Shown piece after piece: positions 1-64,000 of a DNA stretch of 64,000 nucleotides. The number at the start of each line of letters is the position of its first letter. Positions within the stretch are counted from its first letter, which is position 1. The translations under genes were made by a program, and so were the position numbers. The stretch comes from Fodinibius salipaludis. Its GTDB lineage: Bacteria > Bacteroidota > Rhodothermia > Balneolales > Balneolaceae. Under the pieces are notes generated by a model. It saw only the letters and a program-made list of their open reading frames with translations, was not told where the DNA came from and ran no database searches. The stretch is from positions 62,001 to 126,000 of the forward strand of contig NZ_NSKE01000012.1 of assembly GCF_002287075.1 (NCBI RefSeq). Direction: 5' to 3'.

Positions 1-23
1 TTGCAAAACGAGCTTTCATAATT

Positions 24-2726
24 TTGGATAAACCCACGGCTTCTCAAAACATCCCAAAACATTTTGATCCCGGCAGTATCGAAGACAAATGGTACAGCTT
101 CTGGGAGGATAATGGTTTTTTCCATTCCGAGCCCGACGACCGCGAGTCATATACCGTCGTCATCCCCCCTCCCAACGTCACCGGCGTACTACACATGGGA
201 CATATGCTCAACAATACGATCCAGGATGTGCTTGTCCGACGTGCCCGCATGCAGGGCAAAAACGCCTGCTGGGTTCCCGGGACCGATCACGCTTCTATTG
301 CTACCGAAGCCAAGGTTGTCCAAAAGCTTCGCAAAGAAGGCATCACGAAAGCAGATCTTACTCGCGAAGAATTTCTTGAACATGCCTGGGACTGGACAGA
401 TGAACACGGGGGAATTATCCTGCAACAACTACGCAAGCTCGGGGCCTCCTGCGACTGGGAACGGACCCGTTTTACGCTTGAAGATGATCTGTACGAAGCT
501 GTCGTTGATTGCTTTATCGAACTCTACGAGCGTGGTTATATCTATCGTGGCAAGCGGATGATTAACTGGGATCCGGAAGCACAAACCGCTCTTTCTGATG
601 AAGAGGTTATTCACCGAGAGGAAACCTCTAAACTCTATCATGTTCGCTATAAAATTAAAGACAGCGACGAGTGGGTTACGATTGCTACAACACGTCCCGA
701 GACCATTTTAGCGGATACGGCTGTGTGCGTTCATCCTGATGATGAACGCTACCAAGACCTGATCGGCAAAACGGCAATCATCCCTGTTGTGCAACGTGAA
801 GTGCCCATTATTGCCGATGAATACGTGGATATGGAATACGGAACCGGCTGCCTGAAAATCACGCCGGCTCACGACGAAAATGACTATGAGATTGGTCAGA
901 AGCATGACCTGGAAATAATCGATATGCTTAATCCCGATGGCACGCTAAGCGATGCTGCCGAGCACTATGTCGGTAAAGATCGCTTTGTGGCACGGGAACT
1001 GATTATCAAAGATCTGGAAAAAAGTGACCAGCTGGTTGAGATTGAAGAAATGCAAAATAAGGTCGGGTACTCGGAACGGACCGACGCCATCATTGAGCCG
1101 CGTTTGTCGCTGCAGTGGTTTTGCAAAATGGATAAGCTGGCCAAACCGGCCCACAAAAATGTGATGGACGACAATATTGAGTTCCATCCATCTAAGTTTA
1201 AAAACTCGTACAACCACTGGATGGAAAATATTAGAGACTGGTGCATTTCACGACAACTTTGGTGGGGTCAACGCATTCCGGCTTGGTATTATGGCGATGG
1301 AAAAGACGATTATGTTGTGGCCAAAACCGAAGAAAAAGCCGTTGAAAAAGCACGAAAAAAATCCGGTAATAACGATTTAACAGCAGACCAGATCCATCAG
1401 GATGAAGACGTCCTTGATACGTGGTTTTCATCGTGGTTGTGGCCGATTACGGTTTTTGATCCGGAGTATATTCGTACCGGAGAAGCGAATGAAGAATTAG
1501 AATATTACTATCCTACGCAGGACTTAGTTACCGCTCCCGAAATCATGTTTTTCTGGGTGGCTCGGATGATTATGTCCGGCTATGAATTTATGGACGAAAA
1601 GCCATTCAGCAATGTATACTATACCGGTATCGTCCGCGACAGTCAGCGTCGCAAAATGTCAAAATCGCTGGGTAATTCGCCTGACCCAATTAAATTAATG
1701 GAAGAATACGGAACCGACGGTGTGCGCGTGGGAATGCTGTTCTCCTCTCCTGCAGGTAACGATCTCCTTTTTGAAGAGCAACTTTGCGAGCAGGGACGAA
1801 ATTTTGCCAATAAGATCTGGAACGCCTTCCGCTTCCTGTCAATGAATCGAACGGAGGAAATGGAGCTCAAAGATTCCCTTGAAATAGATGAAGATAATCT
1901 TGTCGACCGCTGGATGCTCTCACGTCTGCACGAAACCATCGACGCCATCAACAAAGATATGGAAAACTTCCGTATCAACGAGGCGTTACACAAAATATAC
2001 TCGCTGATCTGGGATGATTTCTGTGACTGGTATATCGAGCTCATCAAAGCTGACGAACCGGGCGCAAGTATTCCTGAAGATCGTCTGTCGCGCGGATTCA
2101 ATTTCTTTGAGCAGCTGATGAAACTGCTACACCCGTTTATGCCATTCATTACTGAGGAAATCTGGCAGCTTATCCGCGACCGTGACACCGAAGAAGCAAT
2201 GATTGTAGCTTCGTGGCCGGAATTTGATAAAGCTTCTGTTTCTACGAATGACCGAGCACTTTTCGAATCTATTCAGAAGATGATCTCATCAATCAGAAAT
2301 ATTCGGGCAGAATTTAAGTTGAGTCCCAATGATGAAATTGATCTACTGATCAAGGCCAAAGATGAAAAAACGGCCAACGCATTAAGCAATAATGAGTGGA
2401 TCTTTCGCAAGCTTCAGTCTATACATACGTTTAAGGTAGCTGCGGATCTTGATAAACCCGAAACTTCAGCGTCGGCCGTTATTGAAGGTACCGAGCTTTT
2501 TGTACCCCTTGAAGGACTCATCAATCTGGATAAAGAACGTGAACGCATCCAAAAAGAGATTGATCGCCTGGAAGGGTTTTTAAAATCTATCGAGGGCAAG
2601 CTTAATAACGATGGCTTTGTTAATAATGCGCCCAAGGATGTGGTTCAAAAAGAACGGGACAAGAAAGAAGACACGGAAACGAATCTCGAAAAACTGCGCG
2701 AAATTTTAGAAGAACTCGATTCATAA
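24..2726 (+). CDS. valS: Valyl-tRNA synthetase
   Basis: Cytoplasmic class I aminoacyl-tRNA synthetase that charges tRNA-Val. The HIGH-type signature HMGH is at residues 57-60 after PPPNVTG, and KMSKS is at 544-548. An editing (CP1) domain lies between them, then an anticodon-binding domain, and the last ~60 residues form the charged coiled-coil arm typical of ValRS. About 900 residues is normal for the family. The start used is a TTG; the frame stays open to the window edge (no in-frame stop in bases 3-23), so the true start could lie just upstream of the window. A hairpin follows about 100 bp downstream. Identification is secure; only the start is uncertain. Confidence 0.97.
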   Translation: MDKPTASQNIPKHFDPGSIEDKWYSFWEDNGFFHSEPDDRESYTVVIPPPNVTGVLHMGHMLNNTIQDVLVRRARMQGKNACWVPGTDHASIATEAKVVQKLRKEGITKADLTREEFLEHAWDWTDEHGGIILQQLRKLGASCDWERTRFTLEDDLYEAVVDCFIELYERGYIYRGKRMINWDPEAQTALSDEEVIHREETSKLYHVRYKIKDSDEWVTIATTRPETILADTAVCVHPDDERYQDLIGKTAIIPVVQREVPIIADEYVDMEYGTGCLKITPAHDENDYEIGQKHDLEIIDMLNPDGTLSDAAEHYVGKDRFVARELIIKDLEKSDQLVEIEEMQNKVGYSERTDAIIEPRLSLQWFCKMDKLAKPAHKNVMDDNIEFHPSKFKNSYNHWMENIRDWCISRQLWWGQRIPAWYYGDGKDDYVVAKTEEKAVEKARKKSGNNDLTADQIHQDEDVLDTWFSSWLWPITVFDPEYIRTGEANEELEYYYPTQDLVTAPEIMFFWVARMIMSGYEFMDEKPFSNVYYTGIVRDSQRRKMSKSLGNSPDPIKLMEEYGTDGVRVGMLFSSPAGNDLLFEEQLCEQGRNFANKIWNAFRFLSMNRTEEMELKDSLEIDEDNLVDRWMLSRLHETIDAINKDMENFRINEALHKIYSLIWDDFCDWYIELIKADEPGASIPEDRLSRGFNFFEQLMKLLHPFMPFITEEIWQLIRDRDTEEAMIVASWPEFDKASVSTNDRALFESIQKMISSIRNIRAEFKLSPNDEIDLLIKAKDEKTANALSNNEWIFRKLQSIHTFKVAADLDKPETSASAVIEGTELFVPLEGLINLDKERERIQKEIDRLEGFLKSIEGKLNNDGFVNNAPKDVVQKERDKKEDTETNLEKLREILEELDS

Positions 2727-2830
2727 TATCTTCCCTGATAGGAAAAATTAAAGCTGACTTTAGAGATAAAAGCAATAAGCTGTTACATATATTAAATATT
2801 AATCGATTTTATTTAATTGTTTCAATCCTC

Positions 2831-2877
2831 TTGTCCTCCTTCTCTAAGGAGGACAATCAGTCTTTATTTATTTTTTA
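2831..2877 (+). terminator. Putative terminator after valS
   Basis: A perfect stem (TTGTCCTCC pairs with GGAGGACAA) at 2831-2856 is followed by a T-rich run to 2877. It lies in the 286-bp gap between valS and the helicase gene, about 105 bp past the valS stop. The distance is long for a simple terminator, so it could also be a small intergenic repeat. Confidence 0.45.
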
Positions 2878-2955
2878 TACTTAAAAAATCCGTCTTAGAA
2901 AAGAGGGGTTTAGGGAGATTGAACAAGCTATACTGTAATCAAACTACTTTAGCAA

Positions 2956-2963
2956 TACTTTTG
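2956..2963 (+). promoter_or_regulatory. Bacteroidota-type -7 box upstream of the UvrD/PcrA gene
   Basis: TACTTTTG fits the TAnnTTTG -7 consensus of Bacteroidota housekeeping sigma factor and would give a leader of roughly 40 nt before the ATG at 3013. I see no TTG at the usual 17-23 nt upstream, so support is the -7 box only. Confidence 0.3.
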
Positions 2964-3012
2964 CAGAGTTGAGAGAAGTAGTAACAACAAGATATTTAGT
3001 TTTTAGCCTTTT

Positions 3013-5274
3013 ATGCCGAAAGAACCGGATTTCATACACGACTTAAACGAACAACAAAGACGTGCCGTACGTCACGGCGAAGGTCCCCTATTGATTGTGG
3101 CCGGGGCCGGCAGCGGTAAAACAAGAGTACTCACCTATCGCATTGCATACCTGATCCATCAAAATATGGCGGCGCCTAACGAAATTCTGGCGCTTACTTT
3201 TACTAATAAGGCTGCGAAGGAGATGCAGGAACGTATCGGGCAGCTTATCGGCGAAGAAGCCAAACGGCTGTGGATGGGAACTTTTCACTCAGTATTTTCG
3301 AAAATTCTTCGCTATGAAGCTGAAAAAATAGGGTTTAATTCCGACTACTCAATCTATGATACTGAGGATTCCAAAAATGCTATTAAACAGATTTTGCGGG
3401 AAAACAATTACGATCCCAAAGAAATAAAACCGCGTATTCTGCAGCGGCGTATCAGCGATGCTAAAAACGAGCTTATCAATCCGGACCATTACGGTGAAAA
3501 GTTTGTCCACAGCACACTCGATGATATTACGGCCCGCATCTACAAAATTTACGTGGAGCGGCTGAAGCACAATAACGCAATGGACTTTGATGATCTGCTC
3601 ATCAAACCGATTGAGCTGTTTAATGAACATCCCGATACCTTAGAAAAATATCAGGATCGCTTTAAGTATATCATGATCGATGAGTACCAAGATACCAATC
3701 ATGCCCAGTATAAGGTCACCAATATGCTGGCCAGTAAGTACGAGAATTTGTGTGTGGTAGGTGATGATGCCCAGAGCATCTACTCTTTTCGAGGAGCTGA
3801 TATCAGTAATATCCTGGATTTCAAAAGTGACTACGAGGATGCGGTTGAAATTCCGCTCGAGCAGAATTATCGCTCGACCAAAGCCATATTGAAGGCTGCC
3901 GATTCCATCATCAAAAATAACAGTAAGCAGCTCGATAAAACGCTGTGGACTGATAATGATATGGGCGATACTATCACTGTGCTCGATAATTATGATGAGC
4001 GCGATGAGGCCAACCGGGTAGCGAATTATATCCAGGATTTAAAGATGCGCAAAGGATATGACTACAACGACTTTGCCATACTGTACAGAACGAATTATCA
4101 GAGTCGCGTTTTTGAGGAGACTTTCCGCAGAAAAGGAATTACGTATCAGCTTGTTGGCGGTCTTTCGTTCTATCAGCGTAAAGAAATTAAAGACGTACTG
4201 GCATATCTGACATTGCTTATTAATCCGGAAGACGATACCAACCTGATGCGCATCATCAATGAACCATCGCGCGGGATTGGGCAAAAATCGCTTTCAGACT
4301 TGATGAACCGCGCCCGACAAACCGGACAATCACTATGGCGCATTCTTGAAAATGTGGAAGAAGCCGATGTTTACAAACCGGCTGAAAATAGTGTTAAGGA
4401 CTTTGTTCGCATGATCAACAGTCTAAAACAACAGTTGGCAAATGGCAGAAGCTTAGTTGAAGTCACCAAGCAGCTGCTGGATGAGTCCGGCTACATGAAA
4501 TCGCTGGTGGAGGAAAACTCTCCAAAATCAATGACCCGTCGGGAAAATATCCTTGAGCTCCAAAATGCGATCTCCTATTTCGAGAAAAACAACGATAATG
4601 CTACGCTCAGTTCTTTCCTACAGGAAATAAGTCTAATCACAGACACTGACAAATACGATGAAGAGAAGCCTGCCGTTACAATGATGACGGTGCATGCGGC
4701 CAAAGGCCTTGAATTTCCTGTTGTATTTATTGTGGGACTTGAAGAAGAGCTTTTCCCGGTTGGCAGCCGTAATAACGAAGATGTGAACATTGAAGAAGAA
4801 CGGCGACTATTTTATGTGGCTATTACACGTGCCGAACAGGAATTGTTTTTCAGCCATTGCCGAAGTCGATATAAATATGGTGAAGAGCAACGGAAAACCC
4901 GTTCTCGCTTCCTCGATGAAGTGAGCTCTGACGTGGTACGTACCGAAACAGGATCTTCCATCAATCAGGATAAGAACAGGTTCTCTGGTAAGAAGAACAG
5001 TAGTCCTAATAACGGTGATACCAAGGTAGAGTACGACTGGAAAAAACCGCTGTATGACAAAAATAATCGCTCATCACATACGCAAATTCATTACGATAAT
5101 CCTGATGAGGATCCATTTCAGGTTGGAGCAAAAGTTATTCACAACGTTTTTGGGCAGGGTAAAATTATAAGTCGCAGCGGACAAGGAGAAAGAACCAAAG
5201 TTGTTGTATTTTTTAAAGAACGAGGACGAAAAACACTGATGCTCCGTGCAGCAAAAATGCAGGTTGTCGGGTAA
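3013..5274 (+). CDS. pcrA: ATP-dependent 3'-5' DNA helicase, PcrA/UvrD family
   Basis: Superfamily 1A helicase for nucleotide excision repair, mismatch repair and clearing of recombination intermediates. Visible motifs: Q-motif (LNEQQRRAV) at the N-terminus, Walker A AGAGSGKT at 30-37, TFTNKAAKEM, DEYQDTN (Walker B), GDDAQSIYSFRGA, QNYRST, VHAAKGLEF and YVAITRA. The last ~60 residues (VGAKVIHNVFGQGKI...) are the C-terminal Tudor-like domain of PcrA/UvrD that contacts RNA polymerase and UvrB. At 753 residues it has the expected length. The ATG at 3013 sits just upstream of the Q-motif. An outer-membrane protein gene follows after 30 bp on the same strand. Confidence 0.96.
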   Translation: MPKEPDFIHDLNEQQRRAVRHGEGPLLIVAGAGSGKTRVLTYRIAYLIHQNMAAPNEILALTFTNKAAKEMQERIGQLIGEEAKRLWMGTFHSVFSKILRYEAEKIGFNSDYSIYDTEDSKNAIKQILRENNYDPKEIKPRILQRRISDAKNELINPDHYGEKFVHSTLDDITARIYKIYVERLKHNNAMDFDDLLIKPIELFNEHPDTLEKYQDRFKYIMIDEYQDTNHAQYKVTNMLASKYENLCVVGDDAQSIYSFRGADISNILDFKSDYEDAVEIPLEQNYRSTKAILKAADSIIKNNSKQLDKTLWTDNDMGDTITVLDNYDERDEANRVANYIQDLKMRKGYDYNDFAILYRTNYQSRVFEETFRRKGITYQLVGGLSFYQRKEIKDVLAYLTLLINPEDDTNLMRIINEPSRGIGQKSLSDLMNRARQTGQSLWRILENVEEADVYKPAENSVKDFVRMINSLKQQLANGRSLVEVTKQLLDESGYMKSLVEENSPKSMTRRENILELQNAISYFEKNNDNATLSSFLQEISLITDTDKYDEEKPAVTMMTVHAAKGLEFPVVFIVGLEEELFPVGSRNNEDVNIEEERRLFYVAITRAEQELFFSHCRSRYKYGEEQRKTRSRFLDEVSSDVVRTETGSSINQDKNRFSGKKNSSPNNGDTKVEYDWKKPLYDKNNRSSHTQIHYDNPDEDPFQVGAKVIHNVFGQGKIISRSGQGERTKVVVFFKERGRKTLMLRAAKMQVVG

Positions 5275-5304
5275 TAGATTAGCACCGACACATAGGTTCA
5301 GCAC

Positions 5305-6870
5305 ATGGAAAAAACAATTTTTAACGGTTTATATTGCAGAAGTACTGTTCGAATAGCTGTAGCTATACTGCTATTCATGTTATGCGGTATTTCTATATCC
5401 CTGCAAGCACAGCCCGTGCTTAATGCCCAGAATACGGCTTTGGGTGGTGGAGGTACGGCATACCTATCCGGCAACGGAGCATTATTTTGGAATCCGGCCA
5501 ACTTAGCTATCAATGATCGGCACGGTACCATCCATATAAATATGGGAGAAACGGGCATTTTATACGAGCCGGTTCTTTCTTCGGATGTAGCCGGTGACCA
5601 ATTTCTCAACTTCACTGACAGTTATTTCCCCTATAAGCCGGATGCAGTGGATATTACTCCTACACAACGTCAAACAATCCTTGATAAAAACTACCCTCGC
5701 AAACGATTAGTATCTCAGCATCAAACTCGAACCGATATTATGCTGGGAGGCATTTCGTGGTATCGTGGAGATGAAACGTTTTCCCTTGCTGCACGGGCGC
5801 GCTACTCTTCCCGTATTAAAGTGGGAAAAGGTTGGTATTCCGATGCCTATGTTCAGCAGAACAACCAAGAAGTTCGCGACTTTACCCTGAATCAGCATAT
5901 CAGTAAAAACCTGGAAATTGCACTGGGGTATGGCAGAGAGTTCACCTTTTTTGAAGGATTATTTGCTCGACTAAGCAAGTTGTATGTGGGAGTTTCGCCC
6001 AAATTTATAATCGCAGGGCCCAGTTTCAGTGCTACTCATTATGGGCAACAGCAACGTTCTGATGACAGATCCCATAATCAGTATGTAACTGGTTTCTCGT
6101 ATCAATCCTCTGGTGAATATTCTCAAATGACCCAAAGCTATTTATCATCCGGAAACCCGCAAACTGCTATCAATAATAATTTAAATAAAAGATTTGATTT
6201 CGAACCAACCGGTTACGGAACAGCTTTTGACTTTGGCCTTACCTATCTCATCCCTATTGGCGGTGAGCTTAATATCATCGAAAATGAACCCCAAAAATCG
6301 GTAGCGGGAAAATCGCTGCGCATCGCTATCTCCTTTAATGATATTGGAGTGATCCGGTACACTAAGCAACCGCTTTCCTTTTCTGCTGCCGAGGACACTT
6401 TACAAATTGGTCGAGAGTACCCAAAGCAATCAATGTTTATTGGATCGGGTGGTCAGTATCTAACGTATTTTGAAGAAGCATCCGAGGTTGACAATCCATT
6501 TGATCGGGCACAGAACCCCAATGAGAATGCATTTTCAGTTCCTACACCGGCCTCACTAAATGGCGGGATTATGCTGGATCTCGAAAGAATTAAACTTATG
6601 GGTGACCTTACCGTCGGATTAAATAATACAGCGCTGACCGACACAAAACTGGCTATGCATCTGGGTATGGAAGTCCGGCCAATTAAACAGATCCCCCTTC
6701 GAATGGGAACAAGGTTGGCAGCAGGATTGCCCGCTCACGTAGGGGTCGGTACCGGTTATGAAAGCCGCTATTGGGATTTCAATATCGGGACACAGATCAT
6801 TTTTCGCTCTCATACTCTAACAACCGAACTTGTGGGAGGAGCTTTTGCGGGACTTCAGCTCCATCTTTAA
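5305..6870 (+). CDS. Outer-membrane protein, FadL/PorV-like (DUF5723-type)
   Basis: Predicted outer-membrane beta-barrel. Residues ~1-36 form a signal peptide with a hydrophobic core ending in LQAQ, so cleavage near there is likely. The mature N-terminus carries the motif ALGGGGTAYLSGNGALFWNPANLA, common to the FadL/PorV/UPF0164 group in Bacteroidota, followed by alternating polar/aromatic segments typical of beta-strands. It starts 30 bp after the helicase gene and may be read from the same transcript, although the functions are unrelated. In Bacteroidota such proteins serve as channels or as type IX secretion partners; nothing here shows which. Substrate unknown. Confidence 0.7.
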   Translation: MEKTIFNGLYCRSTVRIAVAILLFMLCGISISLQAQPVLNAQNTALGGGGTAYLSGNGALFWNPANLAINDRHGTIHINMGETGILYEPVLSSDVAGDQFLNFTDSYFPYKPDAVDITPTQRQTILDKNYPRKRLVSQHQTRTDIMLGGISWYRGDETFSLAARARYSSRIKVGKGWYSDAYVQQNNQEVRDFTLNQHISKNLEIALGYGREFTFFEGLFARLSKLYVGVSPKFIIAGPSFSATHYGQQQRSDDRSHNQYVTGFSYQSSGEYSQMTQSYLSSGNPQTAINNNLNKRFDFEPTGYGTAFDFGLTYLIPIGGELNIIENEPQKSVAGKSLRIAISFNDIGVIRYTKQPLSFSAAEDTLQIGREYPKQSMFIGSGGQYLTYFEEASEVDNPFDRAQNPNENAFSVPTPASLNGGIMLDLERIKLMGDLTVGLNNTALTDTKLAMHLGMEVRPIKQIPLRMGTRLAAGLPAHVGVGTGYESRYWDFNIGTQIIFRSHTLTTELVGGAFAGLQLHL

Positions 6871-7033
6871 TTGAGATCATTTCTGTCAAGCTGTCAAGGT
6901 CATTCTTAATTAGCAGCTCAAGTTGCTATTTTGCCAGTAAATATGACTAATTGGTAGTTTGATTAAAGTTGGCTCTTTATTTGCACCACTGTAATACAAC
7001 AATAAAAAAATATAGATTTAAATAATTGTATAT

Positions 7034-9568
7034 ATGAACAACATCTTCGATAACATGGCCAATTTTGAAGATATTCAGGATCAATTTGACGATTTTGAAC
7101 AGGCTATACCCCTGATGTCCGAAGAGGAAGAAAAGGAATTAACGCAATCAGAGGTGCCTGATGAACTTCCCATTTTACCACTGAAAAATACCGTTCTTTT
7201 CCCCGGTGTTGTAGTACCTATTACAGTGGGTCGGGACCGCTCTCTCAAATTAGTGAAAGAAGCATACGAATCTGATAAGACTATTGGTGTAGTTAGCCAA
7301 AAGGATGAGGAAAATGAAGACCCTGAGAGTAAGGGCCTTTATGAAGTCGGCACCGTTGCACAAATCCTTAAGCTGATTAAGATGCCGGATGGCAGCAAAA
7401 GTATCGTCATCCAGGGAAAAACAACCTTCAAAGTTGAAGAGTTTTTACAGAAAGACCCTTATTTCAAGGCTACGGTTGAGCCCTATCGCCAGGAGATGGA
7501 TATTGAAGGCGTAGAATTGGATGCTTCCATCCGATCGGTGAAAGAGACGGCTCAAAAGATTGTAAACCTCTCGCCGAATATCCCTTCTGAGGCTTCTGTT
7601 GCGATAAACAATATCAACAGCCCTAATTTTCTGTTGAACTTTATTTCGTCGAACCTAAACGTTTCGACCTCCGATAAACAGGAAGTGCTTGAAATCCGCA
7701 AGTTTTCGGAGCGAATGGAACAAGTTATGGAGTTTCTAAACAAAGAACTCCAAGTGCTTAATCTGAGCGAAGAAATCCGCACAAAAGTTAAATCAGATAT
7801 TGATGAACAGCAGCGCGATTTTTACCTGCGTCAGCAGATGAAAGCGATTCAGGAAGCGCTGGGCGAAGACGGTGAGCACCAGGAAATTGCATCCCTGCGT
7901 AAGCGTGCCAAAGAAAAAGATCTTCCTGAAGAAGCTCAAGAGACGGTTGAAAAAGAGTTAAAGCGCTTGGAACGTACTCCTAATTCATCTCCTAATCATG
8001 GGGTCATCCACAATTATATTGAGTGGATTTTAGACCTGCCCTGGGAAAAATATTCCGATGATAATTTAGATCTGGAAAATGCCCAGGATGTATTGGATGA
8101 TGACCACTACGGACTGGACAAGGTTAAGAAGCGTATCATCGAATACTTAGCCGTACTCAAGCTTAAGAAGGATATGAAGGCTCCTATCCTCTGTTTCTAC
8201 GGCCCTCCGGGGGTCGGCAAGACCTCGCTGGGTAAATCTATTGCAAGAGCCTTAAACCGAAAGTTTGAACGCTTTAGTCTCGGTGGAATTCATGACGAGG
8301 CCGAGATTCGCGGACACCGTCGCACCTATATTGGCGCGCTTCCGGGACGTATTCTACGTGCCATGAAGAAAGCCGGTACGAGCAACCCGGTCATGATGCT
8401 CGATGAAATTGACAAGGTCGGTTCTGATTACAGAGGAGACCCTACTTCTGCCCTGCTTGAAGTTCTTGATCCCGAACAAAATGACAGTTTTGCGGACAAC
8501 TACCTTGAGCTGGAATACGATCTGTCAAACGTCCTCTTTATTGCAACGGCCAACTCGCTGGATACTATTCCGGCTCCGCTGCGTGATAGAATGGAGATTA
8601 TCAACATCAGCGGATATACCTTGCAGGAAAAAACACAGATTGCTAAAGAACATCTGATGCCAAAACAGATTAAAGAGAATGGACTGAAGGATGAGCAGAT
8701 AGAAATCAAGGACGAAACCATTCGACAAATTATTGAAAAATATACCCGGGAATCGGGCGTACGATCCCTCGAACGGGAGATCGGCTCGGTATGCCGCGGT
8801 GTTGCCGCAAAAATTGCCAAAGGTGATGAAGGCACACACGTTGTTGAAGCAGATGATCTGCAAGAATATCTTGGTAAGCGTAAGTACTTCTCAGAAGTCG
8901 CTGAACGTACCAAAGTTCCCGGCGTTGCTACAGGCTTAGCCTGGACCCCTTACGGTGGAGACATCCTCTTTATTGAGGCAAGCGTATCAAAAGGAACCGG
9001 TAAGCTCCATATTACAGGGCAGCTGGGCGATGTAATGAAAGAATCAGCCATGCTGGCAATGTCGTACTTAAAGGCACACTCTGACGAATTAAACATTCCC
9101 GAAGGAGCTTTTAAGTATTGGGATCTGCATATCCACGTACCCAAAGGAGCTGTCCCCAAAGACGGACCATCTGCAGGCGTTTCCATATTCTCAGCTGTAG
9201 CATCTATCTTTACCCAGCGAAAAGTAAAAGGTACGCTGGCTATGACCGGTGAAATTACTTTGCGCGGACTTGTTCTGCCTGTAGGCGGAATTAAAGAAAA
9301 AGTACTGGCCGCAAAGCGTGCCGGTATTGAAAAAGTTCTGCTACCGCAAAAGAATGAAAAAGATGTCGCCGAAATTGAAGAAGATGTGCTCGGTGATCTT
9401 GAGGTGGAATATCTCGAGCGTATGGATCCCCTGCTTGATATCGTCCTTGAGGATGAAGCAGTACGAGATCCTCAGAAACGTTTCAAGGTAAGCGAATCCT
9501 ATAAGAAGAAAACAAGTGAAAATTCTGAGTCCTCCGACTCCACGGAAGAAACAATTGTGATGGAGTAA
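7034..9568 (+). CDS. lon: ATP-dependent protease Lon
   Basis: Cytoplasmic AAA+ serine protease that degrades misfolded and regulatory proteins. Order: an acidic ~40-residue N-terminal extension, the LON substrate-binding domain (from ELPILPLKNTVLFPG), a helical domain, AAA+ with Walker A GPPGVGKT at 390-397 and Walker B MMLDEID, and the C-terminal protease domain. The catalytic dyad is Ser713 (DGPSAG) and Lys756 (second Lys of GIKEK); their 43-residue spacing equals E. coli S679/K722. The tail of ~35 residues after the protease domain is Ser/Glu-rich. A strong terminator follows. Identification is secure. Confidence 0.98.
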   Translation: MNNIFDNMANFEDIQDQFDDFEQAIPLMSEEEEKELTQSEVPDELPILPLKNTVLFPGVVVPITVGRDRSLKLVKEAYESDKTIGVVSQKDEENEDPESKGLYEVGTVAQILKLIKMPDGSKSIVIQGKTTFKVEEFLQKDPYFKATVEPYRQEMDIEGVELDASIRSVKETAQKIVNLSPNIPSEASVAINNINSPNFLLNFISSNLNVSTSDKQEVLEIRKFSERMEQVMEFLNKELQVLNLSEEIRTKVKSDIDEQQRDFYLRQQMKAIQEALGEDGEHQEIASLRKRAKEKDLPEEAQETVEKELKRLERTPNSSPNHGVIHNYIEWILDLPWEKYSDDNLDLENAQDVLDDDHYGLDKVKKRIIEYLAVLKLKKDMKAPILCFYGPPGVGKTSLGKSIARALNRKFERFSLGGIHDEAEIRGHRRTYIGALPGRILRAMKKAGTSNPVMMLDEIDKVGSDYRGDPTSALLEVLDPEQNDSFADNYLELEYDLSNVLFIATANSLDTIPAPLRDRMEIINISGYTLQEKTQIAKEHLMPKQIKENGLKDEQIEIKDETIRQIIEKYTRESGVRSLEREIGSVCRGVAAKIAKGDEGTHVVEADDLQEYLGKRKYFSEVAERTKVPGVATGLAWTPYGGDILFIEASVSKGTGKLHITGQLGDVMKESAMLAMSYLKAHSDELNIPEGAFKYWDLHIHVPKGAVPKDGPSAGVSIFSAVASIFTQRKVKGTLAMTGEITLRGLVLPVGGIKEKVLAAKRAGIEKVLLPQKNEKDVAEIEEDVLGDLEVEYLERMDPLLDIVLEDEAVRDPQKRFKVSESYKKKTSENSESSDSTEETIVME

Positions 9569-9586
9569 TGGCAGAATTATCTGTAC

Positions 9587-9622
9587 AAAAAAGTCGTCTC
9601 GATTTATCGGGGCGACTTTTTT
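9587..9622 (+). terminator. Rho-independent terminator after lon
   Basis: Long stem (AAAAAAGTCG...CGAT paired with ATCG...CGACTTTTTT) with a 2-nt loop and built-in A/T tracts, about 20 bp past the lon stop and 40 bp before rsgA. The A tract on the left also allows termination in the other direction. Confidence 0.85.
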
Positions 9623-9662
9623 ATTTTAATAACACTTTAATTTCAAACTAAAGAAATAAAAT

Positions 9663-10592
9663 TTGCCCGAAGAAGGACGTATTGTAGAGTCTACCGGACG
9701 ATGGTATAAAGTTGCTTACGACGAGGATACTGGAATGCAGACAATTAATTGTCGGCTTCCGGGTCGTTTTCGTCTTAAAGATCACGCTTTAACCAATCCC
9801 ATTGCTGTTGGCGACTATGTTGAGTTTGAAATTAATGATGACGGCTCGGGAAGCATTGAAGAAATCAAAGACCGGGAAAATTATCTGATCCGTCAATCTA
9901 CTCACCACCAAGAAGACCATCAAATACTGGCAGCCAATATCGATCGCGCCTATGCTGTACAGTCCGTTAAAATGCCTCGAATGAAACAGGGCTTTTTTGA
10001 CCGCTTTCTGGTTACCTGCGAAGCCTACCAAATCCCGGCCTCTATCATCATAAATAAAATGGACTTGGCCGATGAGAATGCCCGGGCCTATGTAGATTCC
10101 ATTGCTGAGCTGTATGATTCGCTGGGTTATCCCGTACTTAAAACCAGTATCAAGGATGGAAAATCTCTTGACCGCCTTCAGGAAGATCTCAGAAATAATA
10201 CCTCTGTTTTTATCGGGCCCTCAGGAGTTGGTAAATCAAGCTTGCTGAACAGCATTGATTCCAACATCGATCGCAAAGTGGGTGATATTTCTACGTTTAA
10301 CGAGAAAGGAAAACACACCACTACGTTTGCAAAGCTCCTCCCCTTGAAAATTGGCGGATATATAGTTGATACCCCCGGTATCAAGGAGTTTGGCTTAGTT
10401 AATATCGAACCGTGGGAACTTTCCCTATTCTTTCCGGAGATGTTAGAGGCGCGCCACAACTGCAAGTTTAACAACTGTACCCATGCCCATGAACCGGGCT
10501 GTGGGGTAATTGAATCCTTTAAAGAGGGGCATATCGATGCCGACAGGTACGATTCCTACCTTAATATCCTCGATTCTCTGCAAGAGGATTAA
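9663..10592 (+). CDS. rsgA: Small ribosomal subunit GTPase RsgA
   Basis: Circularly permuted GTPase that assists late 30S maturation. Order: N-terminal OB-fold; G4 motif NKMD at 131-134; G1 GPSGVGKS at 185-192; G3 DTPG at 236-239; C-terminal zinc knuckle with Cys267, Cys272, His274 and Cys280. This G4-G1-G3 order is diagnostic. The start is TTG: homologues begin within a few residues of the GRIV..TG..Y motif found right after it, and no ATG lies nearby. At 309 residues the length is normal. It sits alone between the lon terminator and a DUF6588 gene. Confidence 0.96.
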   Translation: MPEEGRIVESTGRWYKVAYDEDTGMQTINCRLPGRFRLKDHALTNPIAVGDYVEFEINDDGSGSIEEIKDRENYLIRQSTHHQEDHQILAANIDRAYAVQSVKMPRMKQGFFDRFLVTCEAYQIPASIIINKMDLADENARAYVDSIAELYDSLGYPVLKTSIKDGKSLDRLQEDLRNNTSVFIGPSGVGKSSLLNSIDSNIDRKVGDISTFNEKGKHTTTFAKLLPLKIGGYIVDTPGIKEFGLVNIEPWELSLFFPEMLEARHNCKFNNCTHAHEPGCGVIESFKEGHIDADRYDSYLNILDSLQED

Positions 10593-10673
10593 TAATTAGA
10601 GAGTTAGCGTCAAATTCTTTAGTATTGCAGTAGTTTATAGATGGTTAAAAAATCAGAATAAAATATCAGGGAT

Positions 10674-11792
10674 ATGAAACTAAGATACCGTTTTCTCACC
10701 TTTGTACTGCTATTTGGTCTTTTTACATTCGATGCAGCCCCCACTTTTGGTCAGGTTGGAGATATTGGAAACATTTTACAATCTGGACGTGAAGATGCCA
10801 ATACACTCGCACGCGCCTACCTCGAACCTTTTGGATCGGGATTTGGTGCTTCACTTAATACAGGCTGGACAAATACCGCAAAAACACACGGTAAGTTTGG
10901 CTTTGATGTTACAGTCAGTGCCGGTTTAGCAATTGTGCCAGATGCTGCCAAATCGTTTAATGTAAATGAACTTGGGCTACAAAAGCTGGAGTTAGAAGGT
11001 ACTAATCCCGTTTCTCCAACGATCAATGGTACAGATGAAACCGGCGTATTGCTTGCTGCTTACGAAGAAATAAATGGCAACCGTGAAAAACTATTGGAAT
11101 TCAACATGCCGGAAGGATCGGGATTTGGATATGTCCCGGCCCCCATGATAAAAGCCGGTGTTGGCCTTGTTAAGGATACAGAACTGATGCTTCGCTATAC
11201 TCCTAAGACGGAGATTGGAGATTTTGGCAATTTCAACCTATTTGGCGTAGGTGCAAAACACGGTATCAACCAATGGTTGCCCGGCGGCAAGATGCTCCCG
11301 GTAAATCTGTCCGTAATGTTTGGCTACACCAATATGGAAGTGGGATCAGACTTAGACGTCCCGGCTGAAGATGTTATTGATAACCAAAATGATACCTATA
11401 ACCAATATAACTCCTCAAAATGGGACGGCCAGTCAGTAGCACTAAATACCGATGCTTGGACGATCAATGCCCTCGTTGGTAAAAGCTTTCCTATTATATC
11501 AATGTATGCAGGTGTAGGATATGAAGCTTCAAACTTGAGTATTACGACACCGGGCTCCTACCCTACTGTAGTTCCGAATGAGAATTTTGATCCTAATAGT
11601 TCTGATGAAGAAACCAAACCATTAAAAGTTGATGCACTTGATGAACCAATAGATGTATCTATTGACGGGGATAATGGATTGCGCGCTCTTGCTGGATTTA
11701 GACTGAAATTTACTGTTTTCCATATTTCAGGCTCATATACTCTTTCCAACTATTCCAGTTATAATTTGGGCGTTGGCATTAGCTTCAGATAA
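10674..11792 (+). CDS. DUF6588 family exported/outer-membrane protein
   Basis: Secreted protein of unknown function found in Bacteroidota-type genomes. Signal peptide at residues ~1-26 (core FLTFVLLFGLFTF, cleavage near FGQ). The mature part starts with a short helix (ILQSGREDANTLARAYLEPFGSGFGASL) and continues with strand-rich, Gly/aromatic-rich sequence ending in SYNLGVGISFR, an outer-membrane barrel-like C-terminus with a final aromatic-containing strand. The resemblance to DUF6588 is from the N-terminal block and overall layout. It starts 81 bp after rsgA and has its own strong terminator. Confidence 0.65.
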   Translation: MKLRYRFLTFVLLFGLFTFDAAPTFGQVGDIGNILQSGREDANTLARAYLEPFGSGFGASLNTGWTNTAKTHGKFGFDVTVSAGLAIVPDAAKSFNVNELGLQKLELEGTNPVSPTINGTDETGVLLAAYEEINGNREKLLEFNMPEGSGFGYVPAPMIKAGVGLVKDTELMLRYTPKTEIGDFGNFNLFGVGAKHGINQWLPGGKMLPVNLSVMFGYTNMEVGSDLDVPAEDVIDNQNDTYNQYNSSKWDGQSVALNTDAWTINALVGKSFPIISMYAGVGYEASNLSITTPGSYPTVVPNENFDPNSSDEETKPLKVDALDEPIDVSIDGDNGLRALAGFRLKFTVFHISGSYTLSNYSSYNLGVGISFR

Positions 11793-11818
11793 ACACGAAC
11801 TCAAAAATTTTTAGTTTA

Positions 11819-11846
11819 AGGGAGTTCGTTTGAACTCCCTTTTTTA
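11819..11846 (+). terminator. Rho-independent terminator after the DUF6588 gene
   Basis: AGGGAGTTC and GAACTCCCT form a perfect stem with a 4-nt loop (GTTT), followed by a run of T. It lies 27 bp after the stop codon. Confidence 0.9.
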
Positions 11847-11870
11847 TTTCAGTCCGGAATAGAATAAATA

Positions 11871-12494
11871 ATGTTAGGATCCATAGATATACTTTACCTT
11901 CTCGATCTTTTTGGCGTAGCTGTTTTCGCAATATCCGGAGCTCTTGCTGCCGGACGCAAAAGTCTTGATCTGTTAGGTGTGGTCATTATTGCTGTAGTGA
12001 CAGCTGTAGGCGGAGGCACCACTCGTGATTTACTGTTGGACCGACATCCTGTTTTCTGGATTGCCGACTCTACCTACTTGCTGGTAATTATCATCGCTTC
12101 TCTCTTTACCATCTGGTACACACAATACAACGATCCCCCCGAAAAAGCGCTCTTAATTGCCGATGCGCTTGGTTTAGCAGTATTTACTGTTTTAGGAGCT
12201 CAAATTACGCAGGAAGTAGTATCCAATAAGGTAATTATCGTAATCATGGCTGCCATTACCGGGACTGTCGGCGGATTAATTCGCGACGTTTTAAGCAATG
12301 AAATTCCGCTTATTCTAAAACGTGATATTTATGCAACGGCCGCACTGGCAGGTGCCACCGTTTACTTGTTACTTCAACTAACGACTTTAGATCCGACCCT
12401 GAATATTATCCTCGGGATGCTCATTGTCATTGGGCTACGCCTTGCAGCTATTCAATGGAATCTTCACCTTCCACGATTCAAATTAGAGGATTAA
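11871..12494 (+). CDS. TRIC-type cation channel / UPF0126 membrane protein
   Basis: Small inner-membrane protein with about seven hydrophobic segments arranged as two similar halves. Each half carries the family signature: GGGTTRDLLLDRHPVFW near residue 45 and GGLIRDVLSNEIPLIL near residue 135. Bacterial members of this TRIC/YicG/YadS family include potassium- or monovalent-cation-conducting trimers, but the solute for this protein cannot be read from sequence. At 207 residues it is full length. It starts 25 bp after the upstream terminator stem, so transcription probably begins very close to it. A DUF2914 gene follows on the same strand. Confidence 0.85.
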   Translation: MLGSIDILYLLDLFGVAVFAISGALAAGRKSLDLLGVVIIAVVTAVGGGTTRDLLLDRHPVFWIADSTYLLVIIIASLFTIWYTQYNDPPEKALLIADALGLAVFTVLGAQITQEVVSNKVIIVIMAAITGTVGGLIRDVLSNEIPLILKRDIYATAALAGATVYLLLQLTTLDPTLNIILGMLIVIGLRLAAIQWNLHLPRFKLED

Positions 12495-12556
12495 ATTGGT
12501 ATTTAATGTTTTTGTGATAATATTTGGTTAACCCTGATAAAAAATTGGGATGCAAG

Positions 12557-12952
12557 ATGATAAAACTACACATATTTGCGTTTTTATTTCTATTAATCTC
12601 ACTTTCCGTAACCGTTCAAGCTCAAAATATCAGTGTTCAGCAGTTTGATTTCGCCACAGCTATTGAAGATCGCGAACCCTCAGGCATTGATACTGTCTTT
12701 ACTGCTGATGTTGGTACTGTTTATTGTTTTACGCAGGTTAAAGGTATTTCCGATACGACTAAAGTTACGCATGAGTGGTATTATAAAGACGAAGAAAAAG
12801 CACAGGTCGATTTAACAGTAGCAGGCGATAATTGGCGGACATGGAGTTCTAAAACAATACCTGAAAGCTGGATCGGTCCCTGGCGGGTAATGGTGCTTGG
12901 GCCAAATGGAAACGTGCTTGAAACTAAAAACTTTGTGATTACAGAAAATTAG
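12557..12952 (+). CDS. DUF2914 domain protein, exported
   Basis: Exported protein of 131 residues. The ATG at 12557 gives a clean signal peptide (MIKLHIFAFLFLLISLSVTVQAQ), so it is preferred to an upstream in-frame TTG at 12524. The mature part matches DUF2914: an extended beta-sandwich-like domain with VYCFTQV, HEWYYKD, WRTWSSK and GPWRVMVLGPNG. The function of DUF2914 is not known to me. The gene ends tail-to-tail with polA, the two stops overlapping by 4 bp with no terminator between them. A second DUF2914 protein with membrane helices is at 52863-53957. Confidence 0.75.
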   Translation: MIKLHIFAFLFLLISLSVTVQAQNISVQQFDFATAIEDREPSGIDTVFTADVGTVYCFTQVKGISDTTKVTHEWYYKDEEKAQVDLTVAGDNWRTWSSKTIPESWIGPWRVMVLGPNGNVLETKNFVITEN

Positions 12953-15729
12953 TGTGCTTTAAGCCAGTTGTTAGCCAATCCCATATCTACTCTTAATGGG
13001 CAGTCCAGTTCATAGGCAGATTCCATTAGTTCCTTTAACTTTTGAGGAACCGAATCTTCCTCTTCTTCCGGCACCTCAAAAATAAGTTCATCATGGACCT
13101 GCAGCAGCATCCGGGTTTGGAGCTCATTGTTCTCCAAATACTTCTGGATATCAATCATTGCCTGCTTTATGATATCTGCTGCAGTACCCTGTATCGGCAT
13201 ATTAATAGCTGTACGCTCTGCAAATGATCGCCTATTCCAGTTACTTGCATTGATATCAGAAATATAACGGCGGCGTCCCATCAGCGTTTTTACATAGCCT
13301 TGTTGTTTCGCAAAAGCTTTGGTTTCGTTAATGTATTCTAAGATTCCCGGAAAACGTTCAAAATACTGATCAATCATCTCTTTCCCTTCGCTATTGCTAA
13401 TCCCCAGCCTATTGGCTAATCCATAGGCACTTACCCCATAGGGAATTCCAAAATTAACCTCTTTTGCTTTTCGACGGTGATCAGAGGTAACATCATCGAG
13501 GGAGTCCAGCTCGAAAATCTCTTTAGCCGTTCTGGAGTGAATATCCTCATCATCTTTAAATGCCTGAAGCATATTATCATCACCCGACATGGAAGCAATA
13601 ACACGGAGTTCAACCTGTGAGTAATCAGCCGATAACAGCTTAAATCCTTCATCCGCAATAAAGGCCTTGCGAATCTCACGTCCCCGCTTGGTACGAATCG
13701 GTATATTTTGCAGGTTGGGATTTGATGATGAAAGTCGCCCCGTTGCCGCAATATGCTGATTAAAATCAGTATGGATGCGACCGGTCTCTTCATTGATTAA
13801 CTTTGGCAAGGCATCAACATAGGTAGATTTTAACTTGCTAAGCGCCCGGTATTCTAAAATAAGATCCGGCATCTCGTAATCCTTAGCTAACTTTTTCAAT
13901 ACCGATTCAGCCGTAGAATACTGCCCTGTTTTAGTTTTCTTACCGGCCGGCAGCCCCATCCTATCAAACATCACTTCGCCCAGCTGTTTCGGAGAATTGA
14001 TATTAAATTCTGTACCCGCCTTCTCATAAATCTGTTGCTCGATCTCTAACAGGTCATCACGCAGTGATGCTGAGAACTCATTAAGCATATCCTTGTCCAA
14101 TAAAATGCCATTCATCTCCATCTCGGCCAGTACTTCGATAAGCGGGAACTCCAGCTTTTCAGCAATATCATCGAGCTCATCCTCATCCAATTTATCACTT
14201 AGCACTTTATACAATCGCAAAGTTATATCAGCATCTTCGCAGGCATAAATACGAACCTCTTCCGGATCAAATTCATCCATCGACTTCTGTTTACGGCCAC
14301 TACCAATAAGATCTGTAATAGGAATGGGCTCATAATTGAGATACTCCTCAGCCAAGGTATCCATCTTTAGTTTTTGGTCCGCATCGATAAGATAGGCTGC
14401 AATCATTGTGTCAAAGGTTCTGCCCTGAATCTCCAAACCGGCCCGACGAAGCATCATGTAATCAAACTTAAAATTGTGAGCAATTTTAAGTGTTGTGGAG
14501 TTTGTAAACAAGGGACTCATGGTCTTCAGTGCCTCTTGTTCATCTAATCCCTTCTCTCCGTTCAATGGAACATAATAGGCAATACCGGGTGTAGCAGAGA
14601 TAGCTATCCCAACCAGGGAATTTTCCATGGGATCAACGCCATCAGTTTCGGTATCGAAACAAAAAGCGTTTTTACCGATGAGTTTATCTACCAGTTCTTC
14701 AAGGCTTTCTTTGGAATCAACCAATTCGTACGTAACAATATCTTCATCATAACTCTCGAGTGGTGACTCTTCTTCAATTTCATCATCCGCCAGAAACAGG
14801 TCGCCCTGATTTTCATTTCCGGAATCTGATTTTTTATCTGCTGATCGTACAATTTCTTCCCCCAAATACTTTTGGGTGAGCGTGCGAAACTCCATCCGCT
14901 TAAAGAAAGCCCCCAGCTTTTCGTCGTCAGCTCCTTGCCAGTCAAGATCCTCCCAATCTACTGTATCAGGCACATCTGTCTTAATCTTCACCATTTCCTT
15001 CGCGTGCAGTGCTTCTTCAGAATACTCCTGAAGCCCTTCGCGGTGACGCTTTGAACTCATGTTGGGAGCATCTTCAATAGCGGCTTCAAGCGATCCGTAT
15101 TTATTGATTAGCTTCGGAGCCCCTTTCTTCCCAATCCCTTTTACACCGGGAATATTATCTGATTTATCGCCAAGGATCGCCAGCACATCAACCACTTTTT
15201 CGGGATATACCCCAAAGTAATCTTTTACGCCTTCGCGATCTATCAGATTGAACCCCCCATTCTGGTTATCGGGTTTATACATGGTAACATGATCATGCAC
15301 CAACTGCATGAAATCTTTGTCTGGCGTAACCAGAAAAACATCTACATCTTCGGCGTTCGCCCGATCAGCAACCGTTCCAATAATGTCATCAGCCTCATAA
15401 CCATCCTGTTCAATATTTTTTATTCCATAGCCTTCAATCATCTCTTTAATCAGTGGAATACCGATGGTTAATTCTTCGGGCTGTGGCGGGCGGTTTGCCT
15501 TATAATCTTCATCCATTTCATGCCTGAAAGTAGGCTCCTGTGTATCCCAGGCTACGGCGATATGTGTAGGCTGATGCTCCTTAAGCAACTTTTCCAGCGT
15601 ATTAGCGAATCCCAAAATTGGTCCAGTGGGAATACCTTCAGAATTCTGTAAATTACTGCTGATAAATGCGAAGTGAGAACGATAGGCCAGCGCCATACCA
15701 TCCAACAAAAACAGGAGACTTTTAGACAT
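12949..15729 (-). CDS. polA: DNA polymerase I
   Basis: Repair and Okazaki-fragment polymerase, 926 residues with all three activities. The N-terminal 5' nuclease begins MSKSLLFLLDGMALAYRSHFAF and contains the metal-ligand region YEADDIIG. The 3'-5' exonuclease domain keeps its catalytic DTETDG (Asp359), so proofreading is probably intact. The polymerase domain has motif A DYSQVELRV (Asp702) and motif C HDEL (Asp880), matching E. coli D705 and D882. There is an acidic linker around residues 295-335. The gene converges on the DUF2914 gene with a 4-bp overlap and is divergent from the PP2C gene (128-bp gap). Confidence 0.98.
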   Translation of the reverse strand: MSKSLLFLLDGMALAYRSHFAFISSNLQNSEGIPTGPILGFANTLEKLLKEHQPTHIAVAWDTQEPTFRHEMDEDYKANRPPQPEELTIGIPLIKEMIEGYGIKNIEQDGYEADDIIGTVADRANAEDVDVFLVTPDKDFMQLVHDHVTMYKPDNQNGGFNLIDREGVKDYFGVYPEKVVDVLAILGDKSDNIPGVKGIGKKGAPKLINKYGSLEAAIEDAPNMSSKRHREGLQEYSEEALHAKEMVKIKTDVPDTVDWEDLDWQGADDEKLGAFFKRMEFRTLTQKYLGEEIVRSADKKSDSGNENQGDLFLADDEIEEESPLESYDEDIVTYELVDSKESLEELVDKLIGKNAFCFDTETDGVDPMENSLVGIAISATPGIAYYVPLNGEKGLDEQEALKTMSPLFTNSTTLKIAHNFKFDYMMLRRAGLEIQGRTFDTMIAAYLIDADQKLKMDTLAEEYLNYEPIPITDLIGSGRKQKSMDEFDPEEVRIYACEDADITLRLYKVLSDKLDEDELDDIAEKLEFPLIEVLAEMEMNGILLDKDMLNEFSASLRDDLLEIEQQIYEKAGTEFNINSPKQLGEVMFDRMGLPAGKKTKTGQYSTAESVLKKLAKDYEMPDLILEYRALSKLKSTYVDALPKLINEETGRIHTDFNQHIAATGRLSSSNPNLQNIPIRTKRGREIRKAFIADEGFKLLSADYSQVELRVIASMSGDDNMLQAFKDDEDIHSRTAKEIFELDSLDDVTSDHRRKAKEVNFGIPYGVSAYGLANRLGISNSEGKEMIDQYFERFPGILEYINETKAFAKQQGYVKTLMGRRRYISDINASNWNRRSFAERTAINMPIQGTAADIIKQAMIDIQKYLENNELQTRMLLQVHDELIFEVPEEEEDSVPQKLKELMESAYELDCPLRVDMGLANNWLKAH

Positions 15730-15857
15730 GCTTTTTACTTAAAATTGGAACGTTAAAATTCTTACCATTCGATTGTTAAATTATCCGGTAAAAGGTAAAA
15801 CTTTTTAGTGTCGTTTTCGAATAACAACTTCATCTATATAATTGATCAAACTCTTTC

Positions 15858-17012
15858 ATGGGATTAAAAAACGAAGCGCAGTCAGCATTCCAAAATACTA
15901 AATCCTTTTATAAGGAGTACGTTTCGGGTATGACCCGTCAACGTATGGGAAAGGAGTTTTATAAGGACACTGATCGTCTTAAGCAACTCTATACCGAAGC
16001 CATAGGTGAAGATATTGACAAGCCTGATGATGAAAACATACCCGGACATTTAAAAATTATGCGGCTTTTTTCGGCGTTAACTCAACGCCTCAATCCTACC
16101 CGCCGGTTGGTATTTGGGTTATCAGTTGTCTCATTCTTATCCCATTATTTATTTGGGTTCCTACAACTTACAGGCCTCGTATTTTTTTACAACCTGTTAC
16201 TGCCCTTTGCATTTGTTTCCATGCTGATGTTACTGCTCGTTGAGTTATTGGAAAAATCTGATGTAAAACGTGAAATAGACCTTGCACGAGAAATTCAGCT
16301 TAGCCTGCTGCCCAATACCGAACACTATCGCAAAAATCTGGAGATCGCCTCTTTTGCCAATACAGCCAAAGAAGTGGGCGGCGATTATGTAGATATCATC
16401 GAAACTGATGAGGGAACCTACATCGTAATTGCTGATGTATCGGGTAAAGGACTTTCAGCGGCTTTGTATATGGTACGGATGCAGGCATTGGTCCACCTTA
16501 TTATTGAAAAAAGTAACCCCTCACCAAAGGAGCTTTTCCTCGAACTCAACAACTATGTGAAGTCAGATATTAAGGATAAAACATTTGTTACAGCCTGTGC
16601 AGCTTTCTTTCCTAATGGAGAAGATCACTTTATCTTTGCCCGCGCCGGCCATAATGCACCTATCCTATTTAGCAATGAACGCGATGCCACTTTTGACTTG
16701 CGCTCAGATGGATTTGCTCTCGGCATGACCACTTCAACCAATATGGAGAACCATCTGCAAGAAAAGAAATTTCACTTTAAATCCGGTGATAGCATACTTT
16801 TTTATACGGATGGGCTTACGGAATCACGCAATGAATGGGGCGAAGAATACAGCGAGGAACGTCTCGATGGTATTATGAGCGTCTACGGCTCACTTCATTC
16901 CAAATCAATCATCCACAAAGTCCAATCTTCACTGGAAAACTTCATCGGAAACGAAGAACCTGTTGATGATGTAACGTTTACCTGTGTGCACCACATTACA
17001 AAAAAGAAATAA
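15858..17012 (+). CDS. Membrane-anchored PP2C-type (RsbU/SpoIIE-like) serine phosphatase
   Basis: Residues ~90-135 contain two hydrophobic helices (LVFGLSVVSFLSHYLFGFLQL and a second near FFYNLLLPFAFVSMLMLLL), placing the protein in the inner membrane. The C-terminal ~240 residues form a SpoIIE/PP2C domain: linker LAREIQLSLLPNT, GGDYVDI, IADVSGKGLSAALYM, FARAGHNAPIL and FYTDGLTESRN, with the metal-binding aspartates in place. Family members dephosphorylate anti-anti-sigma (STAS) proteins in partner-switching. No STAS or anti-sigma kinase gene is nearby, so the partner is unknown. It is followed by a bidirectional terminator and convergent transketolase. Confidence 0.85.
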   Translation: MGLKNEAQSAFQNTKSFYKEYVSGMTRQRMGKEFYKDTDRLKQLYTEAIGEDIDKPDDENIPGHLKIMRLFSALTQRLNPTRRLVFGLSVVSFLSHYLFGFLQLTGLVFFYNLLLPFAFVSMLMLLLVELLEKSDVKREIDLAREIQLSLLPNTEHYRKNLEIASFANTAKEVGGDYVDIIETDEGTYIVIADVSGKGLSAALYMVRMQALVHLIIEKSNPSPKELFLELNNYVKSDIKDKTFVTACAAFFPNGEDHFIFARAGHNAPILFSNERDATFDLRSDGFALGMTTSTNMENHLQEKKFHFKSGDSILFYTDGLTESRNEWGEEYSEERLDGIMSVYGSLHSKSIIHKVQSSLENFIGNEEPVDDVTFTCVHHITKKK

Positions 17013-17050
17013 GATAAACGGTCTGCTATGCAGCAGACCATTTATCCTCT
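17013..17050. terminator. Bidirectional terminator between the PP2C and transketolase genes
   Basis: GATAAA-C-GGTCTGCT and AGCAGACC-A-TTTATC form a near-perfect stem with a 4-nt loop (ATGC) between two convergent genes. It is followed by CTCTTTT on plus; the minus direction has a weaker T run. Confidence 0.75.
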
Positions 17051-17065
17051 TTTCTTCATGATAAA

Positions 17066-19075
17066 CTATCCGAGAAGCTTAAGTGCCTCTTCTACCATTC
17101 GATCACTGGTTATACCGTACTCTTGGAAAATGGTCTCATAAGGAGCCGATGCACCAAAGCGGTCAACACCAATGGTAGCACCTTCCGTACCAACCCATTC
17201 TCTCCAACCCTGTGTAGCAGCCGCCTCAATAGAGACACGAGCAGTAACCTCTTTGGGTAGTACCTTTTGTCGATACGCTTGATCCTGCTCTCTAAAAAGC
17301 TCCCATGCTGGCATGCTAACTACTCGGGCATCAACATCTTTGGCAGCAAGTTTTTCTTTGGCTTCCATCGCGCGGTACACCTCTGATCCACTACCCATCA
17401 AGATAACATCGGGCTGATCTTTCTCGGAGTCCGCAAGAATATATCCACCCTTAGTGGTATTCTTGGCGTCATTATCTTCTGTACGTTCAAAAGTCGGAAC
17501 GTTTTGACGGGTAAGAACAATCAGCGACGGCCCTCCTTCGTGATCGAGTGCTGCTTTCCAGCACCAAGCTACCTCATTAGCATCGGCAGGACGAAGCACC
17601 AATGTATTGGGCATAGCACGCAGTGATGCCAAATGCTCAACAGGCTGATGCGTGGGGCCATCTTCTCCCAATCCAATACTATCATGGGTAAATACAAATA
17701 TAGATGGGATATGAGATAGTGCCGCAATACGTATCGCCGGACGGCAGTAATCAGAAAATATCAGAAACGTTCCACCATATGGAATTACTCCTTTATGCAG
17801 CGACATTCCATTCAATGCAGCACCCATTGCGTGCTCTCGTACTCCAAAATGGATATTTCGTCCGCTATAATCAGAAGCTGAAAAGATGCCGGCATCGTCA
17901 ATCCAGGTTTTATTACTTCCCGTGAGATCCGCCGAACCGCCGATTATTTGAGGCACATTTTCTGTCAACGACTGCAATACTTTACCTGATGATTTTCGGG
18001 TGGCCATCCCTTTTTCATCAGCTTCGAAAACGGGTAGAAAATCATCAAAATTATTGGGGAGTTCACGGTTTATAGCATTTGTAAATGCTTCTGCTTTCTG
18101 AGGATTATCTTGCTGATATTGCTCAAACGTTTCTTGCCATTCTTGGAAAGAAGCAGCTCCTTTTTCAATTGCAGTACGAAAATGGGTTAGCGCCTCATCA
18201 GGAATATGAAATTTTGCATCCGAATCCCAATTCAGATTTTCTTTCGTCTTTTTGACTTCTTCTTCTCCAAGGGGCGCTCCATGAGAATCAGCACTATCTT
18301 GTTTGTTGGGACTTCCAAATCCGATATGCGTCCGACAAATTATTAATGAAGGGCGCTCGTTTTCTGTCTGAGCCTTTTCAATAGCTTGTTCCACTTCCTG
18401 ACGGTTGTGACCATCTACTTTAATGGTATGCCATTTAGCAGCCTCAAAACGTTTTTGTACATCCTCAGTAAAAGCCAAATCCGTGCTCCCGTCAATAGAA
18501 ATTTCGTTGTCATCATATAGGTAAATCAATTTGCCCAGTTTAAGGTGGCCAGCTAAAGAAGCGGCTTCCTGTGAAATTCCTTCCATTAAATCTCCATCAC
18601 TGACAATACCATAGGTATAGTGATCTGTAACCTGATGTTCATCCGTATTAAACTTGGCACTCAAATGCTTCTCAGCCATAGCCATACCTACTCCGGTAGC
18701 AAAGCCCTGTCCCAGTGGACCGGTAGTAGTTTCAACACCAGGTGTTAATCCATACTCAGGGTGTCCAGGTGTTAAACTTCCCCACTGACGGAAATTCTTA
18801 AGTTCATCAAGCGAAAGATCATATCCGGTAAGGTGAAGCAAACTATAAAGTAGCATCGAACCGTGTCCCGCTGATAAGACAAACCGATCACGATCATACC
18901 ATTCTGGGTTAGCAGGATCATGCTTCAAAAACTTTGTCCATAATACATAAGCGGCATCTGCCATACCCATCGGCATACCCGGATGGCCGGATTCTGCAGC
19001 CTGTACCGCATCAATAGAAAGGGTTCTTATCGTATTTACACATAGCTCGTCAAGTGAGGATTGTTTAGAGCTCAT
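17066..19075 (-). CDS. tkt: Transketolase
   Basis: Thiamine-diphosphate enzyme of the non-oxidative pentose phosphate pathway, 669 residues in one chain. Domain order is normal: N-terminal PP domain with SGHGSMLLY and the ThDP/Mg motif SDGDLMEG...N ([12 protein letters not shown]); middle Pyr domain with the catalytic glutamate region [11 protein letters not shown] and [25 protein letters not shown]-terminal domain with [10 protein letters not shown] and [15 protein letters not shown]. The gene is convergent with the PP2C gene and preceded by a terminator for the upstream TPR gene. A TAATTTTG -7 box is present upstream. Confidence 0.97.
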
Positions 19076-19103
19076 TTTACAGAATTTGATTTTATTTAAA
19101 GGC

Positions 19104-19111
19104 CAAAATTA
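19104..19111 (-). promoter_or_regulatory. Possible -7 promoter box of tkt
   Basis: On the minus strand TAATTTTG fits TAnnTTTG about 30 nt before the tkt ATG. The nearest upstream TTG is only 14 nt away, shorter than the usual spacing, so the -33 element is unclear. Confidence 0.3.
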
Positions 19112-19161
19112 GTGCTGAAAATAGTCAATGCTCAGCTTACTTAAAAAAAGTTCCTCAAAAT

Positions 19162-19189
19162 AAAAAGGCCCCCAATAATGGAGGCCTTC
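19162..19189 (-). terminator. Terminator after the TPR gene
   Basis: On the minus strand AAGGCCTCCA pairs with TGGGGGCCTT (loop TTAT) followed by TTTTATTTT. It lies between the TPR gene stop and the tkt promoter region. Confidence 0.85.
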
Positions 19190-19222
19190 TAAAAAATTTA
19201 TTTGAGTTAAATAATGGCTCAG

Positions 19223-20245
19223 TTATTCAGTAGCACTTTCACACTCCAGTTCATGCTCCATCTGGTGCTCAGCAGGAGACTTGAAATTACCATAAGCGGC
19301 ATTGCTAAAGGCACCACACGCATTTTCTTTTTGTCCTAATCCTTGATAAGCAGTAGCAAGCTCAAAATAGATTTTGGCTTTATCCGTACGGCCTCCTGTT
19401 TCAAGACCGAGAGCTTCCTCAGCATGATTTACGGCTTCTTGCCAGTCTTGCGTCTTATTATAAGCCTGAGCTAAACGAAAATGGGCATCAGCAGAACTTG
19501 AATCATACTCGAGTGCTCGATTCAATAATTCTTTTGCGCGCGAAAAGTTTTTGTTTTCGGTTGCAGTTGCTCCCCGATACACAAGCTCATCGCGTGCGGC
19601 ATTTGTAGCTTGAGAAACAATTTGGCTGTCATTGTTTTCTTTTCCCACTTCAATAGCCTGATCAAACAGCTCCATTGATCGCTCCAAATCAGTACCTTCA
19701 ATCTTTTTAAGAATTATTCCCTTCTGGTAATATGCCTTAGAATAATTGGGATCATTTTCAATCACTTCATCAAGCGTTGCAAGAGCATCTTGGAAATTTT
19801 GCTGCTTGTACTGGATAATAGACTTACTATACAATAATTGATTAATTACGCCATTAGCCTGATCTGAGACTTGGGAATTGTCATATTCATCTGCTACATC
19901 TTTGGTTTCCCGAAAAGCCTCTATCGTAGCATCAAGATTTGGAATAGTTTGGTCTTGTTTAAAAGTGCGATAATTGTCAAGAGCCATCTGGCGATATACC
20001 TCGGGCATTTTCGATTCAGCTCGTTCGACGATATCCTTACCCTGAGCGCCGAGTTGCTGGCCAACCTCAATTGCTTTTTTTAATTGTTCAATAGCTTGAT
20101 CGTAATCACCGCTCTGAATCATTTCCCGAGCACTATTATACGTTTGGACAGCCTCTTTTCGATCTTGTGCTTCCACGGTTTGGCCCAATCCAATAATAAA
20201 AAGACCCAGTAAAAATACAGTTATGCTTGATTTCAAGAACTTCAT
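19223..20245 (-). CDS. Exported tetratricopeptide-repeat protein
   Basis: Residues 1-27 are a signal peptide (MKFLKSSITVFLLGLFIIGLGQTVEAQ). The remaining ~310 residues are helical TPR units; clear ones start near GDYDQAIEQLKKAIEVG, FQDALATLDEVIENDPNYSKAYYQKGIIL, FSRAKELLNRALEYDSSSADAHFRLAQAY and WQEAVNHAEEALGLE. The acidic C-terminus ends in a Cys-containing segment. TPR proteins of this kind act as periplasmic scaffolds; no partner can be named. The 201-bp gap upstream is AT-rich and holds no gene. It has its own terminator. Confidence 0.8.
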   Translation of the reverse strand: MKFLKSSITVFLLGLFIIGLGQTVEAQDRKEAVQTYNSAREMIQSGDYDQAIEQLKKAIEVGQQLGAQGKDIVERAESKMPEVYRQMALDNYRTFKQDQTIPNLDATIEAFRETKDVADEYDNSQVSDQANGVINQLLYSKSIIQYKQQNFQDALATLDEVIENDPNYSKAYYQKGIILKKIEGTDLERSMELFDQAIEVGKENNDSQIVSQATNAARDELVYRGATATENKNFSRAKELLNRALEYDSSSADAHFRLAQAYNKTQDWQEAVNHAEEALGLETGGRTDKAKIYFELATAYQGLGQKENACGAFSNAAYGNFKSPAEHQMEHELECESATE

Positions 20246-20446
20246 TGTTTGTTCGGTTTATGGTTAAATTTACAAATACGCTATTGTAAAAGATTTACCG
20301 ATCTATTTAAAGGTAAACTAAATCGTGCGCATTTTATTGTTATTATTGTGAAATGATTTTATATCGGCCTTTCTAACATACTTCTAATCCCCGATATCAG
20401 ATTTTGTTTCAATGTATAAGTATTTTTTTTATAAAATTAAACTCTT

Positions 20447-21151
20447 TTAGAAATTTGGGCTTAATGTATGTTTCTGATAGAAATCACAAATGATTTCTAC
20501 GGCCTCTTCTTTATCATCCGTCAAGTGGAAAAGATCAATATCTTCTTCTGATATTGTACCATTAGCAAGCATGGTATCCGTAATCCAGTCAACCAAGCCA
20601 CTCCAATAGTCAGTTCCGATTAAAACGATAGGAAATGGATTTACTTTTTTGGTTTGTATCAATGTCATGGCCTCAAAAAACTCATCGAGTGTACCAAATC
20701 CTCCGGGGAATACGATAAACCCCTGTGCATATTTCACAAACATTACTTTACGAGCAAAGAAGTAATGAAAATTGATAATATAATCGTTATCCACATAGGC
20801 GTTCAGTCCCTGTTCGTGAGGTAACGTAATACCGAGCCCTACTGATTTACCTCCCCCTTCCTTGGCCCCCTTATTAGCAGCTTCCATAACTCCCGGGCCA
20901 CCACCTGTAATGATCCCAAATCCTCTTTCAGTAACTTTCTTTGCTGTTTGCTGAGCCATATCGTAATAAGCATCTCCTTCATCCATTCGAGCAGACCCAA
21001 AAATGGATACACATGGGCCAATTTTAAAAAGCTTGTCATAGCCTTCCACAAATTCACCCATAATTTTGAAAATACTCCAGACATCACTTTCGTGACTGTC
21101 ACCAAAATTATCGGGTACTGTTAGCTTATTAATTTGTTCTTTACTGCTCAT
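20447..21151 (-). CDS. LOG family protein (nucleotide 5'-monophosphate phosphoribohydrolase-like)
   Basis: Rossmann-like LOG/TIGR00730 protein of 234 residues. Signatures are GSARMDEGDAYY (N-terminal), ITGGGPGVMEAANKGA and PGGFGTLDEFFEAMTLIQ, the last being the PGGxGTxxE motif essential for releasing ribose-5-phosphate from nucleoside monophosphates. Plants and some bacteria use such enzymes to make cytokinins; in most bacteria the role is in purine monophosphate turnover. It lies 7 bp downstream of the DUF5683 gene, at the end of the par operon, an unusual partner for partitioning genes. No strong terminator is visible after it. Confidence 0.88.
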   Translation of the reverse strand: MSSKEQINKLTVPDNFGDSHESDVWSIFKIMGEFVEGYDKLFKIGPCVSIFGSARMDEGDAYYDMAQQTAKKVTERGFGIITGGGPGVMEAANKGAKEGGGKSVGLGITLPHEQGLNAYVDNDYIINFHYFFARKVMFVKYAQGFIVFPGGFGTLDEFFEAMTLIQTKKVNPFPIVLIGTDYWSGLVDWITDTMLANGTISEEDIDLFHLTDDKEEAVEIICDFYQKHTLSPNF

Positions 21152-21158
21152 AACACTT

Positions 21159-21839
21159 TTACTTAGCTATTAAATCGATTGATAACGTAATTCCGGGCAT
21201 GTTAGACTGAGCCATGACTGCGGGTTTTACCCGCGGACGCATGCTCAAATCTTTTGATACATCAAAAGAACGCATGTGAGCAAACACATAGGCATCTACG
21301 ATATTAAGCCCATACGCCAAAACTATCCCCACGTAAACAAGATCGCGGTTATTTCTATACTTATTCCGCAAATCTTTTACCTCATTCAAATTGGCATTTT
21401 CAGGAATATACGAAGGGGTCGGTCCAAATCGTAAGTCATCCGATGGTGTATCAGGATTTAAATTATAATACGCCGCACGATAGTCGTGATATTTCTTCGT
21501 CAAATGAACACTGAAATATCCCAATCCCCCCAAAGTAGCATATACAATTGGTACTTTCCAAGCCTGCTTATTAACAATTTGCCCCCAACCCGGAATAATC
21601 ATTGACTTGTAGAGCACACTTGTTGGATCGGGCAGATCGGTATTTACATTCCGGTTTGTCGTATCGTTTTTAAATTTCAGGCTTTTATATCTAACATCAG
21701 TACTTGAATGAAAATTTCCAGATTGGAAGGAAAGTGAAGTATTCAATTTCTGAGACTGACCTGACGTTGGGACACACAGTAAAATTGATGTACTAAGAAA
21801 TAGAATCGAAAAGCTCGAGCAGGCGATCCAGTTCCTCAT
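21159..21839 (-). CDS. DUF5683 domain protein, exported
   Basis: About 226 residues when started at the ATG at 21839, which begins a good signal peptide (MRNWIACSSFSILFLSTSIL, ending near TSGQS). An upstream in-frame ATG at 21872 would add 11 residues with no support. Either start overlaps the 3' end of parB (by 47 bp with the shorter start). The DUF5683 core is visible: PDPTSVLYKSMIIPGWGQIVNKQ, a membrane-type stretch VPIVYATLGGLGYFSVHL, and DAYVFAHMRSFDVSKDL. This family commonly follows parB in Bacteroidota-type genomes (from memory). Its function is unknown to me; an envelope location is likely. Confidence 0.8.
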   Translation of the reverse strand: MRNWIACSSFSILFLSTSILLCVPTSGQSQKLNTSLSFQSGNFHSSTDVRYKSLKFKNDTTNRNVNTDLPDPTSVLYKSMIIPGWGQIVNKQAWKVPIVYATLGGLGYFSVHLTKKYHDYRAAYYNLNPDTPSDDLRFGPTPSYIPENANLNEVKDLRNKYRNNRDLVYVGIVLAYGLNIVDAYVFAHMRSFDVSKDLSMRPRVKPAVMAQSNMPGITLSIDLIAK

Positions 21840-22731
21840 CCGAATAATATTCGATACGTATTTCGCCACCATTCTTTTTGGATTTAATATTGACCTTCGT
21901 ACTTAGCGTACTGCGTAGTCGATTCGATATTTCTTTTAAAAAAGCACGTTCCTTATCTGAGGTATCCGTTGACTTGGATTCTTTTTCTTGGTCCTCGTTC
22001 ATTTTTCGGATTACCTTTTCCGTTTTTCGCACGGAATATCCCTTATCAATAATCTTATTGTAAGCCTCCTCCTGATCGTCTTCATCATCGATAGACAGAA
22101 GCGCTCGAGCATGTCCCATGGATATCTTTTGATCGCGCAGGCCAGCCTGAATAAATGCGGGTAAATTTAACAAGCGAAGCATATTCGTTACCGTAGAGCG
22201 ATTTTTACCAACCCGCTCAGCTACTTCGGCCTGCGTGTATCCGGCCTCTTCCACCAGCCGCTGATAACCCATAGCCACTTCAATGGGATTTAAATCCTCG
22301 CGCTGAATATTCTCAATAAGCGCATACGAAATAATATCGTCATCATTTACTTCACGGATATATGACGGTATTTCTTGCAGTCCGGCCAGCTTTGCCGCCC
22401 GCAGACGACGTTCACCGCTGATAAGCTCAAAACGTTTTTCACCAATATAACGTACCGTAATAGGCTGGATTAATCCGTGAGCATCAATGGAATCCGCAAG
22501 TTCTTCCAGACGGTCCTCATTAAACTCCTTTCGAGGCTGATGCGGGTTGGGACGAATATTATCAACCGGTACATGCAGTACAATGTTCACTCGCTTCTGA
22601 GGCTCTACATACGGCGATCCATCCCCTTCATTTTCTTCACCTGATTTTTTCCCTTTAGCCTGTTCTCCTTCCTCATCGTACTCGGGGAAAAAAGCTCCTA
22701 AACCGCGACCTAAAACTTTCTTTGATGCCAT
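21793..22731 (-). CDS. parB: Chromosome-partitioning protein ParB
   Basis: CTP-dependent DNA clamp that loads at parS. The N-terminus carries the ParA-stimulating LGRGLGAFFPE motif, followed by an acidic linker. The ParB/Sulfiredoxin domain has IRPNPHQPRKEF and the GERRLRAAKLAGL (GxRRxxA) CTP/parS motif. The central HTH spans VEEAGYTQAEVAERVGKNRSTVTNMLRLL and SMGHARALLSI. A short dimerisation region ends at ELFDSIS. At 312 residues it is full length. It lies 13 bp after parA and overlaps the DUF5683 gene, indicating one operon. A few half-site-like sequences resembling parS lie upstream of parA but no full site is visible. Confidence 0.95.
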   Translation of the reverse strand: MASKKVLGRGLGAFFPEYDEEGEQAKGKKSGEENEGDGSPYVEPQKRVNIVLHVPVDNIRPNPHQPRKEFNEDRLEELADSIDAHGLIQPITVRYIGEKRFELISGERRLRAAKLAGLQEIPSYIREVNDDDIISYALIENIQREDLNPIEVAMGYQRLVEEAGYTQAEVAERVGKNRSTVTNMLRLLNLPAFIQAGLRDQKISMGHARALLSIDDEDDQEEAYNKIIDKGYSVRKTEKVIRKMNEDQEKESKSTDTSDKERAFLKEISNRLRSTLSTKVNIKSKKNGGEIRIEYYSDEELDRLLELFDSIS

Positions 22732-22744
22732 AATTCATCACCTT

Positions 22745-23545
22745 TTAACTACTCGCAAATACCTGACTATCTTTAAATAGCTCTTCATTGCGATGTATAA
22801 TTTCGCGTGCCAATGCCAAATAGTTCTTAGCTCCTGTACTGGTAGAGTCATAAAGCACGGCCGGCTTACCAAAGCTGGGAGCCTCGGCAAGACGTACATT
22901 TCGTTTAATAATCGATTCAAACACACGATCATCAAAGTACTTCCGAACCTCGTCAGCCACCTGGTCCGAAAGCCGTGTACGGGTGTCATACATTGTTAGA
23001 AGTACACCCTCAATTTCCAGTTCCGTATTTAAATGCTGACGCACAATCTTAATTGTATTCAAAAGCTGTCCCAGCCCTTCCAAAGCAAAATATTCGCACT
23101 GCACGGGAATAAGAACCGAATCGGATGCCGTTAATGCATTAATAGTAAGCAATCCGAGCGAAGGCGGGCAGTCAATAATGATAAAATCATATTGCTCCTT
23201 GAGCCCCGAAATAGCTTTTTCCAGGATACGCTCCCGCTGATCCCGATCAATCATCTCTATTTCGGCCCCAACCAGATTAATATGCGAAGGTATTAGCTCC
23301 AAGAAAGGTAATTCCGTCTCTCTGATCGCATCAGAGGCATCTACCCCTCCTACCATCACTTCATAAACGGAATGTGAGACCGTTTTCGCTTCAACCCCCA
23401 GCCCGCTGGTTGTGTTACTCTGAGGATCAATATCAATGATTAGCGTAGTATGCTCGATAGCAGCAAGGCTGGCAGCGAGGTTAATTGCCGTCGTTGTTTT
23501 GCCAACGCCGCCTTTTTGATTTGCTATGGAAATTATCTTACCCAT
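22745..23545 (-). CDS. parA: Chromosome-partitioning ATPase ParA (Soj)
   Basis: Deviant-Walker ATPase that drives origin segregation with ParB. The deviant Walker A KGGVGKTT is at residues 11-18, with the signature lysine Lys11. Walker A' [15 protein letters not shown] and Walker [14 protein letters not shown] follow. At 266 residues and lacking an N-terminal HTH, it is the chromosomal (Soj) type rather than the plasmid P1 type. It is the first gene of the operon parA-parB-DUF5683-LOG. A promoter-like sequence and an overlapping inverted repeat lie 60-100 bp upstream. Confidence 0.96.
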
Positions 23546-23607
23546 ATAAACAATCTATAACAACTATTATTGATGTAGTGATTTAAAAATATAATGGGAT
23601 GACTTAT

Positions 23608-23642
23608 GGTAAACAAAAATACTTATTAACAAGTTGTTCACC
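23608..23642 (-). promoter_or_regulatory. Inverted repeat overlapping the parA promoter (possible operator)
   Basis: GGTAAACAA (23608-23616) and TTGTTCACC (23634-23642) are inverted with one mismatch and a 17-bp centre. The left arm runs into the -7 box and the right arm touches the -33 TTG, so a protein bound here would cover the promoter. Candidates are a par autoregulator or DnaA (the arms loosely resemble DnaA boxes); neither is shown. Confidence 0.4.
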
Positions 23643-23644
23643 AA
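23614..23644 (-). promoter_or_regulatory. Promoter of the par operon
   Basis: On the minus strand: TTG (23642-23644), 20-nt spacer, TATTTTTG (23614-23621). This is an exact match to the Bacteroidota TTG-N(17-23)-TAnnTTTG form, and gives a leader of about 60 nt before parA. Confidence 0.55.
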
Positions 23645-23761
23645 GATATCAACATACTTAGTCACTTGCATGCCAATACATTACAACTCCTGAGCTAAAG
23701 AAATATTTTATATGTTCCACATATTGTTTCACGGATTTCCTGAAAGTAGCCCTAATTAACA

Positions 23762-23797
23762 AAAAAAGCCGAACATCTTTTTACAGATATTCGGCTT
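23762..23797 (-). terminator. Terminator after the alanine dehydrogenase gene
   Basis: On the minus strand AAGCCGAATATCT pairs with AGATGTTCGGCTT (12 of 13 pairs, 6-nt loop) followed by TTTTT. It begins about 20 bp past the ald stop. Confidence 0.9.
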
Positions 23798-23818
23798 CTC
23801 ATCTAAAATCAAGGAGCT

Positions 23819-24931
23819 TTATAATACACTTTCAATCGGCGTATAATCCATATTAAATGCTTCTGCCACCTCTTTGTAAACGACATCCCCGCCCACAATA
23901 TTAAGACCTTTCAGCAGCTCTTCATCATCCTTTAGCGCTTTTTCCCAGCCCTTGTTGGCAATATCCACTGCATAAGGCAACGTAACATTTGTCAATCCAA
24001 GTGTTGACGTACGGGGTACGGCTCCGGGCATATTAGCAACACAGTAATGAACAATGCCATCAACTTCATAGATAGGATTGTCATGAGTTGTGGGTTTCGA
24101 CGTTTCAAAACATCCGCCCTGGTCAATAGCTACATCAACTAATACTGACCCTTTTTGCATATCAGCCAACATATCACGAGTAATCAAACTTGGGGCCTTT
24201 GCTCCTGGTATCAATACGGCACCAATCACCATGTCGACATCGGGAAGCATTTTTCGAATATTGGCTTCTGAAGAGAACACCGTATTAACGTTGCGCGACA
24301 TGATATCATCCAAATGACGAAGCCGTGGCATGCTGATATCCATAATCGTCGTGTTTGCACCCATTCCGGCAGCGATCTTAGCAGCATTAACCCCTACGAT
24401 ACCACCGCCAATAACCAGCACATTAGCGGGCTTTACGCCGGGAATACCTCCCAACAAAATGCCAAGCCCTCCTTCGGGCTTTTCCAAGTATTTAGCCCCC
24501 TCTTGGGATGCCATACGTCCTGCAACCTCACTCATGGGAATAAGCAACGGCAAAGAACCGTCTTCTTTTTCTACTGTCTCGTAAGCAATTGCTACAGCTC
24601 CAGATTCTTTAACCGCTTCAGTTAGCTGGCGGCTGGCAGCAAAGTGGAAGTAGGTAAAAATAATTTGACCTTCTTTCATCCGGTCATACTCAACCTCTAT
24701 GGGCTCCTTCACCTTCATGATCATTTCAGCCTTATCCCAGAGCTTATCTACATCATTAATAATTTCAGCTCCGGCTTCTCTGTATTGCTCATCAGAAAAA
24801 CCGCTGCCCTCTCCGGCTCCTTTTTCGATCAATACATCGTGACCGTTACGTTTCATTTTTATTACACCGCCGGGTAGTAATGCCACACGGTTTTCATGTG
24901 TTTTAATTTCTTTGGGTACACCTATAATCAT
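23819..24931 (-). CDS. ald: Alanine dehydrogenase
   Basis: NAD-dependent interconversion of L-alanine and pyruvate plus ammonia. The sequence starts MIIGVPKEIKTHENRVAL, the standard Ald N-terminus; an in-frame ATG at 24991 would add 20 unrelated residues and lies upstream of the likely transcription start, so 24931 is chosen (370 residues, the usual length). Visible: substrate-binding region FTYFHFAASRQLTEAV with the catalytic His, NAD-binding VLVIGGGIVGVNAAKIAAGMGA, and VDVAIDQGGCFETSKPTTHDNP, a block conserved in alanine dehydrogenases. Monocistronic, with a -7 box upstream and a strong terminator downstream. Confidence 0.96.
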   Translation of the reverse strand: MIIGVPKEIKTHENRVALLPGGVIKMKRNGHDVLIEKGAGEGSGFSDEQYREAGAEIINDVDKLWDKAEMIMKVKEPIEVEYDRMKEGQIIFTYFHFAASRQLTEAVKESGAVAIAYETVEKEDGSLPLLIPMSEVAGRMASQEGAKYLEKPEGGLGILLGGIPGVKPANVLVIGGGIVGVNAAKIAAGMGANTTIMDISMPRLRHLDDIMSRNVNTVFSSEANIRKMLPDVDMVIGAVLIPGAKAPSLITRDMLADMQKGSVLVDVAIDQGGCFETSKPTTHDNPIYEVDGIVHYCVANMPGAVPRTSTLGLTNVTLPYAVDIANKGWEKALKDDEELLKGLNIVGGDVVYKEVAEAFNMDYTPIESVL

Positions 24932-24978
24932 GAATACAGAATTTTTATTAATAGTATGCTGCGGGAATAAATCCGTGC

Positions 24979-24986
24979 CAAAGGTA
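24979..24986 (-). promoter_or_regulatory. -7 promoter box of ald
   Basis: On the minus strand TACCTTTG fits TAnnTTTG and would start transcription about 40 nt before the ATG at 24931. The nearest well-placed TTG is 26 nt upstream, slightly far. The same octamer is used upstream of the DUF971 gene. Confidence 0.4.
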
Positions 24987-25040
24987 GGCAATTTTTGGGA
25001 AAAATTTAACTACAACTATCCCAATTTTTTATAATCTATA

Positions 25041-25313
25041 TTACTCTTGATCAATTAAGTTTTTGTACTTTTCTGCCCCAGATTCTGTTATCGTAATATG
25101 TCCATATAAAAGCGGGCCGCCAATCGTCTCTATATTGATTAATTCAAGCTCTTGTAGATACTCCAATACATGTTTTATTTCGGTACGATCCCATTTAAGT
25201 GTAGCATTAATTTTTTTGACGGGAATCGGTTTCGAAGTATCATCCTGCGAAAGAGCACCAATTACTTTTAAAACCCACTGGTACCTTTTACTGAATTCAT
25301 TGCCAATAATCAT
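25041..25313 (-). CDS. Small winged-helix-like protein
   Basis: Ninety residues, no close family recognised. The order of predicted elements (helix YQWVLKVIGALSQ, helix KPIPVKKINATLK, recognition-like helix TEIKHVLEYLQELELI, then beta-wing NIETIGGPLLYGHITITESGAEKYKNL) is typical of a winged helix-turn-helix, as in MarR- or DUF-type regulators. Codon use looks like that of neighbours and the frame is uninterrupted, so it is probably a real gene. It lies on the minus strand upstream of ald and divergent from the DUF58 gene. It could be a regulator of either, but nothing in the sequence proves DNA binding. Confidence 0.6.
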   Translation of the reverse strand: MIIGNEFSKRYQWVLKVIGALSQDDTSKPIPVKKINATLKWDRTEIKHVLEYLQELELINIETIGGPLLYGHITITESGAEKYKNLIDQE

Positions 25314-25503
25314 GTGCTAATCCATTCGGTAATCCGCTGTTTTAGATGTTTCAATACAATAATTATATCTAAACAAACCGTTATGGAACTGTTACCAAAT
25401 TGTTATCATATATAATCGCCACTTTTGACACCTTGGATATCGACTTTTAAATAAATAATAATTCCCCTATCCTTGCACTTATTGCAAGACCAATATTTCT
25501 ATT

Positions 25504-26379
25504 ATGATATCAAAAGAAATTCTCCAGAAAGTTCGCAAGATTGAAATACGCACCAAAGGAAAAGTGAATAATCTCTTTGGCGGTGAATATCAATCTGCAT
25601 TCAAAGGGCGCGGGATGGAGTTCTCAGAGGTTCGTGAGTATACCTATGGGGATGACATTCGGCAGATCGACTGGAATGTCACAGCACGTACGGGCGACCC
25701 ATTTATTAAGCAGTTTGAGGAGGAACGCGAGCAGACCCTGATGCTCTGCGTTGACATTTCTCCCAGCGGTATCTTCGGCAGCCAGGGACAAAGCAAAATG
25801 GAGCTCTCGATAGAGATATGCGCAGTATTGGCCTTCAGCGCCATTAAAAATGGGGACAAAGTCGGGCTCATACTCTTTACAGATGAAATCGAAAAGGTGA
25901 TTCCACCCAAAAAAGGAAGACTACACGTATTGCGGCTTATACGCGAACTCTTGACAACAGAACCCAAGGGCACAGGCACCGACATCAGTGAGGCGTTATC
26001 GTACGTAAATCGCCTGCTAAACCGACGAGCTATCATCGTCTTGGCCAGTGACTTTCAGGACGATCAATACGACCGACAACTAAAAATCACTAACCGTAAA
26101 CACGATCTCGTAAATATTTTTATTAATGATAAGTTTGAAGATGAGCTTCCTGACCTCGGATTGATACCTCTTCGGGATGCTGAAACCGGTGAAGAAGTGC
26201 TCGTAGATACTTCAAGCGAAAAAGTGCGCAAAGAGTATCAAAAGAAAAGAGAGAAAGATAAACACCAGCTTCGTGATCAATTTTTACGAATGAAAATTGA
26301 TATGATTGAGCTGGAAACCAACGCCTCTTACATCCGACCACTCATGACATTTTTCCGAAGACGCATGCACCGCTATTGA
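25504..26379 (+). CDS. DUF58 domain protein (Bat/MoxR-associated, VWA-like)
   Basis: Cytoplasmic protein of 291 residues. The DUF58 signature FSEVREYTYGDDIRQIDWNVTARTG.P.IKQFEEERE is at residues ~40-78. It is followed by a von Willebrand-like fold with the metal-site-like start LCVDISPSG and a later FILASDFQD-like segment (IIVLASDFQDDQYD). DUF58 proteins normally sit beside a MoxR AAA+ ATPase and the BatA/BatB/BatD proteins; here BatD-like and BatA genes lie 1.5 kb downstream, with an M23 peptidase gene in between on the other strand, and no moxR in the window. Its molecular role is unknown; envelope-stress or metalloprotein-maturation roles are proposed for the family. Confidence 0.9.
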   Translation: MISKEILQKVRKIEIRTKGKVNNLFGGEYQSAFKGRGMEFSEVREYTYGDDIRQIDWNVTARTGDPFIKQFEEEREQTLMLCVDISPSGIFGSQGQSKMELSIEICAVLAFSAIKNGDKVGLILFTDEIEKVIPPKKGRLHVLRLIRELLTTEPKGTGTDISEALSYVNRLLNRRAIIVLASDFQDDQYDRQLKITNRKHDLVNIFINDKFEDELPDLGLIPLRDAETGEEVLVDTSSEKVRKEYQKKREKDKHQLRDQFLRMKIDMIELETNASYIRPLMTFFRRRMHRY

Positions 26380-26381
26380 GT

Positions 26382-27671
26382 TCACTTTACCTGCGTTATA
26401 ACAGGCCCTCCCCCTTGCGTCGTATCAATTTTAGTTTTCAACTGTCGATTGAGGCTATCTCTTACCTCAGCAAAAACATCCATCAGGCTATCCGGTACCG
26501 CCTCTGATGAAGGTAAATCAACGGTACGAGAATTTACCGGGCGATCATTTTTATAAAGCGAATAATGCAGGTGCGGCCCAGTAGAACGACCTGTACTTCC
26601 TACATAACCAATCACCTGTCCCTGCTCCACTGTTACTCCACGCTTGATACCGCTTGCAAATCCACGCAGGTGCAAATATGCCGTCCGATAGGTCGAATTA
26701 TGTCTAATCCTTACCATATTTCCACTTGCTCCTTTATATCCAGCCTGGGTAACGGTTCCATCGCCCACCGCCAATACCGGTGTTCCCGGCCGAGCTGCAT
26801 AATCGACACCAGTATGTGGTACCCGTCTCTTTAATATAGGATGGTAACGACTACGCGAAAAATTTGAACTTACGCGCTGACTAAACTTAAACGGTGCCTG
26901 CAGAAGTGCTTTCTGTACACTCTCTCCCTCTTCATTAAAATAGCCTTCGACCTCTCCATGGCTAAACTTGTACGCCTGATACGTTTCGCCGCGATGGGTA
27001 AACTCAGCAGCTTTTACATCGCCGATACCGTAATAATCATCACCGATAAACTGCTTATCATAAAGTACTTCGAACGAATCTCCCGGGCGCAATCCAAAAA
27101 AGTTAATCTGCCAAGCAAAAATATTTGCCATCCTGTTCGCCAAGAGTTGACTGGCGCCCTGCGAACTTATGGTTTGGTATAATGAATTCTCTATCTTACC
27201 AGAAGCTGCCACCGTTTTACTGGAAAGCGGACGCGCCGCTTTATAAATTTGCAACGAATCCTGCTGCCAGTCTAACACTACATATTCCAATGGATTACTC
27301 TGTAAAAGAATTTGTGATACATCTTTCGCACTGTCAGCAGATACATACGCGCGGTATTTTTGTCCCGGCTTAATCTGATTAAAATCGATAACATTACTTG
27401 CCTCTTGCGTTATCGAATGAATTTCCTGGGGACTAAAATCGAACTTATCAAGTATAAGATATAAGCTTTCGTTACGTTTAACGATATGTTTTTGTATCTC
27501 AACACTGTCAACAGGAATACCAAACTCGTCAACTGTGGGAGCAGAATTAACAGTATCAACAGTTGCTGAAACAGGTTCCACCTGCTGTTCAGCCGTGTTA
27601 TCCTCAGGTTCAGAAATACATCCCCACATAAGAAAGGTTAGCAGTACCCCAGCAAAAAAACTCGTTCGCAT
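26382..27671 (-). CDS. M23 family murein endopeptidase, probable lipoprotein
   Basis: Peptidoglycan hydrolase of the LytM/M23 class. The ATG at 27671 is chosen because it begins a lipoprotein-like signal, MRTSFFAGVLLTFLMWGC, followed by an acidic stretch after the Cys; 26 extra residues from an upstream ATG look unlike a signal. Residues ~60-110 resemble the OapA/LysM-like domain (IVKRNESLYLILDKF...IKPGQKYRAY). The C-terminal M23 domain carries HTGVDYAARPGTPV (zinc His and Asp), YLHL and GPHLHYSLY, so the zinc site is complete. It converges on the DUF58 gene with a 2-bp gap and is divergent from the BatD-like gene. Confidence 0.88.
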   Translation of the reverse strand: MRTSFFAGVLLTFLMWGCISEPEDNTAEQQVEPVSATVDTVNSAPTVDEFGIPVDSVEIQKHIVKRNESLYLILDKFDFSPQEIHSITQEASNVIDFNQIKPGQKYRAYVSADSAKDVSQILLQSNPLEYVVLDWQQDSLQIYKAARPLSSKTVAASGKIENSLYQTISSQGASQLLANRMANIFAWQINFFGLRPGDSFEVLYDKQFIGDDYYGIGDVKAAEFTHRGETYQAYKFSHGEVEGYFNEEGESVQKALLQAPFKFSQRVSSNFSRSRYHPILKRRVPHTGVDYAARPGTPVLAVGDGTVTQAGYKGASGNMVRIRHNSTYRTAYLHLRGFASGIKRGVTVEQGQVIGYVGSTGRSTGPHLHYSLYKNDRPVNSRTVDLPSSEAVPDSLMDVFAEVRDSLNRQLKTKIDTTQGGGPVITQVK

Positions 27672-27789
27672 CGCTCCAATTTTGTTAAAAATAATCCGTT
27701 CTAAGTTACCATTTTTACAACATTTATGCACAGTTAATATTGTGAACAACGTTTAAGTATCCAATTTTTCCGAATGGCGCTAATTTTTC

Positions 27790-27797
27790 TATTTTTG
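27790..27797 (+). promoter_or_regulatory. -7 promoter box of the BatD-like/batA operon
   Basis: TATTTTTG fits TAnnTTTG and would give a leader of about 65 nt to the GTG start. The -33 position shows TTT rather than TTG at 20-nt spacing. Confidence 0.35.
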
Positions 27798-27867
27798 GTG
27801 CCTGTTAATTCGGATTTGATTGTTATCATTCCGATATAGAATAAATTTCAAACACCGTATTATCCCA

Positions 27868-28890
27868 GTGGCAATAAAAAAAATTGTAACCGAATTTTTC
27901 ATCGTCTGCCTCCTCCTTATTTTTATTCCCCTTAGCGGGCAGACCCAAAATATAAAAGAATTTTCCACTGTCGATTCTCTGCAAGTCGGAGATACCTTCG
28001 ATTTTGCTATAACGCTTGATAAAAATCGAGAATACGATGAGATAACTTTTCCCGATAGTTCTGACTTTGATGGCACTTTTGAGATTCGATCACGAAAACA
28101 GTTTAAGCTTTCCCAATATAAAGATAGCGTTTATTACGAGCTCCAGTTTTTTGGCACCGTAGATACGCTCATTCCAAAATTACCCGTCCAATTAGTTCAG
28201 AAGCAAGATACAACAACGCTATATACGAACCCCGTTCCCGTTGGATTTAGTAGCATCCTGGCCGGTAACGACGAATCTCTTCGTCCGCTCAAACCTATTT
28301 TCGAATTTGCAAGAGCCTGGTGGCCATATATTTTGGGATTCCTGATCTTGGCCATCGCTGCCTATTATGCCTACCAATACTATCTGCAATGGCAAGTGCA
28401 GCAGGAGCAAGAAAAAGAACGACCGACATTTACACCAACGCCATTTCAAAATCCTTTAAAAGAGTTTCGAAAATCCATCCAACAACTCGAAAACGCCGAA
28501 TTATCTACCCAGGAAGATTACAAAGACTTTTACAGTGATCTCGGAGATGCGATCCGGCAATATTATGAATCGCTTTATAATCTTCCCGCTTTAGAATCTA
28601 CCAGTGGAGAACTTTTGAATATGCTCCGAAATGGTTCTATCGACCAGGATCTTATTGATGATACACGGGCTGTCCTACAAGAAGCGGATATGGTAAAATT
28701 TGCCAAATTTAATCCTACTCAAAAACAGGCTGACCGAGCTCTCAAAAAAGCCTATAACTTTCTGGATCGTGCTCAGCAAATTGACGGACCTCGCATCGAT
28801 CATCTACGGCGTAAACATCAAGCGAAAATGGAGTCTCAGCGGGAGGAATTTTATGAAGAACATAAAAATAGTGAAAAGGTGAACGCATGA
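27868..28890 (+). CDS. BatD/DUF4381-like membrane protein upstream of BatA
   Basis: About 340 residues from the GTG at 27868, which begins a signal peptide (MAIKKIVTEFFIVCLLLIFIPLSG). An in-frame TTG at 27820 is possible but adds a basic stretch before it. The mature N-terminal ~130 residues look like an extracytoplasmic beta domain (FSTVDSLQVGDTFDFAITL). One transmembrane helix follows (WWPYILGFLILAIAAYYAYQ) and then a ~150-residue cytoplasmic helical domain. This layout is that of BatD- or DUF4381-type proteins of the Bat cluster. The stop overlaps the batA start in ATGA, so the two genes are translationally coupled. The name is inferred mainly from context. Confidence 0.6.
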   Translation: MAIKKIVTEFFIVCLLLIFIPLSGQTQNIKEFSTVDSLQVGDTFDFAITLDKNREYDEITFPDSSDFDGTFEIRSRKQFKLSQYKDSVYYELQFFGTVDTLIPKLPVQLVQKQDTTTLYTNPVPVGFSSILAGNDESLRPLKPIFEFARAWWPYILGFLILAIAAYYAYQYYLQWQVQQEQEKERPTFTPTPFQNPLKEFRKSIQQLENAELSTQEDYKDFYSDLGDAIRQYYESLYNLPALESTSGELLNMLRNGSIDQDLIDDTRAVLQEADMVKFAKFNPTQKQADRALKKAYNFLDRAQQIDGPRIDHLRRKHQAKMESQREEFYEEHKNSEKVNA

Positions 28891-29879
28891 GTTGGGCAAA
28901 TCCTCATTTATTATGGCTGTTACTGCTGCTGATACCTATTATTAGTTATCAGATCTGGAAACAGCGCAACAAAAAAAATCCCAGCCTGCTGTTTTCCAAT
29001 ACTTCGGGACTTAAGAACCTCAGCGGCAACTGGCGGTCGTACGGCATCTGGGTAGCTCCTTTACTACAGATATTAGCCTTTGTCCTTATAGTAATTGCTC
29101 TTGCGCGCCCCCAGTACAAAAACACCACCGTAGAACGCAATGCTGAAGGAATTGATATCGTGCTAACGCTTGATATTTCAACCTCAATGAAAGCCGAAGA
29201 CCTCAAACCAAATCGACTGGAGGCAGCCAAAGGCGTAGCCGAAGACTTCATTAACAAACGTATTTCGGATCGCATTGGGCTGGTACTCTTTGCTCGTAAA
29301 AGCTTCACGATGGTCCCCCCTACACTCGATTACGACCTGCTAAAACGATTACTCGAGGATGTTCAGATGGGCGTTGTAGAAGACGGAACAGCCATTGGTA
29401 TGGGAATCGCCACAGCCGTGAATCGCCTCAAAGAGAGCAATGCCGAAAGCAAGGTTATTATCCTGCTTACCGATGGCCAAAATAACGCAGGCGAAATAGA
29501 TCCTGTTACAGCGGCTGACCTCGCGGTTTCTTACGATATCAAAGTTTATACTATTGGTGCCGGTACACGCGGGACGGCCCCCTATCCGGTACAAGATCCT
29601 ATTTTCGGTGATCGCTATCAAAATGTAGAGGTCAATATTGACGAGGAGATGCTTGCCCAAATTGCCAATATGACCAATGGCTCGTATTTCAGAGCTACCG
29701 ATACCGAAAAACTGGAAGATATTTATAACCAGATTGATGAACTCGAAAAAACAGAGATTGAAGAAGTTATTTACACAGATGTAGAGGACTTATATCCGCG
29801 ATTTCTGATTCCGGGTATCTTTCTTCTGGTTCTTAGCATTATCTCCGAACAATTTATCTTCCGCAAAGCCACCGAGTAA
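28887..29879 (+). CDS. batA: BatA-like VWA domain membrane protein
   Basis: Inner-membrane protein of 330 residues. The N-terminal helix (LLWLLLLLIPIISYQIW) and a second helix near residue 60 (LLQILAFVLIVIALARPQ) anchor it. A VWA domain then begins at IDIVLTLDISTSMKAEDLKPNRLEAAK, with the MIDAS motif DISTS intact and the later TDGQNNAGEIDP. A final helix FLIPGIFLLVLSIISEQFIF follows. The topology (two helices, VWA, one helix) is the classic BatA/Bacteroides aerotolerance type. It overlaps its upstream neighbour by 4 bp. BatB/BatC genes do not follow; the next gene is mfd. Confidence 0.9.
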   Translation: MSWANPHLLWLLLLLIPIISYQIWKQRNKKNPSLLFSNTSGLKNLSGNWRSYGIWVAPLLQILAFVLIVIALARPQYKNTTVERNAEGIDIVLTLDISTSMKAEDLKPNRLEAAKGVAEDFINKRISDRIGLVLFARKSFTMVPPTLDYDLLKRLLEDVQMGVVEDGTAIGMGIATAVNRLKESNAESKVIILLTDGQNNAGEIDPVTAADLAVSYDIKVYTIGAGTRGTAPYPVQDPIFGDRYQNVEVNIDEEMLAQIANMTNGSYFRATDTEKLEDIYNQIDELEKTEIEEVIYTDVEDLYPRFLIPGIFLLVLSIISEQFIFRKATE

Positions 29880-29900
29880 TAACCAATACATCTATTTTAT

Positions 29901-29930
29901 GATAACAGCATATAACAAGTATGCGTTATC
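29901..29930 (+). terminator. Hairpin after batA (possible terminator or 3' stabiliser)
   Basis: GATAACaGCATA pairs with TATGCGTTATC (11 pairs, one bulged A, 7-nt loop) starting 21 bp after the batA stop. No T run follows, so Rho-independent termination is not convincing. Confidence 0.35.
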
Positions 29931-30008
29931 ATTCCCATAGAACCTAATTTATGGTTATTTTGTTATCTAATTTCTGAGCAGTAGAATTCTCTCCCAATTA
30001 ATGATTTC

Positions 30009-33000
30009 ATGGCGCTACAGTCGGTATTAAAAACATTTTCAGCCCAAATCCCGTGGAGTGATCTTCATTCCCATATCAAAGAACGCAACACTATACAGCT
30101 CAGCCATTTTGTGGGTTCCAGTCCCTCTTTTCTGGTTGCCAAGCTGGCTCAAAAGTACGATAAGGTTGTTGCTATTCACGGAGATCCGGAATCGGCCCAG
30201 TTCATGCAGGGCGATCTTGAAGCACTTGATGTTGACCAAGCAAACTATTTTCCTGAAACAGGTCACAAGCCTTACGACGATCAGCAAATTACCGACAGCT
30301 CAGTTGTTGTCCAGCGCTCGGAGGTACTTGAGAAAATAAACACCGACCCCAAATCGGTTTTGGTTACATCTGCAGCAGCTATTTTCGAAAAGATTGTTGC
30401 ACCGGAAGTTTTTACGGATGCATCCCTGACGATTAAAAACGGGGATTCGGTCGAAATCGATGGGCTGAAAGAGGAACTGGTTGACCAAGAGTACGAACCT
30501 GTAAAATTTGTCAATCAACCGGGAGAATTTGCTCACCGCGGCGGTATCTTAGATGTCTATCCCTATTCGGGGGAATATCCCATTCGGCTGGAATTCTTTG
30601 GGGATGAAGTAGACTCCATCCGTGAGTTCGATCCCGACTCGCAACGGTCCGTGTCATTTTTGGATGTCGCACGTTTTGTACCTGATGCATCCAGCTTAAA
30701 TAAGGGACAAAAGCAGGGGGTGCTTTCCTATTTTGACGAAGAGACCGTATTTGTATTACTGAATCGATCACTTATTGAATCGGATATCGAAGATCGATTC
30801 CAACAAGCCTCAAATACATTTAACGAGCTCGAATCTACGGAAGACCTTTTACCCCCCGAAGAACTCTATGTGGATCTGGAGCACCTTCAAGAATCCTATC
30901 TAAACCATGCACGCATCCACCTGGGCGGATTTTCACAAAATAGTGAGCCAGAATGGTCGTATCGCTTAGATGCCAGTCCCCAACCTGATTTTAATGGGAG
31001 TATTAAACTGCTGCGCGAAAACATAGAGCAGCTAAGTAAAAAAAGCTTTGATACCTATATTCTCTGTGATAATGGAGGCCAGCGCGACCGTTTTGAGGAA
31101 CTGCTCGGTGAACCGTCCAAAGATCTGCGCTACCACCTGTCGGTAGAGTCCATCCACGAGGGTTTTACGCTCAACAAACAGGGCTTAGCAGTATATACTG
31201 ACCATCAGATTTTTAACCGGTATCATCGACCTAAGGTCCGCCAAAAGCGTAGTACCAGCAATATCTCCATCAAAGAGCTACGCGACCTCAACATCGGAGA
31301 TTATGTTGTGCACGTTGATTACGGAATTGGCAAATTTGCCGGATTTAAAAAAATTGAAGTGCGCGGTGTTGAACAGGAATCCGTGGTGCTTCGATACCAA
31401 GAAAATTCATTACTGTACGTCAATGTTACCAGCCTGCATAAAATCCAGAAGTATTCCGGCAAAGAAGGTACACAACCCCGTATTAACAAGTTGGGATCCG
31501 GAAGATGGGCGCGCAAGAAAGCTCAGACCAAGGAAAAAGTTAAGGATATAGCGCGCGATCTTATCAAGCTGTATGCCAAACGAAAATCCAAAAATGCTTT
31601 TTATTTCTCTCCCGACACCTCGTGGCAGACCGAGATGGAAGCCCGGTTTGAATTTGAGGAAACGCCCGACCAACGGGATGCCATTGAGGCCGTCAAATCG
31701 GATATGGAATCCAATACCCCCATGGATCGGTTGGTTTGCGGCGATGTTGGGTTCGGGAAAACAGAAGTAGCGGTCCGTGCTGCATTTAAAGCAGTGATGG
31801 ATCACAAACAGGTGGCTGTACTTGTACCAACGACTATTTTGGCCGACCAGCACTACAAAACATTTGCGGAGCGAATGAAAGATTTTCCCGTTACGGTCGA
31901 AGTTCTATCTCGTTTCCGAACTCGTAAAGAGCAAAAAGAAACGCTTAAAAAGCTCGAAGAAGGAAAAGCAGATATTGTCATCGGTACACACCGGCTTACG
32001 TCCAAAGATGTGGAATTCGACGATCTGGGACTGTTGGTTGTGGATGAAGAGCAGCGTTTCGGTGTTAAGACAAAAGAAAAGCTTAAAGAATACCGCGCTA
32101 CCGTTGATGTGTTAACCCTCACCGCTACGCCCATACCGCGGACGCTGCAATTTTCGCTGATGGGAGCGCGAGATTTGAGCATTATCAATACTCCGCCACC
32201 TAATCGTCAACCTGTGGAAACAGAAATTCACAGCTTTGACAAAGAGCTTATACAAGATGCCATCTCACAAGAAGTTTCGCGAGGCGGACAAGTCTTCTTT
32301 ATCCACAACCGGGTAAAAACGATTGAGTCTGTTGCTAATATGGTGCGCGACATTATGCCCAATATACGCGTTCGGTTTGCCCACGGACAGATGAGTTCAA
32401 AGCAGTTGGAAAACATTATTGAGGATTTTTATGAACACAAGTTTGATGTGTTGGTTTCTACAAATATCGTTGAAAACGGCATTGATATCTCCAACGCCAA
32501 TACCATGATCATTAACCGTGCGGATATGTTTGGATTGGCTGAGCTCCATCAGCTGCGGGGACGCGTGGGCCGATCACACCGAAAGGCATTTTGTTACCTG
32601 ATCACAAAAGACATTAAATCGCTCACTGATGATGCCCGCAAACGATTACTCGCATTAGAAGAATTTTCCGATCTGGGATCCGGATTTAACATCGCCATGC
32701 GCGACCTTGACATCCGTGGAGCCGGCGATATTCTGGGCGCCGAACAAAGCGGGTTTATCAACGATCTTGGCTTTGATCTGTATCAAAAAATACTAAATGA
32801 TGCCGTTAAAGAACTCAAGGAAGAAGAATTCAGTGATGTCTTCAGCGATGTCGAAACCGAGATTGAACTGCCGGAAACACAGGTTGAGTTCGACCTCCCC
32901 GCCCTGCTCGAAAGTGATTATGTATCAGATAATGTAGAACGGCTGAATCTCTATCGAAAACTGGCGGGAGCCGAAGATCTGGAAACTATCAAAGAATGGA

Positions 33001-33362
33001 AAGAGGAAGTGAAAGACCGCTTTGGTCCTATTCCCGATGCTACTCAAAACCTTATTACTGCTTCGGTTGTCAAACTTTATGCTTCACGGTTATTTATGAC
33101 GAAAGTCCGAATTCGCTCAAATCGTATGTGGATGGAGTGTCCGAAACATGATTCTGACCTGGGCGAAGAATTTTACGGCGACCGTTTCCAACACGTGCTT
33201 AAGAAAATGCAAAAAGAGGCCGAAGGTCGATACGAGGTCATCCAAAAAGAAGACCGCGTGCGCTTTGCCATTCAAGACATTCCGGATTTGGAAGCAGCTG
33301 CAGAATTTTTAAAAGAATTGGCTCCTTCAACCGATAAAAAAAGGGAGGTCAGCCTTGCTTGA
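30009..33362 (+). CDS. mfd: Transcription-repair coupling factor Mfd
   Basis: Large translocase (1117 residues) that removes RNA polymerase stalled at lesions and recruits UvrA. Order: N-terminal UvrB-homology region (HRGGILDVYPYSGEYPIRLEFFGDEVDSIREFD), RNA polymerase-interacting CarD-like domain (LNIGDYVVHVDYGIGKFAGFKKIEV), translocase with Walker A GDVGFGKTEVA starting near residue 578, the DEEQRFGV box, TATPIPRTLQ, GRVGRSHRKAFCYL and a C-terminal TRCF domain. All helicase motifs are present. The 3' end overlaps sua5 by 8 bp, so the two are co-transcribed. Confidence 0.97.
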   Translation: MALQSVLKTFSAQIPWSDLHSHIKERNTIQLSHFVGSSPSFLVAKLAQKYDKVVAIHGDPESAQFMQGDLEALDVDQANYFPETGHKPYDDQQITDSSVVVQRSEVLEKINTDPKSVLVTSAAAIFEKIVAPEVFTDASLTIKNGDSVEIDGLKEELVDQEYEPVKFVNQPGEFAHRGGILDVYPYSGEYPIRLEFFGDEVDSIREFDPDSQRSVSFLDVARFVPDASSLNKGQKQGVLSYFDEETVFVLLNRSLIESDIEDRFQQASNTFNELESTEDLLPPEELYVDLEHLQESYLNHARIHLGGFSQNSEPEWSYRLDASPQPDFNGSIKLLRENIEQLSKKSFDTYILCDNGGQRDRFEELLGEPSKDLRYHLSVESIHEGFTLNKQGLAVYTDHQIFNRYHRPKVRQKRSTSNISIKELRDLNIGDYVVHVDYGIGKFAGFKKIEVRGVEQESVVLRYQENSLLYVNVTSLHKIQKYSGKEGTQPRINKLGSGRWARKKAQTKEKVKDIARDLIKLYAKRKSKNAFYFSPDTSWQTEMEARFEFEETPDQRDAIEAVKSDMESNTPMDRLVCGDVGFGKTEVAVRAAFKAVMDHKQVAVLVPTTILADQHYKTFAERMKDFPVTVEVLSRFRTRKEQKETLKKLEEGKADIVIGTHRLTSKDVEFDDLGLLVVDEEQRFGVKTKEKLKEYRATVDVLTLTATPIPRTLQFSLMGARDLSIINTPPPNRQPVETEIHSFDKELIQDAISQEVSRGGQVFFIHNRVKTIESVANMVRDIMPNIRVRFAHGQMSSKQLENIIEDFYEHKFDVLVSTNIVENGIDISNANTMIINRADMFGLAELHQLRGRVGRSHRKAFCYLITKDIKSLTDDARKRLLALEEFSDLGSGFNIAMRDLDIRGAGDILGAEQSGFINDLGFDLYQKILNDAVKELKEEEFSDVFSDVETEIELPETQVEFDLPALLESDYVSDNVERLNLYRKLAGAEDLETIKEWKEEVKDRFGPIPDATQNLITASVVKLYASRLFMTKVRIRSNRMWMECPKHDSDLGEEFYGDRFQHVLKKMQKEAEGRYEVIQKEDRVRFAIQDIPDLEAAAEFLKELAPSTDKKREVSLA
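33342..33349 (+). promoter_or_regulatory. Strong Shine-Dalgarno that decides the TTG start of sua5
   Basis: AGGGAGGT lies inside the end of mfd, 5 nt before a TTG. Most genes here have weak or no SD, so this strong site supports translation from the TTG at 33355 rather than a later codon. Confidence 0.6.
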
Positions 33363-34287
33363 TCGATATGTAGATCTTCTAAAATCAGGAGAAGTAGTTG
33401 CTTTCCCCACTGAAACGGTATACGGGCTCGGTGCTAATGCTAAAAATCCTGATGCCATAAAAAAGGTCTTTGAAATTAAAGGGCGACCTTCTGACAACCC
33501 GCTCATCGTACATATTTCTAACCAGAGGCAGGTTAAATATTTTGCTTCTGAAATTTCGGATGATGCCCAAAATCTGATGGATTCGTTCTGGCCGGGCCCC
33601 CTCACGCTTATCTTTAAGAAAAAACCGGAAGTACTCGACATCATCACTGCGGGGCTGGATACCGTGGCCCTGCGCTGGCCCAAACATCCGCTTTCGCAAC
33701 AGCTTATCAGACGAGCCGGACCGTTAGTAGCTCCCAGCGCTAACTCTTCGGGCAAACCGAGTCCTACCAAAGCAGAACATGTCAAAGAAGATTTTGGAGA
33801 GGATTTCCCTGTTGTGGATGCGGGCAAAACTGAGATTGGACTCGAATCTACGGTGCTGGATATCTCTTGTGAGCCTTATACCATTTATCGTCCCGGTGCC
33901 GTAAGTGCCCATGAGATTACTGAAATTATTGGCAGAGAAGTTGTTCAGGATAGTGGCTCGTCAAAAAATGATACAGCCAAAAGCCCCGGTACCAAGTATT
34001 CGCACTATTCCCCTCAAGCAAAAGTACAGTGGATCAGCAGCGGTGATACTACTTTTGTAGAAGAAGCCCTGTACCTACTACACAGCCGCCCTGCACCCCG
34101 AAAAGACAGGCGTGTTATTCATTACGAAGGCGATTTTAAAAAAATGGCCCATGAATTATTCGATCGTTTTCGGCAGACCGATCATCAGCAATTAGAATTT
34201 GTTTTTATTGAGCCATTCGCAAATGAGCAGCTTCAAAATCCGATTGTGCAAGCTCTCCAGAACCGCATTTCCAAAGCAATTGGCTGA
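33355..34287 (+). CDS. sua5: L-threonylcarbamoyladenylate synthase, Sua5 type
   Basis: Makes threonylcarbamoyl-AMP from Thr, bicarbonate and ATP, the first step of t6A formation in ANN-decoding tRNAs. The YrdC domain starts right at the N-terminus (GEVVAFPTETVYGLGANA), with FEIKGRPSDNPLIVHI, FWPGPLTLIF, VALRWPKHPLSQQLI and APSANSSGKPSPT. After residue ~200 comes the Sua5 linker SPGTKYSHYSPQA and a C-terminal Sua5 domain, so this is the long Sua5 form (310 residues), not the short TsaC. The TTG start is backed by the strong SD and overlaps the mfd stop. Confidence 0.94.
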   Translation: MLDRYVDLLKSGEVVAFPTETVYGLGANAKNPDAIKKVFEIKGRPSDNPLIVHISNQRQVKYFASEISDDAQNLMDSFWPGPLTLIFKKKPEVLDIITAGLDTVALRWPKHPLSQQLIRRAGPLVAPSANSSGKPSPTKAEHVKEDFGEDFPVVDAGKTEIGLESTVLDISCEPYTIYRPGAVSAHEITEIIGREVVQDSGSSKNDTAKSPGTKYSHYSPQAKVQWISSGDTTFVEEALYLLHSRPAPRKDRRVIHYEGDFKKMAHELFDRFRQTDHQQLEFVFIEPFANEQLQNPIVQALQNRISKAIG

Positions 34288-34384
34288 TTTTTATTCCTTT
34301 GGTTCAGAATAGATTATTGCGGATTAAGATACTTTTGGGATAAAGATCCCCCCCTCCAATGACATCAGGTAATCAGCAATATTC

Positions 34385-34420
34385 GAAAAGGCCTACTTTT
34401 CTTGAGCAGCCCTTTTCTAT
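34385..34420. terminator. Bidirectional terminator between sua5 and the M1 peptidase gene
   Basis: GAAAAGGCCTACT pairs with AGCAGCCCTTTTC (11 of 13 pairs, 7-nt loop), with built-in A and T tracts, between two convergent genes. Confidence 0.7.
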
Positions 34421-34439
34421 TTATTAACTAATTAAATTA

Positions 34440-36416
34440 CTAATTCTTTTTCTTTGATTTACTCTCAGCTGAGTCCGGTTTCCAGATATTATTTTTGGGC
34501 TTTACATCCGGAAATTCCTTGTTAGGATCTATAACAACTTTCTTAATCGGAGAAGTTGAATTGTGCTGTATAATCCATTCATTGCCACGATGCCAGGTAT
34601 GAACGGGGAGCTCAACCATTTCAGTCTCACCATTTTTCTGTGTGATTTCCATCTTAACCGGCATTACCAGTTTATCATTATTTTTGATACGGATAAATGC
34701 TCCTTTTGATGGATCTTCTTTGGTATAAGCTACCTTATCCACAGCCTGGTCCATGATCCAGGTCTTTTCAAACCATCCCCGCCAGAACCAATCCAGTTCT
34801 CTTCCGGTTACATCTTCCATCGTATTAAAAAAATCATCCGGGGTGGGATGTTTATAAGCCCAGCGATCGACATACGCATTTATGGCCTCATCAAAAAGTT
34901 CTTTTCCTATAATCGATTCGCGTAAAATTTGTAAACCAAGTGCCGGTTTATAGTATGATACGCGACCAAAATTCCCATCTTGTATTTGATCAGGAGCCGT
35001 CATAATGGGCTCGTGTTTATTACTCGTAAACCAATTATTAAGGAAACGAGCATTTCGAGGATTATGATACTCACCATTATTGAAATGGGCGGTACTCAAA
35101 CTATTGATAAAAGTATTAAAGCCTTCATCCATCCAGGCATGTTCGCGCTCGTTGGAACCCACAATCATGGGAAACCACTCATGACCAAACTCATGATCAG
35201 TAACGCCCCACAGACCAGCTCCTTTCGCTTGCCAGCTGCAGAAGACAATCCCGGGATACTCCATCCCTCCTACCGTACCAGCTACATTAATGGCACTGGC
35301 ATACGGATACGGCATTAAGTAATCAGAATAAAATTCTATTGATCCCTTCACATATTCGGTTGAGCGTCCCCATGCAGTGTCCCCTGCTACTTCTTTGGGG
35401 TATACCGACATCGCCAACGACATATCTCCATCCGGCAAATTAATGCGCGCGGCGTCCCATACAAAAGCTTTAGAGGCCGCCCACGCCACATCACGAGTGT
35501 TCTCCATCTTGTAATTCCAAGTGAGTCGATCACTGCCTTGAGGACGAGATTCCTTTTTGCCCACCTCATTTCTCCGAATAATATACACACGTTCATCACT
35601 ATTTCGGGCTTCTTCCATCCGTCTTTGCTGCTTTTTAGTAAGTACATCCCCGGGATTCTGAAGCTCTCCGGAAGCCACAACCACATATTCAGCCGGAGCT
35701 GTAATGGAATAGTTGAACGTTCCGTATTCCATATAAAATTCACCAGCTCCCAAATAGGGCATCACATTCCATCCCTTAACATCATCATAAACCGCCATCC
35801 GAGGATACCACTGGGCTACCTCGTAGATCACTCCATTTTTTGTATCTAAACGTCCCAGTCGATCAGAACCTTCCTCAGGAACTTTAAAACTATAATCTAT
35901 GCTAATTTGCAACTTACCGCCCTCGGCTTTAAGAGCCTCTCTGATATTTAACTTTAAATTAGTATCAACAGTATGGGTTTCGGGCTCATAAGTCTCCCCA
36001 TTGTGTGTAATTGTGATCTTGTTAATTTCGATACCTCCCTCAAATCCGGGATTACCAAAACGGCCACCACCTATAGGCGTTAACTTAGCACCCCATGAAT
36101 CCTCCTCAAATAGATCCTGATCAAGTTGCAGCCACACAAACTCTAAATCCTGTGGGCTATTATTCATATAATCAATGGTAATAGAGGTTTCTATTTTATG
36201 CTCCTGGGGATAGAGCTGGGCATCAATAGTATAATCGGCTGAGTTTTGCCAATAAGCTTCACCCGGCTCTCCGCTGGCACTTCGATACGGAGTGCTTTTA
36301 CCCGTTTCATAGGGAAGAAAGGCTTCCTGAACGGTATTCGGTGTCTGTTCCTGTGCGTGTAATGATGTTGCCATCATCAAAGACAAAAACAGAACAAATA
36401 ATAACTTTGCTTTCAT
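34440..36416 (-). CDS. M1 family zinc metallopeptidase, exported
   Basis: Secreted aminopeptidase-like enzyme of 658 residues with signal peptide [22 protein letters not shown]. The zinc site HEFGH (His408, Glu409, His412) is followed 19 residues later by Glu431 in WMDEGFN, the exact M1 spacing (HExxH-x18-E). The substrate-anchoring GAMEN motif appears as GGMEYPG. The N-terminal beta domain contains [18 protein letters not shown], and the C-terminal ~120 residues are Lys/Asp-rich. Compact M1 members like this digest peptides in the periplasm or outside the cell. M42 and M1 genes lie in tandem, with a 73-bp gap, and may be co-transcribed. Confidence 0.92.
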
Positions 36417-36489
36417 AATTTTATTGGTCCATTGTTTCGTTAAAAGAGTTCTATCCAGACTACAACAATTTCCTGATGATATTTTAGAT

Positions 36490-37569
36490 TTAATTTAATA
36501 CATGGAATACCTGGTCTGGCGCCATACTAAGAACAGACTCAGTCATCAATTCAATGAGTGATTCTATATCCCGAAAAGAGGCTGTCTCTACCGGGGAATG
36601 CATATAACGGAGCGGCAAAGAAATAAGAGCACTTGGAATACCTGTTTTTTGATAGAAAATACTGTCGGTATCAGTACCGGTTCGTACGCTGGTTGCCTCG
36701 TGCTGCAGCTCAATTTCATTTTTTTCGGCAACATCTTCGATAAACTCTACAATTTGCGGATGATTGGCCCCACCGTGTTGTATAGAAGGACCTTTGCCCA
36801 GTTTTACCAAGCCGTGCTCTTTGTGATCAATGCCCGGGGTATCGGTCGCGTGCGTTACATCGGTTACCAAAGCAGCATCGGGATCAATACGATAACTCAT
36901 CATGCGAGCGCCATAACCGCCTACTTCTTCCTGTACCGAGTTTAATGCAACAACATTCACCTTTAAATCACTGCGGCGCTCGTTCAATTTTTTAAGAACC
37001 TGAGCAATCATAAATCCACCGATACGGTTATCCAGCGCTCGTCCCGAAAGAATTTCATCGGATAAATAGTCGTAGTCATCGGCATAAGTAATAGGATCAC
37101 CGACTTGGACTAATTTTAGCGCTTCTTCCCTGCTGGATACCCCAATATCTACATAAATATCTTTCCATTTAGGTTGCTCTCCTCCTCCGTTCTTTTTGTC
37201 CTGGAGATGGATAGCCGTATTACCGGTAACCCCAGAAACAATACCATTACGAGCATGAATATTTACACGCTTTGCCCGTGCAATAGTTGAATCACTGCCA
37301 CCCAGCTTATTGATAAAAATATAACCGTCGTCGGTGATATGCTGCACAATCATGCCAATCTCATCGCAATGAGCTTCCAGCATTACTGTAGCCACATCAT
37401 AGCTGGTATTCAGCTTGGCATACGCCGATCCGTAGGCATCCGCTTCAACGCTGTCTGCAAAATCATCTACGTATTCAGTCCATACTTGCTGTCCCGCTGA
37501 TTCAAAACCCGTGGGACTTGGTGTTACCAGTAATTCTTCTAAAAATTCTTTTTCTGTTGAGTTAAACAT
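36490..37569 (-). CDS. M42 family dinuclear metallo-aminopeptidase
   Basis: Cytoplasmic TET-type aminopeptidase/endoglucanase-like protein of 359 residues. Metal and catalytic blocks: [14 protein letters not shown] (His, Asp), [12 protein letters not shown] (bridging Asp), [14 protein letters not shown] (Glu-Glu general base and ligand), [14 protein letters not shown] (Asp) and [19 protein letters not shown] (His). All five regions of the M42 clan are intact. It probably cooperates with the M1 peptidase downstream in peptide breakdown; that is inference from adjacency. The divergent upstream region contains a BIME-like repeat. Confidence 0.93.
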
Positions 37570-37593
37570 CTTTCTCTAAAAATTTAATTCTCA

Positions 37594-37668
37594 TGTCATT
37601 CTGAACTCGTTCCAGAATCTAAAAATAATTTCAAAATTAACAGATCCTGAAATAAATTCAGGATAACA
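37594..37668. repeat. BIME-like paired palindromic repeat, copy 1
   Basis: Two short hairpins face each other: ATTCTGAACTCGTTCCAGAAT-type unit on the left and ATCCTGAATTTATTTCAGGAT-type unit on the right (reverse strand), so the whole 75 bp can also fold as one long imperfect hairpin starting TGTCAT and ending TGTTAT on the opposite strand. A close relative is at 47405-47474. It lies in the intergenic region upstream of both the M42 and thioesterase genes. Confidence 0.75.
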
Positions 37669-37837
37669 CATTAGGTTTTATTTTGAAGTGAATAAACTCA
37701 TTCGCACAATCTCGAATATAAGAATTCACAGCTCTACCGCTAAACTCATTTTTAGATCACAGGAGGATATTAAACGTTAAGATGATTATTTTTAGCCTAT
37801 CTTTTTGCTGCCAATTTAATTATATAAATTACCAATT

Positions 37838-38284
37838 ATGATTCGACCGGAATACAATAAATCACTTTTTCCCCACTGGTCTACCCTTCCTATTCGTTTT
37901 CGAGATTTAGATCCACTCAACCACGTCAATAATGCTATTTTTAGCACCTACTACGAAGAAGCCCGAATTGAATTTATCCAAGAGGTCAATAAGTTAGCCA
38001 GTGAATTGAAAAATGGTTATAGCTTTGTTTTGGCTAACATCGAAATTGAATTTATACGCCCTGTTGAGTATCCAAACAATATTTTGATTGGCACAGGAAT
38101 AAAATCGCTGGGCAATTCCAGCATAACCAGTTTCCAGGCTATTTATACCGGTGATGAAAAAAAGCTGGTTTCAGTGGCAGAGGCACACGGCGTTTGGTTT
38201 GACCTTTCTAAACAGCGTCCTACAAAAATCCCCGATATCCCTGATACTGAAAAGTATATGCTTTCGAATTCTCTTTTTGAATAA
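37838..38284 (+). CDS. Acyl-CoA thioesterase, 4HBT hotdog family
   Basis: Single-domain hotdog thioesterase of 148 residues. The 4HBT signature IRFRDLDPLNHVNNAIFSTYYEEARIEFI is at residues ~16-44, with the catalytic Asp in DxDPLNHVNN and the helix that packs against the sheet; YSFVLANIEIEFIRPVEYPNNILIGTGI forms the following strands. Members hydrolyse acyl-CoA or acyl-ACP; chain length cannot be deduced. It stands 51 bp upstream of the HD-domain gene on the same strand. Confidence 0.9.
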   Translation: MIRPEYNKSLFPHWSTLPIRFRDLDPLNHVNNAIFSTYYEEARIEFIQEVNKLASELKNGYSFVLANIEIEFIRPVEYPNNILIGTGIKSLGNSSITSFQAIYTGDEKKLVSVAEAHGVWFDLSKQRPTKIPDIPDTEKYMLSNSLFE

Positions 38285-38335
38285 TCATTCAACTGTTTAC
38301 TTTTCGGCCCCTCATAGATTTTAAATAACAGATCC

Positions 38336-39592
38336 ATGGATAAAAGCACACAGTATAAAATATTCAACGATCCTATTCACGGATTTATCACCGTCCCAAA
38401 AGGATTAATTCTGGATCTTGTTGATCATCCCTATATCCAACGATTGCGACGTATTAAGCAGATGGGATTGGGCTATTTGGTTTTTCCTGCGGCAGAACAT
38501 TCTCGTTTTTCGCATGCCCTGGGGGCCATGGAATTAGCCCAACGCACGCTTAACAATTTGCGTGAAAAAGATACGACCATCAGTCCGGCCGAATATGAGG
38601 CTACACTTATTGCCGTGCTTCTCCATGATGTGGGACACGGTCCCCTTTCCCACACGTTGGAGTTCGATCTTATTGAAGATTTCCATCACGAAAAGATGAC
38701 GCTGGCGGTGATGCGTCATCTAAACAGAGAAACCAATGGAAAGCTTGATCTCGCTATAAAAATATTCACGGATCAGTATCCCAAAAAACCGTTCTTAAAC
38801 CAGCTTATCTCTTCGCAGCTGGATATTGACAGGCTCGATTACCTAAAACGTGACAGTGCTTTTACCAATGTTTATGAGGGATCGGTAGGTATTGAACGCA
38901 TCCTCAAAACTATGCGTGTACTCAAAGGCAATATTGTGATCGAAAAAAAGGGCATTTATGCCATCGAAAACTATATTCTCGCGCGCCGACTGATGTATAT
39001 GCAGGTGTATCTGCATAAAACAGTGCTTAGTGCCGATAAATTGGTACGACAAATCTTTGACCGTGTTCGTAAACTAATCAATGATGAAAAAAAACTGTAC
39101 CACGCTTCACCTGCACTTCAATATTTTTTAGAGAATAAGCCCAGTGCCAAAAAAGATATCAAGAGCGAAGTGATGCAAAAGTACCTTCAACTGGATGACA
39201 ATGATGTTTTTCAAAGTATCAAGTATTGGCAATATTCTTCTGACCCTATCTTAGCCAACCTCTGCAAGCGGTTTCAGTCCCGAAAACTATTTCGCACTAC
39301 TTTTTTAGATAAAAAACCTTCAAAGAAGATTAAGAAAAAAGTTCTTACCAAAACACAAAAAGTCCTCAAAAAACGTGGACTGCCTTATGATGAAGAATCA
39401 GCAGGCTATTTTTATTCCTTTGATGAAAGCTACAGTGAAGCTTATCAGTATGAAAAAGAGGGTATTTGGATTTTAGAAGAAAAAGACAACGCGGTGGAGT
39501 TTTCCAAGGCCGCTGACACCAAAAATATCATTGCCCTCACCGAGCCGGTGGTAAAACCGTATGTAGTGCACTTAAAAGATATTGAGCTATAA
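38336..39592 (+). CDS. HD domain phosphohydrolase, SAMHD1/COG1078-like
   Basis: Metal-dependent phosphohydrolase of 418 residues. The HD core is clear: FNDPIHGFITVP at the N-terminus, EHSRFSHALGAMELAQ, LLHDVGHGPLSHTLE (HD pair and following His) and SSQLDIDRLDYLKRDS with the last metal-binding Asp. These blocks match SAMHD1-like dNTP triphosphohydrolases and their COG1078 relatives; the C-terminal ~150 residues are Lys-rich and less conserved. Some relatives cut dNTPs, so activity on nucleotides is plausible, and the adjacent convergent folA-thyA genes also affect dNTP supply. Substrate not proven. Confidence 0.88.
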   Translation: MDKSTQYKIFNDPIHGFITVPKGLILDLVDHPYIQRLRRIKQMGLGYLVFPAAEHSRFSHALGAMELAQRTLNNLREKDTTISPAEYEATLIAVLLHDVGHGPLSHTLEFDLIEDFHHEKMTLAVMRHLNRETNGKLDLAIKIFTDQYPKKPFLNQLISSQLDIDRLDYLKRDSAFTNVYEGSVGIERILKTMRVLKGNIVIEKKGIYAIENYILARRLMYMQVYLHKTVLSADKLVRQIFDRVRKLINDEKKLYHASPALQYFLENKPSAKKDIKSEVMQKYLQLDDNDVFQSIKYWQYSSDPILANLCKRFQSRKLFRTTFLDKKPSKKIKKKVLTKTQKVLKKRGLPYDEESAGYFYSFDESYSEAYQYEKEGIWILEEKDNAVEFSKAADTKNIIALTEPVVKPYVVHLKDIEL

Positions 39593-39600
39593 ATTTCCAC

Positions 39601-39680
39601 CCCTAAGTCACTAAGGACACGAAAGAAATACCTCAAGAAACCAAAAAAATCCAAGCGATCTTGGTGTCTAAGTGGTTATT
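39601..39680. repeat. Inverted repeat (CACTAAG-ACAC type) overlapping the folA 3' end
   Basis: Left arm CACTAAGGACACGAAAG (39609-39625) is inverted relative to the right arm ending TTGGTGTCTAAGTG (39661-39674; reverse complement CACTTAGACACCAA). It fills the whole gap between the HD gene and folA and extends into the last codons of folA, including its stop. It resembles a widespread ACCACTAAGACAC-type intergenic repeat that I recall from environmental genomes (not checked). Confidence 0.6.
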
Positions 39681-40144
39681 CTCTCATAGACCACAAACGA
39701 AAGCTCATCGTGGTCATCTCTTTTAATCTCTTTCCAGGTCGTCCCTATTTCATCCCGATACTCAGGAAAATAGGTATCTCCTTCATGTTCCTGATGAATT
39801 TCCGTAACAAAAAGTTTATCGCAACGATCTAAAAACTGTCGATAAATTTCTCCACCTCCGATCAAAAAAACGAGCTCTTCATCTTGAACATACTCCAGCG
39901 CATCCTCAAATGAGGAAAAAGTAGGCACATGATCATAATTTCTGGATCGACTTAGGACAATATTTTCTCGTCCGGGCAGCGGTTTTCCTCCAAGCTCCTC
40001 AAATACAACTCGCCCCATAATGAGTGGATGTCCCATAGTCGTCCGCTTAAAATATTTGAGGTCCTCGGAATAGTGCCAAGGCAAATCGCCGTCTTTACCT
40101 ATTACAAGATTGGAATCATGCGCTACAATAGCAGCCAAGGTCAT
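39668..40144 (-). CDS. folA: Dihydrofolate reductase
   Basis: NADPH-dependent reduction of dihydrofolate, 158 residues. Visible: MTLAAIVAHDSNLVIGKDGDLPWHYSEDLKYFK (substrate and cofactor site with the acidic residue region), PLIMGRVVFEELGGKPLPGRENIVLSR, FLIGGGEIYRQFL and YFPEY. Length and motifs are normal for chromosomal FolA. Its start overlaps the thyA stop in ATGA, so the two are translationally coupled, matching their metabolic link (ThyA makes the dihydrofolate that FolA recycles). The last three codons (Ile-Thr-Thr) and stop lie within the inverted repeat at 39601-39680. Confidence 0.95.
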   Translation of the reverse strand: MTLAAIVAHDSNLVIGKDGDLPWHYSEDLKYFKRTTMGHPLIMGRVVFEELGGKPLPGRENIVLSRSRNYDHVPTFSSFEDALEYVQDEELVFLIGGGEIYRQFLDRCDKLFVTEIHQEHEGDTYFPEYRDEIGTTWKEIKRDDHDELSFVVYERITT

Positions 40145-40989
40145 ACCGCTACCTCAAATTTAATAGAATCGTGAGGATGGTAATCTTTGAGTTCAAAATC
40201 GTCAAACTCAAGATCGTCTACCGGTTTATCAGCAATTTCAAGGGTAGGCAACGGACGAGGCTCACGAGTCAGCTGTTCTTTCAATCCATCAATATGATTT
40301 TCGTAGATATGAGCATCAACAATGGTATGGGCAAAAGTTCCGTAATCCAATCCAACCTCAGTAGCAATAGCCATTGTGAGAGCTGAATAACAAGCCAAAT
40401 TAAATGGAATACCCAGCGCTATATCACCGGATCGTTGTGTCAGATGACAGTTAAGCTTGCCATCAGAAACATTAAAAATGTACATTAGGTGACATGGGGG
40501 GAGCGCCATCTGATCAAGTAGCCCGGGATGCCAAGCACTAACGACAATTCTTCGACTGTTGGGATTTTCTTTCAGCATCTTAATTGCCCGCTGCACCTGA
40601 TCAAACTCTTTCTTGATCAGTACCGTTTTACAGATATGCGATGCGTCACCTTCAAAATGGATTTCCTCTTCCTCATGATAAGGGAATCGACGCCACAATA
40701 CCGGGTAAATGGGTCCGACATGACCATCTTCATCGGCCCAGTCATCCCAGATATGGCAATCGTTTTCATCACGCAGCCAGCGGATGTGATCTTCTCCGCG
40801 CAGATACCAGAGTAGCTCCAAAATAACTGATCTGAAATAAACTTTCTTGGTGGTCAGGAGTGGAAATCCCTCAGATAAATCAACCTTATAGAATTCTGAA
40901 AAATTGGAAATAGTATCGATACCTGTACGATTCTCTTTCCTAACCCCATTTTCTAAAACACTGCGAACAAGATCTAAATATGCTTTCAT
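40141..40989 (-). CDS. thyA: Thymidylate synthase ThyA
   Basis: Methylates dUMP to dTMP with methylene-tetrahydrofolate. The catalytic Cys166 is in ALPPCHL; NSRRIVVSAWHP carries the phosphate-binding arginines; QRSGDIALGIPFNLACYSAL holds the dUMP-recognising Asn of PFN, which argues for dUMP rather than dCMP hydroxymethylation; HIYENHIDGLKEQLTREPRPLP is normal. At 282 residues it is ~18 longer than E. coli ThyA: an extra segment (around EEEEIHFEGDASH) follows GPIYPVLWRR, which itself replaces the usual GPVYGKQWR. It starts 19 bp after mgtE and overlaps folA by 4 bp. Confidence 0.93.
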   Translation of the reverse strand: MKAYLDLVRSVLENGVRKENRTGIDTISNFSEFYKVDLSEGFPLLTTKKVYFRSVILELLWYLRGEDHIRWLRDENDCHIWDDWADEDGHVGPIYPVLWRRFPYHEEEEIHFEGDASHICKTVLIKKEFDQVQRAIKMLKENPNSRRIVVSAWHPGLLDQMALPPCHLMYIFNVSDGKLNCHLTQRSGDIALGIPFNLACYSALTMAIATEVGLDYGTFAHTIVDAHIYENHIDGLKEQLTREPRPLPTLEIADKPVDDLEFDDFELKDYHPHDSIKFEVAV

Positions 40990-41008
40990 ATGCCCTATTT
41001 TTTAAAAG

Positions 41009-42391
41009 TTATAAAACCACTCCCTGTAGCAATAATAATGCAACAGAAAAGTAGATAATGATTCCCGTTACATCAACCAGCGTGGCAACGAAAGGAGCCG
41101 AAGTTACAGCCGGATCTAAACCAAATTTTGTCATCACAAACGGTAACATTGATCCACTTAAATTCCCAAATATCACAACCCCAACCAGGCTGGTCCCTAC
41201 TGTCAAGGCCTGCAAAACAAGCTCAACTGAAAATATTTCCCCTCGTAAAACCATCCATGTGGCAATCACAATTGAACCCATAATCCCCAGAAAACTACCC
41301 AGGAAAAAGCCCGATAACAGTTCTCGTTTGAGCACCATCCACCAGTCGTTGAGCTTAATATCGTCGGTAGAGATCGCGCGGATTATAAGCGTTGCTGCCT
41401 GAGAACCCGAGTTACCGCCGCTCGAAATAATCATCGGAATAAAAAAGGACAGCATAGCCGCGGCAGCCAGTGCATCTTCATAACTTGCCATAGCCGTTAC
41501 CGTGAGCATTTGTCCCATAAAAAGCATAATCAGCCAGCCCACACGCTTTTTTACCATTTGAAAAATTGTCGTCTCCGAATAATAATCATCCAGGGCACTC
41601 ATACCGGCCATCAACTGCATATCCTCAGTGGTTTCTTCCTCGGCCACATCAATAATATCATCTACCGTAACAATGCCTACCAGAATGCCGTCGGAGTCAA
41701 CTACCGGCATGGCTACGCGATCGTACTTACTGAGCATCTTTACCCCATCCTCCTGATCATCGAAAGCACTTAACGCCTCAAAACTTTCATCCATCAATGA
41801 TGATATCGGTGCCTCGGGATCAGCTAAAATAAGCTGGTTCAGGCGCAGATCATCAATCAGATGTTCATCAGCATCTACTACATAAATAACATTCACTGTT
41901 TCTACGCTGTGCCCGTATTTCCTGATATGCTCCATGGCCCGCTGGACCGTCCAGTCTTTTTTGACCTTCACATAGCGGGGCGTCATCAAACGGCCTACAC
42001 TTTCTTCGGGATAACCGAGCAGCTTTTGCGACTGCTTGCGATCTTCGACATTCAGCGAATTCATTACCCGCTGTGTAAGATGACCGGGCAACTCTTCCAC
42101 CAGTGATACACGTTCATCGGGCTCCAGGTTCGACATCACCTCACTAAGCTGCTGAGCCGTAAACATATTCAGAAGCTCCATCCCTTTCCCCGAGCTCAAA
42201 TACGTAAATACATCAGCTGCCTTCTGTTTTTTAAGCAGTCGAAAAATAACGATAGCAATCTCAGCATCAAGCTCTTCCAGTAATTCTGCCACATCAACGG
42301 CAGGAACATCATTCAAAATGTCCTTTAGAGCTACCCAATCCTTTTCCTTGATGAGCTCTTCAAATTCCGGTTTTAACAGATGAACTATCAT
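41009..42391 (-). CDS. mgtE: Magnesium transporter MgtE
   Basis: Inner-membrane Mg2+ channel of 460 residues. The cytosolic N-domain (DLLEELDAEIAIVIFRLLKKQKAADVF and NLEPDERVSLVEELP) is followed by a CBS pair (LMTPRYVKVKKDWTVQRAMEHIR and SLMDESFEALSAFDDQEDGVKMLSKYDRVAMPVVD). Five transmembrane helices come next, with the pore motif SSGGNSGSQAATLIIRA and PFVATLVDVTGIIIYF. All gating domains are present. No obvious Mg2+ riboswitch was seen in the 256-bp upstream gap, which is AT-rich. thyA and folA follow closely on the same strand. Confidence 0.95.
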   Translation of the reverse strand: MIVHLLKPEFEELIKEKDWVALKDILNDVPAVDVAELLEELDAEIAIVIFRLLKKQKAADVFTYLSSGKGMELLNMFTAQQLSEVMSNLEPDERVSLVEELPGHLTQRVMNSLNVEDRKQSQKLLGYPEESVGRLMTPRYVKVKKDWTVQRAMEHIRKYGHSVETVNVIYVVDADEHLIDDLRLNQLILADPEAPISSLMDESFEALSAFDDQEDGVKMLSKYDRVAMPVVDSDGILVGIVTVDDIIDVAEEETTEDMQLMAGMSALDDYYSETTIFQMVKKRVGWLIMLFMGQMLTVTAMASYEDALAAAAMLSFFIPMIISSGGNSGSQAATLIIRAISTDDIKLNDWWMVLKRELLSGFFLGSFLGIMGSIVIATWMVLRGEIFSVELVLQALTVGTSLVGVVIFGNLSGSMLPFVMTKFGLDPAVTSAPFVATLVDVTGIIIYFSVALLLLQGVVL

Positions 42392-42647
42392 AAATAAAAT
42401 AAATATAAACTTTTACTTTAGCAGCCAAAATGACAATCAAATGACATCCTAATACATTAATCCAGTTGGAAATTTACGCTCTCAATGATTCCGTTCAGAA
42501 TGTAAGAATTGCTTAAAGAATATCACAAAATTGGTTTTATATATCTTGCTTTCATATTTATTAGTTTTTCTATAAACAAAAATTCAGTTTATCATAATAA
42601 GTTGAATTTTAATTTCTGTATTTATTGATCAATAGTATCCACCATAC

Positions 42648-44063
42648 ATGAAACACGACGCAATTATTATCGGTTCCGGTCCCAACGGCTTAGCTGCCGG
42701 TATCCGTCTGGCGCAAGAGGGCCTATCCGTCAAAATATTTGAGAAAGGAGATACGATTGGCGGCGGAACCCGAACGCTGGAGTTAACCCAACCCGACTTT
42801 CACCACGATATTTGCTCTGCCATTCATCCTCTGGCCAAAGCCTCCCCATTTTTAAAAACGTTGCCCCTCGAAGATTACGGACTTGAGTGGATACAACCGG
42901 AAGTGCCTGTAGCACATCCGCTGGATAATCAACCCGCCGGAGCGCTGTTTCGATCGCTCGATAAAACGATAGATCATCTTGGCAGCGATGGTCCAACCTA
43001 TCGGAAGTGGATAACTCCCTATATTAATTCCTGGGATGATCTTCTTACTGATATTCTGGCTCCGTTTTCCCTCATTCCTCATAACCCGATATTGATGGCT
43101 CGGTTTGGACTTAAAGCACTCCGATCAGCCAACGGTTTTGCAAAACGATACAAAACCGAAAAAGCACGCGCCGTTTTTGCCGGGTTAGCGGCCCATGGAA
43201 TCATGCCCTTTGATGCCACCGCTACCGCTGCCATTGGGTTAGTGCTGGGAACAGCCGCTCACACTGTCGGATGGCCCTATCCCAAAGGTGGTTCGCATGC
43301 TATTACCAAAGCAATGGCAAAGCATTTTGAATCGCTGGGTGGCAAAATAGAGACAGGCGTTGAAATATCTTCTGTTGAGGAACTGCCCAAATCACAGAGC
43401 ATTCTTTTTAATAACACACCTCGGCAAATATTAGATATCGCAGACAACAAGCTTCCGCAGTCGTATGCCAAAAAGTTACGCAACTATAAATATGGTCAAG
43501 GCGTTTTTAAAATTGATTTTGCTTTAAGTGATCCCATCCCGTGGAATGATGAACTTTGCCAAAAAGCAGGCACGGTACATGTAGGGGGTACATTTGAAGA
43601 AATTGCAGCATCCGAAAAACAATCGGCAAACGGCCAACACCCCGAAAAACCGTATGTATTAGTTGCACAGCAAAGTTTGGGCGATCCCGGTCGTGCACCG
43701 GACAGTCGACATACCGGCTGGGCGTATTGCCACGTACCAAACGGATCAACGGAAGATATGACTGAGCCAATACTTCGACAGATTGAGCGCTTTGCCCCCG
43801 GATTTCGGGATTGCATTATTGACAGCCACAAAATGCACGCTCAAGATATGCAGGCTTACAATCCCAACTATATAGGCGGAGATATTAACGGCGGACGTGC
43901 TGATATTACACAGCTTTTTACGCGTCCGGCGGGATTCTTTGATCCATATCATATCCCCAAAACCGACATGTATATTGCTTCATCCTCCACTCCACCCGGT
44001 GGTGGCGTTCACGGTATGTGCGGATATCATGCAGCGGAATCAGTCTTAAAAAATTCATTCTGA
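42648..44063 (+). CDS. FAD-dependent oxidoreductase, phytoene desaturase/PYROXD2-like
   Basis: Flavoprotein of 471 residues. The Rossmann fold starts AIIIGSGPNGLAAGIRLAQEGLSVKIFEKGDTIGGGTRT (GxGxxG plus the second GG motif), characteristic of the amine-oxidase/CrtI superfamily. The C-terminus has ARPAGFFDPYHIPKTDMYIASSSTPPGGGVHGMCGYHAA, also typical of this group. It resembles the PYROXD2/COG1233 branch more than true CrtI, so a role in carotenoid desaturation is only a possibility. It stands alone, followed by the 441-bp repeat-rich gap. Confidence 0.8.
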   Translation: MKHDAIIIGSGPNGLAAGIRLAQEGLSVKIFEKGDTIGGGTRTLELTQPDFHHDICSAIHPLAKASPFLKTLPLEDYGLEWIQPEVPVAHPLDNQPAGALFRSLDKTIDHLGSDGPTYRKWITPYINSWDDLLTDILAPFSLIPHNPILMARFGLKALRSANGFAKRYKTEKARAVFAGLAAHGIMPFDATATAAIGLVLGTAAHTVGWPYPKGGSHAITKAMAKHFESLGGKIETGVEISSVEELPKSQSILFNNTPRQILDIADNKLPQSYAKKLRNYKYGQGVFKIDFALSDPIPWNDELCQKAGTVHVGGTFEEIAASEKQSANGQHPEKPYVLVAQQSLGDPGRAPDSRHTGWAYCHVPNGSTEDMTEPILRQIERFAPGFRDCIIDSHKMHAQDMQAYNPNYIGGDINGGRADITQLFTRPAGFFDPYHIPKTDMYIASSSTPPGGGVHGMCGYHAAESVLKNSF

Positions 44064-44069
44064 TACTTA

Positions 44070-44150
44070 AAACCCGCAGGGTTTCTTTGCACTGTTTTCT
44101 TAAACATAAATTTTGACATCTATCATTCTGAGGTAAAACCCTTTGGGTTT
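44070..44150. repeat. Pair of AAACCC-N3-GGGTTT palindromes
   Basis: AAACCCGCAGGGTTT (44070-44084) and AAACCCTTTGGGTTT (44136-44150) are two 15-nt hairpins with different 3-nt loops just after the oxidoreductase stop. The first could act as a weak terminator, since a short T-containing run (CTTTGC) follows. The same arm sequence twice within 80 bp suggests a small repeat family. Confidence 0.55.
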
Positions 44151-44280
44151 ACTTTATGACTTCGATTCAATTATGTCTCTCTCATCTAAATTCTAATGCT
44201 GATAGACGACTCTAATCTTCAGACACAGATTAAACTTATTTAAATTCAGTATCCACAATCTGGCATAAGAATTCTGAATT

Positions 44281-44443
44281 GAGGTAAAGGGTAATCAGGA
44301 GAATTCTGTACCGGTCATTAACTAAAATATTGGCTAAGTAAGAAAAGGATCATCAGAATTATCTCACCCACTGACCGAAATGATTTCAGAATTCTCGGCC
44401 TTATCCTTTTCGTACCCTTTGTATCAAGACAAAAAAGGTACAC
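44281..44443 (-). repeat. Long structured dispersed repeat, copy A
   Basis: About 160 bp, read on the minus strand. It starts with CCTTTT..GTCTTGATACAAAGGG, then CGAAAAGGATAAGGCCGAGAATTCTG, a middle part, and ends with CAGAATTCTCCTGATTACC, which pairs with the GAGAATTCTG arm, so the element folds into a long imperfect hairpin. The sequence aligns with copy B at 47588-47777 in the opposite orientation (shared AAGGCYGAGAATTMTGAA and CTTGAT.CAAA). No open reading frame of note lies inside. The rest of the 44064-44504 gap shows only the two palindromes. Confidence 0.65.
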
Positions 44444-44504
44444 CTAATTCTTATTTTAAAATTTATGATTCACTTCAAAATATTAGATCAAATAAAATAG
44501 CCTG

Positions 44505-45200
44505 CTAAAACTCTACATACCCCTCCTGAGCCTCTCCCCTTCGCAACTTATTCGCCCACTGATGTGCCAGTCGCGATGTTTTCGGCAACTTATATTTTGT
44601 CAACGCCCCCATCACAATATTGTATGTATCTTTAAACGAGCAACGATATCCCGGAGATACATAAATAGGATTCACATTTGTTCGGCTCCGTAGTGCAATT
44701 CCAATTTTTTCGTCATCATCTATTAGATAAGCTTTATCTCCCTTATCGATTCCCAAATCACCGTGCGTACCGGTTAATATATTTTTGGCACAACCAATGG
44801 TAGGATGATCCACTTCTATACCAAAATGCGTGGCTATTCCCATTCGGCGTGGATGCGCAACTCCGTGTCCGTCGAGAATAAGGACATCCGATTTTAACTT
44901 AAGCTGATTCCACGCCTTCAGGAGCACCGGCATCTCCCGAAAAGCCAGTAATCCCGGTATATACGGAAAGCTCGTTTCATCTGATGCCAGCGATCGTGCT
45001 ACCGGAGTTAAATCAGGTAATTCCAACACTATAATAGCCGCATGCATAAGATCCGAACCGCGACTAAAAGATATATCTGCTCCCGCTATATATTTAGGAG
45101 GTTCCGGCAGCGGTTCCAATTTTATTTGCTGACGAAGTTCCTGTTGCAGCTCCTTCGCAGCGGAGGGATTAATGGTTTTATAGTGTTCTAATCGATTCAT
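44505..45200 (-). CDS. nfi: Endonuclease V
   Basis: Deoxyinosine 3' endonuclease for repair of deaminated adenine, 231 residues. Family blocks: YIAGADISFSRGSDLMHAAIIVLELPDL (first catalytic Asp), FPYIPGLLAFREMPVLLKAW (with the conserved Tyr wedge PYIPG and Glu), LILDGHGVAHPRRMGIATHFGI (second Asp) and YVSPGYRCSF. All are intact. The RAYT gene lies just upstream on the same strand, separated by a hairpin. Confidence 0.95.
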   Translation of the reverse strand: MNRLEHYKTINPSAAKELQQELRQQIKLEPLPEPPKYIAGADISFSRGSDLMHAAIIVLELPDLTPVARSLASDETSFPYIPGLLAFREMPVLLKAWNQLKLKSDVLILDGHGVAHPRRMGIATHFGIEVDHPTIGCAKNILTGTHGDLGIDKGDKAYLIDDDEKIGIALRSRTNVNPIYVSPGYRCSFKDTYNIVMGALTKYKLPKTSRLAHQWANKLRRGEAQEGYVEF

Positions 45201-45236
45201 AGAAATAAACTTCCATTTAATGGAGCATACCTATCC

Positions 45237-45269
45237 AGACGGAGTTCACCTTCGAGGTGGACTCCGTCT
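45237..45269. repeat. REP-like hairpin 1 flanking the RAYT gene
   Basis: AGACGGAGTTCACCT and AGGTGGACTCCGTCT pair at 14 of 15 positions with a 3-nt loop (TCG). It overlaps the RAYT stop codon by 2 bp. The right arm AGGTGGACTCCGTCT recurs as AGGTGGACTCCATCT on the other side of the transposase gene. Confidence 0.8.
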
Positions 45270-45798
45270 ATTTAAAGCTGACTCTTCTTTTAGAAAATTC
45301 ACGGTATTCTTCTTTAGATGAAAAGTACCTATCAATTATAGAATGATCTACTAAACTTCCTTTTCTATAACCCGCCAAATCTAAATAGCTGGAATATCGC
45401 CATTCTTTAAGGTTATTAACTAATCTTGCTCGAACTGGATTTTGATGGATATATGAGATCAAAGTGAGTAAATAATTTTGATCATCAACCAATTGTGCTT
45501 TCGTATGCTGTTGAAATAAGCTCCCATTGCGATCAAAAGCTTTGTTGATGGCTTTTGTATAAGAACTTAGATGAGTACCGATCTGTTTTCTAAGCTCATC
45601 TATTTCTTTTGTCTCAACTCTGATTAAAAAGTGAAAATGGGTAGGCATTAGACAATAAGCGTAAACAGACAAATAATCTACAAACCGAACTTTAAACTTG
45701 CGCAAGAAATACCTATAGTTTTCTTTCTTTTTGAAAAGAAGCTCACGGTTATTAGATCTGTTATATAGATGATATACTTTATTAAACTGTAACTGCAC
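45268..45798 (-). CDS. REP-associated tyrosine transposase (Y1/HUH)
   Basis: HUH single-strand nuclease of 176 residues (TnpA_REP/Y1 family). The HUH motif is His54-Phe-His56 in LMPTHFHFLIRVE, and the catalytic Tyr is Tyr116 in SYIHQNPVRARLV. The N-terminal YHLYNRSNNRELLFKKKENYRYFLRKF and the C-terminal EWRYSSYLDLAG are also standard for the RAYT group, so the enzyme looks intact. Such proteins cut REP hairpins at a GTAG-like guide next to the stem. The gene is alone between matching hairpins; it is on the same strand as nfi, which follows after 67 bp. Confidence 0.9.
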   Translation of the reverse strand: MQLQFNKVYHLYNRSNNRELLFKKKENYRYFLRKFKVRFVDYLSVYAYCLMPTHFHFLIRVETKEIDELRKQIGTHLSSYTKAINKAFDRNGSLFQQHTKAQLVDDQNYLLTLISYIHQNPVRARLVNNLKEWRYSSYLDLAGYRKGSLVDHSIIDRYFSSKEEYREFSKRRVSFK

Positions 45799-45872
45799 GT
45801 ACTCTTATATTAAATTTTCCTTTAAAAGTAAGACCGATAAGCAGATAACTTCTTACAAAAAATTTAACTATT

Positions 45873-45905
45873 AGATAGAGCCCACCTCTCAGGTGGACTC
45901 CATCT
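45873..45905. repeat. REP-like hairpin 2 flanking the RAYT gene
   Basis: AGATAGAGCCCACCT and AGGTGGACTCCATCT pair at 13 of 15 positions with a 3-nt loop (CTC). It lies 75 bp upstream of the RAYT start and 20 bp upstream of the decarboxylase ATG, so it is within the leader of that gene. Confidence 0.8.
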
Positions 45906-45924
45906 GAGTAAGAACCAAAAGTCA

Positions 45925-47343
45925 ATGAATAACGAAGAATTCCGTAAACACGCCCACGAGCTCGTCGACTGGATGGCCGACTACTTCGATGAGGTTGAAG
46001 ATTATCCCGTAAAACCAGATGTGAAGCCCGGCGATATATCAGCACAACTTCCCGATGAAGCCCCGCAAAAACCGGAGTCTTTTGAAGAACAGATCGAGGA
46101 TTTCGAAAATAAAATTATCCCCGGAATAACCCACTGGCAAAGTCCCAATTTTATGGGCTATTTTCCTGCTAACACCAGCTACCCCTCGGTACTGGCCGAA
46201 ATGCTAACAGCTACCCTCGGCGCTCAATGCATGAGCTGGCTGACCTCTCCCGCCGCCACTGAACTCGAGGAACAAGTCATGGAGTGGTTGCGTAAAGCCA
46301 TCGGACTACCGGAACTTTTTACCGGGGTTATCCAAAGTACCGCCTCCACCTCTACCCTCTGTGCTTTGCTGATGGCTCGCGAACGCATTTCTGACTTTAA
46401 AATCAATGCATCCGGTTTTCCAACTGACGAGACGTACACTGTGTATTGCTCATCAGAAACACACTCATCCATCGAAAAAGATGTTAAGATAGCGGGATTC
46501 GGACGACAAAATCTGCGCACGATCCAAGTAGATCATGAACATGCTATGGATCCAAAGGCTTTAGAAGAATCAATTCGAGAAGATCTTGAAAATGGATACA
46601 AACCCACTGCCGTCGTAGCAACTATTGGTACTACGGGATCAACGGCTATTGATCCGGTAAAGGAAATAGGAGAAATTTGTGCCAGGTACGACATCTTCTT
46701 TCATATTGATGCTGCCTATGCAGGTACAGCACTTTTACTGCCCGAAATGCGGTGGATGAATAAAGGGATTGAATATGCGGATTCATTCGTTTTTAATCCC
46801 CACAAGTGGATGTTTACCAACTTTGACTGCTCGGCTTTTTATGTGCAGGATGAGGCGCTGCTTGTCCGTACGTTTGAAATTATGCCCGAATATCTAAAAA
46901 CACCGGAAGATCAGCGAGTTAAAAACTATCGTGATTGGGGGATTCCCCTGGGACGCCGATTCCGGGCACTCAAGTTATGGTTTGTGATGCGGAGTTACGG
47001 AATTGAAGGACTACAAGAAAAAATTCGTCAGCATATCCGACTCGGTCAGCAACTGAAAGAAGAAATCGAAGCACACGATCATTTTGAACTGCTTGCTCCC
47101 GTTCCGCTGAATACAATATGCTTTCGATTTCACCCTAACTTTATTGATGATAAAAAGAAACTCAATGAGCTAAACAAGAAGCTTCTTAATCAAATACAGG
47201 AAAGCGGGAAAATATTTCTTACCCATACCAAGCTGGATGGGAAATATACGATCCGTATTGTCTTGGGAAATACGAATCTTAAACAACGTCATGTGGATAA
47301 TGCGTGGCGGCTTATCCAAGACATTGCCAATAAATTAATTTAG
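45925..47343 (+). CDS. PLP-dependent decarboxylase, aromatic-L-amino-acid (group II) type
   Basis: Group II decarboxylase of 472 residues. The PLP lysine is Lys294 in FNPHKWMF; upstream blocks are HWQSPNFMGYFPANTSYPSVLAEML, AATELEEQVMEWLRKAIGLP, GVIQSTASTSTLCALLMARE and FHIDAAYAGTALLLPEMRW. This layout fits aromatic amino-acid decarboxylases (dopa, tryptophan, tyrosine) and relatives; the substrate cannot be deduced. It begins 20 bp after REP-like hairpin 2 and is followed by a 608-bp non-coding gap with two repeats. Confidence 0.9.
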   Translation: MNNEEFRKHAHELVDWMADYFDEVEDYPVKPDVKPGDISAQLPDEAPQKPESFEEQIEDFENKIIPGITHWQSPNFMGYFPANTSYPSVLAEMLTATLGAQCMSWLTSPAATELEEQVMEWLRKAIGLPELFTGVIQSTASTSTLCALLMARERISDFKINASGFPTDETYTVYCSSETHSSIEKDVKIAGFGRQNLRTIQVDHEHAMDPKALEESIREDLENGYKPTAVVATIGTTGSTAIDPVKEIGEICARYDIFFHIDAAYAGTALLLPEMRWMNKGIEYADSFVFNPHKWMFTNFDCSAFYVQDEALLVRTFEIMPEYLKTPEDQRVKNYRDWGIPLGRRFRALKLWFVMRSYGIEGLQEKIRQHIRLGQQLKEEIEAHDHFELLAPVPLNTICFRFHPNFIDDKKKLNELNKKLLNQIQESGKIFLTHTKLDGKYTIRIVLGNTNLKQRHVDNAWRLIQDIANKLI

Positions 47344-47404
47344 CTGGAATTTAACTCAGTATTATACAGAGAATCACAGTTTCATTAAAAATAATAAGGC
47401 TTCA

Positions 47405-47474
47405 TGTCATGCTGAACTCGTTTCAGCATCTGAATATAATAAACAATAGAACCTGAAATAAATTCAGAATGACA
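47405..47474. repeat. BIME-like paired palindromic repeat, copy 2
   Basis: Same design as copy 1: TGTCATGCTGAACTCG..TTTCAGCATCT followed by a spacer and CCTGAAATAAATTCAG..ATGACA. Both share GAACTCGTT and GAAATAAATTCAG. It lies about 60 bp after the decarboxylase stop in the 47344-47951 gap. Confidence 0.75.
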
Positions 47475-47587
47475 GTAACGTTCGTATAAAAAGATCAACA
47501 TATACCAACATTGTTCTATCCAACTAAATTTTAGCAATACACCTAACAGTCTTTGTATCAGTTCTTCTTTAAGAACAATACTCTTTA

Positions 47588-47777
47588 TGGTCCGCCTTTT
47601 GGCTTGATCCAAAAGGCTCGTAAAAGATCAAGGCTGAGAATTATGAACACGCTTCGTCTATCAGACGGAATAATTTCAATGGTCCTTCCCTTACATTGCT
47701 ATCTACTAAACACTCCACCGGTATGAAATTATTCTGTTCGTCTTCTGACTCTGCTCATAATTCATAGGCCGTTCTTT
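47588..47777 (+). repeat. Long structured dispersed repeat, copy B
   Basis: About 190 bp. It starts GGTCCGCCTTTTGGCTTGATCC, then AAAAGGCTCG.AAAAGATCAAGGCTGAGAATTATGAAC. An internal arm GACGGAATAATTTCA pairs with TGAAATTATTCTG..GTC, and GAATTATGAAC pairs with GCTCATAATTC, giving a long imperfect hairpin. It aligns with copy A (44281-44443) in reverse orientation. Together with copy 2 of the BIME-like element it fills most of the 47344-47951 gap; the remainder holds a promoter. Confidence 0.65.
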
Positions 47778-47849
47778 CTACACATTTAATTAACAACCAA
47801 AGTTTAAACGATTAATAAGTTATTGGATATCAAACTTAAAGACTTGAAG

Positions 47850-47883
47850 TTGCAATTAGGCTTTATCTTTTAACTTAGATTTG
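47850..47883 (+). promoter_or_regulatory. Promoter of the SDR/M28 pair
   Basis: TTG (47850-47852), 23-nt spacer, TAGATTTG (47876-47883), matching the Bacteroidota form at the long end of the spacing range. The leader to the ATG at 47952 would be about 60 nt. Confidence 0.4.
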
Positions 47884-47951
47884 TATCTCGACAAGATGCT
47901 GCAAATATTGTACAAGATAAATTAAGCTTCTAATCTAAAAATTATTGCATT

Positions 47952-48656
47952 ATGGAATTATCTGACATCAAGGCATTGGTAACGGGCGGAAGCTCGGGCA
48001 TTGGAAAAGCAACGGCTAAGGCAATTATTGAAGCCGGCGGTAAAGCAGTAATAGCAGCTCGCGGTATAGATAAGCTGAAATCAACGGCCGACGATATCGG
48101 AGCCATTCCCATACAATGTGATGTGCGGGATGAAAAGCAGGTTATCAATCTGGTAGAAGATACAATCGAAGAACTGGATGGCTTTAACGTACTCATCAAT
48201 AACGCCGGCTACGGACAGTTTTCAAAGCTTACAGATCTATCTGAAAAAGCCCTGAAGAGTGTCCTCCAAGTCAATACGGTTGGTGCGATGATGGTTGGAC
48301 GTGAAGCTGCCAGACATTTTATCGATCAGGATTACGGGAATATCATCAACGTTTCGTCATCAGCCGGGAAGCGTGGTTTTGAAGGTGGTACGGCTTACTG
48401 CGCCAGCAAGTTTGCACTAAGCGGCATGACTGAATGCTGGAGAGCCGAACTGCGCCCACATAACATTCGCGTAATGCAGATTAACCCCAGTGAAGTACAA
48501 ACCGAATTCTTTGATAAAGCAGGTCGCGGCGGACGTGATTTCAATCCTACCAAGCTTGTAGCTGATGATATTGCCAAAGCAATTTGCAACATGCTGTCGC
48601 TGCACGACCGAGGTTTTATCACCGAAACGAGCGTGTGGGCAACAAATCCGCAATAA
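47952..48656 (+). CDS. Short-chain dehydrogenase/reductase
   Basis: Classical SDR of 234 residues. Cofactor motif TGGSSGIG near residue 11, NNAGYG near residue 80, catalytic Ser in NVSSSAGKRG, and catalytic Tyr149-x3-Lys153 (YCASK). The sequence ALVTGGSSGIGKATAKAIIEAGGKAVIAARG with an Arg after strand 2 suggests NADP(H) preference, by inference. The C-terminal NPSEVQTEFFD is usual for the family. The M28 peptidase gene follows after 45 bp on the same strand. Substrate unknown. Confidence 0.9.
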   Translation: MELSDIKALVTGGSSGIGKATAKAIIEAGGKAVIAARGIDKLKSTADDIGAIPIQCDVRDEKQVINLVEDTIEELDGFNVLINNAGYGQFSKLTDLSEKALKSVLQVNTVGAMMVGREAARHFIDQDYGNIINVSSSAGKRGFEGGTAYCASKFALSGMTECWRAELRPHNIRVMQINPSEVQTEFFDKAGRGGRDFNPTKLVADDIAKAICNMLSLHDRGFITETSVWATNPQ

Positions 48657-48701
48657 AACTCTCAATGGGGATACCACAAAGTATCCCCATAACTTTTAGC
48701 T

Positions 48702-51014
48702 ATGGATACCTTCAAATATCAACTACCCTTAGCTTTTGTTCTGATTTTCGCGATTTGGTTTAGCTCTTACGTTATCCAGCCTCCGGAACCCAAACCAGAA
48801 TCAAGTCCAGCAACCGAATTTTCCGCTGAACGAGCTTTCGAACATATTGAAGCACTTGCACAGTCTCCCCATCCACTTGGTACCCCAGCAAATGACAGCG
48901 CCCGAACCTATATTATGGATAAGCTTCGTGAACTCGGGCTAAAACCAATGGTACAATCGGGTATCGGCATCGGCTCAAGTTTTGATCGCGGACTCGTTGG
49001 CAATACCGAAAATATCATTGCCAAAATAAATGGAAGTAATCCACAAAGAACTATTCTGCTGATGGCTCATTACGATTCCAAACCCAATACGCTTGGGGCC
49101 GGAGATGATGCTTCGGGCGTAGCCGCAATTTTGGAATCCATCAGAGCTATCAAATCCAAAAAAGAATCCCTACAAAACAATGTATGGATTCTGTTAACTG
49201 ACGGTGAAGAACGCGGCCTGTTGGGTGCCGAACTTTTTGCGGATGAGTTTGAAGAGCTGCAGGAAATTGATCTTGTGCTCAACTTTGAGTCGCGAGGTTC
49301 CAGCGGTCCATCAATGATGTTCGAAACAAGTGAAAATAACGGGCATCTCATTCCTCATTTTGCCCGGGCTACACCATATCCGGTAGCCAATTCGCTGATG
49401 TACACGGTTTATAAACTATTGCCTAACGATACCGATTTGTCGGTGACCAAACGGGCCGGACTTGACGGTCTTAACTTTGCCTTCACAGAAGATTTTCTAC
49501 ATTACCATACCATGCTGGATACCCCGGAAAACCTATCTTTGGCTTCCGTACAACATCACGGTTCTAACCTGTTGGGTAGTATCAAACATTTTGGAAACAC
49601 CAATTTCGATCAACAAAGTGAAACCGAATTCGTTTATTTTAATAACGCAACCGGTGGACTGATTTATTACCCCTCCGGCTGGTCATTTCCCCTGGCAATA
49701 GTCACTACCCTGCTATTTATCGCCTTCCTGATCTATCTATTTCGGACCAAACAAATCACCATCGGAAGATATCTCGGCAGCCTGCTCCTGTTCCTCTTGA
49801 CCATTACAATTGGAGCCCTCATCACCTATTTGGGCTGGCAAGTTTTCAAAACACTGCATCCGCATTATCAATGGATTATTCAGGGCGAAGCATATAACCA
49901 CACTTGGTATTTCTGGGGCTTTTCACTGTTAAATGCCGGGCTTTTTATTGGGATTTACAGCTGGGTTCAAAACAAATTGTCAACGCAACAATTGATTAGC
50001 GGTCCGTTTACAATATGGATTATTCTGTCGCTCGTGACAGCGTGGTATCTCCCCACTGCTGCTTATATTTTTACCTGGCCGGCTCTCATGGGATTGGCAG
50101 GATGGATTATTTTAGGCGATGATCTGACAACCTATTCCTGGAAAAGTGTAATAGTGCTGGCTGTTGCTTTCTTCTGGGGACTTTTTATCATTTCGCCCTA
50201 CATCCGACTGGTACAAGTTATGTTGACCACCGAAATGCTTGCGGTCAGTATGGTCGTACTGGGATTACTCATAGGATTAAGCTGGCCTCTTGTCTGGCAG
50301 ATAATCAAGAATCACAAATATAAATGGGCCAGTGGATTTACAGCTATAGCCATTACCTGCTTTGTAATAGCTTCCTTCACGTCTGGCTTTGGCACTACTT
50401 ACAAAAAACAAAACAGCATTAATTTTGTGCAGAATCTGGATTCCGAAACCGCTTATTGGGTAAGTCGGGATCCACAAGCCGATGAGTGGACCAAGCAATT
50501 TTTATCAGATAATTATCACAAAGGAGTACCGGCCAAAATTTCAATACCGTTTGGTAACAATGCATTATATCAAAAGGCGTCCCCGCTTGATATATCCCAA
50601 CCTCAATTTGAGATTTTAAGTGACAGCAGCTCGGAGACTCAGCGGCATCTTACACTGCAGATGAATGCGCATCGAGGTATTGCCATGAAGATGAATTGGG
50701 ATCCTTCTTCAACAATTACTGAAATAGCTATAGAAGGGAAATCCATTTTTGATGCCGAAAATATGGGTCAGTATTTGTATTACTTCCATGATTTTACTGA
50801 AGCTGTTGAGCTCAGCTTTAGCTTTCAAAAGTCTGCAAAGCTCCCGTCATTTCAATTTACTTTTGTAGATCCGGGACTCCCCACCCAATTACTTGACAGT
50901 TTTCAACCACGACCTGATCACATGATTCCGGCCCCCTATTCGGTGTTAAGTTCGGATGCTACTATCTGGGAAACGGAGGTAAATATCAATGAAATTTTAT
51001 CCCAAGACGAATAA
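48702..51014 (+). CDS. M28 family zinc peptidase with multi-pass membrane domain
   Basis: 770 residues. One N-terminal membrane helix (LPLAFVLIFAIWFSSYVI) is followed by an extracytoplasmic M28 domain: MAHYDSKPNTLGAGDDASGVAAILE (His and bridging Asp), LLTDGEERGLLGAELF (Glu-Glu), NFESRG (Asp replaced by Glu in the usual NxDx position), and LHYHTMLDTPE (final His). From residue ~320 come about eight hydrophobic helices and a C-terminal ~170-residue soluble domain. This architecture resembles the ER/bacterial Fxna-like M28 membrane peptidases. Likely an inner-membrane aminopeptidase facing the periplasm. Confidence 0.88.
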   Translation: MDTFKYQLPLAFVLIFAIWFSSYVIQPPEPKPESSPATEFSAERAFEHIEALAQSPHPLGTPANDSARTYIMDKLRELGLKPMVQSGIGIGSSFDRGLVGNTENIIAKINGSNPQRTILLMAHYDSKPNTLGAGDDASGVAAILESIRAIKSKKESLQNNVWILLTDGEERGLLGAELFADEFEELQEIDLVLNFESRGSSGPSMMFETSENNGHLIPHFARATPYPVANSLMYTVYKLLPNDTDLSVTKRAGLDGLNFAFTEDFLHYHTMLDTPENLSLASVQHHGSNLLGSIKHFGNTNFDQQSETEFVYFNNATGGLIYYPSGWSFPLAIVTTLLFIAFLIYLFRTKQITIGRYLGSLLLFLLTITIGALITYLGWQVFKTLHPHYQWIIQGEAYNHTWYFWGFSLLNAGLFIGIYSWVQNKLSTQQLISGPFTIWIILSLVTAWYLPTAAYIFTWPALMGLAGWIILGDDLTTYSWKSVIVLAVAFFWGLFIISPYIRLVQVMLTTEMLAVSMVVLGLLIGLSWPLVWQIIKNHKYKWASGFTAIAITCFVIASFTSGFGTTYKKQNSINFVQNLDSETAYWVSRDPQADEWTKQFLSDNYHKGVPAKISIPFGNNALYQKASPLDISQPQFEILSDSSSETQRHLTLQMNAHRGIAMKMNWDPSSTITEIAIEGKSIFDAENMGQYLYYFHDFTEAVELSFSFQKSAKLPSFQFTFVDPGLPTQLLDSFQPRPDHMIPAPYSVLSSDATIWETEVNINEILSQDE

Positions 51015-51189
51015 GAGACATTTGGCTTTATAATCTCCAAGCTACAGCACATTACTTTTTGTACCATAATCCAATTAAAGTCTTGTCTTATGAAACATTA
51101 TTTGGCATTCATTTTTTGTGACCAAAAAACGAATTAAAGTAACTCCCTTTCATTTCGTAACAAAGCTATTGAAAATACAAGATACCAAA

Positions 51190-51531
51190 TCACTCCTGCT
51201 CGGGATAGCATTCTTCACACGGACACATATCCCGAAGGGTATCCCACTGGTACATTCCGTTGTTATGACCATCGCTCCAGAAAATTTTAATAGCGTGGTT
51301 ACCTATCTGCTTGATATCCTCAATCTCAAAATGCTGGGTCGGTTCTACAAAGAACAGCGAGCGGTCAAAAGTATTCATATTGCCGTGGCCGCCGCGGCAC
51401 ATAACACACGGACAGTTTTTGCGCAGTCCGAACAGAGAATACTCTGAATGATGGCCGTCCGACCACTCAATTTCCAAGACCTGATCGCCGTTAGAAACTT
51501 CAATTCCGGTAGGTATAATATCGCTTTGCAT
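51190..51531 (-). CDS. DUF971 domain protein
   Basis: 113 residues, DUF971 (gamma-butyrobetaine hydroxylase N-terminal-like). Two repeats of the unit LEIEWSDGH and IKIFWSDGH frame the fold. It has two cysteine clusters, NCPCVMC near residue 40 and MCPCEEC near residue 107, that could bind zinc or an iron-sulfur cluster. DUF971 often occurs fused or adjacent to Mrp/ApbC-type Fe-S carrier proteins; none is in this window. It has a good promoter and stands alone, divergent from the membrane-protein gene at 51618. Function unknown. Confidence 0.88.
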   Translation of the reverse strand: MQSDIIPTGIEVSNGDQVLEIEWSDGHHSEYSLFGLRKNCPCVMCRGGHGNMNTFDRSLFFVEPTQHFEIEDIKQIGNHAIKIFWSDGHNNGMYQWDTLRDMCPCEECYPEQE

Positions 51532-51555
51532 AGTCTTCTTTTATTATATTAGGCT

Positions 51556-51587
51556 CAAAGGTAAGATGTTCGGATCCCGGATTCCAA
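51556..51587 (-). promoter_or_regulatory. Promoter of the DUF971 gene
   Basis: On the minus strand: TTG (51585-51587), 21-nt spacer, TACCTTTG (51556-51563). Exact match to TTG-N(17-23)-TAnnTTTG. The leader to the ATG at 51531 would be about 20 nt. Confidence 0.55.
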
Positions 51588-51617
51588 CGGTATCAACAGA
51601 TAAATAAAACAAAAAAA

Positions 51618-52331
51618 ATGTATCTCATAATCACATTTTTAGTACTGGCATTTTTGCTATCATTTTGGACGGGGTATCGCCGAATCCTTCGCCTGCAGCA
51701 TCTTAATCAGCGCAGAGTTGTAAATGGCTTTGTCGGAGCCATGATTCTTTTAACCGTCATCTCTGCCGGACAGTGGCTCGACCTAATCTCCTGGGATATC
51801 GCTGCGCATTTTACAATGTTTTTATACTGCATAGTCAGTGGATTCTTTTTCGGCTTTGCTATCAAAATGATTGCTCTGAAACGGTCTGCAAGAGAAGTTA
51901 AATATGTATATCGCTCCTTCTGGACCGATGCCGCACCAAATATTTTAGCTATACTTATCATTGTTTTCGGAATCTATCGCACCGGCATACTACACTTTGG
52001 ACCATATACCGGCATCGGTATCACCTCCGGATTATCACTGCTGGGATTTGGCCTCTGGGGATCCACCATAAAAATAGTCCCGGAATTCAGAGACAAGGCT
52101 ATTCTTATTCTGGACCAATCTGTATCATGGAAAAAAGTAGTTGCCTACCGGTGGCAAACCGAAAATGTGTTGCTGATAGAATACTATACCACCGACAAAA
52201 AACTTACCGATTTTACCACCTACATCCCACCGGAAGAGGAGCTAAGAATAGAACGCCTGTTAGCTAAAAAGCTCAAAGAGTATCACCAAGATCGAAAAGA
52301 GATGATGAGTAAACAGGGAAACAACCCTTAG
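51618..52331 (+). CDS. Uncharacterised membrane protein with C-terminal PH-like domain
   Basis: 237 residues, family not recognised with certainty. Hydrophobic segments: YLIITFLVLAFLLSFWTGY, FVGAMILLTVISAGQWL, FTMFLYCIVSGFFFGFAI, ILAILIIVFGIYRTGIL and GITSGLSLLGFGLWG, so about five transmembrane helices. The C-terminal ~70 residues (ILILDQSVSWKKVVAYRWQTENVLLIEYY..FTTYIPPEEELRIERLL) look like the small beta domain found in DUF5673/YcxB-type membrane proteins; this is inference. It is divergent from DUF971 and overlaps the CoA-binding gene tail-to-tail by 4 bp. Confidence 0.55.
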   Translation: MYLIITFLVLAFLLSFWTGYRRILRLQHLNQRRVVNGFVGAMILLTVISAGQWLDLISWDIAAHFTMFLYCIVSGFFFGFAIKMIALKRSAREVKYVYRSFWTDAAPNILAILIIVFGIYRTGILHFGPYTGIGITSGLSLLGFGLWGSTIKIVPEFRDKAILILDQSVSWKKVVAYRWQTENVLLIEYYTTDKKLTDFTTYIPPEEELRIERLLAKKLKEYHQDRKEMMSKQGNNP

Positions 52332-52738
52332 CTCACCAATTTTTTATGCTGTACCATCAGACATTCATTTTCAATGTATTCGAATCTGGCATTTTCTGCC
52401 AACGACTTCGCCTCATCCGTGGAAACATCCAGCTGCGTCCATATCGTGGGCTTCTGTCCCGTTTTCTCCGACCAAGCAATAATGTCCCGAACCATATCGG
52501 CGGTGTAATCTGAATTTCGAAAAATATCCACCAAATCAATGGTTGGATCTTCAGGAATCTCATCAAGACTTGAGTGACATTCTACCCCCAGCACCTGTTC
52601 ATAGTTAGGATTAACCGGGAAAATACGGATACCATTTTCCTTCAAATAATTGGCAATATGGTAACTCGTTCGATATTTATTTGCCGAACATCCGATTATT
52701 GCTACCGTTTTCAAATTTTTAAGTAATTCATTCATCAT
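52328..52738 (-). CDS. CoA-binding protein, YccU-like
   Basis: Small Rossmann-fold protein of 136 residues. It starts KTVAIIGCSANKYRTSYHIANYLKENGIRIFPVNPNYEQVLG, the CoA-binding-domain signature (GxSxxxxRxSYxxxxYL..G...VNP), and has ENECLMVQH at the C-terminus. It is full length for the YccU class. The bound cofactor in this class is CoA or acyl-CoA; the cellular role is unknown. Its 3' end overlaps that of the membrane-protein gene. Confidence 0.88.
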   Translation of the reverse strand: MMNELLKNLKTVAIIGCSANKYRTSYHIANYLKENGIRIFPVNPNYEQVLGVECHSSLDEIPEDPTIDLVDIFRNSDYTADMVRDIIAWSEKTGQKPTIWTQLDVSTDEAKSLAENARFEYIENECLMVQHKKLVS

Positions 52739-52862
52739 ATTTATCTATTACCATCTATAGTATTAATGTGCCATAACAATAAATCCGATTATAAAGGTTC
52801 TGCATCATTGATCATTATACTATATTTTAAGCTCAATTTTCATCTCGGATGAGTGTCAACTA

Positions 52863-53957
52863 ATGGTTTCTGCTACCAAAAGGTTTTTTATCAAACAAAA
52901 AAGGTATGCCCCGCTGATATTCTTTATCGGGGGATTTATCTGGGATAGTCTTACTCTCGGGCGTATCGACGGCTGGTACAGTAACACTGTGTTACTGTTT
53001 TATCTGATTAGCTTAACAGCATGCCTGTATATCTATAACCTTGCTGATGACGGTCGCTGGGAAAACACTTTTTTAGCTCCTTATCAAGAGTATGCACCGC
53101 TGGCAGTGCAGTTCTTTTTGGGAGGACTTTCCAGCGCTTACGTAATCTTCTTTTTCCAAAGCGTAACCTTTACCCGTACCATGGTATTCTTTGTCATCTT
53201 GGTGATTCTGCTTTTATCCAACGAGTTGTTACGGGATCGTATATCAAACAAGTATCTGCAATTTGGAGCCTATTTCTTTGTCACCTTTACCTTTTTCACC
53301 TTCTTTACGCCCGTCCTTTTTGGAGTGATGAATACCTTTCTGTTTATCCTATCCGGACTAATAAGTCTTTTACTAACATTAACTTTTATCAACTATATCT
53401 ATAACAATAGTCCCTCTACACAGCGTGAAATTTCTCGTTTTAAAATCAGCCTAATAGTTATAGGGATATATGCAACTATCAACATATTCTATTATTTCAA
53501 CTTGATTCCACCCGTCCCGCTCTCCCTGCAAAACGGAATTGTCGCATATAATGTAGAAAAGCAGGGCAATACTTTTGCGGTATCCTACGAACAATCAGCC
53601 CTCTATGATCTCTGGGAAACCTATGATAAAACCTTTAATTATGCTCCCAGCGATACTGTTTTTGTCTATACTTCTATTTTTGCCCCTACTGATTTATCAA
53701 AATCCGTCCAACATCAGTGGCAACGATTTTCACCTGTAACAGAAGAATGGCATACAACTGACAACATCTCATACGAAGTGATTGGAGGTCGTAAAGGTGG
53801 ATTTAGGGGATATACCTTTAAAGAAAATATTACATCCGGAAAGTGGAGAGTAAATGTTACAACAGTAGAAGGACTGGTTTTAGGGAAGATAGACTTTACC
53901 ATTAAACCTGATTCCACCTTTGATAAAAGCCAGTTAACCCGAAAATATTTTCGATAA
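52863..53957 (+). CDS. Membrane protein with C-terminal DUF2914 domain
   Basis: 364 residues. The N-terminal ~200 residues contain about seven hydrophobic helices (LIFFIGGFIWDSLTL, VLLFYLISLTACLYIYNL, FFLGGLSSAYVIFFF, FFVILVILLLS, FFVTFTFFTFFTPVLFGV, LFILSGLISLLLTLTFI, LIVIGIYATINIFYYF). The remaining ~145 residues are a DUF2914 domain: VFVYTSIFAPTDLSKSVQHQWQRF, WHTTDNI, GFRGYTFKENITSGKWRVNVTTVEGLVLG. This membrane-plus-DUF2914 arrangement is known in other bacteria; its function is not known to me. A short exported DUF2914 protein is at 12557-12952. Confidence 0.8.
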   Translation: MVSATKRFFIKQKRYAPLIFFIGGFIWDSLTLGRIDGWYSNTVLLFYLISLTACLYIYNLADDGRWENTFLAPYQEYAPLAVQFFLGGLSSAYVIFFFQSVTFTRTMVFFVILVILLLSNELLRDRISNKYLQFGAYFFVTFTFFTFFTPVLFGVMNTFLFILSGLISLLLTLTFINYIYNNSPSTQREISRFKISLIVIGIYATINIFYYFNLIPPVPLSLQNGIVAYNVEKQGNTFAVSYEQSALYDLWETYDKTFNYAPSDTVFVYTSIFAPTDLSKSVQHQWQRFSPVTEEWHTTDNISYEVIGGRKGGFRGYTFKENITSGKWRVNVTTVEGLVLGKIDFTIKPDSTFDKSQLTRKYFR

Positions 53958-54035
53958 ATTAAGCAGTCTCAATTCTCTCTAAAAAACGTTATATTCAAGC
54001 ACATTCATGACAATTAGAAACAAACACAAAGTATT

Positions 54036-54473
54036 TTGTCTAAAGTTAAAGACGGTGACACCGTAAAAGTGCACTACACAGGAACATTAACAGAAGAAGG
54101 AACTGTATTTGACAGTTCTCAAGATCGCGAACCTTTAGAGTTTAAACTGGGAGAAGGAAAGTTGATTCCCGGTTTTGAAAAAGCGGTCGTCGGTATGGAA
54201 GAAGGCGACGAAACCACCGTAGAAATTGAATCCGGTGACGCTTATGGTCAGCGACGAGAAGACCTGGAGCTCGAAGTAGCAAAATCAGACCTTCCCGATA
54301 ATATTGAACCGGAAGTTGGTATGCAGCTTCAGATGCAACAGCAAGAAGATGGACAGGCTATCCCCGTTCAGATCACTGCTGTTGAAGACGAATTAGTTAA
54401 GCTTGATGCTAACCACCCACTGGCTGGCAAAGACTTAACATTCGATATTGAGCTTGTTGAAATCGTTGACTGA
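54036..54473 (+). CDS. SlyD-like FKBP peptidyl-prolyl cis-trans isomerase
   Basis: Cytoplasmic proline isomerase/chaperone of 145 residues. The start is TTG; the only nearby ATG (54007) is in another frame, and the protein begins with the FKBP strand KVKDGDTVKVHYTGTL. FKBP core GEGKLIPGFEKAVVGMEEGDE is followed by the chaperone IF (insert-in-flap) domain (DAYGQRREDLELEVAKSDLPDN through LVKLDANHPLAGKDLTFDIELVEI), the SlyD signature. The His-rich metal-binding tail of E. coli SlyD is missing, so nickel handling is unlikely. A strong terminator follows. Confidence 0.9.
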   Translation: MSKVKDGDTVKVHYTGTLTEEGTVFDSSQDREPLEFKLGEGKLIPGFEKAVVGMEEGDETTVEIESGDAYGQRREDLELEVAKSDLPDNIEPEVGMQLQMQQQEDGQAIPVQITAVEDELVKLDANHPLAGKDLTFDIELVEIVD

Positions 54474-54498
54474 TTTCTTAATACTCTACTAAGTTTAG

Positions 54499-54539
54499 AG
54501 CCTGAATCTGATTATTCGGATTCAGGCTTTTTATTTTTT
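54499..54539 (+). terminator. Terminator after the slyD-like gene
   Basis: AGCCTGAATC pairs with GATTCAGGCT (10-nt loop), followed by TTTTTATTTTTT. It overlaps the stop codon of the convergent O-methyltransferase gene. Confidence 0.9.
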
Positions 54540-55157
54540 GCGCAGCACCGTAACCCCATCACGCACCGGCAGCATTACCTGCTCAACAGAGTCATCATCC
54601 CGGATCATTTTATTAAGCCGGTCAATAGCCTGGGCTTTATCGGATTCAGTATCCAACACCTCCCCACTCCAGAATACATTGTCGATAACCATGACACCGC
54701 CCTGCTCAAGTCGCGGCAAGATCATCTCATAATAATTGGGATAGTTAATCTTATCCGCATCCAGGAATACAAAATCAAAGCGACCGGAAATAGTGGGAAT
54801 GGTCTCCAACGCCTTACCCATTAGCAGCGTAATCTTGGAACCGGCCTCACTCTTTTCAAAAAAAGTGCGGGCTATATTTTCGTAACGCTCATTATATTCA
54901 CACGTAAATAACTCTCCGTCTTCCGGCAGTGCCTCTGCCATCGTCAGTGCTGAAAATCCCGTAAAGGTACCCACCTCAAGCACGCGTCTGGCTCCCGATA
55001 TTTTGATTAGTATCTCCAATAAACGCCCCACCAACCGTCCGCTTAGCATATCGATATGCTCAAGATTCTTTTCCGAAACCTCAACTAACTCTTTAATAGT
55101 TTCAGAGTGGTCTGTAGTATGATTGATAGCATATTTTTCGATTTCCTCTTTATCCAT
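54531..55157 (-). CDS. SAM-dependent O-methyltransferase, class I (CCoAOMT-like)
   Basis: Soluble methyltransferase of 208 residues. SAM-binding motif LEVGTFTGFSALTMAEALPEDGELFTCE, metal/catalytic region FVFLDADKINYPNYYEMILPRLEQGGVMVIDNVFWSGEVLD, all standard for the caffeoyl-CoA/catechol O-methyltransferase-like family, with the divalent-metal Asp residues present. Bacterial members methylate phenolic or other hydroxyl groups; the substrate is unknown. It is divergent from the acyltransferase gene (82-bp gap) and convergent with the slyD-like gene. Confidence 0.88.
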   Translation of the reverse strand: MDKEEIEKYAINHTTDHSETIKELVEVSEKNLEHIDMLSGRLVGRLLEILIKISGARRVLEVGTFTGFSALTMAEALPEDGELFTCEYNERYENIARTFFEKSEAGSKITLLMGKALETIPTISGRFDFVFLDADKINYPNYYEMILPRLEQGGVMVIDNVFWSGEVLDTESDKAQAIDRLNKMIRDDDSVEQVMLPVRDGVTVLRKK

Positions 55158-55239
55158 AAAAAAGCTCTTATTTAATACTGGAAACTCTACATTAGCCTAA
55201 AGATATTCAGGTCATCAACGCTCAACAAATAATTTCGCC

Positions 55240-55902
55240 GTGAATTTTATTCCCGCTAAAGAATCTCCCGTTTTCATCAAGGTATTTCGCCTGTACACCA
55301 AGCTCCTTTTCAAATGGAGATTCAAAACGGTATGGCTTAAACAAGAGTATGAACCCTGTTCGCAGTGCAAAACTGTTTACTATCTCAACCATCATTCCTG
55401 GTGGGATGGATTGATTCCTCTGATGCTCAATGAGTATCGATTTCGTCAGCAGGCCCGTGCCATTATGGAAGATAAGCAGATGAAAACCTACCCCCTTTTC
55501 CGGAAAATCGGGGCCTTTTCTATTAATCGGGATAATCCTCGCAAAGCCATTTCCTCGCTGCGTTATGCAGTTCAATCATTCGAACGTGACAACGCCAGCC
55601 TATTTATCTATCCCGAGGGTACAATCACCCCTATAGGTAGTTCAATGAATTTCGAGAATGGATTGGCCTGGCTGCACGAAAAAATGGACAATGTAGATTT
55701 TGTGCCCATCGGCATATACATGCACACTATTCGCCATAGTAAACCGGAACTGCACCTTCATGTGGGGCGATCTATTCGTTTGAAGGATTCATTGCCAAAA
55801 GAAGAAAAGACAGCTCATTTCGAAAATGTGCTTGACCAAATGCTGGCAGAATTGCGGGAAACAGCAGGATTCGACAACCGTGAGTTTGAGCAGTTTTTGT
55901 GA
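55240..55902 (+). CDS. PlsC-like 1-acyltransferase (possible carotenoid glycoside acyltransferase)
   Basis: Acyltransferase of 220 residues starting at GTG. The HX4D catalytic motif is His51-His-Ser-Trp-Trp-Asp56 (NHHSWWDGLIPL); the glycerophosphate-binding-like motif is FIYPEGT (Glu126), and GAFSINRDNPRKAISSLR is motif II. The fold is that of 1-acylglycerol-3-phosphate acyltransferases, but in Chlorobiaceae the related CruD esterifies carotenoid glycosides. A CrtC-like hydratase and a GT2 follow within 1.5 kb, so the carotenoid alternative deserves weight; the symbol is left blank because lipid synthesis fits equally from motifs. Confidence 0.75.
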   Translation: MNFIPAKESPVFIKVFRLYTKLLFKWRFKTVWLKQEYEPCSQCKTVYYLNHHSWWDGLIPLMLNEYRFRQQARAIMEDKQMKTYPLFRKIGAFSINRDNPRKAISSLRYAVQSFERDNASLFIYPEGTITPIGSSMNFENGLAWLHEKMDNVDFVPIGIYMHTIRHSKPELHLHVGRSIRLKDSLPKEEKTAHFENVLDQMLAELRETAGFDNREFEQFL

Positions 55903-55921
55903 TATAATTTCAAACTACATG

Positions 55922-56097
55922 CCATCCGACCGCTGGCTTTGCGATCGGATGGATATATTATTAGCAATTTATTGCCTTGAAGTGTGAACTCTTCAACCGG
56001 CCACAATTACGTACCGCAGCAGAGCTACGGTACGAGATAGGAATCATAGGAAAATCATTAATAGATCTCCGGAGATTTTGAAAACTCCTGGGATCTA
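55922..56097. repeat. Three tandem hairpins between the acyltransferase and CrtC-like genes
   Basis: CCATCCGA/TCGGATGG (55922-55952), GTACCGCAGC/GCTACGGTAC (56011-56033, 9 of 10 pairs) and TAGATC..GGAG/CTCC..GATCTA (56062-56097, 11 of 13 pairs). They occupy the gap between two convergent genes and may end transcription from either side, but no long T run follows. Confidence 0.5.
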
Positions 56098-56110
56098 ATG
56101 AATCAATTAA

Positions 56111-57190
56111 TCACCACGTCCATCGGTAGAGTCGCTGCGAACGCTGTACCCAATGCGGGCCCTCAGATTTGTACCATATCCGCATATTCACAAACGGCCA
56201 AAAGAATTTGGTATAGATACGATCTGGACGGATATACTCGCTAATCCCCTTCGTTGATTCCACTACGCCCTCATCAGGAATTCTCAGGAAAGCATCACTT
56301 TTATAGCGCTGGTAAAACGGTCCGTTGTCAAGCAATTGCGACTGCTGCACGCGGATTTCAATATTACCAGAACGAAAGCCCAGTTTTCGAGCCGTTTTTA
56401 ACCCAAATAACGTTAGTCCCTTATCGGCCGACTCAACCTCTTCAAAGGTTTTCAACACCTCTCCATTTTGACTCTCAATAAGCCAGGCCCGGTGCTGTTG
56501 CTCGTCGCTTCGATTCATCACATAGTACACCAACGTAGCATAATCGAAGTGGAAACGTCCCCAATACCAGTCGTCAAACTCATTTCTCATGGGCTCATTT
56601 CCGGCATTCTGATCGTGATATCCCATTCCGCCGAATTGGACTTTTCGCTTCTCCCCTTTTATTTCGAGATTCAAATCAGCAGATATATCCGCCCTCGGCT
56701 GTACCAAGTTCCAGGTGTGTCCTGTGGATGTGTTATCACCGTTCTTAAAAAGATTGCCACTGTTAGCACTTTCAAATACAATCGTCCCTTTCAGTTGATC
56801 CCCATTCGGCAACTTTTCGTTAAGCTGTAACTCATATTGCAACTGCTCCCCATCCAAATGCCCTTCCATCTTATGAGTACCTATTTTTACCAGTGGCTTA
56901 TCCCCATCAAATTCACAAGCTGATTTATCGAATTCGGTAAAGCTGTAATAGAGGGGTTCACCATACTCATAAATGGAAATACTAATCGCCGGGTGGTCGA
57001 CGGGAGAAGGATTTTTATCCGCCAGAAGGGCCCCATTATATCGCGTGGAAAACGGATTCCCTTCATACAATATGACAACAAAACTGAATCGATCATCCGA
57101 AGAAACACCATCGAAGTACCACCATTGGTAGCCGCCGGAGGTGTGATCGGGTTGACGTACATCTTTCGAAAAATCGGAAAGTATCTTCAT
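56111..57190 (-). CDS. crtC: CrtC-like carotenoid 1,2-hydratase
   Basis: 359 residues of the CrtC/hydroxyneurosporene synthase family, a lipocalin-like two-domain beta protein that adds water to the psi-end of acyclic carotenoids. The N-terminal signature SGGYQWWYFDGVS (WWYFD) and the central GMGYHDQNAG (His192), followed by FDDWYWGRFHFDYATLVYYV, are the family hallmarks; the Asp and Glu residues nearby are candidates for the acid-base step. The gene is convergent with the acyltransferase and divergent from the GT2 gene, suggesting one pigment locus. CrtC-like proteins of unknown function also exist, so confidence is moderate. Confidence 0.75.
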   Translation of the reverse strand: MKILSDFSKDVRQPDHTSGGYQWWYFDGVSSDDRFSFVVILYEGNPFSTRYNGALLADKNPSPVDHPAISISIYEYGEPLYYSFTEFDKSACEFDGDKPLVKIGTHKMEGHLDGEQLQYELQLNEKLPNGDQLKGTIVFESANSGNLFKNGDNTSTGHTWNLVQPRADISADLNLEIKGEKRKVQFGGMGYHDQNAGNEPMRNEFDDWYWGRFHFDYATLVYYVMNRSDEQQHRAWLIESQNGEVLKTFEEVESADKGLTLFGLKTARKLGFRSGNIEIRVQQSQLLDNGPFYQRYKSDAFLRIPDEGVVESTKGISEYIRPDRIYTKFFWPFVNMRIWYKSEGPHWVQRSQRLYRWTW

Positions 57191-57266
57191 GAACTGCCAA
57201 TTAAATAGTTTAAGCGATCAGCTGCAAGCTGTTTGATCTTATGACTGACACCGCTACCTTTTAGTG

Positions 57267-58433
57267 ATGACAATTTTACTCTACATAGCACTGGGATACC
57301 TGTTAATTACAGGTGGAATTTTATATCTCAATAAAAGGGATTTTACCCCTTTGCCGCCCACACCGCGCAACTATTTTGACGAGCAGGCACCGCCGGTAAC
57401 TATCTGTATTCCTGCCCGCAATGAAGCTAACTCTATTGAACGGTGCGTGCGTTCCGCCATCGACCAACAATATCCCAATCATCATGTTATAGTACTTGAT
57501 GACCAATCTACCGACGGCACTTCTGAAATTTTGCATTCGCTCTGCGAACAATATCCCGATACCCTAACTGTGATTGATGGGAACCCCAAACCCGACGACT
57601 GGCTGGGAAAATCGTGGGCCTGTCACCAACTTTCTGAGCAGGCCCTGGGCGATATCCTTGTTTTTATTGATGCTGATACCTGGCTGGAACCGGAAACAAC
57701 CTCCAGAGTCGTGCGCACGATGGGGAGTGACATCGTCGATTTCATCACTCTCTGGCCAATGCAAAAATTCGGGTCGTTCTGGGAGAAAACGGTAATCCCG
57801 CTCGTCTATTTTGCCCTTCTTACCCTCTTACCTACGCGCTATGTCTATCAATCTCCGAAATGGCTACCCCAATTTTTAAAGCGGAAAATGGCTCCCTTCT
57901 TTGCCGCTGCCAACGGACAGTTTATGGCATTCAAAAAGGGTGCCTATAAAGCCATTGACGGTCATCAATCCGTAAAAAAAGAGATTGTTGAAGATGTTGA
58001 ACTGGCAAAAAATATCAAAAAAGGTGGATTTCGCATGAAGATGTATCACGGCAAAAATGCGGTAAGCTGTCGCATGTATGAATCGGGAGAAGAACTCTGG
58101 CAGGGATTTCGCAAAAATTTCTTTGCCGGCTTTGGTCACAATCCCGTTTTGTTTATCGGAATGGGACTGTTACACATTATCACCTTTATTATTCCCTTGC
58201 TAAGTCTGCCCTTCTTGTTCCTGTGGGGATCGACCAAAGCCCTCCTCTTAGCTCTGGCTGCCGTTTTGCTAATGTATATCCAACGCTTTTCGGTGGACAA
58301 ATGGTTTGGCTGGAAATTCCGATACGGATTACTGCATCCGCTGGGTGTTGGGTGGTACCAGGTGCTTGGAATACGAGTGCTTTCGGATTATTTCAACGGG
58401 GAGTCGGCACAGTGGAAAGATCGCAATATCTGA
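57267..58433 (+). CDS. Family 2 glycosyltransferase, CruC/CrtQ-like
   Basis: Inner-membrane GT2 of 388 residues. An N-terminal helix (MTILLYIALGYLLITGGILYL) is followed by the GT-A domain VTICIPARNEANSIERCVRSAIDQQYPNHHVIVLDDQSTDGT, the DxD-type FIDADT (Asp135/Asp137), EDVELAKNIKKGG and a late WQGFRKNFF, then three C-terminal helices. It is similar in layout to GTs that add glucose to carotenoids (CruC, CrtQ) and, in the same position, might glycosylate the hydroxyl made by the CrtC-like enzyme. A GTG 3 bp upstream is also possible; the ATG is preferred. The hydroxyl-glycosyl-acyl order of enzymes fits a salinixanthin- or chlorobactene-glucoside-ester-type pigment. Confidence 0.75.
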   Translation: MTILLYIALGYLLITGGILYLNKRDFTPLPPTPRNYFDEQAPPVTICIPARNEANSIERCVRSAIDQQYPNHHVIVLDDQSTDGTSEILHSLCEQYPDTLTVIDGNPKPDDWLGKSWACHQLSEQALGDILVFIDADTWLEPETTSRVVRTMGSDIVDFITLWPMQKFGSFWEKTVIPLVYFALLTLLPTRYVYQSPKWLPQFLKRKMAPFFAAANGQFMAFKKGAYKAIDGHQSVKKEIVEDVELAKNIKKGGFRMKMYHGKNAVSCRMYESGEELWQGFRKNFFAGFGHNPVLFIGMGLLHIITFIIPLLSLPFLFLWGSTKALLLALAAVLLMYIQRFSVDKWFGWKFRYGLLHPLGVGWYQVLGIRVLSDYFNGESAQWKDRNI

Positions 58434-58507
58434 TTCTCTGATCAGCTGCTGCAATCTCAATTAATCACTGTTTATTTTTATCTGCAAAGTATCCATATTG
58501 CGGATAG

Positions 58508-59425
58508 ATGAAGAAAGCCATTGACAAATATCTACGCTATTTAAAGGTTGAGCGAAATGCTTCAGACCATACGATCACTTCGTATAAAAACGACCTGACT
58601 CAATTTCTCGAATTTTGCGCTGTCTATTTTGATGAGTCAGAAGAAAATGTTGATATCACCGAAATCGAACGACTGACGATACGCCTTTGGCTTGGAAAGC
58701 TGTCTGAGCGCGGCTTGGCCAAAAGTTCGATTGCAAGAAAAGTCGCTGCCGTTCGTTCCTTTTGTAAGTATTGTTTTAAACGAGGAATTGTAGAACAGAA
58801 TCCGGCACATTTGCTAATTGTCCCCAAGAAAGATAAGCCTTTGCCCAAAACGGCCAATGCGGAAGATTTGAACAGAATGATGGATCTGGCCGAAGGCAAC
58901 ACACCAAAATCAGCCCAAAACAGGGCTATTTTAGAATTGCTGTACGGAACGGGCATTCGATTGAGTGAGTTGGTAAATCTCAATGAAGAGGACATCAATT
59001 TTAAGCTAAATCAGATTAAGGTATTAGGTAAGGGCGCAAAGCAGCGTATTGTCCCCTACGGAAAGCAAGCCGGTAATGCATTGAAAAAGCATCTTGAAAC
59101 CAAACAAGATTTATATGGCGAGCGGACTGATGCCGATGCCCGGAAGGCTGTTTTTATTGCGGCAAGCGGGCAGCGTCTGTATCCGCGTGCAGTACAACGT
59201 ATTGTAAAAGATTATCTGGAGCGTGCCAGCGAAGTAACGCAAAAAAGTCCGCACGTATTACGACATAGCTTTGCGACGCACCTTCTCGATCAGGGGGCCG
59301 ATATAAGAGTAATTAAAGAATTATTGGGCCATGCGAATCTGGCCGCTACACAAGTTTACACGCACACTTCAGTTGAACGACTGAAAAACGTATACGAAAT
59401 AGCTCATCCAAGAGCTAAAAACTAA
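58508..59425 (+). CDS. xerC: Tyrosine site-specific recombinase XerC/XerD
   Basis: Chromosome-dimer-resolution recombinase of 305 residues. N-terminal SAM-like DNA-binding domain (KYLRYLKVERNASDHTITSYKNDLTQFL), catalytic Arg151 (GTGIRLSELVNL), Lys in KVLGKGAKQRIVP, His249-x2-Arg252 (HVLRHSFATHLLDQGADIRVIKELLGHANLAATQVYTHTS), His275, and the nucleophile Tyr284. All catalytic residues are present. XerC and XerD are hard to tell apart alone. hpf follows after 24 bp; such a xer-hpf pair is usual in Bacteroidota-type genomes (from memory). Confidence 0.93.
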   Translation: MKKAIDKYLRYLKVERNASDHTITSYKNDLTQFLEFCAVYFDESEENVDITEIERLTIRLWLGKLSERGLAKSSIARKVAAVRSFCKYCFKRGIVEQNPAHLLIVPKKDKPLPKTANAEDLNRMMDLAEGNTPKSAQNRAILELLYGTGIRLSELVNLNEEDINFKLNQIKVLGKGAKQRIVPYGKQAGNALKKHLETKQDLYGERTDADARKAVFIAASGQRLYPRAVQRIVKDYLERASEVTQKSPHVLRHSFATHLLDQGADIRVIKELLGHANLAATQVYTHTSVERLKNVYEIAHPRAKN

Positions 59426-59433
59426 AGTTAACT

Positions 59434-59440
59434 TAGGAGG
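59434..59440 (+). promoter_or_regulatory. Strong Shine-Dalgarno for hpf
   Basis: AGGAGGT lies about 9 nt before the hpf ATG. It is one of few strong SD sites in the window and fits a gene that must be translated when growth slows. Confidence 0.5.
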
Positions 59441-59449
59441 TACAATTTT

Positions 59450-59749
59450 ATGAAAACTACGTTCACGGCAAGACATTTTGATGCAAGCACAGAACTCCAT
59501 GAATATGCCGAAGATGCGGTACAGAAATTAGACCAGTTTTATGATCGAATATTAACCTGTGATATTGTCCTTCAACCGGTGCCTGACGATGAAAATCCAC
59601 AACAGGCCGAATTAAACGTAAAGGTTCCCCAAAAGTTAATTAATGCAAAAGAACAAGCCTCCTCGTACGAGCAGGCGATAAATATGGTCATTGAAAATGT
59701 GACTCGTCAACTCAAAAAATATAAACAAAAAACCCTAAACAAGCGGTAA
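59450..59749 (+). CDS. hpf: Ribosome hibernation-promoting factor (short form)
   Basis: 99-residue HPF/RaiA-type protein that binds the decoding centre and mRNA channel of 30S subunits in slow growth. Fold markers are TFTARHFDASTELHEYAEDAVQKLDQFYDRI, then NVKVPQKLINAKEQASSYEQAINMVIENVTRQLKKYK. It lacks the C-terminal dimerisation domain of long HPF. It is in a transcription unit with xerC upstream and hprK 5 bp downstream. Confidence 0.93.
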   Translation: MKTTFTARHFDASTELHEYAEDAVQKLDQFYDRILTCDIVLQPVPDDENPQQAELNVKVPQKLINAKEQASSYEQAINMVIENVTRQLKKYKQKTLNKR

Positions 59750-59754
59750 TTATC

Positions 59755-60783
59755 ATGCCTTTCGGTGACCATGAATCAATACCAAAAAAAGAAAAGATTC
59801 CCGTATCTTATCTTGTTGAACGTCTTCAGGAACGCGTTCAAATAGATCTTCAAAACTTTGTTGCCGAAAGTACTGCCGATCAGCGCTATGTTACCGAGGC
59901 GGATTTACACCGCCCCGGGCTGGCGCTGGCCGGATTTGTAAAGCTTTTTACCCATCAGCGAATACAAATAATCGGGAATACCGAAACAAACTATTTAGAA
60001 GACCTTTCGAAAAAAGAACAGATCGATGCTTTTAAAAATATTACACAATTTGATATTCCTGTTCTAATTATAACGCACAACAATGTTCTGCCCGATTATC
60101 TCTTAGAAATAGCTGACGAGGAAAATATTCCTGTATACGGTACTTCTCTGGAAACCACGCATTTCATGCATTTAACGCGGGACTTTCTGGAAGACCAATT
60201 TGCCCTGCAAACCATGGTGCATGGCTCTATGGTGGATGTCTACGGCATCGGTATTTTAATTGCCGGAAAATCGGGTATCGGTAAAAGTGAGGTCGCCCTT
60301 GATCTGGTTGAACGAGGCCATCGCCTGGTAGCTGATGATGTGGTAATTCTTACCAAGAAAAGCAATGTACTGATGACCTCTGCAACCGAAATGAACAAGC
60401 ATTTTATGGAAATACGCGGTCTCGGCATCATCGATATTATGTCGATGTTTGGGGTCCGGGCCATTCGCTACCAAAAACGGCTTGAGGTAGTACTGGAGCT
60501 TTCGCTGTGGGATGAATCCAAAGATATTGAACGCACCGGCTTAAACCGCGACACCACTTCTATTCTCGGCGTCGATATCCCACTCATTAATCTCCCTATT
60601 ACGCCCGGTAAAAACATCACAGTCATTGCCGAGGTAATTGCCATGAATTACCTACTGCGTCACTACGGTTATGATGCAGCAGAAGCTTTCCAAGACAAGG
60701 TCAAATCACATATTGCCAACAAAACAGATCCCAATGCTATGCCTCGCAGGGCGATCGAGTATTTTGAGGGCGATATCGAGTAA
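59755..60783 (+). CDS. hprK: HPr(Ser) kinase/phosphorylase
   Basis: Bifunctional sensor enzyme of 342 residues. N-terminal domain, then the Walker A GKSGIGKS at 171-178, LVADDVVI with the catalytic Asp pair, and the K-loop/capsule region MEIRGLGIIDIMSMFG. All are intact. In Firmicutes it phosphorylates HPr on Ser46; in many Gram-negatives lacking a sugar PTS it probably acts on an HPr-like protein in a regulatory, not transport, role. No PTS gene is in the window. Close coupling with hpf (5 bp) suggests shared growth-state control. Confidence 0.95.
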   Translation: MPFGDHESIPKKEKIPVSYLVERLQERVQIDLQNFVAESTADQRYVTEADLHRPGLALAGFVKLFTHQRIQIIGNTETNYLEDLSKKEQIDAFKNITQFDIPVLIITHNNVLPDYLLEIADEENIPVYGTSLETTHFMHLTRDFLEDQFALQTMVHGSMVDVYGIGILIAGKSGIGKSEVALDLVERGHRLVADDVVILTKKSNVLMTSATEMNKHFMEIRGLGIIDIMSMFGVRAIRYQKRLEVVLELSLWDESKDIERTGLNRDTTSILGVDIPLINLPITPGKNITVIAEVIAMNYLLRHYGYDAAEAFQDKVKSHIANKTDPNAMPRRAIEYFEGDIE

Positions 60784-60897
60784 CGAGACAGATTCCCCTT
60801 TTGAAAATTTGCTATGTATCACTACTTTAAGACTGTTTTGTAACAAACGGCTTTTTATCTTCTCTTGCTTATAGATCAGTATGAAAACAAATCATCT

Positions 60898-61872
60898 ATG
60901 GCTTTAAACAACTATTACTACTACGACGAACAGAGCTGTGAGTTCGTACCCGTTGAATACAACAGCTTAGAACGTATTGTATACACGGCTTGTATCTGGA
61001 TTTTGTGCGGTGTGGTACTTTCCGGAGTTGGCATTTCTATTCTTTCCTTTTCGGTAGGTACACCGGCAGAAATTGCCCTAAAAGCAGAAAACCAGGAGCT
61101 TATCAATCAGCTGGAGCAAACCAAGACTAAAATTCAGGATTTGGACCAGGAAGTTGATCAGCTGGCCAAAGCCGATAATGAAATGTATCGATCGGTATTG
61201 GGTATGGAGGAAATTCCATATGATGAACGTCAGGCCGGTGCCGGTGGTGCTGATGTGTATTCCGAATTTGATGTATATAGCCAGGAAACCTCAGAGATTC
61301 TAAAATGGACGGCTGAAAATCTGGAAAGCCTGGAACGAAGCATCAATATACAGCAGGTGAGCTTCAACGAAATAAAAGAATATTACAACAATAATCAGGA
61401 AAAAATGAAGCATATTCCTGCCATTAAACCAACTGAGGGCATTATTCTTAGTGGATTTGGGATGCGTTATCACCCGGTATTGGGCTATGAACGTCAACAC
61501 GAAGGACTCGACTTCAGAGCAAACGTAGGAACCGAAATTTTTGCTACGGGCGACGGCGTTGTCAAATATGCCGGATTAAAAGGTACATATGGAAGACTGC
61601 TTATTGTTGACCATGATTACGGATACGAAAGTTATTATGCACACCTCTCCTCTTTTGCCAAAGGCATAAAGCCTGGCACAAAGGTTAAGCGTGGCGATCT
61701 GATCGGTTTTACCGGCCAGTCGGGCATGGTTGAAGGACCACACTTGCACTACGAAATCCGAAAAAGCAGTGATCCCATCGACCCCCTTAACTTCTTATTC
61801 GCTGATACTACCCCCGAAGAATACATGATGTATAAGGAGATTGTTGAGAATAACCATCGGTCTATGGATTAA
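60898..61872 (+). CDS. M23 family murein peptidase with coiled coil
   Basis: 324 residues from the ATG at 60898, preferred over an in-frame TTG 33 bp upstream because homologues begin with a short NNYYYYDEQSC-type motif. One membrane helix (IVYTACIWILCGVVLSGVGISILSF) is followed by a coiled coil (KAENQELINQLEQTKTKIQDLDQEVDQLA) and an M23 domain with GFGMRYHPVLGYERQHEGLDF (zinc His and Asp) and HLHYEIRK. The HxxxD and HxH zinc ligands are intact, so it is probably an active endopeptidase, or a divisome regulator. A second M23 protein is at 26382-27671. Confidence 0.9.
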   Translation: MALNNYYYYDEQSCEFVPVEYNSLERIVYTACIWILCGVVLSGVGISILSFSVGTPAEIALKAENQELINQLEQTKTKIQDLDQEVDQLAKADNEMYRSVLGMEEIPYDERQAGAGGADVYSEFDVYSQETSEILKWTAENLESLERSINIQQVSFNEIKEYYNNNQEKMKHIPAIKPTEGIILSGFGMRYHPVLGYERQHEGLDFRANVGTEIFATGDGVVKYAGLKGTYGRLLIVDHDYGYESYYAHLSSFAKGIKPGTKVKRGDLIGFTGQSGMVEGPHLHYEIRKSSDPIDPLNFLFADTTPEEYMMYKEIVENNHRSMD

Positions 61873-61903
61873 CCCGCTACCCTTCTACTAAAACAAATTT
61901 TAT

Positions 61904-61932
61904 AAGGCTGCCTTCAGGGCAGCCTTTTTTTA
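61904..61932 (+). terminator. Terminator after the M23 gene
   Basis: AAGGCTGCC pairs with GGCAGCCTT (loop TTCAG), followed by a run of T. It lies about 30 bp after the stop and 30 bp before the convergent trmH stop. Confidence 0.9.
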
Positions 61933-61959
61933 ATTTATAACTGTTTAGAGCTGGCGCCA

Positions 61960-62646
61960 TTATTCTTCCTGCTCTTCCAAATACCGTTTTATAAGTTTTT
62001 CCGGAGCTCGCACTGATTTTTTAAGCCACTCAAATTGCAAATCCAGCTTTTCTGATTCCTCCAGTGCCCAGTCGTCCCTGCTTTTTCTAAGCCGAGTACT
62101 CAAATCATACAGGCAGAGTGCAGCGCTTACCGATATATTAAAGCTTTCGCTGAATCCAACCATCGGAATTTTAGCATATCCATCGGCATGCTCCAGTGCA
62201 TAATCCGACAGCCCGGTAAGCTCGGCCCCAAAAACCAGGGCTGTCTTTTGGTCAATTGAAACCTCATCAATCGTCACGTCATTTTCATGTGGAGTAGTTG
62301 CTATAATTTGATATCCTTTTTCTTTTAACTGCCGGTAACAGTGCTCCGTATTATTCTTTCCGGTTTGATTATAAGACTGCAACGTAATCCATTGATCAGC
62401 ACCAATGGTTACCCCTTCATTAGGGTCAAACTCATTTTTGTTTTCAATGATATGCACATCCTGTATCCCAAAACAATCGCAACTTCGCAATACAGCACTG
62501 GCATTGTGCGGCTGATAGATATCCTCTAAAATAACCGACAAATGGCGTGTGCGTTTATCAATTACTTCATTAATTCTCTCCCACCTATCTTCAGTGGCAA
62601 ATTGTCGTAAATACTGTATCAACTGGGATTTCAAGGTGTTATTCAT
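61960..62646 (-). CDS. trmH: tRNA (guanosine(18)-2'-O)-methyltransferase TrmH
   Basis: SPOUT methyltransferase of 228 residues. Motif 1 NASAVLRSCDCFGIQDVHII, motif 2 TALVFGAELTGLSDYALEHAD and motif 3 AKIPMVGFSESFNISVSAALCLYDL are those of TrmH/SpoU, with the conserved Arg-Asn-Glu residues of the knot. The N-terminal extension RQFATEDRWERINEVIDKRTRHLSVILEDIYQPHN is TrmH-like, so Gm18 of tRNA is the likeliest target; rRNA targets cannot be excluded. Confidence 0.9.
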   Translation of the reverse strand: MNNTLKSQLIQYLRQFATEDRWERINEVIDKRTRHLSVILEDIYQPHNASAVLRSCDCFGIQDVHIIENKNEFDPNEGVTIGADQWITLQSYNQTGKNNTEHCYRQLKEKGYQIIATTPHENDVTIDEVSIDQKTALVFGAELTGLSDYALEHADGYAKIPMVGFSESFNISVSAALCLYDLSTRLRKSRDDWALEESEKLDLQFEWLKKSVRAPEKLIKRYLEEQEE

Positions 62647-62736
62647 AAATAAAATAAGGGAGTCTGTTTTTAATCCTTAGAAATGTTATAATGTTTTTGA
62701 GTTGTTCTTTATTTCTTACCAAAAAACGGAGGTCTT

Positions 62737-63180
62737 ATGCTTGTGCGGGATATCTTAAAAAACAAGGGAACCAAAGTCTATTCCATAGCTCCTAATGAAA
62801 CTGTTTATCAGGCCATTAGCAAGATGGATGAGTATGACATCGGAGCGCTTATCGTATTGGAAGATCAGCAGTTGAAAGGAATTATCAGTGAACGCGATTA
62901 CCGAAGTGATGTTATTTTAAAAGGACGTTCTTCGAAAAGTACAAACGTTCACGAAATAATGACCAAAGATGTGTATTGTGTAACCCGTGAGGAATCCGTG
63001 GAAGCCTGCATGTCAATTATGACGGATAAAAAAATACGTCACCTACCGGTTATGGAAGGTGATACCGTAACCGGTGTTGTTTCTATTGGGGATTTGGTTA
63101 AATCTATTATTTCCAAGCAGAAGTTTGAGATCAAGAATATGCGACAATATATACAGGGAGAAGCAACATATCCCGGCTGA
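62737..63180 (+). CDS. Two-CBS-domain protein
   Basis: 147-residue protein built of two CBS domains, GTKVYSIAPNETVYQAISKMDEYDIGALIVLEDQQLKGIISERDYRSDVI and IMTKDVYCVTREESVEACMSIMTDKKIRHLPVMEGDTVTGVVSIGDLV. CBS pairs bind adenosine nucleotides and act as energy sensors, usually as regulatory partners of other proteins. The start has a strong SD (GGAGG). No catalytic domain or obvious partner is next to it. Confidence 0.88.
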   Translation: MLVRDILKNKGTKVYSIAPNETVYQAISKMDEYDIGALIVLEDQQLKGIISERDYRSDVILKGRSSKSTNVHEIMTKDVYCVTREESVEACMSIMTDKKIRHLPVMEGDTVTGVVSIGDLVKSIISKQKFEIKNMRQYIQGEATYPG

Positions 63181-63205
63181 TTTCAGTAAATTTAGTTATT
63201 ACAAA

Positions 63206-63244
63206 AAAGCCCTTGCAAGATTTCTCTTCTTGCAGGGGCTTTTA
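63206..63244. terminator. Bidirectional terminator between the CBS and response-regulator genes
   Basis: AAGCCCTTGCAAGA pairs with TCTTGCAGGGGCTT with A and T tracts on either side, between two convergent genes. Confidence 0.85.
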
Positions 63245-63267
63245 AATAGTCAAAAATCTACAAACTG

Positions 63268-63945
63268 CTAATCATCACAACGGATAATAAATCCCTTTTT
63301 ACGGACGGTATCAATATATTCATCTTCTGAGTGATTGCGAATTTTCTTCCGCAGGTAACTGATATACACATTTATGTAGTTTGTCTGCGTGTCAAAATGG
63401 ATATCCCACACATTTTCAGCAATCTCTTCCTGGGTTACAATATTATTTTTCCGCTTTAGCAGGTATACCAGCAGGTTGTATTCATTGTTAGTCAAATCAA
63501 CTTTGGTATCATTCACCCAAAACTCACGCTCCAACATATCCACTTTAAGCTCTCCACATTCGAGCGTCCGATCCCCGTTAACTTCTCCACTGCGCCGGCT
63601 AATCGCCTCAATACGAGCCAGAAGCTCTTCGGTATTAAATGGCTTGGTCAAATAATCATCAACACCTGCTCGCAGACATTTAATTTTAACATCTGTTTCC
63701 TGTTCAGCAGAAAGGACTAAAATAGGAGTTGTAATCTCTTTATCTCTCACATTCTTAGCCAAGTCAAAGCCATCACCATCGGGGAGTCCCAGATCAAGAA
63801 TAATAATATCATACGAATTTCCAACAGCATGCTCTTCACCGCTTTGGGCCGTCTCAGCAATATCAACGTTATACTCATTTTTTTCTAACACCGCCTTTAC
63901 CAAAGTACGAACTGACGGATCATCTTCAATGACAAGTACCTTCAT
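63268..63945 (-). CDS. OmpR/PhoB-family response regulator
   Basis: Two-domain DNA-binding regulator of 225 residues. The receiver domain has the acidic pair EDD (residues 7-9), the phosphoacceptor Asp51 (ILDLGLPDGDG) and the Lys in LTKPFNTEELLAR; the C-terminal winged helix (residues ~130-225) includes VDLTNNEYNLLVYLLKRKNNIVTQEEIAENVWDIHFDTQTNYINVYISYLRKKI. The transcription activation loop is of the OmpR type. Its sensor kinase is not in the window; the gene starts near the window edge and any partner may lie upstream. Confidence 0.93.
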   Translation of the reverse strand: MKVLVIEDDPSVRTLVKAVLEKNEYNVDIAETAQSGEEHAVGNSYDIIILDLGLPDGDGFDLAKNVRDKEITTPILVLSAEQETDVKIKCLRAGVDDYLTKPFNTEELLARIEAISRRSGEVNGDRTLECGELKVDMLEREFWVNDTKVDLTNNEYNLLVYLLKRKNNIVTQEEIAENVWDIHFDTQTNYINVYISYLRKKIRNHSEDEYIDTVRKKGFIIRCDD

Positions 63946-64000
63946 GATAGTAAATATCTCAGTTCCCTTTTTGAAACCACGTTAAACTTGATGGATTATA

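Follow-up and report, generated by a model that had tools for sequence, protein, structure and literature searches.

We analysed a window of 64,000 nucleotides from Fodinibius salipaludis (G000:C4:62001-126000, from a 3.58-Mb genome in 39 contigs). Within this window, a gene that encodes a RAYT-type protein lies between genes for endonuclease V and a PLP-dependent decarboxylase, and matching hairpins flank the RAYT gene on both sides (Table 1).

Table 1. Features of the RAYT locus in window coordinates; the R1 E values come from a covariance model for which both hairpins were among the training sequences.
Feature	Position	Strand	Description
Oxidoreductase-like gene (left anchor)	42648..44063	plus	name from reading the sequence; synteny
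Endonuclease V gene (anchor, outside the element)	44505..45200	minus	Pfam Endonuclease_5, 229 bits; in 12/12 genus genomes
Hairpin 1 (downstream cognate hairpin)	45237..45269	.	33 nt, 15-bp stem, 3-nt loop; R1 E 9.3e-8
RAYT / TnpAREP-like Y1 HUH transposase	45268..45798	minus	176 aa, GTG start; H54-F-H56 and Y116 intact
Hairpin 2 (upstream cognate hairpin)	45873..45905	.	33 nt, 15-bp stem, 3-nt loop; R1 E 1.6e-8
PLP-dependent decarboxylase (right anchor, outside the element)	45925..47343	plus	Pfam Pyridoxal_deC, 374.9 bits; synteny

The RAYT protein and its flanking hairpins

Y1_Tnp was the sole Pfam domain found in the 176-aa RAYT (26.3 bits, cut-off 23), and the NCBIfam equivalog REP_Tyr_transpos scored 64.1 bits, under its cut-off of 80. 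The best Foldseek match to the AlphaFold2 model (pLDDT 94.7) was the TnpAREP structure 4er8 (E 4.7e-8), which was also the sole sequence match in a PDB search with the family profile (E 9.8e-9). A preliminary description of this DNA had identified an HUH transposase with His54-Phe-His56 and Tyr116, and we agree with this assignment: H54, H56, Y116 and P121 are invariant across the alignment rows of 32 relatives. The tyrosine motif reads Y116-I-H-Q-N120-P121, so that the protein combines HUH with a single tyrosine in a Y---NP signature; it also has the motifs THFH and FQ and an HUH-Tyr spacing of 60 aa. The genome contains only one copy of this RAYT, and the closest other RAYT within it is 48% identical.

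Hairpin 1 has the sequence AGACGGAGTTCACCT-tcg-AGGTGGACTCCGTCT and hairpin 2 the sequence AGATAGAGCCCACCT-ctc-AGGTGGACTCCATCT, with Watson-Crick pairs at 14/15 and 13/15 stem positions. As described previously, both have 15-bp stems, a single base distinguishes their right arms, and hairpin 1 overlaps the RAYT stop codon (45268-45270, minus-strand ORF) by 2 bp. Between the left arms there are four differences. Hairpin 2 lies 74 bp ahead of the RAYT start and 19 nt ahead of the decarboxylase ATG (45925), a distance that had been given as 20 bp. The arm is also unique among the palindromes of the window, as had been claimed; beyond the two hairpins, AGGTGGACTCC with ≤1 mismatch occurs in the window only at 13501-13511, outside any hairpin. 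The proposed GTAG-like guides were absent, since GT[AG]G is found at the foot of neither hairpin, and neither 33-nt sequence contains a GGGGWSAS-type terminal inverted repeat.

The two hairpins form the only matched pair within 1.2 kb in the window, and 100 Markov-1 simulated windows yielded 0 pairs. Matched flanking hairpins were identified at 14/33 RAYT loci, with the window locus counted, versus 0/155 control genes; the pair threshold for the window, simulation and control counts was set to 0.75, down from 0.80, because the window pair (score 0.79) was missed at 0.80. In a set consisting mostly of loci L140-L219, plus four, hairpins were found at 3.06/kb within 300 bp of a RAYT (140 in 45,779 bp) and at 0.23/kb beyond 800 bp (92 in 398,233 bp); these counts leave out some of the 80 RAYT loci as duplicates or as partial or odd matches.

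It is very unlikely that the two hairpins are plain transcription terminators, or stems for mRNA stability, whose likeness is accidental. The overlap of hairpin 1 with a stop codon would suit a terminator, as would the location of weaker family matches between converging genes with A/T tracts (e.g., C3:73507), but no T-run follows either window hairpin on the plus strand (ATTTAAAG, GAGTAAGA) or on the minus strand (GGATAGGT, AATAGTTA), and we rejected ordinary terminators on this basis. Moreover, hairpin 2 is upstream of the RAYT gene, within the leader of the divergent gene, the control genes have no matched pairs, and the hairpin family has mismatches that are conserved from locus to locus and that a terminator does not need.

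Insertion pattern around endonuclease V

The oxidoreductase-like gene, on the plus strand, and the endonuclease V gene are adjacent in 12/12 genus genomes (the G003 oxidoreductase is truncated), and the decarboxylase gene is next in line in 11/12, as it was not found in G011. The RAYT gene occupies the gap between endonuclease V and the decarboxylase in G000 and the gap between endonuclease V and the oxidoreductase in G003 and G009. It is at neither candidate site in 9/12 genus members, in which the closest RAYT at any other location is 45% identical. The endonuclease V-decarboxylase gap is 724 bp in G000 versus about 80-85 bp in seven other genomes (G003, G004, G005, G006, G008, G010 and the out-group G021); it is 281 bp in G002, 184 bp in G007 and 1,392 bp in G001, in which the gap holds an additional inserted gene.

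Because the hairpin-RAYT-hairpin block is missing at both sites in 9/12 genomes and lies on the opposite side of endonuclease V in two, it behaves as an insertion, and we infer that this insertion-type feature with two positions near endonuclease V can move. The two positions are compatible with a local move, with two separate insertions, and with duplication followed by loss. RAYT identities among G000, G003 and G009 are 65.7, 66.7 and 67.3%, and those of endonuclease V are 69-70%; given this similar divergence, recent mobility and ordinary vertical inheritance with losses are equally likely. Neither a target-site duplication nor a base-exact empty site could be defined at the locus because the flanks are too diverged for alignment, and a search of 13 regions and one contig covering the anchor-gene gaps of relatives returned no credible RAYT remnants (four matches, E 0.012-0.77). 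The gaps on the two sides of endonuclease V are prone to insertion: by reading of translations, L085 5165-5695 and L089 4297-5689 contain a small four-helix-bundle-like ORF (G007) and a permease-like ORF (G001).

A true IS200/IS605-family insertion sequence, with subterminal hairpins and movement of the whole unit, would account for the compact block, in which the hairpins abut the gene, and for the insertion-like presence and absence at two positions around endonuclease V. The family members IS608 and ISDra2 share the HUH/Y1 core and subterminal hairpins with the window element. We nevertheless consider this origin improbable: the RAYT has Y-I-H-Q-N-P and T-H-F-H, whereas the pertinent part of PMC6006769 gives Y---Q and DH[VI]H for TnpA-IS200; the gene lacks near-identical genomic copies; and its nearest solved fold is TnpAREP rather than IS608 or ISDra2. 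A domesticated RAYT with a host function, its two relic hairpins serving as its own regulatory sites, would agree with the single copy, the lack of spread, the intact catalytic site and a divergence close to that of the housekeeping neighbour, but is hardly credible for a gene that is missing from this locus in most of the genus, with only a 45% identical RAYT elsewhere in those genomes, and that varies in position between species.

Hairpin copies in the genome and in relatives

The preliminary description had interpreted the hairpins as REPs specific to this RAYT, proposed a genome-wide search for dispersed copies, and counted an absence of other copies in the genome against this interpretation. 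In the 3.58 Mb of G000, the exact 11-mer AGGTGGACTCC occurs twice, both times at the window RAYT, and the 15-base arm with ≤3 mismatches had 42 matches versus 75 for its reversed control. We also searched with the R1 covariance model, which was built from eight hairpins of G000, G003, G009 and G013 (hairpin G009 55516 was omitted because it was misaligned); this search identified no further places in G000 at E ≤ 0.001 and three weak ones (E 0.0024, 0.0079 and 0.044). The first of these, C3:73507, lies between converging glycyl-tRNA synthetase-like and superoxide-dismutase-like ORFs (named from their translations) and looks like an ordinary terminator. Since the arm is restricted to the two window hairpins, and the 15-mers are not above the reversed control, we rejected a dispersed REP family in G000. 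Other copies are thus absent from G000, whereas relatives do carry dispersed copies; what stands of the earlier interpretation is that the hairpin family travels with the RAYT lineage. The cognate hairpin in G000 appears never to have spread, or to have been lost.

The hairpin family flanks 65-67% identical RAYTs in G003 and G009 (three R1 matches each) and is found on one side of a frameshifted, 62% identical RAYT copy in G013. R1 matches were detected in 8/12 genus genomes and in 10/97 relatives; beyond the genus, only G013 and G021 had matches. The numbers of places outside RAYT loci at E ≤ 0.001 were 9 in G007, 8 in G009, 4 each in G013 and G021, 2 in G004, and 1 each in G002, G003 and G006, versus 0 in G000. 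A T-C mismatch is common to the GATGGAGTCCACCT..AGGTGGCCTCCATC copies in G009 and G007, and two G-T wobbles recur among GGTGCGGTCCACTT..AAGTGGGCTGCACC copies at different loci. Inverted doublets, in which 50-53 bp separate the two starts, were seen next to the G009 RAYT and at two places in G007, a genome with no RAYT of the window clade (best 45% identity). Some weak family members look like bidirectional terminators, and perfect hairpins among the weaker R1 matches may be terminators. The G003 hairpins are oriented differently with respect to their RAYT than those of G000 and G009. The window locus presents a RAYT with an unspread hairpin, alongside relatives with dispersed members of its family.

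The G013 RAYT (L095 1990-2510) has one full hairpin and an apparent half hairpin at its other end; judged from these features and the frameshift, the unit looks to be decaying.

Other RAYTs in G000 also have hairpins. The L003 RAYT (C23) has GTAGAGCGATTT-nnn-AAATCGCTCTAC on both sides, at 1386-1410 and 2051-2077, so that several G000 RAYTs each have their own hairpin. Window positions 55922-55952 (CCATCCGACCGC-tggcttt-GCGATCGGATGG) are a dispersed copy of the hairpin beside the L007 RAYT (C36:109513-110028); with ≤3 mismatches, this hairpin occurs at five places in G000, two beside the L007 RAYT and three further, of which the window copy is one. Two more hairpins (CGTACCGCAGC-aga-GCTACGGTACG and TAGATCTCCGGAGATT...) adjoin this copy at 56010-56097, and the former resembles those of the C34 RAYT (L005). 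The 55922-56097 region is possibly a cluster of REP-like units from several families.

Hairpin geometry and its relation to known systems

Hairpins near 129 RAYT loci, mostly from Bacteroidota, commonly have a 15-3-15 design with arms that are quasi-palindromic in their own right. We compared a first set of loci (set 1) with 51 further Bacteroidota RAYT loci (set 2), 28 of which have 3-nt-loop hairpins. A stem of 15 with a loop of 3 was the commonest geometry in both sets (21/68 and 20/61 distinct locus-geometry pairs; 4/40 and 1/4 among far hairpins). In set 1, pairing in the 3-nt-loop hairpins near RAYTs fell from 0.75 at pair 15 to 0.31 at pair 16, and the corresponding values for far control hairpins were 0.41 and 0.27. 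AG lies opposite CT at pairs 14-15 in 20/37 set 1 loci versus 2/26 far loci, with weighted fractions of 0.01 or less at neighbouring offsets. This foot is weaker in set 2, where it is found at pairs 14-15 in 8/28 loci (0 to 2 at other offsets) and where many units start with AAA; the set 2 apex is T/A in 27/28 loci.

The first statistic of arm palindromy gave a modest difference (3.23 versus 2.36 for shuffled arms; 2.47 versus 2.07 for control hairpins). A much stronger fixed-centre statistic, chosen after set 1 had been inspected, gave 4.44 self-complementary pairs of 7 possible in set 1 (n=27) and 5.30 in set 2 (n=23), a replicate that is not blind because the set 2 sequences were listed ahead of scoring. 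Shuffled arms gave 1.80-1.85 (largest shuffle means 2.70 in set 1 and 2.57 in set 2), and control hairpin arms gave 1.6 in set 1 (10 controls) and a mean of 4.5 in set 2, from only two controls. With one arm per sequence family, the value was 3.67 (27 families) versus 1.81 for shuffles (largest 2.59) and 1.94 for control families (18). The window arms have 4, 5, 4 and 6 of the 7 pairs.

GT[AG]G was present near the foot in 14/302 unit-strands (68 loci), which is about the chance level (estimated at 5.5% with equal base use). The 15-3 unit was found at 37/65 TH[FY]H, 13/36 NHFH, 15/29 NHYH and 15/27 other loci, and so goes beyond TH[FY]H proteins. The strand on which a unit lies with respect to its RAYT follows no consistent rule. 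RAYT-flank units of 15-3-15 design were searched for in six further Bacteroidota genomes and occur at 13-39 places in each (reversed control, 0). Neither the relevant parts of PMC3733652, PMC6006769 and PMC8266576 nor a literature search yielded a 15-3-15 rule, and a literature search by sequence for known Bacteroidota repeats showed nothing relevant among the papers listed.

REPtrons, TIRtrons and the "atypical secondary structures" of a TnpAY1 subclass are already described in sections of PMC3733652 and PMC6006769, and the window element is a variant. Based on portions of PMC6006769 and PMC8266576, it resembles REPtrons in its Y1 HUH protein with Y---NP, its TnpAREP fold, its own hairpins on both sides, its low gene copy number, and the dispersal of hairpin families in some relatives; it differs in that it lacks a GT[AG]G foot, most of the GTAG-reading residues are replaced, the hairpin is undispersed in G000, and the arms are self-complementary, which makes the unit nearly strand-symmetric. 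In the section of PMC3733652 on TIRtrons (TIRYT), a RAYT-like gene likewise lies between non-GTAG repeats that are not always repeated in the genome, and some of these repeats are self-complementary or, in a figure legend, "double palindromic". The window hairpins lack GGGGWSAS, which is a consensus for only part of the TIRs, and that section and related passages do not describe a fixed 15-3-15 geometry.

Two TnpAY1 subclasses, as characterised in parts of PMC6006769, are also similar. Subclass 2.6 (RAYT group 5) shares a Bacteroidota origin, a length of about 179 aa, YIH[QN]NP and "atypical secondary structures" without GT[AG]G, but it has NH[LIV]H and WQ rather than THFH and FQ, and a median HUH-Tyr spacing of 82 aa rather than 60; with these values as the yardstick, we withdrew an assignment to subclass 2.6 on spacing and motifs. 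Subclass 2.1 (RAYT group 1) shares FQ, an [N]H[YF]H-like motif, Y[IV]H-NP and a short HUH-Tyr spacing, whereas the window RAYT lacks the long C-terminal HTH extension and is shorter than the median of 238 aa. The same parts report no REP-like sequences near subclass 2.1 genes.

We consider it likely that the locus is a REPtron/TIRtron-like unit, in which a TnpAREP-type single-strand HUH nuclease and the two hairpins that it recognises were inserted between endonuclease V and the decarboxylase. The TnpAREP fold, the invariant catalytic residues, the matched hairpins, the raised hairpin density near RAYTs, the dispersal of comparator units from other RAYTs, the presence of this hairpin family by orthologous RAYTs, the presence and absence of the block at the locus, and the dispersed copies in relatives argue for this interpretation. 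Counted against it are the lack of dispersal in G000, the lack of a definable empty site, the endonuclease V-like divergence, the terminator-like weak members and the varying orientation.

In the pertinent passages of PMC8266576, GTAG is treated as the guide in the TnpAREPs studied; the A and G at its end select the CT cleavage dinucleotide (shown for the Marinomonas REPtron only), and the opposite REP strand is neither bound nor cut in the E. coli and Stenotrophomonas cases. The E. coli TnpAREP residues named for GTAG reading in part of PMC6006769 (W94, Q95, E100, H101 and R104) align to F95, Q96, A101, Q102 and D105 of the window RAYT; thus, only Q is kept, with F in place of W. Under the REPtron/TIRtron-like reading, the RAYT would bind the hairpin once it has folded in single-stranded DNA, with replication forks as the probable site; Tyr116 would nick at or near the hairpin foot, and the protein could mobilise the hairpin or, on rare occasions, the complete hairpin-gene-hairpin block. 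Recognition may rely on the 15-3-15 shape with its AG...CT foot, and AG and the opposing CT would hold the essential part of the guide and target inside the stem. We propose recognition by shape because the unit lacks a GTAG tag and is a palindrome at each of two levels; the substrates that its two strands present would be almost identical.

More tentatively, the window RAYT may belong to a class, mainly in Bacteroidota but with cyanobacterial and Chloroflexota records, that has a tagless, strand-symmetric 33-nt "palindrome of palindromes" as its REP, a type that the passages cited above do not describe. Its unit would consist of two quasi-palindromes, each 15 nt long and of the 6-3-6 kind, separated by 3 nt. 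A purine foot, in many cases AG opposite CT, would carry the guide and cleavage dinucleotide inside the stem, so that the nuclease would be able to act on either strand. All studied cases of how TnpAREP proteins locate and spread REPs use strand-specific GTAG to some degree. A RAYT lineage whose hairpins are tagless, fixed in geometry and nearly strand-symmetric would make it possible to ask directly if the GTAG guide is necessary.

Units of the AAACCTRACAGGTTT-nnn-AAACCTGTYAGGTTT type lie beside Bacteroidota RAYTs at L257, L258, L264, L265, L272 and L281, and units of this kind account for the 13-39 dispersed places per genome across the six genomes tested. At L177-L179, L187, L188 and L190, cyanobacterial RAYTs are flanked by 15-3-15 units of the AGATCCCCGACTTTT / AGACCCCAGGGTTTT type.
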